A stretch of 64,000 nt of DNA, taken from the NCBI GenBank assembly GCA_002794785.1, contig NBBA01000001.1:1-64000 (forward strand). Direction: 5' to 3'. Positions 1-64,000 of the stretch are shown piece by piece. Each line of letters starts with the position of its first letter. Position 1 is the first letter of the stretch. The notes beneath the pieces were generated by a model. It was not told where the DNA came from, ran no database searches, and was given only the letters and a program-made list of their open reading frames with translations. The position numbers were made by a program, and so were the translations under genes. The stretch is from Coniferiporia sulphurascens (lineage: Eukaryota; Basidiomycota; Agaricomycetes; Hymenochaetales; Hymenochaetaceae).

Positions 1-795
1 ACCAGAAAATACAAGTACAGTAGACCGGCAACTACTTGATTCGGCAATCTCCGAGATAAGATTATCTATTTTTCTTCTCATTTCTTCAGCACACCCTAGC
101 ACGAAGCCCGTTCCCTCATATTTCACATATTTCAATGCGAACTGGGGTTCTGGCTGAGCGCTACTAACCTCAGAACACCTGATGTCACCCTCAGTTCTAA
201 TAAACAGTCTATGCACCTTATCTTCCTCTCTTCATCTGCGGCGAGAGTACACCGGACCACCTCTGAGCACTTTCTTTCACGGACAGATGCCCGTCTCGTG
301 TCTTAAGAATCACCAATCCGGAGAAGAATTATTTACAGTACAATGCAGCTACAACTTCCTTGGGCTCACTATAGTAAGAGCGCGCGGGAAATATGCACAG
401 TAAGTCCGCAGCCATCACTCACGGCGGGTACATGCACCCGTGTATTTACTCACACGGCCTACTGCGAGAAACCTTGCAGGCTTGGACCTCCATTTGCTCG
501 CTTCGTTTATTCTTCTCTTCTTTCCCGATATGATTGGTGTCAAGTCGATGACGTGAGCGCTGCGGGCCTGTAAGAGCGAAGGTATAGACCCGCACCACAT
601 CGCGCATACCTTCACTCTCAGAAGCGCCGATGCATAAGAGAATACAATGCTGCTATTATCACGTAAATAGCTACTGGTTCAACTAATACGTACGATATGA
701 CCTACGCCACGCACGCGGTGCACTAAGCCACAAGGAGGCTAGTACTGAGGGGCACGACCAAAGGCCGACATGGAATCTACACGAACTGTATGTTG
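1..795. other. No supportable gene
   Basis: Short open frames in this stretch show no recognisable domain and no consistent splice structure. The last part lies just beyond the 3' end of the minus-strand DUF6533 copy 1. I see no repeat of the island type here. Confidence 0.5.
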
Positions 796-2392
796 CTAAT
801 ACTGACTATGAACCCTGTAGCTCGTGCCTCCATTGACTCCCTTTTCCGCGGCCTCATTTAGATGGACCAGTAGCCGTCATCCTATTATGCATGGAAAGGT
901 GACAGATGATAAGATCACTTGCACGATATTGAACGCAGCATTAGGGGACTCGTCCTGATCCACCCAGAAGAATGAAATGTGCGATACGCCGCAAATCATC
1001 ACGCTGAAGAACACGATTAAATCAGCCAAAACAGAACAAAATAAAATAAATTACGTAACAAAATAAAGGATTTGATCTTGGACGAGCACTATAACAAAGC
1101 TGGCACCATCGAACCCAGCCGACTCCCGCCAGAAATTGGCTGCTTTGGAGAGAGCTAAGACGGCCAAGGTAATTTCAAATACGAGTGGGGCTGTCCTGGA
1201 ATGATGTGAGTACGAAATCATTTCGTGGCTTTCTGTACGAACCAATAAAGAGTATCAAGTAAAGGCGGAACACCATTTACATTACCACAGAACGTAAATC
1301 CTTCTGCGCCTCCAATGGATACTAGTACGCCGCTAGTGAGATCTTTAGTAGCTATCGGGTAGAAACGTCGCATACCTTTCTCCACTATAACGGCTTTAAT
1401 GAGTATTCCTAGCATGAAGACGGACTCCACAGAAAACAAAGCTTTGAGGCACACAGCCAACATCTTCGCTTCAGAAATCTTTTATGTGACCAGGATATTT
1501 CCACAACGAAGTTGAGGGGGGGACACATACCGTCATGCCACAACGCAAGGGCTCTCATCAAGAGAATATCTGAAATAATCACAGCGGTGAATACGCGAGA
1601 GAAACCAGCGAAACATTCATACAGTCTATTAGAATAATATTCATCCAATCTGAATTCAGGATAGTCAACTTTCCCTCATTAAGAGTAAAAGAGCTGGGTA
1701 CTCACCTCCTACATTCTATCCCCAAACAGAAGCGTTGCCTGCAACTCCGTCAGTTGAGCCAGACCGCAACAGAAAGTTGGTCACCTTACACCTAGAATAT
1801 TGCAGAGAACTCAAGACAGCGGTTCAAAATCAATCATATGGTGCGCTTACAAATCCGAATTTGTGTGGTAGGAAGCGGCTGGTAATGTAACAATAATTAT
1901 AATCGATATGTAACTGTTCTGGCAAAGCAGACTCACCCGTTATATTCGCAGATGCAGCGAAAATTCCAACGTATCGATTCTTTAAAAGAACGGGATGCGT
2001 TCAGCGGGCCGATTGCGACCAGGTGCGTGTATTTGCTTACGAAGTTACGAGAAAGTAGATTATGCTGGCAGTCTTGCAGGGCGAACTCTATCACCGTTTT
2101 TAATACTAAGTCAATGGCTGAACTTGATCGTTATGAAATACTTACCCAAAAGTATTTGATCTAAGTCATGAAAAAGTATGTTGATGGAGAAGCAAGTGGA
2201 TATCAGAAACGTACGTGCCTCTTTGTCAAGAGTAGTGACTGAGGGAAACAGTCAGCTAAGCTTCCAGCGACTTCGTTTTGAGGCTCAAATAGTATCATAA
2301 CAGATAACGGTAGCAATTGCGACGTAAACATAGGTAATTTCCACAGCGTCGGAGAGCATAGGCAGAACCTCACTTGACCGGTTTGACAGCAT
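796..2392 (-). CDS. DUF6533-type seven-helix membrane protein, copy 1 (possibly decaying)
   Basis: Multi-exon gene for a basidiomycete DUF6533-type integral membrane protein; function unknown, GPCR-like topology is inferred. The start is the ATG at 2392 (MLSNRSSEVLPM), followed by the first helix, YVYVAIATVICYD, then short exons giving LDKE, IKYFW, a YFL segment and NRYVGIF near 1.95 kb. The C-terminal exon encodes the family signature HLNEAAEKGVNGGTSYR. Compared with copies 2-4 it lacks about seven residues near the N-terminus. The donor after LDKE reads gcacgtacg instead of gtatgt, so splicing needs a GC donor or a shift. A small indel near the end shifts the frame, giving an early TAG at 796-798 instead of the usual QFA-stop. 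It is tandem with copy 2 and probably the least functional of the four. Exact exon limits are approximate. Confidence 0.65.
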
Positions 2393-2999
2393 TATCAAAT
2401 AGCTTTGTAGCTGAGGTGCACGTGATGCACAGGAGATGTGTGGCTAAGTCGGGGCGGATGCTGCCAGTGACAGTTTCTCTGGTAAGGGCTCCGCGCCAAG
2501 GCCAACCTTATCATACGGAGGGATGCGTGGGACCGAAAATGATCTCTTCTTTCGCACTCCTGTAACAAATTCATAATTGAGTTTGATTTGAGGACTGTGA
2601 TTAGGTATAGTAGGTAGGTGCTCACAAGAGTTTGTGTGTATAGAAAGCACTGATGGCGGGACCCACCCCAGTAAAGTAACATTATCTTAAAGTGTCGTGG
2701 CTGTCCCTGAGTCGTCGTTAACCAGGTTCTTGTAGACGTTCTAGGTGTTCTGAAGGGATGCGAGAGTATTACGAAATTCCGCGCTTCCTCGAGAAATCTG
2801 GCATGGATCTAGGTGATTTGCAATCACGGGAGTTGAGGGTTAAAATTTGTTGAATGACCGCAGTCACGACGAGAGTACTACTAGCTCGATGTCACTGGGA
2901 CGAGCTACCAATGGTCTGTACGATTCTTGTTGTCAGTGACGACAATTATTACGATGAGAGCGATGGTGGTAGCGGCGAAGCACCGAGCGTCTGGGGCAG

Positions 3000-3400
3000 T
3001 GTGGTGAAAAGGCAGTGGATGTAAAGTTCAGTAAGGTTAACCGCGAGACTGATTCGAGAAGTGAGGTGAGCTGAGTTTCCTTCCGGTTCCTGCGAGCTAC
3101 TTAGTGATGCTTATTGATTCATATTGGGGTAGAGAATGACACGGCGTGTAGGGAATGGATGGTCACCCGTTCAATGAGGTTTCGCATGCACATCGACCCC
3201 AGCACAGAAGCGACGTGTTGCTACGCCTCAAGCTCTCTGCGTGGGCGACTCGCTTGAAAATTTCATTTCTTTAGATTTCTGACCTATTCATCTCTTCATT
3301 TTCGATAGATGGTTGAGGTCGACGATGCGTTCGCCACGGAGAACGGCGGTGCCAGAGCCGGTCGCTTTTGTGTTACGTCGAGAGTCAAATTTCAAGCAGC
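3000..3400 (+). pseudogene. Relic of the NTF2/SnoaL-like gene (third copy)
   Basis: This stretch aligns by eye with the intact minus-strand gene at 14215-14887, in the opposite orientation. Three blocks match in order: the end of exon 1 with its donor (gaagtgaggtgagct near 3060), exon 2 (tggtcacccgttcaatga near 3165) and exon 3 after an acceptor (cggtgccagagcc near 3350). Most of exon 1 is missing and the frame is broken. The 3' flank matches the copy at 18.1 kb even better. It sits divergently from DUF6533 copy 1, as the other two copies do from theirs. Confidence 0.6.
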
Positions 3401-3926
3401 ATCGTGGGTAACTGGCTTACTGACGTAATCACAGTGTGATGATGCCGAATTGAAGACCAGGATGCCGAGAGATGCCGCAAGGAGTCAACCCCTCCCCCCC
3501 CGGCACTTTTGGCCTTCCTACTGTCCTCCCTCTTTTAGGTCTTCATACTTCTCAGGCAATCTCCTACGGGTCCCTCCATGTTACTAGACTCAGCTTGTGA
3601 GATATGTGCAGTTCCCATTTGCCTTTCATAAACGGAGTTTGTACCCCTGAGTCTTCGTCTAGCACATATCAGAATTGTAGAATGCTAGGATATATACATA
3701 TCATCTTGCCATACAGTGTGTACGCCCAGAAAATCCACAAAGCTGGAACTAGGTAAGGCGCGACGCTCAAAAGCATTAGTATACAAGAGAGCTTTTACCA
3801 CATAAATTAAGCTCATAATCCACTAGTTCAACTAGTATGTACATTCGATTCTGATCCACGCACAAATACATTTTTCCACAAGAAAGCTAGCACCAGGAAA
3901 ACACGACTAGAATCCTACACCGAAAT

Positions 3927-5592
3927 CTACACAAATCGCATGTCACTTATTCTCCGAGTCCGAGCTCTGTAGCTCGTGCCTCCATTGACACTTCTTTCGG
4001 AAGCCTCATTCAGGTGGATCAACAGCCGGCATCCTACTATGCATGGAAAGGTAGCGGACGCTAAAATGATCTGCAGGGTATTAAACGCTACGTTGACGGA
4101 TTCCCCATAGTCCACCCAGTAAAACGTGATATGCGCTACGCTGCAGATCATTACTCTGGAATACACGATTAAATCGGAAAAACCGGGTGAGAAGAGAAAT
4201 AAGTACGCGACAAAATAGAGGGCTTGATCTTGTATAAGCACTCTCACGAGGCTGACGCCATTAAACCCAGCCGACTCCCGCCAGAAACTAGCAGCTTTGT
4301 AGAGAGCAAGAATCATCAAGATAAGCTCGAATACGAGTGGGGTTGTCCTGGAATGACGTGAGTATGAAGTCCCTCTGTGGCTATTTGCACAGACCAATAT
4401 AGAATCTCAAAAAAAGGAGGAGTGCTGGTAGTAAGACAGAACACAAAGCCTTCTGCACCTCCTGAGTATACTAGTCCACCACCGGTAAGCATTTTAGCCA
4501 AAATTATGGGAATGCGTCACGTACAATGTTGTAGTAAAATGAATTTAATCAGTATTCCTAGCATAAAGGCAGATTCTGCGGCAATAAAAACTTTGAGGGA
4601 CACAGCCAATTTCTTTGCTATCGAAACTCTAGGTATGGCTAGGGAGTTTCATTAGGAAATTTAAGCGAAGCAACGTACCATCGTGCCATAATGCAAGCAC
4701 TCTCATCAAGAGAATATCTACAGTGATCGCAGCTGTGAGTGAATGGGAAAAGCAGGAGAGAAACTCTATACAATCTATTAGAACAATAGTCATCCAGTCT
4801 GAGTTCAAGATAACCATCAACTTTATTCTCATTAAGGACAACAGAAATAGGTGCTCACCTCCAGTATCCACCCCCCAAACGGAAAAGTTGCCTGTTATTC
4901 CGTCAGTCTATGACTGAGGCGAAAACTGACCACCTTACATCTGGAATGTCGCAGAGCCCTCAAGACAGTTGTACGAGATCAATACCATGACGCACTTACA
5001 GCTGAGGATTTGTGTGGTACAAAGTGACTTGTTTGTAAATCTCATCACAATCGATATATATGCCTATTTAGCGAACTAGGCTTACCCGTTATTTTCGCAA
5101 ATGTAGCCAAAATTCCTATGTATCTATTCTAGAACAGGGTATGCGTTAAGCCAACCATTTGTGATTTACGGTATATTTTTCGATTAGTAAGAGGGAGAAG
5201 TGTGCCGTCCGCTCACGAGAAAGTAGACTATGCTGGCAGTCTTACGGGGCGAGCTCTTTGCAACAGTTTATCACGTCAGGTTTTCTGACTGGTCTGGGCA
5301 TTGATGGAAAAATCACCCAAAAGTATTTGACCTAAGCCATGGAAGAATAACTGATTAGTGAAGAAGCAGGCGAGCAAAAGACTTATGCGTACTACCTCTT
5401 TGTCAAGGTTAGTGACTTAAGGAAACAGTTAGGGGAGCTTCCACCGATCTAATTTTTAAAGACTCGACTGGTATCGTAACAAAGAATGGTGGCGATTGCA
5501 ATAGCCACATAGAGATCTTCCACATCGACGGAGAGAATGAGCTGGACATCTGCAGGATCGATGGGCTCTACACTTGACCGGTCCGATAGCAT
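3927..5592 (-). CDS. DUF6533-type seven-helix membrane protein, copy 2
   Basis: Multi-exon membrane-protein gene of the DUF6533 type, tandem with copy 1. Start ATG is 5590-5592 (MLSDRSSVEPIDPADV) and the first helix is LYVAIAIATILCYD. Later exons give VKYFW, SSPRKTASIVYFL, an NRYIGIF-like helix, and DILLMRVLALWHD, the family's conserved helix 3-4 segment. Then come the hydrophobic block PLVFELILMILALYKA and the C-terminal HLNEASERSVNGGTSYR, ending at 3927. All key blocks are present with ordinary GT-AG junctions between them, so it may be functional. Role and ligand are unknown. The 5' and 3' flanks resemble those of copies 3 and 4, so more than the coding region was duplicated. Individual exon ends are approximate. 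Confidence 0.75.
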
Positions 5593-8500
5593 TGTGGATG
5601 ACGTTGCAGCCGAAATGGACGCGATGTACAAAAGATGAAAACAGCAGGCTGAGGCGGAGATCGACAGTCTTTTCGAGAGAGACTCTCGTCGGGGTCGTCC
5701 TTATAAAGATGGATATATTAGTTCAGAAATTCACTTATTTCGTCCAATAATTAAACGCCCTGTATCGATGATCTGGCTTCGGGACTATGATCTCGAGTAA
5801 ATAGAAGCCGCCAAGATGATACTCTGATGGCCTAGTTACATGCGACCTTAGGATGAAAGACGTGGCTTTTTTACAACCATGTATTGATGTAGTAGTCAGA
5901 TACTGCCCCAGATTCAAAGTACTAGTTGTCAAGCATACAAATCAATTAGAGAAAGATGCTCGGATCTTGCGCATTTGCATCAGTTTTGTGAAACATGTAT
6001 GGAGGTGCTTTGTTTGTTCCCAAGTTGTCACCGAGTAAATTCTGTAGGTGTTTCAGATGCTGAAAAAGTGCGAGAAAATCATACAGTTTCGTCCTTCTCT
6101 AAAGAATTTAATGCAGCAATAGATGTTATGCAACTTTATAACTTTAAGTATTCCGACAAGCCCTGGACGACTAATGCCTCCAACATCTTGACCATTGCCA
6201 GGACGAGTTATCGGTAGCTTGCAGGCTGTCTATTTTTGACAGCAACCACAACAATAAACATGATAAAGATGGTGGGAATGATCTCGGGCTTGGAAACAGT
6301 GAAGAAGAAGAACTCAATAACAAGAGGAAAAACTGATGTGGGACCAAAACGCCGATAGATAGGATAAGCTATGTAGTAGCCTCTTGTGTTTGAGCAGCCC
6401 TATGTGTACAATCATCTGTTTCTTCGCCTGTGTTATATCAATTGTTTTCCGGCCCTGTGCATCATCACTCATATCCGAGCTCCGAGCGAGCGCGATCTAG
6501 CGAATATCATAAGTATAATAGCAAACCCTATCTGAGCGTCCTATTGTGGTATCTCAGTCTGACTTTCCCGGATACATAATCATTGGGAATACTGCCAGGC
6601 CTGGAAGCATGGACAAAGGCGTGCCCCATCACATCAGAAGCTTGCGCGCCTAACCGATCGCAGATTTTCGCCAACTGCGCCCAGGCATGCGGGCGTTCAC
6701 TGTGATAGAAGATGGATGGATGATGCCCGGTGCAATGCAACTAGCAGATGTAAGACTTGATGATGCGTGCTGCGAGACTGAATTAGGGAACAGGGAGGGA
6801 GATCTGGGGTTTCTGAGAGGCGTGTATTGAAGTTTATACTACAGACCAGAGTGGCGCCTCGCAAACACATCATGGCGGGACGCGGCATTCAAAACGGTCA
6901 CCCACTTGATGGAATCCCGTGTACATGCTGATGCCGACGAACTCACTGCATCCTGCTGACAGTTTCCATCCCTTCACCTTGATAAACCATTAAGACTGAG
7001 GCTGCATTTTCGGCGGGAGGCGGAAACCTCGGGGAGGACGCAGAGGGCGCCCGTCGAGAACGGCCGCTGCGGCGGACTGATGTCGTGTAAGAAGCGAGAG
7101 CTACCGGTTCCCACGCTCAAAAGCGGGTCTAAACAATAGAAGCTTCATCCGCAATCGTCAGGAAAATATCGTAAATAAGGACCGTGAGGCTTGCGACTGC
7201 ATCCAGAGCATCGAGATCGACTTGTCAGGTCCTGTGTTCCTACTCGGGTGCACTTGCAACGTACACCTAAGGTATCTAACGGCGAGAAAGTTGGCTACAT
7301 CCGTAGCCAGTGACTCGCTAGTCCTAGACATTGAGTGTAAGGGGGGTACTGCCTGAGAGTGCGCACAATCAGCCCCCGGTGATATCTTAAGGTCCTCCGA
7401 AGCGCTTTACGATTGCCATAACGGTAAACGAACAAAGTGATCTAGAGCCGCGCTAATCGCAAGAGAGTGCATCAAGATACACAAGAAAAGAACGTCAGTG
7501 AGATCACTAGCAGTTTGACATGAAAACGAGAGAGCCCACATGGGACACCAGTGATCAAAAGGCTCGGTCAGGTAATAATGAGCGTAAGGGGACATTGAGG
7601 TAAAGGTATCAGGTCAATGGAGTGATTATTGCGACTTACCTCTTTCCTTGTCTTTCATGATTTCAAACCGTCAAGAAACGAACAAGGCTCGCTTAGCGTT
7701 GCACCGAGCCTCGCTGAAATGCAAAAGCCATCCTGAATGTATATTGCAATGATTGCATAACCCCGAACGGGCGCTCCGTAAGAGTAATCTCCAAGTAAAC
7801 TAGACTTCTTCAGATGCTGATGACCTCATCAAAACGTTTCCCGGGGATATTCTAGGTGGTCCGAGAAGCAGGGGCTTTCCCAGCAAAATTGTTTGTGAGA
7901 CTTGAGGCGCCACGCTCACCGATCTCTCGCGATTTATGCACTGGCAGAGATCCGGGACGTTGTCTGTACGATCCCGGAAAGGGAAGAGCATTAGCTGTGT
8001 GGGACCGGTGAAGGCACCCGCCATTACCTGGAATGCTGCGCTATGTACGACAAGACGAGATTAATATTATTCATTCTTACCTTTACTTTCGTCGCGACAT
8101 TTGGCACGATTCTCCCGTTTATAGGAAGGCTCGTGACAATAGAAGATGGTGAGCTCCCTCGACGTCCTGGAAAATTCTTCGGTGACCAAGGAACTGTCTT
8201 TCCAATAGCCATTTTCTTCAGTCCAATACCCGGTAATGAGCTTTTCATTTGTGTCCCAACCAAAGTTCCCGGATTCTTCCGCATTCTCTGGGTGCCGCTT
8301 TTCGTACATAGCTACTTCCATGAGAATAGTATATTGACAAGGACGGACTCGGAAGATCGAGTCCTCATAGCTAGCCGTAAGTACCAATTCCCGACACTGC
8401 CTTCGCCCGATCCAACTGAGTCACTGATCGTCCTTCTTTCCCTTGACGCATCTTGTCATAGTTATATAAGTGCAGTGTCTTCCGATAAAAGCTGTTCTGC

Positions 8501-9080
8501 GATCTGAAACGTCATAAATCTGCAGTTACTACACTTGCACCCGCGCGTTCTTGTAACGTATAGCTGGGCCGCATAATTATCGCGTAAAATTGATTTGAGA
8601 GGCGATGGCGTCCTATTTCCGTAGATTCTAGACCGTGGAATTTGCTGTATTACAAGCAGGCAGCTCAGCACGTGCTACTAGTGGTCGTATTGCAAGGCTT
8701 CTGCGCGCTGATCGGCAACGATTGCCCAAACCTAGGCGATGAGAAAGAGTTCGAGACCGGATTATGGGTGACGCAATCTGCAAGAGCCTAGCGTAGACCG
8801 GTGAACAGAAATCAATGTCAAGGGGTGAGTAACTGCATGCCAAAGACAGAGGGGAACAGATTTATCGTTACCATTCGGCAAAAAAAAGTCTGTGATGACT
8901 CATGCAGTAATCCTGTGACATGAACGCTTGCGTCACATAACGCCTTCCGCCGACAAGGCATACCGGGCACCGGCGAGTGCGACCGTCGGCGACTCTTCCA
9001 TCGACCACGGGGAGCAACACAACGAAAGACCTCTTTATTTGCATCGTCGGCTTCAGCAGGCTCACATACTTGCAACGGTG
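5593..9080. other. Intergenic stretch with no gene I can support
   Basis: There are only short frames here. The most protein-like is 8043-8507 plus (LILFILTFTFVATFG helix), which faintly resembles a DUF6533 helix after a YAMYDK motif, but no flanking exons of that family are clear. A 5975-6217 plus frame rich in Cys/His is not a recognisable zinc finger. No repeat of the island type is seen. Confidence 0.4.
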
Positions 9081-12146
<3,066 letters not shown>

Positions 12147-12302
12147 TTTTGTTTTCGGACAATTCCGTATCTGACTTCCATGTATTTTTGTGCTGTACGC
12201 TATGTTCGGTGTAATTAGAAACTATTGTATAAATGCAGCTAATAAATACAAAGTGTTTGAGACCAAGGTGTCCATGTAAACAAGCCGTTTTCACGAAGTA
12301 CT

Positions 12303-13890
12303 TTACGCCGTGGCGCGCAAAAGACCGAATACTGTCATCCACCATCCGCGATACAGTGCGCTCAGACCCTCTTCGGCGAAAACTTCGCGAATGCAGGGCA
12401 CCAAGCCTGCATATGGCTCGTGACGGAGCCTGCCAGGATGTGTGAGGAAAAAAGTCCAGATACAAGTAAAGAGAAAAATGCGCACCTGAAAGACCGGGGG
12501 AGGGATCCGGTCGGGTCCGTCGACTTCGCCGAGGGCTGTACCGACGCGGCGACCTGCGCTTCGAGCAACGCCGGCTCGGTCCTGGTCTCGGCCTCCTCGA
12601 TGTTATCTTGGAAAGGCACAGCAGCAACGTCTTTGCCCATGTCATCAGCGGCAATCGCGACGTCCGGGACCTTAGCCACGTCAACTGACTCGCCCTCAAC
12701 CGCCACCTCGCCAATCCATGAAGACTCCTGTGCAGGGTATACAACACACAACCGCGCAGCTGCAATCTCAAGCGGCGCAATCAGCAAGGTGCTGAACATC
12801 TGAAGCGAAATCATAAGCGAGATGTGGAACGCGATCTCCTGCGGGGACGAATTATTGTCCTGTGGATCACCAGTGATGAGCTTCACAAGCGTGCGCTCGA
12901 CAAGTGCGACGTAGAGAGCGCGTAAGAGGTGGGCGAGGAGTGCACCGCGCAGCTGTGGGGTGGCGAGCATGGCCCAGGGGCGCGCGCGTTCAGCAGGGGT
13001 GAAGAGTGCACGGAGGGCACGCAGGGGATGGGAGCGAAAGGGCAGCGCGTGTCGCGTCGTTATCGCGCTATTAACGCAAGTTGTTTAGCAATACGATCAG
13101 TGCGTAGATATAGAGGTACATAAAACAAAGTACCGGTTCACGAAGACCAGGAGTATGAATTCGTGGGGCAGGAGGACGAGCACGGTTAGTGTTTCCTCAT
13201 GTCCGGGGAAGCGGAGGCCCTTGGGGAGGATGGCAACGATCCAGCTAACCCAGAGCCAGGCCCTGGAGCAGGGGACGAAGGGGACGACTGCGCAGAGAAT
13301 TGTCGTGAAGAAGAAGACAATGAGGTTTGGCACGATTCCTTTGAAGAGGCCCATTTTTCCCTGAGGAGATGGCAGCATCAGCTTACAGTACCTGAGGCAC
13401 AAGGCCTCCGATCCTCTCGCCATAAAGAAAAATGATCTTAAATAGAGCGGAAAAGCCCTTCGAGGACTACAATCCCAGAAATAAGCGCACTCACCTCGAT
13501 AGCCAGCGTTCTCTTCAGCATGTGCGGATAGTTCCTAACCTCCTCGATCTCCTCATCTACAGTCTACAGGACCTCATCCGCATTCTCAGCATTAGATATA
13601 CCGCGACGAGGAGCATAATTGACACGAAAACGGACGAGCGCGCCGAAGACTGGGGCGGCGAAGAGGACATTCGAAAGCTCTAAGCCGAGGATGGCGGCTG
13701 GGATAACATTCCAGAAACAGTAGACAACGACGACGGCAAGAATCGTGCCCGCGTCGCCCAGTTTTGTACGGATACTCATCGACGGGAACTTAGGGATGGT
13801 CGTTCGTCCTTGACGACGTGAGCGACGTACTTGTACGAGGGCAAAGGGACCGTTGTCAGGAACGGCGCCGCCCAGCCCGGAGTAATTCAA
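12303..13890 (-). CDS. Fungal mitochondrial-carrier-like membrane protein
   Basis: Five exons splice in phase: 13890-13602, 13556-13495, 13360-13134, 13067-12486, 12429-12303, giving about 428 aa. The N-terminal part has a hydrophobic stretch and GALVRFRVNYAP. The middle has MGLFKGIVPNLIVFFFTT and FTPAERARPWAM, and the C-terminus has EPYAGLVPCIREVFAEEG and ALYRGWWMT. The GL-KG and EG-LYRGWW patterns are mitochondrial-carrier-repeat signatures. The protein matches a conserved, unnamed basidiomycete family rather than a transporter with known substrate. An apparent in-frame TAG near 13573 is removed by a 45-nt intron (13557-13601, gtatat...gtag). A 42-nt in-frame segment in exon 1 could also be an intron. 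The 5' end is uncertain: the frame stays open upstream of 13890 to an acceptor-like site near 13940, so a further 5' exon is possible. Substrate and membrane are unknown. Confidence 0.75.
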
Positions 13891-14214
13891 TTCAGGCGCA
13901 ACTTGTATCGGCGGGCCATTGGCCGCTGGTGATGCTGACCTGAATCAATTTTTGTCAGTTTGAAGATCGCCCGGCTGACGGTGAGTGAGACGAAGACCGA
14001 AAAATGATGCGCGGTTACTCGTGCATCCACAAAACTACCACAGAAATGTATTTAAACGGTTTTATGATCGTGAGCACTATCACGTTCGAAAACTTACAGA
14101 ACTTGATACACAGTATCCTCAGTCCGAGACTACGTCGCGATTCGTGATTATCACAAGTATTTTCGAAGTGTCATTTATCGCACACTACTCCCTGGCGCAT
14201 CTCCCTGACGATTA

Positions 14215-14887
14215 TCAAGTCTGACCCTTGGACTCATTCTCGGGCTCATGGGTAGCGGGATGGTGCAGCTTAATCGGCACACGACCGTTCTCCTCAACGT
14301 TCTCCACGAAGTGCACGATGCGGCGAGGGTCCGTGTCCGCATCGGTGTCCACATCTTTGCCAGTCCCAGCACCATCGTCCCCCGCGGCAAACGCGGCGTC
14401 AGCCTCAATCCTATAGTCAAGATGATCAGGAAGTTGTAGGTGATGATGGACCAAGTGAGGCGCCTACGCACCGGGCCTCAAACGTGGCAACGCGTCGCAT
14501 CTGCGCCGGGGCAGCACGTACGCGGAATTTCATCGACCGGGTGACCGTCCACGTTCCGCGCACCGTACCCGTTTCTATTCCGGTCTACAGTAGAAGGCGT
14601 CAATACTCAGCTCACAGTAACCACAAGGAAAACTAGCTCACCTCACTTCCAGAATCAATCTCGCAGCGCACATCATCAAACTTTACATCCGCCGCCTGCA
14701 TCGCGCCCCGAGCCGCGCGCACATCCTCTCTCACCTTCTCGCGGTCTACATCCACCGCATGCATGCGTGCAGCTGGTGCAAATGCATTATCGAATGCGCG
14801 TGTGAAGGCTGAATCGCCGTCCGACGCCGGCGCAGTGTAGAGCGCGGTGAGACGTGCCCTGGTCCACGTTCCAAGGTCCGGAGACAT
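14215..14887 (-). CDS. NTF2/SnoaL-like fungal protein, intact copy
   Basis: Three exons, 14887-14642, 14584-14472 and 14410-14215, join in phase to a 184-aa protein. It starts MSPDLGTWTRARLTALYTAP, has an FTRAFDNAFAP segment and a central strand-rich region (GTWTVTRSMKFRVRAA), and ends with RRIVHFVENVEENGRVPI. The layout resembles small basidiomycete proteins with an NTF2/SnoaL-like cone fold; this assignment is from pattern only and the function is unknown. Donors are gtgagc and gtgcgt, acceptors tgtag and tatag. It is divergent from DUF6533 copy 3, about 0.8 kb away. Two decayed copies lie at 3.0-3.4 and 18.1-18.7 kb, and this is the only intact one in the window. Confidence 0.75.
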
Positions 14888-15182
14888 TCTAAATACTTTC
14901 TTTAAGACGTTCAGGTTGGGCGACTAGGGTGTGTAATGAGAGACTCTAAGAGAAAGCTTGCTACTGAACTCATTATATCCAGTGGATTGCGTTCGTTCGG
15001 AGTCCGGACACAAAGAATGACGCGCGGGGCCGGCTATAGCCGGCGACTGCTCAGACGATACCGATATTCCGGCTTGAGTCTTGACGCACGGCGCATCATC
15101 CAGTGTACGTACGTCCTTTAGTTCTTTCGCCACACTAGTACTGCTCTCCAAGTCCAGTGGCTCTCCGCCATCTCCATTTCGT

Positions 15183-15216
<34 letters not shown>
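15183..15216. repeat. (GTC)n microsatellite
   Basis: An uninterrupted GTC trinucleotide run of about 11 units lies in the promoter region between the divergent NTF2-like gene and DUF6533 copy 3. It creates a false acidic open frame (poly-Asp) on the minus strand. The matching place in the duplicated unit, near 19.0 kb, has only a broken GTC-like stretch. Confidence 0.95.
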
Positions 15217-15700
15217 AAATCGCCGTCGCCAATAAGCAACATGCAGGCTTCTGACAATATGTCCCCAGTGATAATCAGATTGTGGTACTTCTCGTCATGA
15301 ATACGTTCATCTGACTATTCTTAAAACCCCAACTCCTACAATTGCAAATCATATGGGGTCGCATCAGGTTCTCTGATAAGGCACGGAGTAGAGTTATACT
15401 CCCGATTCCCTTCGGAACACCTGGATCATCTACAAGAAGCTACCTGAAGACCACTCAGGTGTAGCCATGGCGCATTGATACACTGTTTCTTTACCGCGGC
15501 GGGTCTCCATCAGTGTTTGTTGTACACGCTAATTTGCGTGAGCTTACAACTTGATGTAGGTCCGGAAGGGTGAAGTCTTTTCAATCTCAGATTCCCCCAT
15601 TTAAGATCGACTTTGCCAAAGCAAACACTGTCAGTATCCGCCTGGATTTACCCGCGTATATGTTTACATTGCGCACATTTCGACTGGAAGGTCACCCACA

Positions 15701-17348
15701 ATGCTATTGAACCGCTCAAGTGTAGATCCTATTGATTCTGCAGAGGTCCAGTTCTTTCTCTCCACCTCCACGGAAAGTCTCTATGCATTTGTCGCAATCG
15801 CTACCATTCTTTGTTACGATACCAGTTGAGTCCTTAAAACATAAACCTCTGGAAGTTCGTCTAAGTGCGTCTCTCAGTCACTAACCTTGACAAAGAGGTA
15901 TGTACATTTCTCTTGCTCGCCCGTTTCTCCATTAATAATATGCTCTTCTATGACTTAGGTCAAATACTTTTGGGTGATTCTTCAGTTAATGCCTGGACCA
16001 GTTATTAGCCTAACACAAGTAATTATCACAGAGTTCACCCCGTAAGATTTCCAGCATAGTCTACTTTCTCGTAAGCGAACAGCGCACCCTTCACTAATTG
16101 GAAGAAATAAGTCCCGAGCAGCTGACTTAACGCATTCCTTGTTCTAGAATCGGTACATAGGAATTTTCGGTACATTTACGACTACAACGCGTAAGCCTAC
16201 TTCATTTCATAGGTTTACCTATGTATATCGATTATGATTACAAGTCGGTTTGTATCACACAAATTCTCAACTGTAAGTATGTCGTAGTATTGATCTCGTA
16301 CAATTTTCTTGAGGACTCTGCAATATTTTAGGTGTAAGGTGATAGGTTTCCGTCGCAATCACCAACTGATAGAATTCCAGGCAAATTTTCCGCTTGGGGA
16401 GAGGATATAGGAGGTGAGCACCTATTGTACTCTCGTCTATCTTAATGACAATAAGGTTGATGGTAACCTTAAACCAGACTGGATGCCTATTGTTCTAATA
16501 GACTGTGCGGATTATCTCCCTTGCTTTTTTCGTTACTCACCGTCGCGCTTGTTGTAGATATTCTCTTGATGAGGGTCCTTGCTTTATGGCATGACGGTAT
16601 GTAAATTCACCCGGATTTCGTTATAAAACTCCCCAGCTATATCCAGAGTTTCGATAGCAAAGAAATTGGCTCTGTGCCTCAAAGCTCTGCTTGCCGCAGA
16701 GTCAGCCTTCATGCTTGGAATAGTTATTAAAGCCACTATAGTGGGAAATTGTACGTGATTATTCCATCAGTTTCTGCTAAATAGTTTACCGGCGGCGGGG
16801 TAGCATTCGTAGGAGGTGCAGAAGGGTTTACGTTCTGTCTTGACAACGGCATTCCTCCTTTATATGAAACTCTATATTGGTTTGTGTACAAAGCCACAGA
16901 GAGACTTCGTATTAACGTCATTCCAGGATAATACCCCTCGTATTTGAGCTTATCTTGTTGATTCTTTCCCTCTATAAAGCCGCCAAATTCTGGCAGAATT
17001 CGGCTGGGTTCAATGGTGTCAGCCTCGTTAGAGTGCTCATACTAGACCAAGTCCTCTATTTCGTCGCGTAATTATTTCTCCTTTCTCCAGACTTAAACCA
17101 ATTTAACCGTATATTTCAGCATAATGATCTGCAGCGTGGCACATATCATACTTCAATGGGTGGACATGACTGAGTCCTCCAACGTAGCGTCAAATATCGT
17201 GCAGGACTTGTTAACGTCCGTTTCCTTTCCATGCATAGTAGGATGTCGGCTGTTGGTCCACCTGAATGAAGCCGCCGAAAGAGGTGTCAACGGAGGCACA
17301 AGCTACAGGGTTCGCAGTCGGAGCGTAAGCGAAATACAATTTGCTTAG
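15701..17348 (+). CDS. DUF6533-type seven-helix membrane protein, copy 3
   Basis: Plus-strand relative of copies 1 and 2. Start ATG is 15701 (MLLNRSSVDPIDSAEV), then helix LYAFVAIATILCYD. Small exons follow the copy 4 pattern: LDKE, VKYFW, SSPRKISSIVYFL and NRYIGIFGTF, the last from an exon after gttctag near 16147. Later exons encode DILLMRVLALWHD, GGAEGFTFC with an LYETLYWFVYKA-type segment, and the final exon VGCRLLVHLNEAAERGVNG...SEIQFA with stop at 17346-17348. All family blocks are present, so it is probably functional. About 240 bp of 3' flank is also shared with copies 2 and 4. It is divergent from the intact NTF2-like gene. Function unknown; exon ends approximate. Confidence 0.75.
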
Positions 17349-17730
17349 ATTTTGGTGTAGTAGTCGTGTTTCCTCCGTGCTAGTTTTATTATGTATCAAT
17401 GCACTGTGTGCGTGGATCAGAATCGTATCGTAGGTACTAAGTGAACTAACAGTTTTATGAGCTTGGTTTATGCGACAAAAGCTGCATTGATTTTCTTACA
17501 CGCTCACGCTCTTGTGGAGAGTAAGAGGTTCGTACCTTGCGTAATCCTGACTTCGCAGCGGTCCCACTGGGCCCACAGAGTATACATGCAAGCTGCCAGG
17601 GTCATTGTGTATATGTATATCAGCGTGATATAATTCTAATATGCGCTAAACACAAGAACTCGGGGTATGGCAACACATGATTAAACTGATAATCCGGACC
17701 ATACATCCCCTGAAGGATGGAGGAGAAATC

Positions 17731-17987
17731 TATTAAATAAATATAACGAACAATATAAATATAGTATGTGGTCATATGAACAACCACCTTACTAAGTGAA
17801 CGATAATGCAATGATAACGCCATACAATATAGGAGCTAGTTAGTTATAGTAGTACTAGCCCACGGAACGTGTATATAAGGGGAGCTGGTCTTGCCCTAGA
17901 AATACATCGGTTTACGCTGATAACCCACCTTGCCTGAACTTCACCACTGCACCTCAGCGTCTACCACAATGTGCGTAGATTTTAAGA
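17731..17987 (+). mobile_element. Solo LTR of the Ty1/copia element
   Basis: This 257-bp sequence matches, with scattered substitutions, the two LTRs of the full copia element at 33890-39322. It begins tattaaataaat and ends gattttaaga. It is flanked by a perfect 5-bp target duplication, aaatc (17726-17730 and 17988-17992), so both ends are exact. Internal sequence is absent, as expected after LTR-LTR recombination. It lies between duplicated units 3 and 4, so it inserted after or alongside that duplication. A TATA-like tatataag is present near 17873. Confidence 0.95.
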
Positions 17988-18089
17988 AAATCCTCTGAGG
18001 AAAGACTTGAAACTTGAAGCCCTAAAAGGAGAAGGGGGGTGACTGCATTCCCCGACATCTGCCGAAGGCCTCAGCTCGGCGTCCGTCAC

Positions 18090-18664
18090 ACTTTGTTTAC
18101 GTCAGCGTATGACTTACCCACGATATTGGCAGAAGTTCTTGCAGCCTTGACTTTCGACGTAGTGCACAAATGCGACCATTGGCTCTGGCACCGCCGTCTC
18201 CCGCGACGAACGCAGCGTCAGTCTCAACCCTATATAAAAACGAAGAGACAAAAATGGTCTGAAATCTTGAGAAACGAAAATTCCAAGTGAGTCTCACGCA
18301 CCACGCCTTAAATGTGGCGAAGCGTTGCGTGTGCGCTGGGCCGGCGTGCACGTACCCGTCTCTACTCAAAACTAAAGTACAAGACGTCAATACGTACTCA
18401 TAATGGCCGCAAAAAGACCCAGTTCCCCTCACTCTCCTAATCAATCTCGCAGCGCACATCATCAAATCTTACATCCGCCGTTCGCATCGCCGTGATTGCA
18501 GCACGCACACCTTCTCTTACCTTCTCACGATCGACATCCGCATACGTGCGTGCGGGGGAAACATGGTCGGACACGTGTATAAACCCCGTAACGCCGTTCG
18601 ACTCGGGCGTGGTGTAAAGCGCGGTAAGGCGTGCCTTGGCCCATGTTTCAAGGTCAGAGGTCAT
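18090..18664 (-). pseudogene. NTF2/SnoaL-like gene, decayed second copy
   Basis: This is a clear duplicate of the gene at 14215-14887, including its 5' flank. It starts MTSDLETWAKARLTALYTTP at 18664 and runs in frame to VRFDDVRCEID. There a TAG replaces Ser, and the exon 1 donor is lost (gag-gggaac instead of gag-gtgagc). Exon 2 and exon 3 homology continues through an acceptor ttatatag near 18231 and the block cggtgccagagcc, then on to about 18090. The broken stop and donor make it a pseudogene. It is divergent from DUF6533 copy 4. Confidence 0.8.
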
Positions 18665-19444
18665 TCTCAATATCTTTTTTAGGACGTAACGTTCAGGTTG
18701 AGCGACTAGAATGTGTGGTGAGAGTTTCAAAGAAGGCTTGCTATTAAACTTATGATATATAGTGGGGTTGCGTTCGTTCGGAGTCCGTACTCAAGGAATG
18801 ACGCGCGGGCCCGGTCATAGTCGGCGATGGGGCTATTTAATAGCCGCAGAGCGGATATACTGTACCTATAGTTTAGCTTGACGCGGATATATGAAAGCGT
18901 GAGGACCCATATCACCGCATTGTATGTGCTTCCTTGAGCTACTTTACTACATTCTCTCCCACACCCAGTGTTTTGCCGCCATCACCATCGCCATCATCGC
19001 GTTCGTCATCGTGATCGTCGCCACATGCAACGGACCATTACCCAGTGATAGCTAGGCTGTATTACGGCTTGTCCGAGTTGTCTCTAAAGCTGCACTAGTA
19101 GCAAGACACACGGAGTCGCTTGCCTCCCGTCAGAGCGCCCAGGACGTCCACGAGAAGCCAGCCAGGAACGATCACGAACGCCAAGGCACCTTGATAATTT
19201 GTCTTACTACGAAGCGGTTCTCGCCTCTAATGCATATCATGCGTTTCCAATCGAATGATACAGGCTTTTACAAGGTGTCTCACCCTTGTATAAAAGAAGT
19301 AAGGAATTTTTGATTCGTAGGGATTCCTCCATATAAGGCTGACTCTGTCGCTAACCCTTTCCGAAGAAAACTGTTAGTATCCGCCCCAACTTGTCCACAC
19401 AGTTCCTGTACATCGCGTGCAGCTCGGCTGCAACGTTACCCACG

Positions 19445-21099
19445 ATGCTATCGAATCGGTCAAATGTAGAGCTTATTGATTCCGCAGAGATCCAGCCGTT
19501 TCTCTCCATCGAGATAGAAGGCATCTACGTCTACATCGCGATTGCCACCATTCTCTGTTATGATACCAGTTAGGTCCTAAAAATAAAACCGATGGAAGCT
19601 TTTCTAATCATTTCGCTCAGTCACTAACCTTGACAAAGAGGTATGTAGAATTCTCTTGCTCGCCTGCTCTTCCTCCAATCATATTTTCTTCGATGACTTA
19701 GGTCAAATACTTTTGGGTAACTTTTCAGTTAATTCCCGGACCACTTATAAACCTGACGTAACTAATCATCGCAAAGAGCTCGCCCCGTAGGACTGCCAGC
19801 ATAGTCTACTTTCTCGTGAGCGGACGGCTCATTTCTTACCAATAGAAAATAAGTCGCAAACGGTCAGCTTAATGCGCCTTGTTCTAGAATCGGTACACAG
19901 GAATTTTCGCTGTATTAGCGAACATAATGCGTATGCCTACTTCGCTAGATAGGTTAACAAATACTGATCTTGATGATATTTACAAAACAAGTTAATTTGT
20001 ATCACACGAATCCAGAACTGTGAGTGCAATACAGAACCATTCTCGAATCACCGTCTTGAGGACTCTGCGATATTCTAGGTGTTAGGAAGCTAGTTCTCAG
20101 TTGAAGTTACAGACTGACGGAATTATAGGCAAATTCTCCTTGTGGGGAGCGAGTGCAGGAGGTGAGCACCTGGTCCTGTTATCCTTAACGAGAATAAGGT
20201 TGATGGATATCTTTGATTCAGACTGGATGACTATTGTTCTAATAGACTGTATGGATATTCTCCTCTACTTTTCTCGTATATTCACCGTTGGGCTCGTCGC
20301 AGATATTCTATTGACGAGAGTCCTTGCATTATGGCATGACGGCATGTTACTCCGCTTAAATTTCGTTATGAAACTCCCCAGCCATAACTAGAGTTTCGAT
20401 AGCAAAGAAATTGGCTGTGCCCCTGAAAGTCTTGTTCGCCGCGGAGTCTGCCTTCATGCTCGGAATAATGGTTAAATCTACTATACTAGAAAATTGTACG
20501 TGACGATTTCCCTCGATTCCAGCTAAATAGCTCACTGGCAACGGACTAGTTTCTGCAGGAGGTGCAGAAGGTTTTGCGTTCTGTTTTGGCACTGGTATTT
20601 CCTCCTTATTTGAGACTTTATACTGGTATGTGCACAAAGCCGAGGGAGGACTTCGTACTCACGTCATCTCAGGACGGCTCCACTCGTATTTGAGCTGACC
20701 TTGATGATTTTTGCTCTCTATAAAGCCGCCAAATTCTGGCGGGATTCAGCTGGCTTAAACGGTCTCTGCCTTGTTAGAGTGCTCATACAAGATCAAGCCC
20801 TCTATTTTGTCACGTAATTATACCCCCTCTCTTTAGGTGTGGCTGATCTAACTTGAAGCCATATTTTCAGAGTAATGATCTGCAGCGTAGCAAATATCAC
20901 ATTTTATTGGGTGGACCTGGATGAATCTATCAACACAGCGTTTAATATCGTGCAGGTCATGTTAGCGTCTGCTGCCCTTCCGTGCACAGTAGGATGTCGG
21001 CTATTGGTCCACTTGAATGAAGCTTCCGAAAGGGGTGTCAATGGAGGCACGAGCTACAGGGTTCGCAGTCGTAGTGTAAGCGAAATGCAATTTGCGTAG
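19445..21099 (+). CDS. DUF6533-type seven-helix membrane protein, copy 4
   Basis: Best resolved of the four copies. Early exons: 19445-19568 (MLSNRSNVELIDS... to CYDT), 19621-19640 (TNLDKE), 19702-19716 (VKYFW), 19777-19815 (SSPRRTASIVYFL), 19888-19930 (NRYTGIFAVLANIM), joined in phase by GT-AG introns. Later coding blocks are DILLTRVLALWHD near 20.3 kb, AESAFMLGIMVKS, GGAEGFAFC with LFETLYWYVHKA near 20.6 kb, and PLVFELTLMIFALYKA... to LIQDQALYF. The final exon (20875-21099) ends LLVHLNEASERGVNG...SEMQFA. The order of helices fits the DUF6533 family. No break is seen, so it is probably functional; role unknown. Later exon ends are approximate. Confidence 0.78.
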
Positions 21100-21513
21100 A
21101 TTTCGGTGTAGAAAATCAGCAGTGTTTTCCTTGTGTCGGTTTATTTGTGGATTAATGTGTTGTGCATGCGTAGATCAAAATCGTATTGTAGGCACTAGTA
21201 GTTTATGAGCTAAATTTATGTGAAAAAAGCTACATCAGGTTCTCTTGTATACCAATGCTTTTGAGAGTGGAGAGTAAAGGTCCGCGCTTTATGTAGTGCT
21301 AGTTCTCTGGCCTGACTGGGTGTACACTCACGGACAGAGTCCAGTAAAATGAGGGCAGTGGTAAAATAAATCCCCTGGGAAAGTTAGAGAAATGCGAAGA
21401 TAAAGGATGAGAAAGATCAAGTCGGTCACTTCCGATCTGGCGTCTTCGGTGAAGACTTCTTGTGGCATCTCCCGACATCTCCGCCAGTTTGCGGACATCG
21501 CCATTACACTTAG
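21100..21513. other. 3' flank of copy 4 and edge of the transposon island
   Basis: The first ~200 bp resembles the 3' flanks of DUF6533 copies 2 and 3. The rest (21.33-21.51 kb) has no recognisable gene or repeat and ends at the start of element X copy A. Confidence 0.5.
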
Positions 21514-22860
21514 TGTTAGATTCGCTCCCTGATTAAGGGTTAGGAACAAGTGATAACAGATTCACACAATGATACTAGTTAGTTTAGGGTAGGCTTGGTA
21601 CCCTTCACTCGCTAGAGTGTTAGAGCTGATGATGGTGGTAAGAGACAAGAGATGAATTAAACTGCTTTTTACCACAATTTTACGTTGGGCTTTTATACCC
21701 TACATGTTGTAGTCTATTTACTATGTTCTGGTAGATACTACAACATACTACTCTCGCTTTATAAGTCATAAGAATGTTCCAGTACAATCCTGTACATGCT
21801 ATTTACTATCTTTAGTTTTCTTATGAGTCAGTTACATATTCCGGTATGTTCTACAGCCTACTGTGCTATCTTTATCTTATGCCAGAACCTTCCCTGAGTT
21901 TCCATCGAGTCATACAGTATAATACCTAAGTTAACCATTCTCGGATACTACTATACCTATGATGCTTCTCCTTATTTCCTAATTGGTTCTGCTGTGCAAT
22001 GCGCTATACTTGGCTCCCATCAATTGCGTCTTCAATTGATTGCCATGCTTCCATTGGCTTTTCTTAGCCAAATGCTTAGATATACTTGTGTGGCTCAGCA
22101 ATGATGCTGTCCTTCTTAATCTTATCTTGTTGTGGCTTGTTACTTATTATCATAGACTAATCTTGAGTCATTTCCATTATTGCATTGAAAGGGGTTCATT
22201 CTGGTGTCCTATCGTCTACTGGCATAAAGAGCTCCTCAGGCCCTATAGAGTTGATATTCGTTATCCTGCTATACCTGGGTGTGATTCTATATGATGGTTC
22301 ATCATTGAACCATTGTATTATAATTTCCTTATCTATTGGTACTAACTCCTGTCTTTGATTGGGTTCCTTTCGATCTACTGTTGTGTGTCCTTTGGCTATG
22401 AAGTTGGCTTTGTATGTGAATAGTTGTTCTCATAATTGTTTATTGATAGTATGAACTATTTGGTGTGCCACTTCTGCATAATCGGTTGATGTAATAACCA
22501 CCCTTTGATAACATAATTCATTATGTGGCTGATTATAAATCTTGGTTCTTGTGTAAGCACTGATTACATATCTATTCAATTGGTATGAGAACATAGTCGC
22601 TCTATGTTCAATTATTACTTCCAGCCTTTCCGCCACTTGTTGTTCCCTTGTAGTATGATCGAATGTAATTTGACAGTTGTCATATCCTGCATTCTGTCCT
22701 ACTGTTGTGCATGCAATATTAAAAGCTTTCCATGCTACTTGATCTGCATCTTTACAGCGTTGGCACAGGTTCCTTGTATCGATTAAAGTTACAGGTCTTG
22801 CCATGTCGATCTTGCTAATCCGTTGATCTGGCGATCACGATTTTCATCAATTTACTAACA
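21514..22860 (-). mobile_element. Element X copy A: TG...CA unit with one ORF
   Basis: A 1,347-bp unit whose ends are fixed by alignment with copy B (33853-41434, 1,350 bp once nested insertions are removed). Read on the minus strand it starts TGTTAGTAAATTG and ends GAATCTAACA, so it has TG...CA ends with a 6-bp inverted match. An ORF starts 56 bp from the 5' end (22804). About 460 bp after the ORF is a TATA box (gggtataaaa, 21700-21691), then the block agtttaattc about 33 nt later, and about 185 bp to the end. This fits U3-with-ORF, R, U5 of an LTR. The flanks (cttag/cttct) are not a target duplication, so its neighbourhood is rearranged. The right flank is a gypsy ORF3 fragment. Confidence 0.75.
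22157..22804 (-). pseudogene. Element X ORF, copy A (two in-frame TGA)
   Basis: A 216-codon frame for a protein with no family I recognise. It starts MARPVTLIDTRNLCQRCKDA, with a CxxC pair at residues ~14-17, and continues through GQNAGYDNCQITFDHTTRE and FSYQLNRYVISAY to the C-terminal motif ELFMPVDDRTPE. Two TGA codons interrupt it, at 22430-22432 and 22196-22198. At the second, copy B has CAA, so CGA is the simplest common ancestor (C-to-T in one copy, G-to-A in the other). No transmembrane segment, RT or integrase motif is seen. Copies B and C share the CxxC, a YxNCQI block and the IDDRT end, so selection on the protein is plausible. Role unknown. Confidence 0.65.
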
Positions 22861-23003
22861 CTTCTCCGCTTAGCTGATCTCCACAACCAGGCAGTCCGCC
22901 AACATGAGCAGCTCCATCAACAACACCAACAGCAACAATGACTCCGAGTACCACCGCCAGCACCAGCATGCTACTTGGAGGCAATACCCCCAACCCCAGC
23001 GCC
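22861..23003 (+). pseudogene. Fragment of gypsy ORF3/ORF4 junction from another element copy
   Basis: This fragment, in plus orientation, matches the ORF3 end and ORF4 start of the gypsy element at 25.4-24.85 kb. It encodes LLRLADLHNQAVRQHEQL, then a TGA that overlaps the ATG of the next frame (caATGActccg), then MTPSTTAS of ORF4. It stops at the edge of the 3' LTR of the gypsy element at 23004. It shows that the ORF3-ORF4 overlap exists in a second, independent copy. Confidence 0.8.
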
Positions 23004-23564
23004 TGTTAAGCTCAATGGTTATGCGGTGATCGACGTTGGGGCTTCCTGATCATCGAGGCTGATGGTTACAACAATGGGGCTTCCTAGATGTCATAGGTCA
23101 AATGTGATTGGTGATGGGGCTTCCTGATCGTTGATAGAGTACATGGTGTCTTCTTAGAGGAGTTGGGTTACGACAAAGTGCCAGATGATGAGGTAGAGCG
23201 CACAGTGGGCACTGAGGCGCATATAATGGGCTTGTATGAACAAAGAGCACAAGCTTAGCACTTGTGCGATCTATGTTACATGCTTATATGCTACTCTATG
23301 TGTTTGCTACTGTGGTGTCTTGTGTAAGGTCATTTACATGGCTATGGAAGGTCATGGAAACCCAAGGAAGGTCTTGGTAATACAAGTAAGGCAATCAGTA
23401 AGCAAAGCATGTCATGGTGATGTGATGTGGCATCATCATGGCATCTTATGGTGTGAGGCGAATAAGGATGAGTAATAGAGAGAAATGGGGGAGTTGCGCT
23501 GACTGGTGATGATGAAGAGGGAGTGAGTCAGCACAGTAAGGGAAAAGTAAGGAAAAATGTAACA
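23004..23564 (-). repeat. LTR-B, 3' LTR of the gypsy element
   Basis: 561 bp, from tgttaagctc to ggaaaaatgtaaca on the plus strand. It is preceded on the minus strand by the purine-rich tract aaatgggaggcac. It carries the LTR-B features: TATA, an AAGCTTGTGCT block 32 nt downstream, and three aggaagcccc motifs in U5 (reverse complement on this strand). Confidence 0.9.
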
Positions 23565-23577
23565 GTGCCTCCCATTT
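23565..23577 (-). promoter_or_regulatory. Polypurine tract of the gypsy element
   Basis: aaatgggaggcac directly abuts the 5' end of the 3' LTR on the minus strand, the position where plus-strand DNA synthesis starts in LTR retrotransposons. Confidence 0.6.
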
Positions 23578-24134
23578 AGGATCGACAAGTCACCGAATTG
23601 TCAAAAATTTAAAAAAACAAAGAAGATAAAAGGAAGTGAGTCATGAAGAGACAAAAAAGAAAATCCAGGTGTATCAAGAAGCCGGCCTAGCAGGTCTTTA
23701 AGTGTAATGCTAGGTTCATTGCAGGGTTTGTTACCGTGCCCTTTGATATCTAATCCTGGTCCCCCACCATTATTAATGGTATGATGTCAGAAGATGGTGA
23801 GGAAGCAGAAAATAAATGCAAAAAGAATCCCTAACCCAGATTGTGAGTCATAGGCACCTATAGCGGCCAAGTAAAGGCCAATAAACAATAAGAAAAAGGC
23901 AAGCTGCCAATAAGGACGATAACAAGCAGAGAAATGGGCATTAAAAAAAATATGAAATGCACTGGTGGGTAGTTTAAGGTCATACCCGGGAGTAGTAGTT
24001 TAGGGTCGTTGCGGACACATGCTAGTTTTCTGTCATTGCGGACTAGGATCCCCTTAGTTGGAGAGGTTGTCATTGTTGGACCCCATATCAATGTCATTGC
24101 GGTTGACTCCCACCAAGATGTCATCCATGTAAGA
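23578..24134. other. Non-coding region of the gypsy element after ORF4
   Basis: Between the ORF4 stop and the polypurine tract. A minus-strand frame here includes a hydrophobic run (MPISLLVIVLIGS), but it overlaps ORF4 in another frame and has no support as a gene. Confidence 0.5.
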
Positions 24135-25334
24135 CTAGAGGAGGATGCATGCTCCAAGGTCTGAGATACGTATGGTCTGTCTATTGCCACTTGGTACAGC
24201 CAGTGGTGGCGGTACATTTTCATCTGGGGTAGAGGCTGGTGTGAGTGGTGGGGGAGATGCCGACTGTCGTCTGTGTTGGGGGCAGTTGCCAGGTGGGTGG
24301 CCAGGTGCAGCCTCGTTGCACCAGGGGCAAATGTACTGGGCACAATACGTGGTAAGGTGCACAGTTGACAGACATGTGGAGCAATGCGAGAGCGAGGATG
24401 ACAAGGACAATGATTGCGATGGTGGTTCGATCCGAATGGGGTTTGGGTTAGTTTGGGTGGCGGAGTTGCGATGAGTGACCATGGGTGTGGGGGGTGTGGT
24501 CGGGACTAGGGGAGGTCGAGGAGCAGGGCAGTAGAGGTGAGCTTGGGGATGGAGAGGAATGAGTACTGTATGAATGTCCTCTTCCTCAAGCGATTCGTAA
24601 TCCGTGTTGCGAAGGAGATGAAGATTGTCCACAAGATTACCCAAGCAAGACTCAAGCATTTCCATCAGTTCCTGAGTGTGCCATGCCAGGCGCTGCATGT
24701 CCTCCAACGTGTGGAGGCATTGGCGCATCCGATTGACCTGGTGTGCTCTCGGGTGTGTGGAGAGGAGACGGTTGACATCTGTGTCCAGGTCTGGGGCCCC
24801 CAGGATATGCTGGAGGATGGTCCGGGGGGGTAGCTGTATAGACAGGCGCTGGGGTTGGGGGGTACTGCCTCTGAGTAGCGCACTGGTGTTGGCGGTGTTA
24901 AGCCTACTGACTAGGTAAGGCTTAATAAGCGATTGATGAGGATCAACCAAATAAGACGAGGTAGAGATGAGATGACAATTGAGCAAGGGTTTCCCCAAGG
25001 ACTAGTAGACTGGTGACTGGTGACTTAGTATCCTGCAGAGGAGATAGTGAACAAGTAGGCTCTATTGAACAAAGAGCACAAGCTTAAGGCTTAGTGCTCT
25101 GAAAACGAGTTCTTATATACATGAGTAGAAACCTATGGAACATGATGGAACGCTGACTGAGTGAAGACAAAGGTCAGTCAGCATGGAAGGGAATAGAAGC
25201 TGGTAGAAGAGTCTGACTGATCGTGAGACTAGGATCAGTCAGCATACAAATAAGATTAGTCAGCGAAGATGACTAATGTTGATAAAGGTGATGAGTAAGG
25301 GAAATTTGTAACAGGTGGCGGTACTCGGAGTCAT
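24135..25334 (-). pseudogene. Gypsy ORF4: Cys-rich protein overlapping ORF3 (split by LTR-D)
   Basis: An extra ORF after pol. Its ATG (25334-25332) overlaps the ORF3 stop as ATGA, in a different frame. It begins MTPSTA, is split after seven codons by LTR-D (24896-25313), and resumes at 24895 in frame once the target duplication is removed. It runs through a helical region (DVNRLLSTHPRAHQ, MQRLAWHTQELMEMLESC), a Pro-rich linker, and a Cys/His cluster (HCSTCLSTVH, CAQYICPWCNEAAPGH, NCPQH) that looks zinc-binding, to a stop at 24135. Not homologous to anything I recognise with certainty; the position after the chromodomain suggests an accessory or gag/env-like role. It is broken here only by the LTR. 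A plus-strand fragment at 22861-23003 repeats the start. Confidence 0.65.
24896..25313 (-). mobile_element. Solo LTR-D inserted in gypsy ORF4
   Basis: 418-bp solo LTR, tgttaagcctac to gaaatttgtaaca on the plus strand. The flanking 5-mers are ggcgg and ggtgg, a target duplication with one CpG-type change. It contains the same AAGCTTGTGCT start block as LTR-B, downstream of a TATA box, but is otherwise a distinct LTR. A second copy is at 42274-43999 and a truncated one at 47621-47780. Confidence 0.85.
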
Positions 25335-25798
25335 TCTCGTTGCTGTTGGTGTTGGTGATAGAGCTGCTCATGTTGGCGGACAGCCTGGTTGTGAAGATCA
25401 GCTAGACGGAGAAGGAGGTCAACTGGCAGTACTCCGAAAGCACGTAGCTCATTGGTGGTCTCTTCGATTTCTATTTCAATGTGGGCTACATGTGTTGCAG
25501 CTGGGAAATCTTGTGGGAAGGTGCATTGGAGTTGCGCAAGGATGTCCTGTCGGGTTGGGATGGTAGGGCGAGGTTGGAATTCTTGTCGGTAGATGGCGGG
25601 TTGCAGTGTTTGTAGAGGGAGTAGAGGGGAGACCGGGCGGCAGTTGGTGATGGTGGGGAATCTGAGGCAAGAGATGGGGGGTGTAGGATGAGGGTGAGTG
25701 ACGAGGTTGATAGTGTAGATGAGGATGATGATACCTCCAGGGATGACAATAGCGAGGTACCAGAGGTGATTGTGGTGGGTGATGTGGGCAGTGATCAT
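25331..25798 (-). CDS. Gypsy ORF3: small protein with N-terminal membrane helix
   Basis: A 155-aa ORF that starts 30 nt after the pol stop and lies in the same frame as pol. It opens with MITAHITHHNHL followed by a strongly hydrophobic run (WYLAIVIPGGIIILIYTINLV), predicted to span a membrane. Then come a Pro-rich region and a C-terminal helix (LLRLADLHNQAVRQHEQL) ending in a Gln/His-rich tail. Its TGA stop overlaps the ATG of ORF4. Position (after integrase) and a membrane segment are env-like, but no fusion peptide, furin site or glycoprotein pattern is seen, so env is only one idea. The TGA is present in both copies in this window, so it is a real stop rather than damage. Confidence 0.65.
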   Translation of the reverse strand: MITAHITHHNHLWYLAIVIPGGIIILIYTINLVTHPHPTPPISCLRFPTITNCRPVSPLLPLQTLQPAIYRQEFQPRPTIPTRQDILAQLQCTFPQDFPAATHVAHIEIEIEETTNELRAFGVLPVDLLLRLADLHNQAVRQHEQLYHQHQQQRE

Positions 25799-27723
25799 GT
25801 AAAGGGGAGGTGTGCAGGTGAAGGAAAGTTAGGTGATTTTTTTGAGGGTTTTATATGTTTCTAGGATGTTGGAAGTGTGTGATAGGTCTTTTTCTGCTAG
25901 CCATTGGTTTTCAGAAGACAGATAGCCAGTCCACTTAACTAGGAAATGCTGTCTGTTTCCGGTGCCCTTGTGTGAGACAATAGCCTCGATTTCATATTCT
26001 TGCTGGTCTTCGATCAGGTCAGGTGGGGGTAGACTGAATGGAGGTCCATGTGCCTTGGTCTCCATGTAAGTCAAAAGAAGCAAGGCGTGGAAAACGGGGT
26101 GGATATGCCATGCTTCTGGCAATTTGAGGCGGTAATTCAGGGGTGATAGTACCTGAACTATGGGAAATGGTCCCTCCTGTTTATGTGACAATTTGTGGGA
26201 GCGGTTGGGAAAATGCAAATTGGTGGCTTCTAACCAAACCTTGTCGCCAAGTTTGAATGGTTTGAAGCCTCATGCTCCGAAACGTGCCATATGGGCGCAG
26301 GCTAGATCATGGGCGGCAAGCGCTTCTTTTCTGATTGAGGTAAGAAGGCATAGGTGCTGTGAGAGAGATGGGAGATCAGTATCTTTGATCACTGAGGGGA
26401 TGGGTATAGGGTTGTACCCAAGCATGATGGTGAACAGTGATGTCTTGGTAACTGAATGGGTCTGGAGGTTGTGTGAGAATTCCAGGTCCATAAGTGAGTC
26501 CACCCAGGAGTGAGGTGATGTGCTGCAATAAATGCGCAGATAAGCTTCTACCTCCTGATTGGTGCATTCAGTTTGGCCATCCGTTTGGGGATGATATGCT
26601 ATTGACAGTTTTGATTTGATCCCAAGCCGAGTGCATAGAGTCTGAAAAACCTGAGATGCAAATTGAGGTCCCCAGTCAGAGATAATGCGTTTGGGGAGTC
26701 CAAAGCACCGGTAAACATTGTCATGGTAACATTTTGCTGTTCCGAAGGCATCAATTGTCTTATTGCAGGGAATAAGAATAATTCCCTTAGAGGCGTCATG
26801 ATCCACTACTACCATTATGGAATCATATCCATTTGATGTGGGTAGGTCGGTGATGAAGTCCATGGAGACCAATTGGAATGGAAGCATGGACGCATCTGTG
26901 GGGATGGGAAGAAGGGGCGGCTTGGTCAGGTGCATGTTAATTTTCATCTGTTGACACGTCGCACATCCTTTTACATAGTTTCCCACAAAGACAGTTAAAC
27001 CAGGCCACCAATAGTGTTGTCATACTAGTTGGGAGGTTTTGAATAACCCCGGGTGGCTGAATGACAGAAGATCATGGAACATCTGCAAGATTTTGCGTTT
27101 GATTTTGGCATTGTCTGGTACATGGACATGTTTCTGGTATCGGAGGAGTCCAGAATCGACTGTCCAGTCCTCTAATGAGAAACGAAATGGGGATGGAATC
27201 TTCAGGGATCTGGCATCCTGAATGGTTTTGGTGAAGGAATCCTGTTCCTGTGTGTCCTGAATGCAGTTCTGGAGGTCTATATTGATGTTTCCGATAAATA
27301 GCGTATCTGGTAACATAATATGTTCTTCTAGTGGTTCTTCACCATGATCAGGGCGTCTAGATAATGCATCAGTGCCAGGGATGGATTTGCCTGGGCAGTG
27401 GGTGATTACACAATTGAATTGGGACAGAAAAAGGTTCCATCATGACTGTCTTGGAGTTAAACAGTGTTCTGAACGGAAGTACGAAAGGTTTTTGTGGTCA
27501 CACCAAATCGTGGTGGTGTGTGGATTGCCAAGTAGGTAGTGCCGCCATGCTTCGAGACCACGTATTATGCCAAGGAGTTCTCTGTCATAAACTTCATAGC
27601 ACTGTTGGGCAGGTCCGAATGTTTCGGATATGTACCCACATGGCTGAAGGTTGCTGTTGGAATTTGTCTGGTAGAGGACGGCACCTGAAGCAACTTTAGA
27701 TGCATCTGTTTTGAGGATAAATG

Positions 27724-28282
27724 TGTTACAATTTTCCTTTACTTTCCCTATTGCGCTGACTCACTTCCTCTTCGTCATCATCAGTCAGCACAACTCCCCC
27801 ATTTCTTTATCTTACTCATCCCCATTCACCTTGCGCCATAAGATGCCATGATGACGCCTTATTGCACCATCATGACGTGCTTTGCTTACTGATCACCGTA
27901 CTTGTATTACCAAGGCCTTCCTTGAGTTTCCATGACCTTCCATAGTCTGGTAAACACACCTAACCAAGTCGCTACAGTAGCAAACACATAGAGTAGCATA
28001 TAAGCATGTAACTTCAGTAGCACAAACCCTAAGCTTGTGCTCTTTGTTCATACAAGCCCATTATCTGCTACCACCAGTCCACTGTGTGCCTCTTGGCCAA
28101 TAGTCGCTTCGTCATAATCCGACTCGCCATAGAAGCCTACCGCGTCCACATCATCGATCAGGAAGCCCCACCGACGATCCCCCTTTCGACTTACGACATC
28201 TAGGAAGCCCCGTCGCCGTACCATCAGTTCCGATGATCAGGAAGCCCCGACATTGATCACCGTGTAACCGTTGAGCTTAACA
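27724..28282 (+). mobile_element. Solo LTR-B nested in gypsy RNase H
   Basis: 559 bp, tgttacaattttcc to gagcttaaca, with a perfect target duplication aaatg (27719-27723 and 28283-28287). It separates PDPTKPF from ILKTDAS of the host element, which is opposite in orientation. It contains the TATA, the AAGCTTGTGCT block and the three U5 motifs. Confidence 0.95.
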
Positions 28283-28567
28283 AAATGGCTTGGTGGGATC
28301 AGGCACAAGTAAAGCCAGTTTGTCAAGAAAAAGCATTTTGAGTTTAGAAAATGCTTGGTCACATTTGGGCATCCATTTCCATGGTTTGTTGGTGCAGGTA
28401 AGCTCGTTAAGCAGGTACACAATGTCCGAGAAACTGGGGATAAAGTGTCTGTAATAATTACAGAATCCCATAAAGCTTCTGAGTTGTTTAACCATGCATG
28501 GGGTGGGCCAATTGGCAATGCCGGCAAGTTTGACAGGATCCATGTGGATGTTATCTGGGGTGATGAT

Positions 28568-29123
28568 TGTTACAATTTTCCTTTACTTCCTCTTCCTGCG
28601 CTGACTCACTTCCTCTTCGTCATCATCAGTCAGCGCAATTCCCCCATTCCTCTGTCTTACTCATCCCTTATTCGCCTTGCGCCATAAGACGCCATGATGA
28701 CGCCTTCTTGCACCATCATGACGTGCTTTGCTTACTGATCACCGTACTTGTATTACCAAGGCACTCCCTTGAGTTCCATGACCCCACGGTCTGGTAAACA
28801 CACCTAACCAAGTCGCTACAGTAACAAACACATAGAATAGCATATAAGCATGTAACTTCAGTAGCACAAGCCCTAAGCTTGTGCTCTTCGTTCATACAAG
28901 CCCATTATCTGCTATCACCAGTTTACTGTGTGCCACTTGACCATCAGTCGCTTCGTCATAACCCGACGCGTTATAGAAGCATACCGAATCCACCTCGCCG
29001 ATCAGGAAGCCCCGTCGACAATCACCTTCGACTTACGACATCTAGGAAGCCCCGTTGCTGTACCACCAGTATCGCCGATCAGGAAGCCCGACGTCGATCA
29101 CCGCGTAACCGTTGAGCTTAACA
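28568..29123 (+). mobile_element. Solo LTR-B nested in gypsy RT
   Basis: 556 bp with a perfect target duplication atgat (28563-28567 and 29124-29128). It interrupts RT after VKFLGMII. Three aggaagccc motifs lie at about 29004, 29044 and 29081. Confidence 0.95.
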
Positions 29124-30331
29124 ATGATCATTCCCAGAAATTTGACTTGTTGTACACCGAAGAGACATTTCTCTGGTTTGCAGTAGAGGTCGTTGGCGGC
29201 ACATATGTCCAGAATGTGGCAAGTGCATTGATAAAGTTCTTCCATTGAGTGGGCCGGGATGAGTACATCATCCATGTAAATCATGGTTCCATCTTCAAGA
29301 ATGACGAAACGGAAGGTATTGTCCATGAAGGCTTGGAAGGTGGCTGGCGAATTACATAAGCCAAAGAACATGACAGTTGGTTCAAATAATCCGCAAGAAG
29401 TTTTAAAAGCGGCTTTCCATTGGTCGCCATCCTTTATTTGAATGTTGTTGTAGCCAGAGTGGAGATCAAGTTTCATAAAGTATTTGGCTCCCTTGAGTTT
29501 GTCCATGAGATCGCTGATCAGGGGTAACGGGTACGCATTTTTGATGGTTCCCTCATTAAGGGCTCGATAATCTTGGCATCTGTGAAGGCTAGTATCCTTC
29601 TTCCTGACAAAGAAGAAAGGAGATGCCATTGGTGATTTGGATGGGCGGATGTAACCTTTGCGCAGATTTTCGTCTAGGAATTTGTCGAGTGCTGCCAGTT
29701 CTTTGGGTGCCAGTGGATAGACTTTACAATCACATGGTACGAAATCAGGTTTGAGATTGATGGCGTGGTCATATGGTCTGGAGATTGGGAATTGTTCTGC
29801 TGCTTTCTTGCGAAAGATGTCGAGGTACTGGTGGTATTCTGATGGGATCAAGTCCTCCACAGGTTTCATTTCTTTGACCTGTTCCTGGGAGAGCGAGGTA
29901 GCAGTGGTGACTTTTGCGATGGAGAGAGTGCCTTTGTTCCAGTCAATAACCAGGTTGTGGTTTTTTAACCACAGTAAACCAAGGATAATATCCTCTTTGC
30001 TGAGGGACGTTATGAGAAGTTTCATCGGGAGGGATTTTCCTTCGATGTTGGTCAATCGCCAGGTATACTGGGTGATGGTCCCATGTTCATTCTTGGTTCC
30101 ATCCACGTTTAGAATGGTGATAGGGTGAGGAAGTGGTCAGGTGGGGATGTGATGCTTGATGATGAATTTAGCATCGATGAACTGGCCTTCAGCACCAGAA
30201 TCAATAAGCGCTTTGGCAGGGACAGTTTGGTCATACACAATCATAGAAATTGGGGGTGGGGAGCAAAGGATTGGAATTTACAATTGGAGACATGGTAACA
30301 GGAAGACTTAACATCTGTCTAAGCTTCCTTC

Positions 30332-31597
30332 CTAAAAACCCTGTTTGTCCAGGATGTTGAAGGTTTCGTTTATCGCATTTTTATTGAGCTGGCTGAGCAG
30401 CTGGCGGATATTGGCAGCAATGGACTTGGGAGTATCTTGCTCTGAAGTGGTGTCAGTTGTTTCGACAATGGGAAAGGCGTTGCCGATGGTGCACACAGTA
30501 CGAGGTTGGCTAGGGCCTTGCTTGTACTTGGTGCAGTCCCATGCATTGTGGCCTTTCTCGTGGCAGGCGAGGCATCATCCTTCACGAATGCACCTGGTGC
30601 GTTCCTCCTCCGTGAGGCATGGTGGGTGGTTGGTACTGTTAACCTGCATGTCCTGCTGGTTAGGCTGGAATTGGCATTGCTGCTGGTTGCCGAGATTGTG
30701 GAAACGGTTTTCTTGTTTAATGGGAGCTTGTCCTGGGCTGTGAAGGGCCTTGAGGCATTGGTAGATGGCGTCCTGTTTGGAGGCTTCGTGGTACCATTCC
30801 TCAATGGTGGTGGGTGGTTTGGCATTGGATAGAACATGTGAAAGGAGGCCATGCTTTAGGCCTTTCTTGTAGATAGGAATGAGGTTGTTGTCTCCTGACA
30901 TCCTGGCTTGGGTGACGAGCAACTGGAAACAACTGTTGTAGTTGTCAGCTGAGCTGGTCTGCTGGAGTGTCATGATCTCCTGGGATGCTTCAGCGACATC
31001 ATCAGTGGTGATGAACATGTTGCGGAAGTCACATTTGAAGTCGCCCCAGGTCCCATATCCAATGATGGTAGTGAGGGTCTGACTGTTCTTGTATTTAGCG
31101 AAGGCAGATGCTAGGGTCTCGTGGTTGATGGCCCAGTCTCTGGCAGTGCCTGTCTGCATGTAGGAGAGGATGAAGTTGATCTTTAACTCATCAGTGTTGT
31201 AGACATGGCAGTTGATGTGAAGGTATGCTTCGCAGCTCGAAAGGAAGCATCTGGCATACTTGCGGTCCCCATCAAAGGTGTTGGGACGTGCAAGGTTGAT
31301 TTCTTTGGGGACTGGTGTGGTCGACATGGTTTGTCCGGTTGAGGTAGGTGTTCTGAGATGGGGGAAGATGTCACGGTAGGTAGGTACGTGAGCTGCGAAG
31401 GTTATGCAGGCGTCTTTGGTGTCTAGAGCTCTAGCCCACTGGTATTCTCCATGTTGGTTTTGTAACCACGAGTAGTAGTCATAGTCATTCGAGTTTTTCT
31501 GTTTCTTTTTAAAGCACTTGAGGTCATTATCCCAGGTGCCTCCCATGAGGATGAAAGCGGGCTGTGGGATCGGTTGCTTGATAGACAGGATGGGCAA
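30332..31597 (-). pseudogene. gag: Gypsy gag with zinc knuckle
   Basis: Capsid/nucleocapsid precursor. It opens near 31597 with MPILSIKQPIPQPAF; the capsid-like part includes ARPNTFDGDRKYARCFL and RDWAINHETLASAFAKY. The nucleocapsid has one CCHC knuckle (CL-AC-HEKGHNAWDC), just after a TGA at 30575-30577 where the family usually has Arg (EEG-R-C). A true TAG ends the frame at 30332. Pol starts 90 nt later in the same frame, past further stops, so pol would need a separate start or splicing. Confidence 0.85.
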
Positions 31598-31642
31598 GGG
31601 GTTGGTGCTTGGATGTTGGATATGTCAGCAAAAAATTTGGGA

Positions 31643-31653
31643 AAGCTTGTGCT
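31643..31653 (-). promoter_or_regulatory. Putative self-priming primer-binding site of the gypsy element
   Basis: On the minus strand the sequence AGCACAAGCTT starts 2 nt inside the 5' LTR. It does not begin TGG, as tRNA 3'-end primer sites do. It is a perfect 11-nt complement of AAGCTTGTGCT inside the LTR, whose first base lies 32 nt after the start of the TATA box and so at the expected transcript 5' end. This is the arrangement of Tf1/sushi self-priming elements. Confidence 0.7.
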
Positions 31654-31655
31654 AG

Positions 31656-32216
31656 TGTTAAGCTCAACGGTTACACAGTGATTGATGTTGGGGCTTCCTG
31701 ATCATCAAGGCTGATGGTTACGACAACAGGGCTTCCTAGATGTTGTAGGTTGAATGTGATCGGTGGTGGGGCTTCCTGATTGTCGATAAAGTACGCGGTG
31801 TCTTCTTAGAGGAGTCGGGTTACGATGAAGTGCCAGATGATGAGGTAGAGCACACAGAGGGCACTGAGGCACATATAATGGGCTTGTATGAACAAAGAGC
31901 ACAAGCTTAGGGCTTGTGCAATCTACAGTACATGCTTATATGCTACTCTATGTGTTTGCTACTGTAGCATCTTGTGTAGGGTCATTTACATGGCTATGGA
32001 AGGTCATGGAAACCCAAGGAATGTCTTGGTAATACAAGTAAGGTGATCAGTAAGCAAAGCATGTCATGGTGATGTGATGTGGCATCATCATGGTGTCTTA
32101 TGGTGTGAGGTGAATAAGGATGGGTAATAGAGAGAAATGGGGGAGTTGTGCTGACTGGTGATGATGAAGAGGGAGTGAGTCAGCACAGTAAGGGAAAAGT
32201 AAGGAAAAATGTAACA
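31656..32216 (-). repeat. LTR-B, 5' LTR of the gypsy element
   Basis: 561 bp, tgttaagctcaacgg to aaaaatgtaaca on the plus strand; same length as the 3' LTR. On its outer side it directly interrupts a VPS35 fragment after the codons for RILV-like sequence. Confidence 0.9.
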
Positions 32217-32745
32217 GTTGGTACTGACAAGGATACACAGCTCACATCGCTCCATCTCGTGCTTCTTGTGGTTGCACAAGTGTCCTTGGTGCTGCTACCA
32301 CACCCAGAGCTTGTTCATCTTGATGAAGTTGGTGAGTTCGAACACATTTGAGTCCTGCAGGTTTCCGACCGGGCTGTTACAGTGGAAATGAGGTCAGGGA
32401 GCAGAGCGGGGGTAGGACACATACCCCTTGTCGTTGCCTACAGGGAGGTTATCCTGGGTCTGTCCACTGAGGTAGTGGCAGAGGAAGAGACCACAGGTAT
32501 GGTGCTGTACACCACGCAACATCTCCATCATGTCCTTCATGATCTCCTTGACGGACATGTTGGGGATAGACATGTAGCTGATGGTGATCATAAGGTACAG
32601 ACATGGGATGATGTTGCCTGCATTTTGAACGAGCTCATAGAGGTCTGCAAGATGGTGCTTCCCCTGCGTGTGCATGTCGTAGGGGTAATTAGTGAGGTGC
32701 CGGAGGGCATTGAACACGGCCAGGTCGATCTCCTGCAGCAATTGA
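32217..32745 (-). pseudogene. VPS35: VPS35 (retromer) gene fragment
   Basis: Two exons of a retromer VPS35 homologue with the intron kept between them, so this is a copied or broken genomic segment, not a processed copy. Exon 1 reads HLADLYELVQNAGNIIP and VKEIMKDMMEMLRGVQH; exon 2 reads FELTNFIKMNKLWVWW and RCELCILVST before the gypsy LTR cuts it off. Several conserved Arg positions are Cys, Trp or stop (GLFLCHYLSGQ, NIIPCLYL, LWVW-TAG), the pattern expected from CpG deamination of CGN codons. Non-functional. Retromer recycles cargo from endosomes to the Golgi; the active gene must be elsewhere. Confidence 0.9.
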
Positions 32746-32854
32746 CTTCATTAATTTAAGTCTATAACTTAGAGCTTGTAATGTTAATTACAAAGTGTAC
32801 TGTAAATGGAAAATGAGTCAGCAAGGTAGTCATAGAGCTTGTAGTAGCGAGCAC

Positions 32855-33160
32855 TTCCATGGCCTGAATGGCTCAGTGGTTGAGCAGTTTCCAAACCATA
32901 TGGAGGCTTGCTTAGAGTCAGGTGCTTTTGGGTTTCTGAACCTTATGCATCTGCCACTGGGATTGGCACAGGTACCATGATGATATTAAGTCTTGTTCTC
33001 TAGGTTCCCTAGGTTCCAGTGGTATTGCATATGGCACAAATAATGCTTCCCTTCTCTATTTTATTTTATCTTATGTTTTGTGGCTTTCTCCCCCAGATGC
33101 TGCAGTGGGAGGGCCAAGTCCTGGGTTCGAGCCCAGTGAAATCAAGTGAATTTTTATTAT
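32855..33160 (+). repeat. tRNA-related SINE-like sequence
   Basis: Near 32866 is an A-box-like tggctcagtggttgagc with a D-arm stem (GCTC/GAGC). Near 33122 is a perfect B-box/T-arm, ctgggttcgagcccag. The spacing is too large and acceptor stems are missing, so this is not a tRNA gene; it could be one or two decayed tRNA-derived SINE heads. An AT-rich tail (tttttattattttttcc) follows the B box. Confidence 0.4.
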
Positions 33161-33199
33161 TTTTTCCTAATAAGTGCTACAATCCCCACAGCTGACTGT

Positions 33200-33820
33200 G
33201 CCATGGGGCAGGTGCAGTGGTTCGCAGACATGTCCTCCCTCCCTCCACCCACCAAAGAGCCTGACGCCCACTCCTCCATTCACTCCATCATGTCCTTGTT
33301 GTCGAACCCATAGATGAATCCCAGGATGCTCCACCGATGAGCCACAGCAGGAACCCTTCTGTCGCATCTACCACCAATGTTGTACATGCCCCCATCACCC
33401 CAAAGCGGACCAAGTGTAGAGGAAAGGAGCACACTACCAAGGTGGAAGATGCCATTGAGCTCATCCCCCCAAGTGCAGTAGACACGGAGGTCTCCGCTGC
33501 TGGAGAAGAGGCTGCGGAAGAGGACACAGGAATTACCCATTGTGTCTGTGAAGGTCAAGGCACGTTACAATGGCCACATCGATTTTCAACCACATTGATG
33601 GTGTTCTGTATATTCTTTCAGCCAATGATGAAGAGGATGCTGCCGACTTTATGGTTCAATGAGAATTATGCATGGCCTGGCAGCATGGTCCATGCATGGG
33701 TTTCGTGCAGGAGAGCAAACTGCCCCCTGGCGATTACTACTGCAAGTGGTGCAAGCCAGAGAATCATGTAGAGTTGTTAAAGTGTGTCACAGCCCTCCAT
33801 ACAATCAGTGATTTTTCCTA
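33200..33820 (+). pseudogene. PHD-finger protein gene fragment
   Basis: Decayed part of a nuclear PHD-finger protein of the fungal Set3/Cti6-like kind. A Pro/Ser-rich region with ITPKRTKCRGKEH and DAIELIPPSAVDTE leads to the first zinc pair (ITHCVCEGQG). After an intron-like gap comes a second exon (MAWQHGPCMGF, LPPGDYYCKWCKPEN). A TGA replaces the Cys of the CxxC before MAWQH, and earlier stops and frame changes occur near 33310. It keeps intron sequence, like the VPS35 fragment next to it. No function expected. Confidence 0.75.
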
Positions 33821-33889
33821 ACTATATCCCAGGAAGCTGCAAAGGCACCAACTGTTAGATTCACTCCCTGATTAAGGGTTAGAAACAAG

Positions 33890-34145
33890 TATTAAATAAA
33901 TATAACGAACGAACTAAATATAAAGGTGGTCATATGAACATCCATCTTACTAAGTAAACGATAACACAATGATAACACCATACGATAGGAGCTATGATAG
34001 TTATAGTATACATAGCCCACAGTAGATGTATATAAGGAGAGCTGGTCTCTACCATGAAATACATTGGTTTACACTGATAACCCACCTTTGCCTCAACCTC
34101 ACCACTGCACCTCATCATCTACCACAATGTGCGTAGATTTTAAGA
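33890..34145 (+). repeat. Copia 5' LTR
   Basis: 256 bp, tattaaataaat to gattttaaga, with tatataag near 34030. About 98% identical to the 3' LTR. Confidence 0.95.
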
Positions 34146-34156
34146 GGTTATGAGCC
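34146..34156 (+). promoter_or_regulatory. Copia primer-binding site, half-tRNA-iMet type
   Basis: ggttatgagcc directly follows the 5' LTR. Its complement, GGCTCATAACC, is the anticodon stem-loop of initiator tRNA-Met (CAT anticodon), the priming site used by copia-type elements that prime from a cleaved half tRNA. Confidence 0.75.
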
Positions 34157-34214
34157 TTGACTCTACAACTAATGAAACGATTAATGAATTTATAAATCCT
34201 CGAATAACGAAACT

Positions 34215-37200
34215 ATGTCCAACGGACAGAAACCCAACACTCATGAGCAAACACGTTTGCAAAAATTATCAGGACTACAAATAATCGCTAACGAACTAAA
34301 AATAACATATACACAGTCATCAACTATTGAAGAACTCAAAGAAAAAATTCAAAAAGCTAAAGATAGCAAAAGGTTAGTTGACTTAATAGTTCAATGTAAC
34401 CTAAGACAAATACCTATTAACAGAACGGAACAACAAATACAAGACCGAATCAACAGGTACAATAACTCTACAAATGACGAAAAATTAAAAATAAAAACTG
34501 ACTATAAAGCCAAATTAACAAATCACGCTAAAGATCTAGGAATATCAGATCAAGGAAAATCATCCGAAATCCAATACCAAATAAGTACATATTTGGGTAT
34601 ATCAGATCCAAATGAAAAAGAACAATTTAAAATTGACAATCCTTATATTAAGCCAGAAAAAGAAGACAATAAAAAAGAAGATGAAGAAAAAAAAGAAGAT
34701 AACAAAGAAGAAAATACCGAAGAATCCAAAAATAACCCATCACGTGAGCCATCAGAACCATCTGATCCTGACGATTCAGATGCTAACGACACCGAGGAAG
34801 ATGAACTGAGTATGGCAACTAAACTTGCGGAACTCCAGAAATTCTTCGATGGAATTGAGAAACTCGATGGGCACAGAAACTACAAACTCTGGAATTACAG
34901 AGTCTGAAGCGCAATCGAGAGTGCAGGTTATGGTAACCTGCTCACTAACTCCCCAGGAACTGGAGAGATTGGTATATCAAGCACTTTATATAACGGCATT
35001 ATGTGCACTATGCCCGACAAAATATTGGCTTATTATCTTAATTTCTCTAAAGATATTCCAGCGCTACTCAAAGTGCTTGACGGATGATATAACATCCAGA
35101 CAACAATTACAAAGGGCTTTAACAAGGCTGCCCTTTTTGATATCAGAGGTCATGTCAGCCATTTTGATGGAATGCTCGATAACCTCAGCAATAAATACAA
35201 GGAACTCATAGCCCAAGGGGTAAAAGTTTCAGAGTTGACATACATATCAGCTATTACGAGGGCAACACCCGAACAATACCAATATGTACTCATGCAGAGT
35301 GAGTTATATATTAAAACAATTAATGAAATGAATCCAGACAAAGATGAAATTGAACTAACCCCTCAATTCCTACTAACGGCACTAAGAAACGCCTTCAAGG
35401 GGTGGCGTAAAAATCATCAGAGGACAGGAGCAGCGGCTAATCACCTGCCCAAGGATGAGCAGACCCACCCCTATTTTAGGGGCCGCGGACACGGTTTTAG
35501 CCGCGGAGTACAGCCATGAGGTCGCGGCTATAGAGGCCGTGGAGGATATATATGAGGACGAGGACAAGGGGGATATTCCCCTAACCAACAATCACACATC
35601 ATTAAGTGCTACAACTGTAATAAGCTAGGGCACTTTAGTCGAGACTGCTGGGCACCTAAAACGGAATGGACGAAGGCAGCTCAGAAGAAGAAAGAGGACG
35701 CGAACAACGAAAAAGGAAAAGGGAAGGAAACGGGTGTGTCAGCGGCACCAACATCGACTGGGGCAAGTGCGGCCCAGGCTAAACATACCGCAGCAGCAGC
35801 AGCAACAAATGTTGCATCGAGCTCTCAAATCGAGTTAAGCCCCATAATAGGCCAAGGCAAAACCGCCTTCATAACCAAAATCAATGACAATGACTTCGAC
35901 ATGGGAGAATTCCCAATTTATTCTTATAATGACTTCCTTGACACTCTAGGAAATCATGACAGCGCAATGGAAGATGTGGATGACAATAATTTAGATGTAA
36001 GCATTAATGCTATAACAACAGAAGAATTCGCTAACAATATTTATTCTTCTATGGATATAATTGATACTGGTGCAATGATACACTTAACACCATATCTAAA
36101 TCAATTACGAAATACTTACAAAACTAATGCAATTACGATAACAGCTGCCAACAAAACAACATTTATGGCAAACATAGTAGGGGATCTTAAGCTTTACATC
36201 CCCAATGGACACTCAGTAAGTGTCATAACATTATCGAACATATACTACAATCCTAAAATGAATATGACATTAGTCTCTCAAGGACTTCTATGTCAAGACG
36301 GCTATGAATTTATTTATAAAGAAAATGAATGTACAATAAAGTATCCTAATGGATCTTTATGCAGAAAAATTAAAAACACAAATGGATTGTATAGTATATT
36401 TAACAACAATGTACAAGTGGCTACAAAAAATGTAACCTTATTTGAACTTCACAAAAAACTTGGACATATAAGCTATGCTTATATAAAATGATTACTAAAA
36501 GAAGATCAAATTACAAACAATAAAATTTCAAATTATGATGAAACCCAATGTAAAATTTGCATAGAAGCAAATATAAAAAGAATGCAAATCCCAAAATTAT
36601 GTATTTCAAAATTAGCAGAAAAATTTGGTGATCACATACATATGGACATATGGGGTCCAGCATCCACACATGCTATAGGAGGATATAAATATCTTCTAAC
36701 ACTTGTAGACAATGCTACAAGATGGATAAAAATGATTTTATTAAAAACAAAAGATGAGGGCTTAAATGCTTATACGACTTGGGCTACAATGCTCAATACT
36801 CAACATAATATAAAGATAAAAATATTACAAAGCGATAACGATACAGTGTTTCTAAGTAAACAATTCACTGAATATTTAGAGAAACATGGAACCATACGAA
36901 AGCTGACTGTTCACAATACACCACAACAAAACAGAGTAGCAGAACGATCACATCAAACGATTCTAAATAATACATGAGTAAATCTGCTACAAGCAAAACT
37001 ATCACCCAGTTTATGGGGAGAAGCTGTAAAATACAGTACTTATGTTTACAATAGAACGCCAAAGAGCACTATTGATTTTAAAACACCATATTTCAAATGA
37101 TATAATGAAAATTACAACATAGACGATTTAAAAGAATTCGGCCAATATTGCATAATACGACAAGAAGACATTAACAAATTACAACCAAAAGGAATTTATG

Positions 37201-39059
37201 CACAATGGCTAGGATTTGATGAAGAAAGCAAAGGTCATAGAACCTATCACAACAGAAAAATTACAGTCGAACGAAATCTACAATTTTTAGATTCTCCACC
37301 ATCTAAAATTGAAGGGGAGAATATAACAGAAAAATATAACAAACAAATACAAGAATTAACAAAAGAAAGACCATCAAGAACAATAAAACCAACAAAACGA
37401 TCACTAGGTCTTAACTTTGACAAACAAAATACAGTTGCCTATCTTACTGAATTCAATCAATTCAATACAGAATTAATAGGCGATCCAAATTCATATCAAC
37501 AAGCGATCAATAGAATTGACGCAAATCAGTGGATCTCGGCAATGGAAGAAGAAATAAAAACATTAATCGAGAGATCTACATGGTCAATCATCGATCCACC
37601 AAAAGATATAAACATAATCAGAACAAGATTTGTATATAAAACAAAAAGATTCGCAAACAGAGAAATCAAACGTTACAAAGCAAGATTAGTAGTTCAAGGA
37701 TTTGCCCAGAAAGAGGGTATAGACTACTATTCAAACGATACATTCGCTCCAGTGGCAAGATTAGCCACAGTAAGAACTATATTAAGTTGGAGCGCAACAA
37801 ACAATTACGAAATTCACCAAATCGATATAAAATCAGCTTACTTATATGGTGAATTAGAAAAAGACGAAAACATATACATAAAACCACCACCAGGAAATCT
37901 AATTGAAACTAAACCTGGACAAGTTTTAAAATTAAATAAAGCCTTATACGGATTGAAACAAGCAGGCAGACGATGGTATAAAAAATTATCAGAAATATTA
38001 ATAGGAATAGGACTAACACAAGCAGTCCAAGACAATGCAGTATTCCTAAGAAAAGTAAAAGGAAAAACAATTTTAGTACTTTTCATTCATGTTGACGACA
38101 TAACAATATGTGGCTTAAATTTATTAATAATAAAAGCCTTTAAAGACGAAATAGGAAAACATGTAAAATTTACTGACGGAAACGATATACATTGGTTACT
38201 CAGAATTGAAATTGAAAGAAACCGAGAAGAAAGAATTATAAAACTAAGACAAAAGAATTATATTGATAATATAATTGAAAAATATAAATTAAAAGACGCT
38301 GCAACAGTACGAACACCAATGACACCAGGACAAGTGTTAAAATCACTTGAAAATCCAACTAATGAAGAATTAAAATTCATGCAACAAATACCATATATGA
38401 ATATGGTTGGAGCATTACGATATGCAGCAGACTGTACAAGACCTGATATATCATTCGCAACAGGTCAATTTGCTAGGCATTTGAATAAACCTAGTATCGA
38501 ACATTACAATGCAGTAAAACACTGCTTTAAATATTTGAAAGGAACAAATGATTATTGGTTAATACTTGGAGGTAAAGAACCAATCGAGTTAATTGGATAT
38601 ACCGATGCTGACAGAATGACACAAGAAGGACATAAAGCAATATCCGGATATATATTCCAAATAGGAAACACAATGATGTCATGGTCAAGTAAAAAACAAG
38701 AATTAGTGTCATTATCAGTATGTGAAGCTGAATTACAAGCTTTAACTCGTGGAGTAAAAGAAGCTATATGGCTAAGAAGACTGGTTGAAGAGGTACTGCA
38801 GACCTTGGATACACCTACGAAAATATTATGTGATAATCAAGCAGCCATAACCATAGTAAACTCAACTGAACAAAAATATATGCAATGAACAAAGCATATT
38901 GATATACGAAAAGATTTCTTATGAGATTACATTGAAAATGAAACCATATCAGTTTCATATATTCCAACTGGACAGCAAAAGGCTGATATTATGATGAAAG
39001 CGCTAATGATAGAATTAATCAAACGTTTTACAAGTCTACTCCGCCTAGTAAAAGTTTGA
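34215..39059 (+). pseudogene. gag-pol: Copia gag-pol, one frame interrupted only by TGA codons
   Basis: One continuous frame of 1,615 codons from ATG 34215 to a TGA at 39057-39059. Gag has a coiled, Lys/Glu-rich N-terminus, an RG-rich box near 35.5 kb and a CCHC knuckle (CYNCNKLGHFSRDC, near 35.61 kb). Protease DTGAMIHL is near 36.07 kb; integrase has HMDIWGPAS and a QSDNDTVF block. RT starts with RYKARLVVQGF and has HVDDITICG near 38.09 kb; RNase H ends with the TKHIDIR motif. Nine internal TGA codons (34905, 35085, 35517, 35553, 36489, 36975, 37098, 38886, 38922) are the only breaks: no TAA, TAG or frameshift. Most sit where Arg is expected (RG box, before TKHID), pointing to CGA-to-TGA change. 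Inactive without readthrough. Confidence 0.9.
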
Positions 39060-39066
39060 AGGGGAG

Positions 39067-39322
39067 TATTAAATAAATATAATGAACAAACTAAATATAA
39101 AGGTGGTCATATGAACATCCATCTTACTAAGTAAACGATAACACAATGATAACGCCATACGATAGGAGCTATGATAGTTATAGTATACATAGCCCACAGT
39201 AGATGTATATAAGGAGAGCTGGTCTCTACCATGAAATACATTGGTTTACACTGATAACCCACCTTTGCCTCAACCTCACCACTGCACCTCATCGTCTACC
39301 ACAATGTGCATAGATTTTAAGA
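39067..39322 (+). repeat. Copia 3' LTR
   Basis: 256 bp, directly after the gaaggggag polypurine tract. Differs from the 5' LTR at five CpG sites only. Confidence 0.95.
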
Positions 39323-39872
39323 ACAAGTGATAACAGATTCACAATAATACTAGTTAGTTTAGGGCAGGCTTAGTACCCTTCACTCACTAGAGTGTTAGAG
39401 CTGATGATGGTGGTAATAGACAAGAGTGAATTAAACTGCTTTTTACCACAATTTTACATTGGGCTTTTATACCCTACATGTTGTAGTCTATTTACTACAT
39501 TCTGGTATGTACCACTACATACTACTATGTGTTTGTAAGTCATAGGAATGTTCCAGTACAATCCTGTACATGCTATTTACTATCCTTAGCTTCCTATGAG
39601 TCAGTTACATATTCCAGTATGTTCTACAGCCTACCATGCTATCTTTATCCTTACTAGAACCTTCCCCTAGTTTCCATTGAGTCATAAAGCATAATACCTA
39701 AGGTAACCAGTCTTGGATACTACCTTTACCTAAATGCTTCTACTAGTTTTCTAATTGGTTCTCTTGTGCAATGCGTTATTTGTGGCTCCCATCAATTACA
39801 TCTTCAATTGATCATCATGCTTCCATCAGCTATTCTTAGCTGAATGCTTAGATATACTTGTGTGGCTCAGCA

Positions 39873-40661
39873 TGTTACATTTTTCCTTACTTTTCCCTTA
39901 CTGTGCTGACTCACTCCCTCTTCATCATCACCAGTCAGCACAACTCCCCCATTTCTCTCTATTACTCATCCTTATTCGCCTCACACCATAAGACACCATG
40001 ATGACACCACATCACATCACCATGACATGCTTTGCTTACTGATTGCCTTACTTGTATTACCAAGACATTCCTTGGGTTTCCATGACCTTCCATAGCCATG
40101 TAAACGACCTTACACAAGATGCTACAGTAGCAAACACATAGAGTAGCATATAAGCATGTAACGTAGATCGCACAAGCCCTAAGCTTGTGCTCTTTGTTCA
40201 TACAAGCCCATTATCTGCTACCACCAGTCTACTGTGTGCCTCAGGCCACTAGTTGCTTCGTCATAACCCGACTTCGCTAAAGAAGCATACTGCGTCCACA
40301 TTGTCGATCAGGAAGCCCCACTGACGATCATCTTCGACTTACGACATCTAGGAAGCCCCGTTGCTGTAACTACCAGTCCCGACAATCAGGAAGCCCCGAC
40401 GTCGATCCCCATGTAACCGTCGAGCTTAACAAGCCCATTATATGTGCCTCAGTGCCCTCTGTGTGCTCTACCTCATCATCTGGCACTTCATTGTAACCCA
40501 ACTCCTCTAAAGAAGACACCACGTACTCTATCGACAATCAGGAAGCCCCACCACCAATCACATTCGACTTACAACATCTAGGAAGCCCTGTTGTCATAAC
40601 CATCAGCCTCAACAATCAGGAAGCCCCGACATCGATCACCGCATAACCATTGAGCTTAACA
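39873..40661 (+). mobile_element. LTR-B plus partial second LTR-B in tandem
   Basis: A complete LTR-B (39873-40431) is followed directly by a second R/U5 segment (40432-40661) of a different LTR-B subtype. The whole block is flanked by one target duplication, cagca (39868-39872 and 40662-40666). The insertion is within element X copy B. Confidence 0.85.
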
Positions 40662-40742
40662 CAGCATTTATGCTAGCCTTCTGAATCTTATCTTGTTGTG
40701 GCTTGTTACTTATTACTGTGGACTAAGATTGAGTCATTCCAC

Positions 40743-41378
40743 CTATAGATTAATGATATCAGTGAAAGGGGTTTGCTCTGGTGTCCTATCGTCTATTAGC
40801 ATAAAGAGCTCTTCAGGCCCTGCATTCATAAGGTTTACAATTCTATTGTAACCTGTCATGACTTGATATGATGGTTCCTCATTCATCCAGTGCATTAGGA
40901 GTTCTCTGTCCATGTTCATCATCTGAGGTGTTCCTTCTTCTCTTTGATCTACTGTTGTATTTCCTTTGGCTACAAAGTTGTTCATGTATGTGAACATTTG
41001 TTCTCATAATTGCTTATTGATATTGTGAACTATTTGGTTGGCGTTCTTAGCATAATCTGTTTGTGCTATCACTGTTCATTGATAACATAAGTTATTATGT
41101 GGCCGATTACATATCCTAGTTCTGATGTAAGCATTGATTACCCACTTGTTTAATTGGTAAGAGAACATCATGGCTTTGTGTTTGATTACAATTTCTTGTT
41201 TGTCCATTACTGGTATTTCCCTTGTAGTGTGATTGAATATGATTTGACAGTTATCATATCCCATGTTTGTGCCTATTGTTGCACATGCTATGTCAAATAC
41301 TTTCCAGCTAATTAGATTTGCATCTTTACATTGCTGACACATTCCCTGAGTATCTATTACATTTATGGGTCTCTCCAT
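40743..41378 (-). pseudogene. Element X ORF, copy B (two in-frame TGA)
   Basis: 212-codon frame homologous to the copy A ORF: MERPINVIDTQGMCQQCKDA at the start (CxxC kept), MGYDNCQIIFNHTTRE in the middle, and ELFMLIDDRTPEQTPF near the end. TGA codons are at 41076-41078, where copy A has AGG (Arg), and at 41004-41006, where copy A also has TGA and copy C has a Cys codon. The similarity to copy A runs the full length. Same unknown family, same CpG-type damage. Confidence 0.65.
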
Positions 41379-41434
41379 GTCGATCTTGCTAATCCATCGA
41401 TCCAGTGATCATGATTTTCATCAATTTACTAACA

Positions 41435-42268
41435 GGGAGAGTCAGGGAGTATGTGGAAGGATTGTGTTTTGGGTTGCATCCTCCAGCTGCCAGTCCCAGA
41501 AGGTGGTGGACCCCTGCCAGGAGGACAAGAGCTTCTGGTGCTCCATTGCTATCCAGTCCACTGGAAGGGCTTCAGCATAGAGCTCATCCATGAAGTCTGG
41601 CAGGGACAGGGAATTGAGTCAGTGATAGTCATTGACATACCATTCCCAGAATTGGGGATCCACCAACCCTCCAGCTACCATTGTGACAATCTTATCATCT
41701 CCCACCAATTTTGCCATCTGGTATGAGAGGGCTGCTCCCTGCCATTGGCGAAGGGTCCAGATGCTTGGATCATCCAGGGTGAGTATGGGGCACTTGGTAG
41801 GACCTGCCCATTCAACCACTAGAGTCCACCCAGAGGTCCAGACAAGTGAGGTCATGGCTATTGAGATGGCCTTGTTTTCTGACACTGTGGAGTGGTCTGA
41901 GGCAGAGGATTGAGTAGATGGGCTGGAGAGTCTAGAATCAGAGCTGGAGAGTGGTGGGAGTGTTGGGGAGCTAAATATAGACTCCGGAGGTACTGGTTGG
42001 GCACTGGAAGTGGTGGACTTGCACCACTGGTACAGGCTGTCACAGGCTTGGGTTAATGGGCATGGTCTGGGAATTTTGTAACTGGGATTTTAACCAGGGG
42101 GTTGACCTGATCAAAGGTGGCTGGGCTGGACTGGAATCATCAGGATCACTTTGAATTGCAAAGCCTGAGAAGCTGGGAAGGCCTGTTAGGCACTGGGATG
42201 CCATACAAGCTCAGTGGGTCCAGGGATTGTTCAATCAGTGGGATCAGAGGGTGGGGCCCATCAGAGTA
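41435..42268 (-). pseudogene. gag: Gag-like fragment of another gypsy family
   Basis: The minus strand of 41430-41890 encodes a typical basidiomycete gypsy gag stretch: ALSYQMAKLVGDDKIVTMVAGG, then WYVNDYH, SLPDFMDELYAEALPVDW and TTFWDWQLEDATQNTIL. It differs from the gag at 30.3-31.6 kb. A stop interrupts it after YVNDYH. The upstream part to 42268 is Pro/Ser-rich and may be its N-terminus. No LTRs of its own are seen; element X copy B borders it at 41434 and LTR-D at 42274. Confidence 0.6.
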
Positions 42269-42467
42269 GTGTGTGTTACAAATTTCCTTTACTCATCACC
42301 TTTATCAGCATTAGTCATCTTCACTGACTGATCTATCTTGTACACTGACTGATCCTAACCTCCCGATCAGTCAGACTCTTCTATCAGTTTCCATTTCTTT
42401 CCATGCTGACTGACCCTTGTCTTTGCTCAGTCAGCCTTCCACCTTGTTCCATAGGTTTCTATGCATG

Positions 42468-43760
42468 TGTTATGTTTTTCTTTATTTTTCCCTTATTGTG
42501 CTGACTCACTTCCTATTTGTCATCACCAGTCAGTGCAACTCCCCCATTTATCTTCATTACTCACCCTCATTTGCATTACACAATAAGATGCCATGATGAT
42601 GCCATATTGCACCATCATGACATGCTTGTTAAGCTCAACGGTTACGCAGTGATCGACGTCGGGGCTTCCTGATCGTCGGAACTGATGGTACGGCAACGGG
42701 GCTTCCTAGATGTCGTAAGTCGAGGGATAATCGTCGATGGGGCTTCCTGATCGGCGATGTGGACGCGGTAGGCTTCTATAGTGAGTCGGGTTACGACAAA
42801 GTGACTAATGGCCAAGTGGCACACAGTAGACTGGTGGTAGCAGATAATGGGCTTGTATGAACAAAGAGCACAAGCTTAGGGCTTGTGCTACTGAAGTTAC
42901 ATGCTTATATGCTACTCTATGTGTTTGCTACTGTAGCGACTTGGTTAGGTATGTTTTACCAGACTATGGAAGGTCATGGAAACTCAAGGAAGGCCTTGGT
43001 AATACAAGTACGGTGATCAGTAAGCAAAGCACGTCATGATGGTGCAATAAGGCATCATCATGGCGTCTTATGGTGCGAGGCTAATAAGGATGAGTAAGAC
43101 AGAGAAATGGGGGAGTTGCGCTGACTGATGATGACGAAGGGGAAATGAGTCAGCGCATAAGGGAAAGTAAAGGAAAATTGTAACAATGCTCTGCTTACTG
43201 ATTGCCTTACTTGTATTACCAAGACCTTCCTTGGGTTTCCATGACCTTCCATAGCCATGTAAACTACCCCACACAGGCCACTGCAGTAGTAAACACATAG
43301 AGTAGCATATAAGCATGTAACATAGATTGCACAAGCCCTAAGCTTGTGCTCTTTGTTCATACAAGCCCATTATATGCACCTCAGTCCCCTCTGTGTGCTC
43401 TACCTCATCATCTGGCACTTCGTCGTAACCTGACTCCTCTAAAGAAGACACTGCGTACCCTTCTCGCTGATCAGGAAGCCCCATTGTCAATCCACCTTGC
43501 CTTACAACATCTAGGAAGCCCCATTGCCGTAGCCACCAGCCTCGATGATCAGGAAGCCCCGATGTCGATCACCATGTAACCATTGAGCTTAACAATAACC
43601 CAACTCCTCTAAAAGGACAACAAGTACCTTCTCGACAATCAGGAAGCCCCACCATTGATCCACTTTGTTACCGGCATCAGGAAGCCCCATTGCTGTCACT
43701 CTCAGCCTCGACAATCAGGAAGCCCCAACGTTGATCACTGTGTAACCATTGAGCTTAACA
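42468..43760 (+). mobile_element. LTR-B with extra partial U5, nested in LTR-D
   Basis: LTR-B from tgttatgttttt (42468) to 43594, followed by a partial duplicate U5 (43595-43760). Both lie within one target duplication, gcatg (42463-42467 and 43761-43765). It is itself split by a minus-strand LTR-B. Confidence 0.85.
42627..43185 (-). mobile_element. LTR-B nested inside another LTR-B
   Basis: 559 bp, opposite in orientation to its host LTR-B, with a perfect target duplication atgct (42622-42626 and 43186-43190). It is the third level of nesting here: LTR-B in LTR-B in LTR-D. Confidence 0.95.
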
Positions 43761-44195
43761 GCATGTATATAAGGACTCACTTTCAGAGCACTAAGCCTTA
43801 AGCTTGTGCTCTTTGTTCAATAGAGCCTACTCATCTACTATCTCCTCTGTGAGATATTAAGTCACCAGTCACTAAGTCTACCAGTCTACTAGTCCTTGGG
43901 GAAACCCTTGCTCAATTATTGTCTCATCTCTACCTCATTTCCACTTGGTCGATCCTCATTGATCGCTTATTAAGCCTTACCTAATCAGTAGGCTTAACAG
44001 TGTGTAGGGCTTCGGACTTGGTTCCCTGGCACATACAACAGTGTAGAAATGCCCTGTCAATTTCAAAAAAAAAGTGGAAGCCAACCAGGAGTTGGCAACA
44101 CTAAAGTTCTGTTAGGAATTGATGTATAAGCTTGCTTACAAGCTTAGACAATGATACCAGCAACTACCAATACAGGAAGGGACTCCCACAGATAC

Positions 44196-44290
44196 TGTCA
44201 GGAATCCCCTCATTTTTCCGATCATTTTCCATATTTTTACTTATTTTTCCCATCATTATTCATCAACTTACTGCATTAGGATTCCTGACA
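44196..44290 (+). repeat. 95-bp block with 12-bp inverted ends
   Basis: Starts TGTCAGGAATCC and ends GGATTCCTGACA. A reverse-complement copy is at 47526-47620, and about 90 bp beyond its inner side is also shared. It may be a small MITE-like insert or the end of an LTR; the flanks show no clear target duplication. Confidence 0.7.
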
Positions 44291-44437
44291 TATGCACACA
44301 TGATCAGCAGTCACATGGTAGTTGGTATATAGTCACATGACACAGTGCACTGACTGATACTATACAGTAGCACTGCTTCAGTTCCCATGGTGGGCTGTGA
44401 GCTTATAAACCCGACCTTTTCACTGTAGCAAGGTTTC

Positions 44438-44999
44438 TGTTAAGCTCAGCTAGATGTGGGAGATCAACAACAGGGCTTCCTGATGTCAGTTAACTGAGTG
44501 GTCGGCATTGGTGCTTCCTGATGCCGTTAATGAGGTTGATTGATGAAGGGGCTTCCTGATCGATGATGATACGTGGTGTCTTCTTTGGTATTGTCAGTTT
44601 ACGACACAGAGGCGGCTTGACTGGTTAAAGCACACAGTAGGTGGTGAGGCACATATAGTGGGCTTGTATGAACAAAGAGCACAAGCTTAGGGCTTGTGCT
44701 TATCAACTTTACAGGCTTTTATACTACTCAGTGTGTTTACTCCTGTTAGTGGGTGGTCTGGGATGGTTTACATGACTATGGAAGGTCATGGAACAACATA
44801 GAACTATCAGTAAGCAGATGGTGTTCATGATGATGCAATAAGGCATCATCATGGTGTAATAGAGTGGGGGTGAGTAAGGATGACACAATAAGGCATCATC
44901 ATGGTGCAATATAGAGAGATGGGGGAGTTACGCTGACTGGTGATGACAAAGAGGAGGTGAGTCAGCATAAAAAAGGGAAAACAAAGTAAAAATGTAACA
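44438..44999 (-). mobile_element. LTR-B nested in element X copy C
   Basis: 562 bp, a diverged LTR-B, with a perfect target duplication gtttc (44433-44437 and 45000-45004). It lies between the 5' TATA-containing module and the ORF. Confidence 0.9.
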
Positions 45000-45206
45000 G
45001 TTTCCCACTTTTGACCTCTTGTGGATTCCTTGCAGGTGAGTGTAGTAGATAGTGATTAGGGTACTGAATATTGACTTGTGGATTCCTTGCAGTTGCAAGC
45101 ACTCTATTGGTGGTTCAAAGCTTGCAGGTCTTGAGCTTATATTGATTACTTGATCTCATCATTTGCACTGCAAGTTGTGACAGATACCATCCAGTGATCA
45201 TTCAAC

Positions 45207-45872
45207 ATGGGGACAGAAGTAACTAGAAAACCAGGACTTCTTGGGAACATCAGGCCAATCACAATGCTCAACCAACCACTAAAGACTCTTGATACATCAA
45301 GACTCTGCCACCAATGCCAGACTGCATACAATCAATCATGGGAAGCATTTAATATGGTAATGACTGAATGCTTTTATATGGCAGGGTACACCAACTGCCA
45401 GATAACTACAGATCATGCTGTAGACCCTATAGGCAATGGCATGGAGGTCAGGGTAACACATACAACACAAATGTACATCTTTGATGTACAGGAGTTTTTG
45501 CACAATGTCCATGTCCAGATGATAGTGAACCCACACATACATGACAAGGAATGTGAACTATGAGTGGTATCAGGATCATTCCCATACAGGACATTGCAGG
45601 ACAACACATTCATAGCTAACGCTCACCGATTATGTGCAAAGGTAATCACCCTCTTCAAGAATCTATCAGCAAAGGGATCAATGACTGCCAATCAGCAGAT
45701 CCACAATGTTAATCTTTACATGATAACACTATGGTTATCAAATGGATCACCACTGGCAGCACCTCCAGGATACATGAGATGTATCACTAGGATAAACCAC
45801 ATTAATGAACCACCAGATAACATGATTGATGACAGGACACTGACTGGAAGGTACCCACCTATGGACCTTTAG
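45207..45872 (+). pseudogene. Element X ORF, copy C (one in-frame TGA)
   Basis: 222-codon frame, the most diverged and least damaged of the three. It starts MGTEVTRKPGLLGNIRP and has the CxxC segment TLDTSRLCHQCQTAYNQSW, the block MAGYTNCQITTDHAV, and ends NMIDDRTLTGRYPPMDL. The single TGA (45561-45563) is at the position where copy A has AGG (Arg) and copy B also has TGA. At a second site where A and B have TGA, this copy has Cys, again one step from an Arg CGN codon. The protein is kept across clearly diverged copies, which suggests past selection; no known family recognised. Confidence 0.65.
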
Positions 45873-46595
45873 CCAATATCACATTACACAATTAAGCCAC
45901 ACTCAGCAGGAACCAAAGTGCTTATCAAGCCAGCCACAAACCTTAACTGACAAGTGTCCAAGATGACAGGACAACATGGAGGAACCAGTACAGGAGGCCA
46001 ACAAGACAAGTTAATGACTTACCAATCATCAAGCTGTTAGGCAGCATATTAACAAGAAGCCACTGGCACATAAGTCTACAGGGTAGTGTGCTGTAACAGT
46101 GGGGTGACATGCACAGCCTAAGTGTCATGGTAGAGTCATTATGACAGTGTATGACTCCACAATGAGCTTGGTGGAGCCTAGTGGAGCCTAGTGGAGTGCA
46201 TGGAGTGCAGTGGGGCCACAGTGGAGCCCCAATGGCCAATCATAGATAGTTATTCTCATATGATCACCTTATGGTGTCATTTGCACTGGTATGCAGCTCC
46301 AAGTCACTGGAGTTTATGATGTTGCTGTGAGGCACCATAGCTCCAAGTGCAGAGCCTTGTGGAGCATCTGCTGTGGAGTGTATTCAAGTGGAGCTTCTTC
46401 TTCATGTATATAAGGAGGGCCTAGGCCAGCCTAGAGCCCCAGTTTAATTCACCTTCTCAATTCTCTCAGACTTCTCCTGAGCAAAGTACCAACATCTACT
46501 GACTTATTCTTGACTCAATCACATGCCTCAACTCTATCTCAACTACTTGTTCCATTGGCTAACCACAGTTACCCTTGGTCCTAACAAGTTCAGCC

Positions 46596-47155
46596 TGTTA
46601 AGCTCAACGGTTACACGGTGATCGATGTCGGGGCTTCCTGATCGTCGGAACTGATGGTATGGCAACGGGGCTTCCTGGATGTCGTAAGTCGAGGGATGAT
46701 CGTCGATGGGGCTTCCTGATTGGCGATGTGGACGCGGTAGGCTTCTTATAGCGAGTCGGGTTACGACGAAGTGACTAAGAGTCAAGAGGCACGCAGTGGG
46801 CTTGGTGGTAGCAGATAATGGGCTTGTATGAACAAAGAGCACAAGCTTAGGGCTTGTGCTACTGAAGTTACATGCTTATATGCTATTCTATGTGTTTGCT
46901 ACTGTAGCGACTTGGTTAGGTATGTTGACCAGCCCATAGAAGGGCATGGAACTCAAGGGGATGCCTTGGTAATACAAGTACGGTGATCAGTAAGCAAAGC
47001 ACGTCATGATGGTGCAAGAAGGCGTCATCATGGCATCTTATGGCGCAAGGTGAATAAGGATGAGTAAGGCAGAGAAATGGGGGAGTTGTGCTGACTGATG
47101 ATGACGAAGAGGAAGTGAGTCAGCGCAGTAGGAGAAGTAATAGAAAATTGTAACA
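46596..47155 (-). mobile_element. Solo LTR-B
   Basis: 560 bp, with a perfect target duplication cagcc (46591-46595 and 47156-47160), inserted a few bases beyond the target duplication of element X copy C. Confidence 0.95.
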
Positions 47156-47620
47156 CAGCCTAGGACAGAAAGGATAAAGGTGTCTTTGTTGCTGTCAGAT
47201 AGACTGAGGCAACAAAGGCATGGAAAGTGAATGGGAATGGCAAGGGAATTATGTAAGTGTAGATCTGTACAGTCTGGAGGAAATACAATCATGTGACCAT
47301 CAGTCTGGCATGTCAGGTGACAGTCTGGATCCAGTGGTCTCCAACATGTAGGCATTGGAGTAGTAAGCCCTGGGCTTACACTTGCTACAGCAAAAAGGAG
47401 GGGTTTATATATCTCTGAGGCCTTGCAAGAAAGAAGAAAACAGTGCTACTGTATAGTATCAGTCAGTGCACTATGTCATGTGACTATATACCAACTACCA
47501 TGTGACTGCAGATCATGTGTGTGTATGTCAGGAATCCTAATGCAGTAAGTTGATGAATAATGATGGGAAAAATAAGTAAAAATATGGGGAATGATTGGAA
47601 AAATGAGGGGATTCCTGACA
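47156..47620 (-). repeat. Fragment of an element related to copy C's 5' module
   Basis: On the minus strand this begins with the 95-bp TGTCAGG...CCTGACA block (47620-47526), then the segment shared with 44291-44376, then a TATA box (atatataaacccc, about 47405). The rest is not matched elsewhere in the window. It looks like the 5' part of a further LTR-type unit. Confidence 0.55.
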
Positions 47621-47780
47621 GACTGAGCAAAGAACAAGGGTCAGTCAGCACAGTTGAAGATAGAACCCAATAGAAAGGTCTGACTGATCATGAGGCTAGG
47701 ATCAGTCAGCATACAAGTGAGATCAGTCAGCAAACATGACTGATGCTGATAAAGGCAATGAGCAAGGGAAATTTGTAACA
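47621..47780 (-). repeat. Truncated LTR-D
   Basis: The U3 end of LTR-D in minus orientation, ending gggaaatttgtaaca. The other end is lost at the junction with the 95-bp block. Confidence 0.8.
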
Positions 47781-48718
47781 GCTATGTTGTGGTTAAGCAG
47801 TCCATAACTACCCCATTTCTTCAATTTATGCTCTATATTATATATCACTGGAAAGCCAAGATATAGGGCTTTCCAGGAGTTATTTTATTTTTTGTTTATG
47901 TACCCCAGTTGTTGAGATATAGGCTGTTTACACCAAACTCACAAAACATTGCAACAGTTTTTTGAGTCACTGTACACATCCGAAGACTGTAAATGGAGAC
48001 TGCACGAGACCTTCGGCCCTAGTTTTTAAGGAGCCAGCGTAAATATAAGTTATGCTAGATGCGACGAGTACTACTACTACAATCCACGTGCACATACATA
48101 GTAAAAACACGCAACGCAAGAAGACAATGGGACGATTGAAGGAAGCAAAAATTGCAAAACCAAGATCCGAGTCGTACGTAAAAAGGGGAAGACTACGGCA
48201 TCATTACAAGGGGTTGAAGAGTATAACACGGAACGAGTAAACCGTAGAAGAGTATGATAAGACTTAGGTACAGGGAACAACAAACAATCAAAGTGCAATA
48301 ATGAAGGCAACGGCGAGTACCGAGAAGTATAAATGGAAACAACGGTGGTAATACGGTTTGAGACGCGGAAGAAAGATTTGGCGATTTCGCATGAGGGAAG
48401 AATGATATTTGGGAATTGTTCCAACAGCGGGCGCCGATCTTCCACAGAACAATGAATCAAGGGACGAAGAGTAAGTTTAGAAGGGTAAAAGCAGTAAACC
48501 TGCCGAACGTGGTTTTGAGGGAGCTGTGGACGGTTTTGAGACTGTATTGGTGACTTTGGGAAGGGGACTGGGTGGTTGATTGTAGGTGGGACTGACTTAA
48601 AGGAGGGTCTCTGCGTAATCAACACGAAAGCGATCATGGGATGAAAAGATAATAAATAATGGTGCAGGTAACAAAGGTGCAAACACGCAGTTAATATTGA
48701 GTGCACGATGGTCGGAGG
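47781..48718. other. Right edge of the island and 3' flank of the G-alpha gene
   Basis: The AT-rich segment 47.78-47.97 kb looks like an old transposon remnant without recognisable motifs. From about 48.0 kb the sequence has host-like composition. The long minus-strand frame at 48077-48706 has no recognisable domain and overlaps the likely 3' UTR of the G-alpha gene, so it is not called. Confidence 0.5.
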
Positions 48719-50486
48719 CTAAAGGAAGTCGGCACCTCTAAGGTGGTCCCGAAGGATGCCTTCACGAACTGTGAGAAAAATGTTAAGATTCCGCGTGCAA
48801 TGAACATAAGTAAAAAAAGACATCTACCGGCACCAAGTGTTAGCGCAGTTGCTTTTGTGTCCTACGGGAAAATGCACAAGTCAGCAGAGTTGGCGAGGTA
48901 CGGCGGGAGAGGGGTTAAACATTAGAGTAAAGCAAGAAGATATACGGACAATAACAGAAGTCAAATGCGTGTAAATCGGTCGTGGCTCGGGCGAGTACTG
49001 CTTTGATATGTCGCGGAATTTCGTGCGTAGATCTGTTTAGAAATGTGATCAACACACATTCCTCGGTACAATAATTACACTCACATTTTGCGACGGTGCC
49101 AAGCGTATTGCTACGGTCACCGAAGCTCGGGACATACTCGCATACCTGTACGCCTGCACGAAGCTTTTTATCGAGGAGGTCACATTTATTAAGGAAGAGA
49201 ACAAGCTGCGTATTCGCAAGTAGACCGTTTGAACAGACTGCTTTCCAAAGTAGAAACGAGTCTTCAAGACGATTCACGCGTCGGTCCTCCGCTAGTTTCT
49301 CGTCGAAGCACGAGATTGGAGCAAGGAAGATGATTGCATTGACATCGTCGAAGAAAGACGCCCACGCATGTCGCAAAGTACGCGTTCCCCCGACATCGTA
49401 CATTAGCCACTCTTGCCCCGCCTCAGCACCCCGCTCGAACAAGAAACGATGCTCTTGTACGCCCATTGTGCGTAGGCGCGCGCGGACGATATCATCGTCT
49501 GATGGTTCATATTCGCGCACCGCTACACGTTCCACGTCATTGAGGAAGCTTCGTGCAGCCGTCTTCATTAGAGGGAGAACATGAAGGGTAGCCGACTAAC
49601 TTACAATCCTGCACTGTCCTCAAGACGATGCTTGCGCCGATCAAGCATCTGCCGTACGACGCTGTCCGTCCAGAGAGCATGCATATCTTCACGGCAGCCG
49701 GCGATGATTGCAGTAGATTCCTCCGCTTCCCGCTCCCGGCGCTCACGACCCAGAGCCTCCTCGCGGCTCCCCGATGAATTGCGCAATTTATCGAGTGCAC
49801 TCTTCCATCCCGTTGATGATCGTACGTAAAACTCCTGAGGACGCCCCGAGATACCATCGAATGGCGCTGCGATCGTGGATATACCGGGTGGCACTGGGAC
49901 AGGCTCCTCCGCGCCACTGCCTAGACGTCGTTCAAGGTCAGTCTGCACACGTCGTAGCGGGGTGAGACGCAGTTTGAGAAGTTTGTGGGTTTCAGTAAAG
50001 GCGAGCCGAGGCGGCTGTGGTTGAGGTGTGTTTTCTTCATCATCGTCGTCGTCGTCAAGATAGGCATTCGCTCCGGTCATCTCATGTTGGAGAAGGTCAA
50101 GGATGAGGTTGACAGACCGCAAAAGATTGAGCTGGATAACGGCACGCCAGGACGCGCGCTCCTCCTGCCACGCCTTACGGGCGTACGTCAGTTGGAAGTC
50201 TGAGCCCGGGATCAGCTTGCGTAGCAGAAGAGAAACTTAAGGAGAACTTACTCTTCAGCGTCGTTGATTTGCCACTCTCACTTTGCCCCAGTAGCAAGAC
50301 CTTGACCGGTTTCTTCCTCCTTCTAGCGGCCAGCCTCTCAGCCTTTAGCATCTCGTCGATCTCATCGTTCACGCGCTTCTCCTCTGCCTCCCTCTTTTCT
50401 CGAGCCTCGCGCTCTTGTGGTGTCTCGTCCTGGGGAGGCGCGATGGCCGCTGCGAGCGGGTCTTCAGCGTCGAGTGAGCGACCCAT
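48719..50486 (-). CDS. Heterotrimeric G-protein alpha subunit, atypical
   Basis: Six exons (50486-50252, 50199-49605, 49548-49085, 49032-48950, 48861-48828, 48768-48719) join in phase to 486 aa. G-alpha subunits are GTP-switch proteins that relay GPCR signals at the plasma membrane. Start MGRSLDAEDPL offers a Gly2 myristoylation site. G1 is LLGQSESGKST, switch I RARLRTMGV, G3 DVGGTRTLRHAW, G4 FLNKCDL, G5 TKATALT, and the C-terminus ILRDHLRGADFL. The P-loop has Ser for the usual Gly42, and the catalytic Gln204 of switch II is Thr. An acidic Asp run and a Pro-rich insert in the helical domain make it longer than the usual ~355 aa. Such divergent G-alphas occur as expanded families in mushrooms. 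Intron 4 has a weak donor (gtccgt). Intact; coupling unknown. Confidence 0.93.
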
Positions 50487-53386
50487 TGAGTGGTCGTTTG
50501 CGTCAATGGGACGAAGAAGTAAGAACGCTGATAAAGCGAGGGTGAGTTTGTATGTGCCAGGGACTGCTGACATCAAATAAGATTGTTCATCAGCAATCAG
50601 AAGGATCATAAACGGATACCGCCCTACTCTGCTCCCCTCGTAATCACCACCGATAGCCTTCCCCTCGAGTTCCCCTTCCCCTTCTGCGGCGACAAATCAC
50701 AACCTCGCGCTTCAACCAACCGGGCAGTGCCGCCGATAAAAGGACCCCCTGAACTTCGACGGATTTCCTCTCGCTCGAAGCAGGCGGCACGTTTGCGAGC
50801 TAAACGGTGCGACTGTCGGCTTTCGGTGAACTTAGGGATATCAGATGAATGATGTCGACGTCGGTGAACTCGATGGCGGCTGTTTAGCTCCGCTCGGGTA
50901 CAGCTACACGCGGTCGCGCCGGTAGCAACAGCCGTTGCAATGGCAATTTATAGAGATCCTTCCCTTCGACCCGCAATAGCTGGTTCGCTTGCCTCTTGGC
51001 GAGCAGCGGGAAGCTGCAGAGACCGAAGATAGCGAGGGAAATGGAGGACGTACAAGTAGTAGAACGGACACATTAATGCAAAATTACTAGTTACCAGATG
51101 CACCCGCAGTTTCTCACGACTATGACTTTTACTTACCTTATCAATTAATGCTCGCAGACCCCAGAAGCCAAAGGTGGTATTCTTCCGAGCCATCAACCCT
51201 CGGACTCGAACTTCATCGCACTAATGCTCCGAGCGCTAAAGAGTGTAATAGGCTCGCTTGCACTCCTAGATCCAAGAGGAAGAGTCATATCATCCTAGGG
51301 GGCTCTTGTGATGGCGTCGAAAGTGCCATCAAGTGCGCCTTTTCGGGCATCTTCCATTCAGAAGTCCAAACTTAAGTCATTCATTATTGTTGTGTGATCG
51401 GCTAATGTTCTATCTTTTTCTTCAATCAGCATTGACTTGACATGGTAATCAAATGTTTCCGAGATATACAGACAGTGTTCGCCTTGACAAAAGTTGCTTC
51501 CGAGAATCTGGTCCCATTAAGTTGATGAAGCGGTGTTGCGAGTTCATGAGAAACGCCCGCTAAAGCAACTCAACATCAGTATTGCCGCTTTCAAAAGCGT
51601 CTGATGAACACGACAGACTCGCTCGAGAAAAGCCCGTCATGATGGACTTTCCACAATGATCAGACCAGCCCTGACCGGAATTTGTCATGTTGGGCCCCCG
51701 GCGGCGTTCTTTTTTCAGAACAAGCATACCGATGGAAAGCGGCAGTGATAGTTTCTGACAACACTTATTGGGATAACGCCCCTCTTCCAGCCTTCCTTGT
51801 CCCATTTGGCACTCGGAAGTTGGTGTGGGATACTGATACCCATCAGTGTGTATAGAACCGAGAGAATGGCCTTCGTGTTATTGCAAAGGGCGATGAAGAG
51901 GGGTATGCATAATCCCGATACTTGCCCTTGGATTATCCAGACGGGGGAGGATATACTCCTTTGTCCGCCGATTGATCAGGCCGACCTTCAATGTACGTAC
52001 AGTATCTTCAATTAATCGTCTAATGGACCAGCGGAACTAAGTAATAAGCGAGAGTCAGGCAACTGTCGCTTTCTCATCTGTCTGGCATTATTCTCCTCAA
52101 ACCTAGCGAATGGCGATACGTGTGCCAGTGTATCAAACAATGCTTCCTCAACTCTTCGTCAGATATGCAAGAATCTCCGTTCAAACGACTTCCACGAGTA
52201 CGCGACTTACAGCGGTGACTTCCTCCTCTCAGCTTTTGCCTCCATTTCAAGTGTTTATTTCCGGTGGACTGTTGCCGACTCGTCAGGCGAAATACTGCAG
52301 GGGGACGGTGACCTTTGCGACCCAGTCACCCAGGATGGACACGCGTGTACTTGATCCACCTAAAAACTCCCTATCCACGCTTAAGAGATCCAGATTTCCC
52401 GGTCGTTCCACTTCTAACTACTAGTCCCGATATCACTCCACTGCTTGCAAAGATCCTCCCTTTTGCATTGTCGGTTCTCCGAAGGATATTTTCGCTTGAG
52501 GAGCAAGACGACACATGCCCCCTGTTCTGATCCGAGTATTAAAAACCCGTGCGCGGTAAGCGAAACTAAATATTGATTGTATCAGCCTCTACGACTATTC
52601 TGTGAATACAGATGTGTAGGGTAAGGCTTCGGGCCGGTTACGTCCGGCATTTTATCATGACTCGTGAAATTTGTTCGTTAGGCTAGCATCTGCCAGCTCT
52701 GTATGTTTATCAGCGGGCTCGGGCTCGCGAGATCACATATCATCCTTGAGTGTTCTCAGCGGAACTTCAAGTTTTATGCTAGTCCGAGGAGAAACATGGA
52801 TCATACACGTATTCGCTTGAGTACAGGACGTGAAAATACACGTGTGATGATTTCTACCTAAGTAGCTAGTCTAATCTGGAGATCTGGAGCTAGAGTCGGT
52901 ACTAATGTATGTACTGGAAGGAAAATCTATAGAGAAAACTTCGTCTATCATAGCTCCAGCTCTTAATATTAGGTGATCTCTGTATGGCACTTAGTACATC
53001 TGCGGCTGATTATGACTTGTTTATTTCGTTTTCGATCAATCGCTTATAGTCTGCATTTTCGCCCTTGATCACGTCTCACCAGCCAAATCTCATTTGCCTC
53101 TGCTCGCGGTTGCTACTGCTGATCCTGTTTTCCACAAAAGGACGTCGATCCTCCCAAAGCAGGAATAGTTTGTACACGCAACGACCGCCATCCCTCCGAT
53201 CACCCACGCCAATGGCCCGAATCACTTGCATCGCCTTCTCCATTGCTGCGGCCGCCTCACACCCACGCCCAGATATTCCCTGATCTTTGCCCCTTGTCCA
53301 CCGACGTCCACTACTGCGGCAACGAGAGTGTACTGCTGAGCGCGAAGTTCGAACGACAAGAACTTGCCAATCCACCGCCTCGTACA
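50487..53386. other. Intergenic stretch with no gene I can support
   Basis: Includes the 5' region of the G-alpha gene and, on the right, the likely 5' UTR of the membrane protein gene (pyrimidine-rich, 53.05-53.38 kb). Open frames at 51.8-52.5 kb show no domain or splice pattern. Confidence 0.45.
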
Positions 53387-54711
53387 ATGGCAGGTGTGAC
53401 CTCAACGAACAGCACGACGGGCGCAAGCAGCCTGACATCCCCCTCAGCCACGATATCTGGGATTGCGAGCGGGACAGGGCTCACGACGAGCACTAGTTCC
53501 AGTTTATCTCCCTCTTTTACATTTGGTGGCCGCTTCACAGGCAGGAGCTTTCCACCGGGTGCACCAACAGCCCCAGCCGCAGCTAGTGGCCCTACTGGAG
53601 GCGGCGGTAATACCTCGTCATCGGCTTCCAATCTGTATTGCAAGTATCCCTTAAACCTGTACTCACATATGACTAAGATTAACTTTGGCTGAAGTGTACA
53701 CTTTCTTGGGTACGTTTATCTCGACATAATGTAAAATTACAAGTAGCCGACTGATCAAGGCTTCTTCTAGCCACCCTTGTTCTATTACTCTTTGTTTCGG
53801 GTGCGGTGATCCTTCGCTCAATCACGTTACGACTCCGCGCCCGCCGGGAGATCGAGGAAGCCATACGTAACGGGACGTATGTTCCTCCTTCGACCTCATT
53901 TCGTGGAAATGCGAGCGCGACGAAGCCTACTCTCTACGATGCTCACCTCAAAGACTCGAGCTTGGAGGCACAGAGGTATGAAAAGGGGGAGCACTGGTCT
54001 ACATTAATGGTGAGATACCCATGGACCCACGGCCATAGCAAGGACGTCTTAATTTACTATCCCTTTTTCTGGAAATCTCTATTAATATAGCCCGTCGCAG
54101 CCTCCTTCGTCTCTTCACCTGGACCTCGCATCGTTGGACATCTCTCTGAGAAACAGACAGAAAACGTAAATACGACTCCTCTCGGACGCTTCCGTCGGTG
54201 CTTCGGGAATCTCCTTCGCGTACTACATCTACGAGACATCTTCGAGGAGCTTGATGTCCGCGATTTCCATACTCGCGTCATGCAATCACGCATCCAGCTG
54301 CCTGCTCCTCCAACCCAGGCGGAGCTCGCAGCAGTGGCATTCACATCTCCTTCGGAGAGAGCTGAGATCAAGCCTCCCCACGCGATGCGCATCGCCGTGC
54401 TCATTACAATGCCCGACCCCTCACATCCCACCTACGCCAGTAAAGCGTTTGACACCTCCGCTATCCGCCCATCGACGTCATCATCCACCTCCGACAACGA
54501 AGAAAAGGATAAGAGCCCTGTTGCAAGTGCGTCCGATGCGGAAACTCCCGCGGAAGTGGAGTTACCATACGTTGAGTTCGGGATTACAGAGCTTGCGCTC
54601 GCCTTTCCTCGTGGTTCGGAACCAGAATCTGCCGCAGGTAGGTCCGATATCCTCTCAAGGCCGGCGGATGCCAGCGCGGATGGAGGGGACGTGGGTGCGC
54701 ATCATTCGTGA
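53387..54711 (+). CDS. Single-pass membrane protein, conserved in basidiomycetes
   Basis: Four exons, 53387-53639, 53695-53709, 53771-54009 and 54091-54711, give a 375-aa protein. A Ser/Thr-rich extracellular-type N-terminus (MAGVTSTNSTTGASS) leads to one transmembrane helix, LYTFLATLVLLLFVSGAVIL, followed by basic residues (RLRARREIEEAI), so the C-terminal part is probably cytosolic. That part has WSTLMPVAA, MRIAVLITMPDP and ELPYVEFGITEL, blocks I associate with an unnamed Agaricomycete family. The first intron uses a GC donor (gcaagt), and exon 2 is only 15 nt; both are needed to complete the helix in frame. The start at 53387 is the first ATG in a clean frame, and the frame is open upstream, so an earlier start is possible. 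Function unknown. Confidence 0.8.
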
Positions 54712-56887
54712 TATTAATATGGGTCGTGAATGCTCCAGACTATGCCTTGTTGTACGATTTGTGTTTTAAACGTATTTTAAATGTTTTCAAGTTTGTCACG
54801 ATCAACGTAGTTATTTGGCAGTAGAGCTGATAAACTGCACGAGTCTGTGACATAAAGTCAATAACAGTTTGATCTAAGGGCCAGGGCAAATTATAGCGGA
54901 TGGGACATACCTAAGGCAAGCCTTGCAGAGCCTTTTACGATCATCAGCTTTCCTCGCTACCATCAACAAGGAAGCCCATATCCTATGCGTGTGAACCTTC
55001 TGCTTATGATCCCTGACTGGTCGATAAGCTGGGAATAAAAACTTTTTGAGTTCGTGGCATAGAAAGAAGTAGGTTTAATGCAGTCTACCAGAATGCCACC
55101 GAGAACTTTCTTAAAGTATACCGAAACTTTGTGAGGGCTTTTCGGTGCGCGGAAGCGTGTCCCACGACCTCTTGCCGGTCAAAAGAGCCGATCGGATATT
55201 TTTGTACTTCCTCTAGAGATATATGATTTAAAAATAAGTATTAGCTAGGAGGTTCAAGAGACGACGATGAACATTACACGATGACACTGGTAGGTTCCGG
55301 ACCACGAAGGACCTCACTCGTAACTGAACGGACAGAGGGAGCAATATTAATTCCGACTTTCTTCTGAAAACATACTTCACCCCCATCGCATATAACGTTG
55401 CACATCCGCGTATCGGGTCAGTGCAGTTTTCCTTCCTTTCGGCGATAAGCTCGTAGTACATTTCAAGAAACACAGAGAATGTTTGGGATCCGCGATGGCC
55501 GAGACAATCAAATGAACAGCTTACATTATCACAGTCGTTATGGTATGGTTTCCATTACTTTATGAACTGTATTTGACGCTTACCGCATCCGTTTTTCAGT
55601 GCCTGCAAGACAGCCTTGAAACTGACTAAGAAGATCCATTACTAGTAGCACAGGGTGTTTATCTAGCAGACTGGTACACTCTCACCGTGCTAGTCCTTCT
55701 TAGATACTCCGTATTATCTCGTTCTTTCAGGAAAACAAACTGAGAGATGACTGACATACATCGAATCGCACATAGAAGCTTGTTGTTAGCACTATCAACT
55801 TGAAGCGGCCCAGCGCCGCAGGTACGCAGCCCTGGTCCGTGCGTTACGGCTTACTTAACAAGATTTGTTCGTTTGTAAGCAGGATCGCCGGAGACTGCCG
55901 AAATAGATTCTGCGGCTCGCTTGAGGTGCGAACGTGTTTCGGAATATCCTTGGAGTATGTATTCCCCTTGAATTAGAGCTCGCATCTTGATTGCCCAAGT
56001 GCAGCATCCACAACCAATTGATACCCATCTTGATTCTTGCGCAGAACAACGGTAAATTTGTCGTTCGTATTCGGTCTTACTTGGGAGTTTTACACCCATC
56101 GACTTTTCAGGTCAACGTGAGTCTGAGTTCCTAGTAAATGATACGCCCCTTGACAAGTTGTTTTTAGACATTACCACTGTATACGAGAACACGGCCACGC
56201 TTTTAAGCGGACGTTCGGGCGGGTGTCCATGCTTGAGAAAGGCCTACTTCGGCTACCTCAGTGGTAAGTGGGTTTATTCCATATTTTCAATACCTACTTA
56301 TCCGTTTAACTATGTTGTTTGTGTGATATAGGAACACGGAATATTCAAATATTATAGAAGACGGTCATTCGAGATCACAATTAGCAGATATATTTGCATT
56401 TTTATCAAGGATACAAGAAGCAGCTATATTCGATTTTGCTTCCCGTGTTGCAATCTTACCACATCATATTCTCACCCTTATCCGCATGATGCTCCCCGTC
56501 TGTTAGTAGCGGATAGCCCACCGTACGACGACGACACCCTCGAAATTTAAAGGTGTTTAGAATATGCTGCGCTAAGCAGCTGTGGTCCTCATTGTAGCTC
56601 GTTCAGACGTGCCGGACACATCCAGCCTAGGGGCGTTGCTGGATGCAAGCGAAGGAGATCAATAGGTCTAATGAGATCAGGGCGGAACAAAAAGAATCGC
56701 TTGAATCAATCACTGCTTTTGTGGTGTTTGTGCCAATTTAAGGTCAAGCCAGCACCTGAGCTCACACGTTCTAACTTTACTCCCTGATGGCGTTGCAAGT
56801 ATGTTCCTAGGTCTGTCCTCGCTGGTATAAATGCTGACGTTTCTAGTACATTGGGGATGCGTGGCAGCCCCATCTCCGCCGTAAAAC
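54712..56887. other. Intergenic stretch with no gene I can support
   Basis: Short, domain-free frames only. No LTR or repeat from the island appears here. Confidence 0.45.
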
Positions 56888-58732
56888 ATGGATGCACTTG
56901 GGTCTGACGCTGAAGATGCAATCACAGCCAGAGTGAGTGTCCGGACATGGTGCACGCGTTGAATCTTCCTCTTAACACAAATGATGCTGTGGCGTTCTCA
57001 GTACTTGATAGGTGGGTGCCTTTATATTCACCACGTCACAGTTACGATCAGCTAACGTATACGTAGTTGCAACCCTTGCATTCCAAGTGCGCAAATAATT
57101 GAACCTCTGGGTGTTTATGCTTATCATTATTGTATAAATGATCTGATCAGGCTTATGATTACATCACGAGTTTTGACGACGAGGTGGATCTATTTGCTAT
57201 CACAATTTACACGCATCTCACTTGTTACATGAAGATTCACCTAGTTTGGTCATATAAAACAGATTTCCGTCATATCCAGTTCCTCGTGAACCGTTATATG
57301 CCATTTGCCACTTCGATTACCTCCGTGTACTGTGCGTATTGGAGTTATTTTTATGTTGGCTGGCCGGTCTCACCATCGAGGCTTTGTCCAAAGATGTCGT
57401 CTTGGACAATAATATAGAAGTCTGTCCTCCTTTCAAGAATCAAGCAAGGATTGCTTTTAATCTGATATTCTAGACATGCAGCCGTGGATTCTGGGCTCTG
57501 GTGTGTAAGTATTGTCGCAGATGCTCTACGTGAACTTCATACGTGCCACATGAGTAATGAACGCTAAATTTCTTTTGATATAGTCCTGTCGGTCATCGGT
57601 ATGCTTGTTGCCGAGTGTGAGTCTTCCGAGTCTTGAACACGTCTTATCGCTGAAACATCATATTAATGTAGTCACTGTCTTTCTTCGCGCGGATGCTGTA
57701 TGGGGCCACAAACAACTTGTCCGTTTGCTGCTGGCTGCCTCTTACTTGGTATGAAGAAAGTTTTTACCAATGTCGCGGTAGCCTCCTTTGCGAGCTGACG
57801 CCGTAATTACAATATATTTAGGGCTCGACAGCTACGATTCTATTCATTGCAGCCCAACACGCTTCGAAGAATTCTAGTGAGCTTGTCGTATACACTTAGT
57901 GCTCACGCCTGAGGTTAACGAACCTGTAGTTGTCCCGCTCCGCTTATTCTCCGGCTGCTTATATGTCCACGATGATAGGTCGATTTGGATTGCATTGTTG
58001 TTGTACTCATTGTGTGAATTTCGTAAGTGGGCCTTTCCCTGCTAACGATTGACTGTTAGAGGCTATATGCAACATTACAGTCGCTCTATCCCTCCTATTA
58101 TTGAGGGTATTTCTTAGTTGTGAGTCAAAGGCCATTTCTCGTGCTTTCTGATCGCCTACCGAGTGTATATATGAAGCGTCTTATGCGAGCTCGCCAACAA
58201 TGCGGAACCTGTATCAAGACGGTGTGTATCCATGGAAGAATCTCATTATAACATCTACTGACGTACCAGTCGGTCCGATTTTTACTTTTAATATCCTGCA
58301 ACACATATAAGGGGCCGTATACTTCAGCATTATCACAGGTACGCAACAGAAGTGCGATACGGAGATCGAGAAGCTAACAGCAACGGTTGTCTTTGCAGTT
58401 ACAACCGTTGTGAACCTTGTTCTCGTAGTGACAGCATCGGTATGTCTTTCTATAAAAAGCTATCTGAGATTCTCATTTTTGAGTTCATTTTCTCCAGCCT
58501 ACGCTTAGCGATGCTTTCATTGTGTTAGTACCTTTTAGTTCTGTTGAGAAGTCAAAAACTGATAATAGCCTCTCTTCTCAAAAACGTTAGACCAGAGAGT
58601 GTTCTTGTAAATATTCTTTGTGCGCATATGCACCTGCGGATCCGGAAGTCCCACAGCGACTCCCTTTATCAAATGAACTCGGACGCCGGCATTGAATTGC
58701 GCCCGCAGATAATTATGGCCACCGATGGGTAA
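56888..58732 (+). CDS. DUF6533-type membrane protein, second subtype
   Basis: A multi-exon gene of the DUF6533 kind but not closely related to copies 1-4. Start ATG 56888 gives MDALGSDAEDAITAR before a gtgagt donor. Next comes ANVYVVATLAFQ, then AYDYITSFDDEVDL, then LVWSYKTDFRHIQFLVNRY, the DUF6533 core. Later exons include FLRADAVWGHKQLVRLLLAA near 57.7 kb, SGCLYVHDDRSIWIALLLYS near 58.0 kb, TVVTVVNLVLVVTAS near 58.4 kb, and a C-terminal exon MHLRIRKSHSDSLYQ...ELRPQIIMATDG with TAA at 58730-58732. The helix order fits the family. The junction between EVDL and LVWSY is unresolved, as the frame stays open between them. Function unknown. Confidence 0.7.
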
Positions 58733-61700
58733 TGGAGTGCGTAAACTATACAGAAAAAAGGGACGCCTCTTGTATCTTCAATTAGCTTATAGATGTATGG
58801 GTGTGCGTCAGTATTGGCCGACTTTCGTTTTTACCGGAACGTGAACGAAGGAGTGAAGGAACTATTGTTCTGTGACATACAGTACCAGTGTGGACTTAAA
58901 AATCGGAGCACCGCGAGGTCGTTGGTCCTGGGACTGGACGCGGAAAGAGAGATATGAAGATTATTGCCGAGCTAGCATATTCGCGCTTATTTCAAATTTT
59001 TGGGCAATGCGTCTCTCCAATTAAAGCGCTGTCTAATGTAGGATTATACAGGGTACAGCAGCTATCGACCAATTGACAGCGGGAGCGCAGCACAAGTGAC
59101 TCTCATGTGCTCCATGCTAAAGTACCTTCCGCTTGTGCGTTCCCATACGAAGTACCACGCTCACGGTGTTTTGATATGGATGATAGTGGCTCCTTCAGCA
59201 CTCGTCCGATGGTTCTCGTAAGAATCCGTGCTGCAGAAAACACGGATTTGATGGACAGATATGGCCTCACAGAGCTAGGTGCTATATGCAGTCTCAGCCT
59301 GTAATCTCAGAGTGAAACAGGGAGTACATTTGTCTTTCGTTGGGTGGCGATCCCCAGATGAACACAGACATCAGTGGACTGGACGTATACATTTCAATCT
59401 TCCTTCAAGAACTGTTTCTTGATGTCAGTCAGCACGTTCGGTTCGCTCGATGAGGTTTCAGGCACGCTCTGCACTCTCATCGCGGTCGACGTAGCCATGG
59501 CCGCTACTTCCTTTATTTTGGGCTTCAAGTCCGAACCGGAGATAGCGTATTATTGGTGTTTCCCTCACCTTTAACTCACTTTCTTACCTCACGCGTAGCG
59601 ATCCGAGTCGTCGTGTTCTACCTTCTTGCGCTCACTTGGGCTTCCATCTTCTTTTCGTTGCCGGTCTATTACTTTCGACTACTCGCATTCACTGTCCTTC
59701 GGCGTCGCGGGCCCGGGATCTGGGGGAGAGGGGTATACGACCTGTTGGACACAAGTCACTGAACAAGTGTAAGCACCATCCCATCAATATCGAATTGAGA
59801 CTGGTCTGACGGGGGGTTACTCCATCCTAGAAGTCTAGAAAGCTACACATCAGCATGGACAGACATGATGAATGCAAGATTACATCCCTTATCTGTTCGC
59901 CGCTTCTCGATCAACTTGGGGTGTGCTAGAAACATATCGTCCATATACTCTAGCCTGAGACCATGCAAGCCGGCATTATGAGGGGCCACAACCTGGTGTT
60001 AGTTGGTACGAGTGTAAAAGCACGCAAACGTGGATGCGTTCGTCGCGTATGGATCGGTGCTCAGTTAGTGCTCTGCCGGTGTGATCGCGTGTGCGAGTAC
60101 GACATGATCCATTAGGGGGTCAGCGAGATAACTTGATTTCTGAGTTAAGGACTACAGAAGCTGATTAATTGGTCCTGCATCGTTGTATTCCCATGCATAA
60201 AAATACTCACTCGGTGTAACGAACTCATTTCGTTGTCCACCATTAGTCTTCCCGCCCCAAGATGACGTTGGGCTACGCACCTACCACACTGGAAAACTTG
60301 GCATTTTGGGATTGTGCGAGGTCCGGGGAGCCAAAGCACGGAGAAACGACGTGTGCCTTCGCGCACAAGCTTGGAACCATCAGGGAGTGCTTAGAGGAGA
60401 TGAAAAGGCGCTCAATGGGCGTAGCTGAATCCGTGTCTGGTGCCTTTCATAAGATGATGATTGCTCCTAATTGACTTATACGCAAGATTTAGAGCGTATT
60501 CTGCATGCATGTAAGATGCGAACCGGAATATTGCATATCGAACAACGTGCCCGTGCAACGCGCCTAGACAGCCGTCGATTCGATACTCCTAACTTAAGTA
60601 TCCGAGGACCTTATGGTAGACGAGACACGGCTTTCTTCTATCTTCAGGTGGCCGTACCGGCATATTTTTGATACGGTCGATAATAACTGGAAAGAGAGAT
60701 TTGGTCAATAGGGCGATTGCAAGTAGTGGAGACGACATATTTGTACTCACAGCAATTAGGGACCATTTTCAAAGTTCTTTCTACGCTAAGCGCGTTCATG
60801 GCTTCCATCCCACTCGTCTCACTAATACTGATCATCTCTGTAAGTTTCTCGTACTCCCTCTCATCTCCTAGCCTGGTAGCCAGACCGCACTCGCCCAGAA
60901 AAACACTAACCCATCCAGGCCAGACAGTTTAGTTGTCGAGCAGACTGTCTCCAGCAAACACACCGGGGCATTTCCACCCTCCCAACGCACCTGGGACCAT
61001 CCTATTCGTCTTGGACCCTTCCGGAGTGACATACGGCTCCGTCCGCAGTAAGGTACCTGTCGTTACAGTATGTGCGGGCCAATGTGTCCGGATTCTTTGC
61101 GATACGGCGTGATAGCAGTCGATGCAGAATGAGTTTTGCATAAGAAAAGTCGGTAGAGACAAATGTTGGGACTCAAGAGTGATCGTGTTCGAACAGGTCA
61201 CTGCCTCAGGATGCTAGATTTGTTCACCCAAAAACAATAACCAGGCGGAAAGACGCCATAAGGTCTGTTGAGGAGCTTACGCGGATGGGCCTTTAGACTG
61301 GCTTCGACTTCGCCGCATACTTATGCGATGCGTGTACTTTCTGCACACCGGCGAGCCTATTGTACTGGAAAACGAGTTTTTCAAATATCGTTCTTTCATC
61401 ATTGGAGTTATAGCATTTCGGCTGAACAATGTGTTAAAGTCTTCTACTCAGCTCCGCAAACGAGCATTTTCATAGACTTAATGACAAAGTTCTGGCAGGA
61501 CTGGGAACATTACGAAGTCAGCATGCTGTAAAGATCACATGTATGGGTAGAACGATCTCTTACTTTACAATGCTACGACTGCGGCCGCTTGTATTACACT
61601 CGTATTGCCTTGCCAAGTCGATGTGAACCTTCTACATTTCCCGTCACATTCCCGCACCAAGCAGGTGCTCGGCTTGACCGTTGAGGACGCTGGGAACGGC

Positions 61701-64000
61701 GCGTACGAGGAAGGACAAAGATACTAAGGTATCAAGAGATTCGGAAATACCTATGTGGCGTGATCCAGGGACAGACAACTGCAGCGAAACAAGGAAGTTA
61801 GTCTTATGAAAGAAACGGAGAGACGCTCTATAACAAACTGCAAACGGTCGTACCGGAATAAAAGTTGAACGCACTTTGACTTACCGATTAATTGTTTAGT
61901 CAATGCCCCCACACCGAGCAGAGTTTGTAAGTCCGATTTTCTGCTCAGATGCAACGACCTCCTTTGTACCGTCAAGTATCTGCCACGCATCTGAAGAATC
62001 CATTATACCATTATACTAGTCCTCAGTTGCTAGTTTATATCAAAAGCGATCAAACGCCAATGCTTGACAAACTGTGTGCACAGGTAAGAAGAGGTGAGTC
62101 AGCAAAGCGGTCACGGAGCGCCAGGTTTTTCCAGAGACCAGCGGGAGGGTCAGGTCAATCCCAGCCCTAAAGGAGGCTGTCAACCCTAGCTCCGTAATTC
62201 AGGGAAGGAGTGTAGTATCGTTAATAACTTGCCCATGTTTTTATTACTTTGGAGCTTGGGGACTGGAGAAGTCGTTGGGTTACACTCCCCATAAAGAAAC
62301 GGTGTTTATGAGACACGTTGAGGGCATGCGCCAAATACCACTTAAACTTTCGAATCAGTACACAAGTCATTGTACGTATTCAGTCTAGTTTCAACAGTAC
62401 CTTGTTAAGTCTGTTGGTCTGGAGCATTCCTTCAAAACGATATTCAAATTTCAACGCGACTAGACGGAGGAGGAAGCTTCAGCAGTCCGAAGAATAATAG
62501 AACTTGGCACGAGCATGCACCCGTGAATGGCGTCATCGCGAGCTCACATCGGTTAAAGAATAAGTTACCCCTCAATTATTCAGCGGGGTTATCATAGCTG
62601 CATAAACGAGTATGGGAAGTTAGGCAGTAAATATCGGGAATAAGCCGAAGATGGAAGCTTACTGATATAAAGTGATGTATGGGTAGCGATAAGAGTTAAA
62701 CAATACTGCGCCAAGAGAGCGCAAAGTGGGCAGTTCGCTTTTGATGGACTCGTTGATGAAACTTACACCTGGACCTTGCTGCTTAGACGGACTAACGCCT
62801 ATCTATAATGCGAGGTGAACGATGAGCAAGGGAAGGGTACTACCATAAGCACATATAGTAATACTCGAGTCTATGCCCGATCTATGAGCAAAATTTGCGC
62901 TTACTGGAGGACTGAGTATTGGTCAGCGTCGCCAGTCTGGACGCAAAATCGCGGTGTTAGCTGAAACGGTCAATTCCCTTGATACAGCTACATACATTAA
63001 AGGTATGTTTTGGTCGGACATCGGCCGCAGACCATATTGTGCACCTGAGTGCGATTGAAGTTGATTTGGCCCTCGAAAAAATTGACAGGTATCTATCTGT
63101 CTTTTATAAACGAGGAGCACGTTGAATGAGCGGCGCAGATTTCCTTTTAGAGAACGAGCCTCCTACTCCGGCGCTCGCTTCGTCAGCGGATGGTCCAGCG
63201 GCATCCCGTACACTACGACCGTAATTGTAATCATCTTCGTAAGCCTCTGTTGCATTCTGCAGACAGTGAGATACATACCGTTTGGAGTCTTTGGAAATGC
63301 TCATCCCTTAACTAGAGCAAGTACTTAGAGTGTCCACCGGACGCGGCCCGCCTGTGACTTTTTGAGTGCTGCTGTTCATGAATTACATGTCTTAATGAAA
63401 TATTTGGCCTAAAACAAGTGTGCACAGCTGTAATTCAGGGAAAAACTACTCGGGCAGAGGGCAATACGTACAGTCATGCATGTCCAACCCTCACCAGCGA
63501 GGTTGATTAAGCGTTTGAGTTTGCAGAATACGAGGCCGGTTTTTTTACGAATAGTGAGCTTTGCTGGTGCCTGCTAGTGATGAGCCCCGGCAGACGTCGT
63601 CGAGCGGATTGCTTCAGACAAGTAGCATTTTCTCCGCATTCGGCCGAGTTTTCGCAGCACTTTGCCCTTCCGCATCGATGGAGTCCAGCGGACAGGTCCT
63701 AATTATTATGCTACATTGCTAACCCACTGATAATGCGAATGAAAAGTACATGCTTTAGCTTGAAATACAGGGATTTGTGGTAGGGAATTAAGGGAAGGGG
63801 AAGAGGGATGATAAAGAGTACGATACATAGAACGCACCATTTGCCCGCCAACCAACTGGTCCTGCTTTCGATAAGTGCCTTTCATAATCACGGCCTTTCA
63901 TTTATAAACTTCTGACGGAAGGTCCCAGCAGCACGATATTTGGGATTCTGTCACGCCATGTCAAGATATTCAATGAAAAAGTGACAACGTACATTTGCCG
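58733..64000. other. Gene-poor stretch with a few protein-like frames
   Basis: No gene I can name. Protein-like fragments are 59553-59762 plus (AIRVVVFYLLALTWASIFF helix), 60717-60840 plus (FMASIPLVSLILIISV helix ending at a gtaagt donor) and a short frame near 63126 plus (MSGADFLLENEPPTPAL). They could be single exons of membrane proteins, but no neighbouring exons join them. Confidence 0.35.

Follow-up and report, generated by a model that had tools for sequence, protein, structure and literature searches.

Contig C1 of the Coniferiporia sulphurascens assembly (39.3 Mb in 31 contigs) begins with the 64,000-nucleotide stretch analysed here and referred to as the window, which contains three units that share their ends and each carry one open reading frame (ORF). 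What are these units, and what is the ORF doing inside them? A reading of the letters alone (the sequence-only reading) had described them as solo LTRs that hold a gene in their U3. All three have the TGTTAG...CTAACA ends that it reported: unit A (21514..22860, minus strand in the sense of its ORF), a putative solo LTR of 1347 bp; unit B (33853..41434, minus strand), a putative D-type LTR with nested insertions; and unit C (44110..46586, plus strand), a putative solo LTR of 1490 bp plus a 987-bp nested insertion. The exact 5-bp target duplication (TSD) of unit C, agttc on both sides, was found again, whereas neither unit A (cttag/cttct) nor unit B (ccaac/gggag) has one.

The units do have one ORF each, of 215 codons in A (22160..22804, minus strand), 211 in B (40746..41378, minus strand) and 221 in C (45207..45869, plus strand), but all three are interrupted by TGA. 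There are two in-frame TGA codons in A, two ahead of the natural stop in B and one in C, and other copies of the A and C ORFs are intact. The unit B ORF is 81% identical to the homolog P0001. Genome-wide, the in-frame stops of ORF copies are mostly TGA, and those in the window stand at sites that encode arginine in other copies, which looks like decay of methylated CpG. The downstream part of each unit is arranged as had been described, with a TATA box and a conserved block, AGTTTAATTCA, that begins 34 nt past the first T of TATA in all three. The TATA boxes of units A and C lie at 21691..21697 (minus strand; pattern match 21514-21697:-, control 0) and 46407..46413 (plus strand, pattern match). 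The block itself, at which the mRNA and with it R is proposed to start and which would serve as self-primer, lies at 21653..21663 (minus strand) in A, at 39427..39437 (minus strand, sequence match) in B and at 46441..46451 (plus strand) in C, and from there to the 3' end of the LTR there are 150 nt in unit A and 146 nt in unit C. The sequence-only reading of the three units is thus partly confirmed as an observation.

Two of the units have themselves been targets of insertion. Unit B contains a Ty1/Copia element (33890..39322, plus strand; RVT_2 match C1:37575-38324) with 256-bp LTRs and the TSD acaag, and its LTRs read TATTAA...TTAAGA, not TG...CA. The LTR-like insertion in unit C (987 bp, 44196..45182, no strand assigned) has TGTCAG...TGTGACA ends and the TSD gatac. 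Similar pieces, mostly 68-75% alike, are found close to a number of C-type units and at other sites in the window, and the insertion may represent another solo LTR family. A diverged repeat with the motif GGGGCTTCCTGAT also occurs beside or inside several units (40220-40660, 44440-44680, 46590-46780 and 23000-23100).

Searches of the whole genome confirmed that the window units exceed chance, as they are repeated both as full units and as protein matches. With unit A as DNA query and the best 40 candidates scored, 39 of 45 matches covered the full unit (1-1346 or 1-1347), and the 38 full-unit matches other than unit A itself were 93-95% identical to it. The core of unit C (unit positions 1-90 plus 1071-2477) recurs at 88-92% identity, again with the best 40 candidates of the genome DNA search scored. 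At the protein level, the A-type ORF gave at least 150 matches (the best 150 of 320 candidates) and the C-type ORF gave 97 rows, part of them fragments of single units. Window unit B and its D-type relatives L081, L082 and L083 are closer to A than to C.

To describe insertion, we used the 82 units for which both ends were cut out. The three window units were kept apart from this set, as were units with a missing, interrupted or second end (e.g., L047, L048, L053, L071, L079, L082, L084 and L089). An exact 5-bp TSD flanks 44 of the 82 units and a further eight have one mismatch, with a chance expectation of about 0.1; the units thus show the TG...CA ends with a target duplication of 4-6 bp by which LTRs are recognised, and the prospect that most copies would lack a 5-bp duplication did not materialise. 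For some units the lack of an exact TSD is accounted for by an exchange of flanks. Reciprocally swapped flanks, which crossover between inverted copies should produce, are seen in a pair on contig C23 (atatg/cacat) and in the contig C7 pair in L076 (gtcac/ctccc). A DNA transposon with terminal inverted repeats was considered as a class and rejected, as it calls for longer inverted termini and a transposase, and the units have inverted termini of only 6-8 bp and an ORF with no credible transposase match.

If the units are LTRs, traces of an internal region should adjoin them. The sequence-only reading had stated that no RT or integrase accompanies any copy. This is true inside the window but false genome-wide, where gag or pol sequences adjoin unit ends at two loci. 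An A-type unit at C2:700944 and one on contig C14 (L090) are preceded by a common upstream sequence, in register over 318 bp at 90% identity. This shared tail consists of the end of a polyprotein, a stop and then TTAAGAAGGGTGG on contig C2 or TTAAGAAGGGCAG on contig C14, directly 5' of TGTTAG. As a query, the 470-bp tail (C2:700474-700943) matched only three places in the genome: itself, the 318 bp on contig C14 (90%) and C2:526621-526670. The last of these (50 bp, 84%) precedes a C-type unit, and there TTAGAGGGGGTGG abuts TGTTAG. The tracts at the three junctions are the purine tracts (PPTs) that precede 3' LTRs. The exact PPT pattern, RRGGGTGGTGTTAG, occurs at five places in the genome, two of which are the tail junctions on contig C2; the junction on contig C14 is a variant.

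Upstream of the A-type tail on contig C2 we found RT, RNase H and an Integrase_H2C2 zinc finger (L112), and further along the same contig (L116) SH3_Tf2-1 (PF24626, 7.5e-18) and Chromo (PF00385, 4.6e-14). This pol is not intact. An inverted A unit truncates it at the 5' side, and a C unit that inserted with the TSD gttcc separates it from the tail; the pol frame reaches this C unit and resumes beyond it, and the stretch C2:697651-698187 falls outside the reading. A close pol was found at one further locus only, on contig C18 (69% over 352 residues), all others among the best 100 of 107 candidates being at most 43% identical. The nearest solved structure to the RT is that of Ty3 (2e-49). The order gag-PR-RT-RH-IN with a gypsy-type RT, which characterises Ty3/gypsy elements, is present when pieced together from the two loci, with IN seen as zinc finger, SH3 and chromodomain. 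The chromodomain lies at the integrase C-terminus, as in the Tf1/sushi group.

The locus on contig C18 (L052, C18:245372-254809) supplies the other edge of the internal region. It starts with a C-type unit, and 2 nt past CTAACA lies TGAATTAAACT (C18:247058-247068), the exact 11-nt complement of AGTTTAATTCA. Behind this putative PBS follow gag (a weak Ty3_capsid match, below the cut-off), zf-CCHC, the RVP_2 protease, RVT_1 and RNase H. The locus is rearranged: the LTR has a second copy in inverted orientation, and a leader of 2.2 kb stands ahead of gag. The outer flanks of the LTR pair are identical, which marks it as an inverted duplication. The leader (L052:1685-3930) contains ORFs of 195 aa (1673-2260) and 256 aa (2604-3374) with no credible Pfam match; it may hold a gene of its own or have been inserted from elsewhere. 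A PPT immediately 5' of an LTR and a PBS immediately 3' of one are thus both seen, at two exact PPT junctions plus the variant on contig C14 and at one PBS junction, though never both at one locus.

The self-primer of Tf1 uses 11 nt. According to a published account, self-priming from the mRNA 5' end onto a PBS just past the 5' LTR is common in the Tf1/sushi group (PMC10085805), and another study accepts a self-primer if its match covers 10 bp or more and begins 0-5 bp past the 5' LTR (PMC6317226). On contig C18, 11 of 11 nt are complementary, 2 nt past the LTR, to the inferred mRNA 5' end; the sequence-only reading had put the block at the start of R with no knowledge of this PBS. The pattern TAACA-N0-8-TGAATTAAACT occurs at two places in the genome (control 0), one being this LTR-PBS junction (C18:247051) and the other the antisense R of an A unit. 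Among 64 units, the one at this junction alone is followed, 0-5 nt past its 3' end, by 11 nt complementary to a stretch of its own last 220 nt, the next best being 9 nt, and no PBS was seen for the A type. The block AGTTTAATTCA is exact in 38/38 A units and 26/26 C units. It is not the sole invariant stretch: 65 of the 1338 11-mers in A do not vary, nor do 130 of the 1465 in C. When one A and one C reference LTR are compared, however, CAGTTTAATTCA, the self-primer, is the only exact 12-mer that they share outside the ORF. A need to pair with the PBS would account for the presence of this block in two otherwise unlike LTRs. In the fold of the first 192 nt, nucleotides 1-11 pair with the PBS in the MFE structure and likewise in the centroid. 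The overall fold is no better than that of shuffled sequences (z -0.97), and of the three-duplex 'pretzel' of Tf1 only the central 11-bp duplex was seen. We read AGTTTAATTCA as the probable self-primer at the mRNA 5' end.

Internal sequences have nearly disappeared from this genome. There are more than 200 LTR matches, three internal tails, two loci with a close pol and one with a close zinc-knuckle/protease piece (best 150 candidates). A genome search for pairs of units that flank gag-pol yielded no complete pair, nor was a complete element with two direct LTRs found; at the internal remnants, an LTR in the right orientation stands on just one side. Nor did the genome show a larger element bounded by different ends. 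The 150 A rows and 82 of the 97 C-type rows (15, mostly second pieces, were excluded) contained 11 direct pairs within 10 kb, of which seven include a unit that has its own exact TSD, one includes a unit whose TSD has one mismatch and one has unlike outer flanks.

Neighbouring units also differ by orientation, as shown by a comparison of 78 of the 82 units. Direct neighbours are few and unlike (89.8-95.5% in three comparable pairs within 20 kb), whereas inverted neighbours within 12 kb are at least 99.1% identical in 7/9 A pairs and at least 99.3% in 4/4 C pairs. Far pairs average 93.4% in A (n=1160, maximum 97.9) and 93.2% in C (n=400, maximum 95.9). Near-identical inverted neighbours include L075, L077, L059, L055/L056, L032 and L036; in L075 and L077 the pair members have different, perfect TSDs of their own. 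We read the near-identical inverted solo LTRs as probable products of gene conversion, sometimes resolved as inversion (the contig C23 and L076 pairs).

Next, we consider the ORF. It starts at unit position 57 in A and 106 in C, and the whole of it lies upstream of the TATA box. If R begins at AGTTTAATTCA, the ORF would be entirely within U3 and thus be a U3 gene. On contig C2 the pol stop lies 67 nt before the LTR, and with the 56 nt that precede the ORF in the unit, the ORF begins 123 nt past it. The ORF is ancient, with 27% identity (E 1e-23) between its A and C proteins. In an alignment of six sequences, two of them partial, 19 residues are invariant, including C14, C17, C44, H50, H67, H94 and C98 of the A protein. 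Two homologs come from other sources, P0001 (63%) and P0002 (67% over 58% of the length). Pfam scans listed to E 10 gave no credible family for the U3 protein, with no MMTV sag family among those listed and no credible match to a known transposase or gag, which would have spoken against the sequence-only reading. Among solved structures it has no relative, and its predicted model, which at pLDDT 58.8 is too poor to name a fold, gave no fold match.

Comparison of copies points to constraint on the protein, as far as the A and D types are concerned. Pairwise comparisons inside and across the A and D types give a dN/dS of 0.13-0.36, and those among three C copies give 0.23-0.51; between A/D and C the measure is saturated. 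For variants within types, CpG-type changes were filtered out and 67 of the 82 units were used; the others were nine copies that were long or conversion-paired, three more members of pairs and three copies of the D type or of divergent sequence. Variants shared by at least three of 42 A copies comprise 33 nonsynonymous (N) and 41 synonymous (S) changes against an expected N/S of 2.87, with 0 stops against 7.0 expected. Singletons gave 50/44 in A (ratio 0.38; 7 stops against 7.9 expected) and 19/25 in C (ratio 0.28; 0 stops against 3.1 expected), and shared variants in C gave 12/4, which at a ratio of 0.98 reveals no constraint. All these ratios are rough, because the filter relied on whichever letter was most frequent in each column and because, in A, synonymous changes appeared denser than noncoding ones. 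A dN/dS test across copies, which the sequence-only reading had proposed, is thus clear for A and D, where values are low, but mixed for C. The U3 ORF appears to be constrained in A and D, and less clearly so in C.

These results bear on three other explanations. The unit could be the whole mobile element, as a DNA transposon with short TIRs or as a single LTR that moves by itself, with the gag-pol pieces as chance neighbours. The 44 measured copies that stand alone with their own exact TSD would fit this, as would the lack of an LTR pair among all nine resolvable direct pairs. However, a purine-tract tail or the 11-nt PBS lies at unit edges in four places, in the order and orientation that are correct for an LTR and in both the A and C types. 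The shortness of the inverted termini and the failure of the ORF to resemble a transposase point the same way. Given the PBS and PPT junctions, we regard this explanation as largely refuted and very unlikely.

The two remaining explanations accept the LTRs and concern the ORF. It could be a passenger, either a captured fragment or a spurious frame, that does nothing for the element. This would agree with the 58 of 82 measured copies that have no ORF of 200 aa (24 have one at least that long), with the unconstrained shared variants in C and with the lack of a known domain. We nevertheless think it improbable, as the A and C proteins are recognisably related although their reference LTRs share a single exact 12-mer outside the ORF, the A and D copies have low dN/dS with zero shared stops in A, and homologs exist in other sources. 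Alternatively, the ORF could have been domesticated, with some copies serving the host, which would explain why many intact copies survive while close gag-pol relatives are nearly gone, and why N/S is low even among A singletons. Stops among those singletons accumulate at the neutral rate, though, and singletons from a 42-copy sample are not purely post-insertion changes; domestication thus seems highly improbable.

The solo LTR interpretation of the sequence-only reading, with U3-ORF, R and U5, is supported by features outside the window, namely the purine tracts, the self-priming PBS and the gag-pol remnants that adjoin unit ends. We are confident that these units belong, as LTRs that now mostly stand solo, to a self-priming Ty3/gypsy chromovirus whose plan is related to that of the Tf1/sushi group, and that the LTRs have a complete gene of about 215 aa in U3. 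The LTR would be composed of U3 with this gene, the TATA box, R and U5. Pol II would start at AGTTTAATTCA in the 5' LTR, and the first 11 nt of the RNA would pair back with TGAATTAAACT just past the 5' LTR; after RNase H cleavage they would prime minus-strand DNA. Plus-strand DNA would be primed by the purine tract, and integrase would insert the copy, making the 5-bp duplication. In the genomic RNA the U3 gene would come third and last among the cistrons, placed like an env gene. It would lie inside the LTR because the purine tract is upstream of it, and from this position it would be present in two copies per element, only the 3' one of which is transcribed from the element's promoter. Recombination between LTRs would later have deleted the internal regions, leaving hundreds of LTRs with ORFs that are now decaying. 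As to what the U3 protein does, our guess is that it is small, binds metal and has an accessory or regulatory role in the element.

Among known systems, the Tf1/sushi chromoviruses (Tf1, Tf2, Tosmo and Tj1), as far as the available text describes them, share with this element a Ty3/gypsy pol, a Tf2-like SH3 and chromodomain, the self-primer and PBS, a 5-bp TSD and a PPT at the 3' LTR (PMC10085805). The LTRs here are longer, 1.35-1.5 kb with a complete U3 gene, against about 0.4 kb for Tcry1, the one member of the group whose LTR length served for comparison. The present element also has a long 5' leader, and no complete copy of it was found. Genes in addition to gag-pol have been described in other LTR retrotransposons, such as ORF3 of bdelloids (PMC5408684) and ORF0 of rice Retrosat2 (PMC3485330); ORF0 lies upstream of the gag-pol ORF, and the accessible account of ORF3 states no LTR location. 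In fungi, the gypsy element crapaud of Podospora has a variable U3 and subfamilies known only from solo or fragment copies, but its divergent U3 is shorter than 200 bp and no LTR gene is mentioned in the available text (PMC10787394). A literature search by titles and abstracts, a weak negative as subscription literature was mostly outside its coverage, found no gene in the LTR of a cellular retrotransposon.

LTRs are normally read as regulatory DNA. In MMTV, the protein-coding sag gene lies within U3 and occurs in each of the two LTRs. The element described here resembles it in having a protein gene within U3, which would occur in both LTRs, and differs in host kingdom and in element clade, MMTV being a betaretrovirus. 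We consider it likely that this lineage has kept a selected accessory gene wholly in U3 across at least three diverged LTR types (A, D and C) and at least one other source. As the last RNA cistron, present in both LTRs, this gene would match MMTV sag in plan, but outside the retroviruses. It would have originated when a third gene, in the env position, ended up downstream of the site that primes the plus strand, and would outlive gag-pol in hundreds of LTRs. If this is true, a U3 gene conserved as a protein in a cellular retrotransposon means that the MMTV-like plan can arise outside retroviruses. As such a gene is copied into every solo LTR, it would spread and survive in hundreds of copies as gag and pol disappear. 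A self-primer may likewise be recognisable from solo LTRs alone, as AGTTTAATTCA was here, and the role of an accessory protein in a Tf1-type element would become testable.
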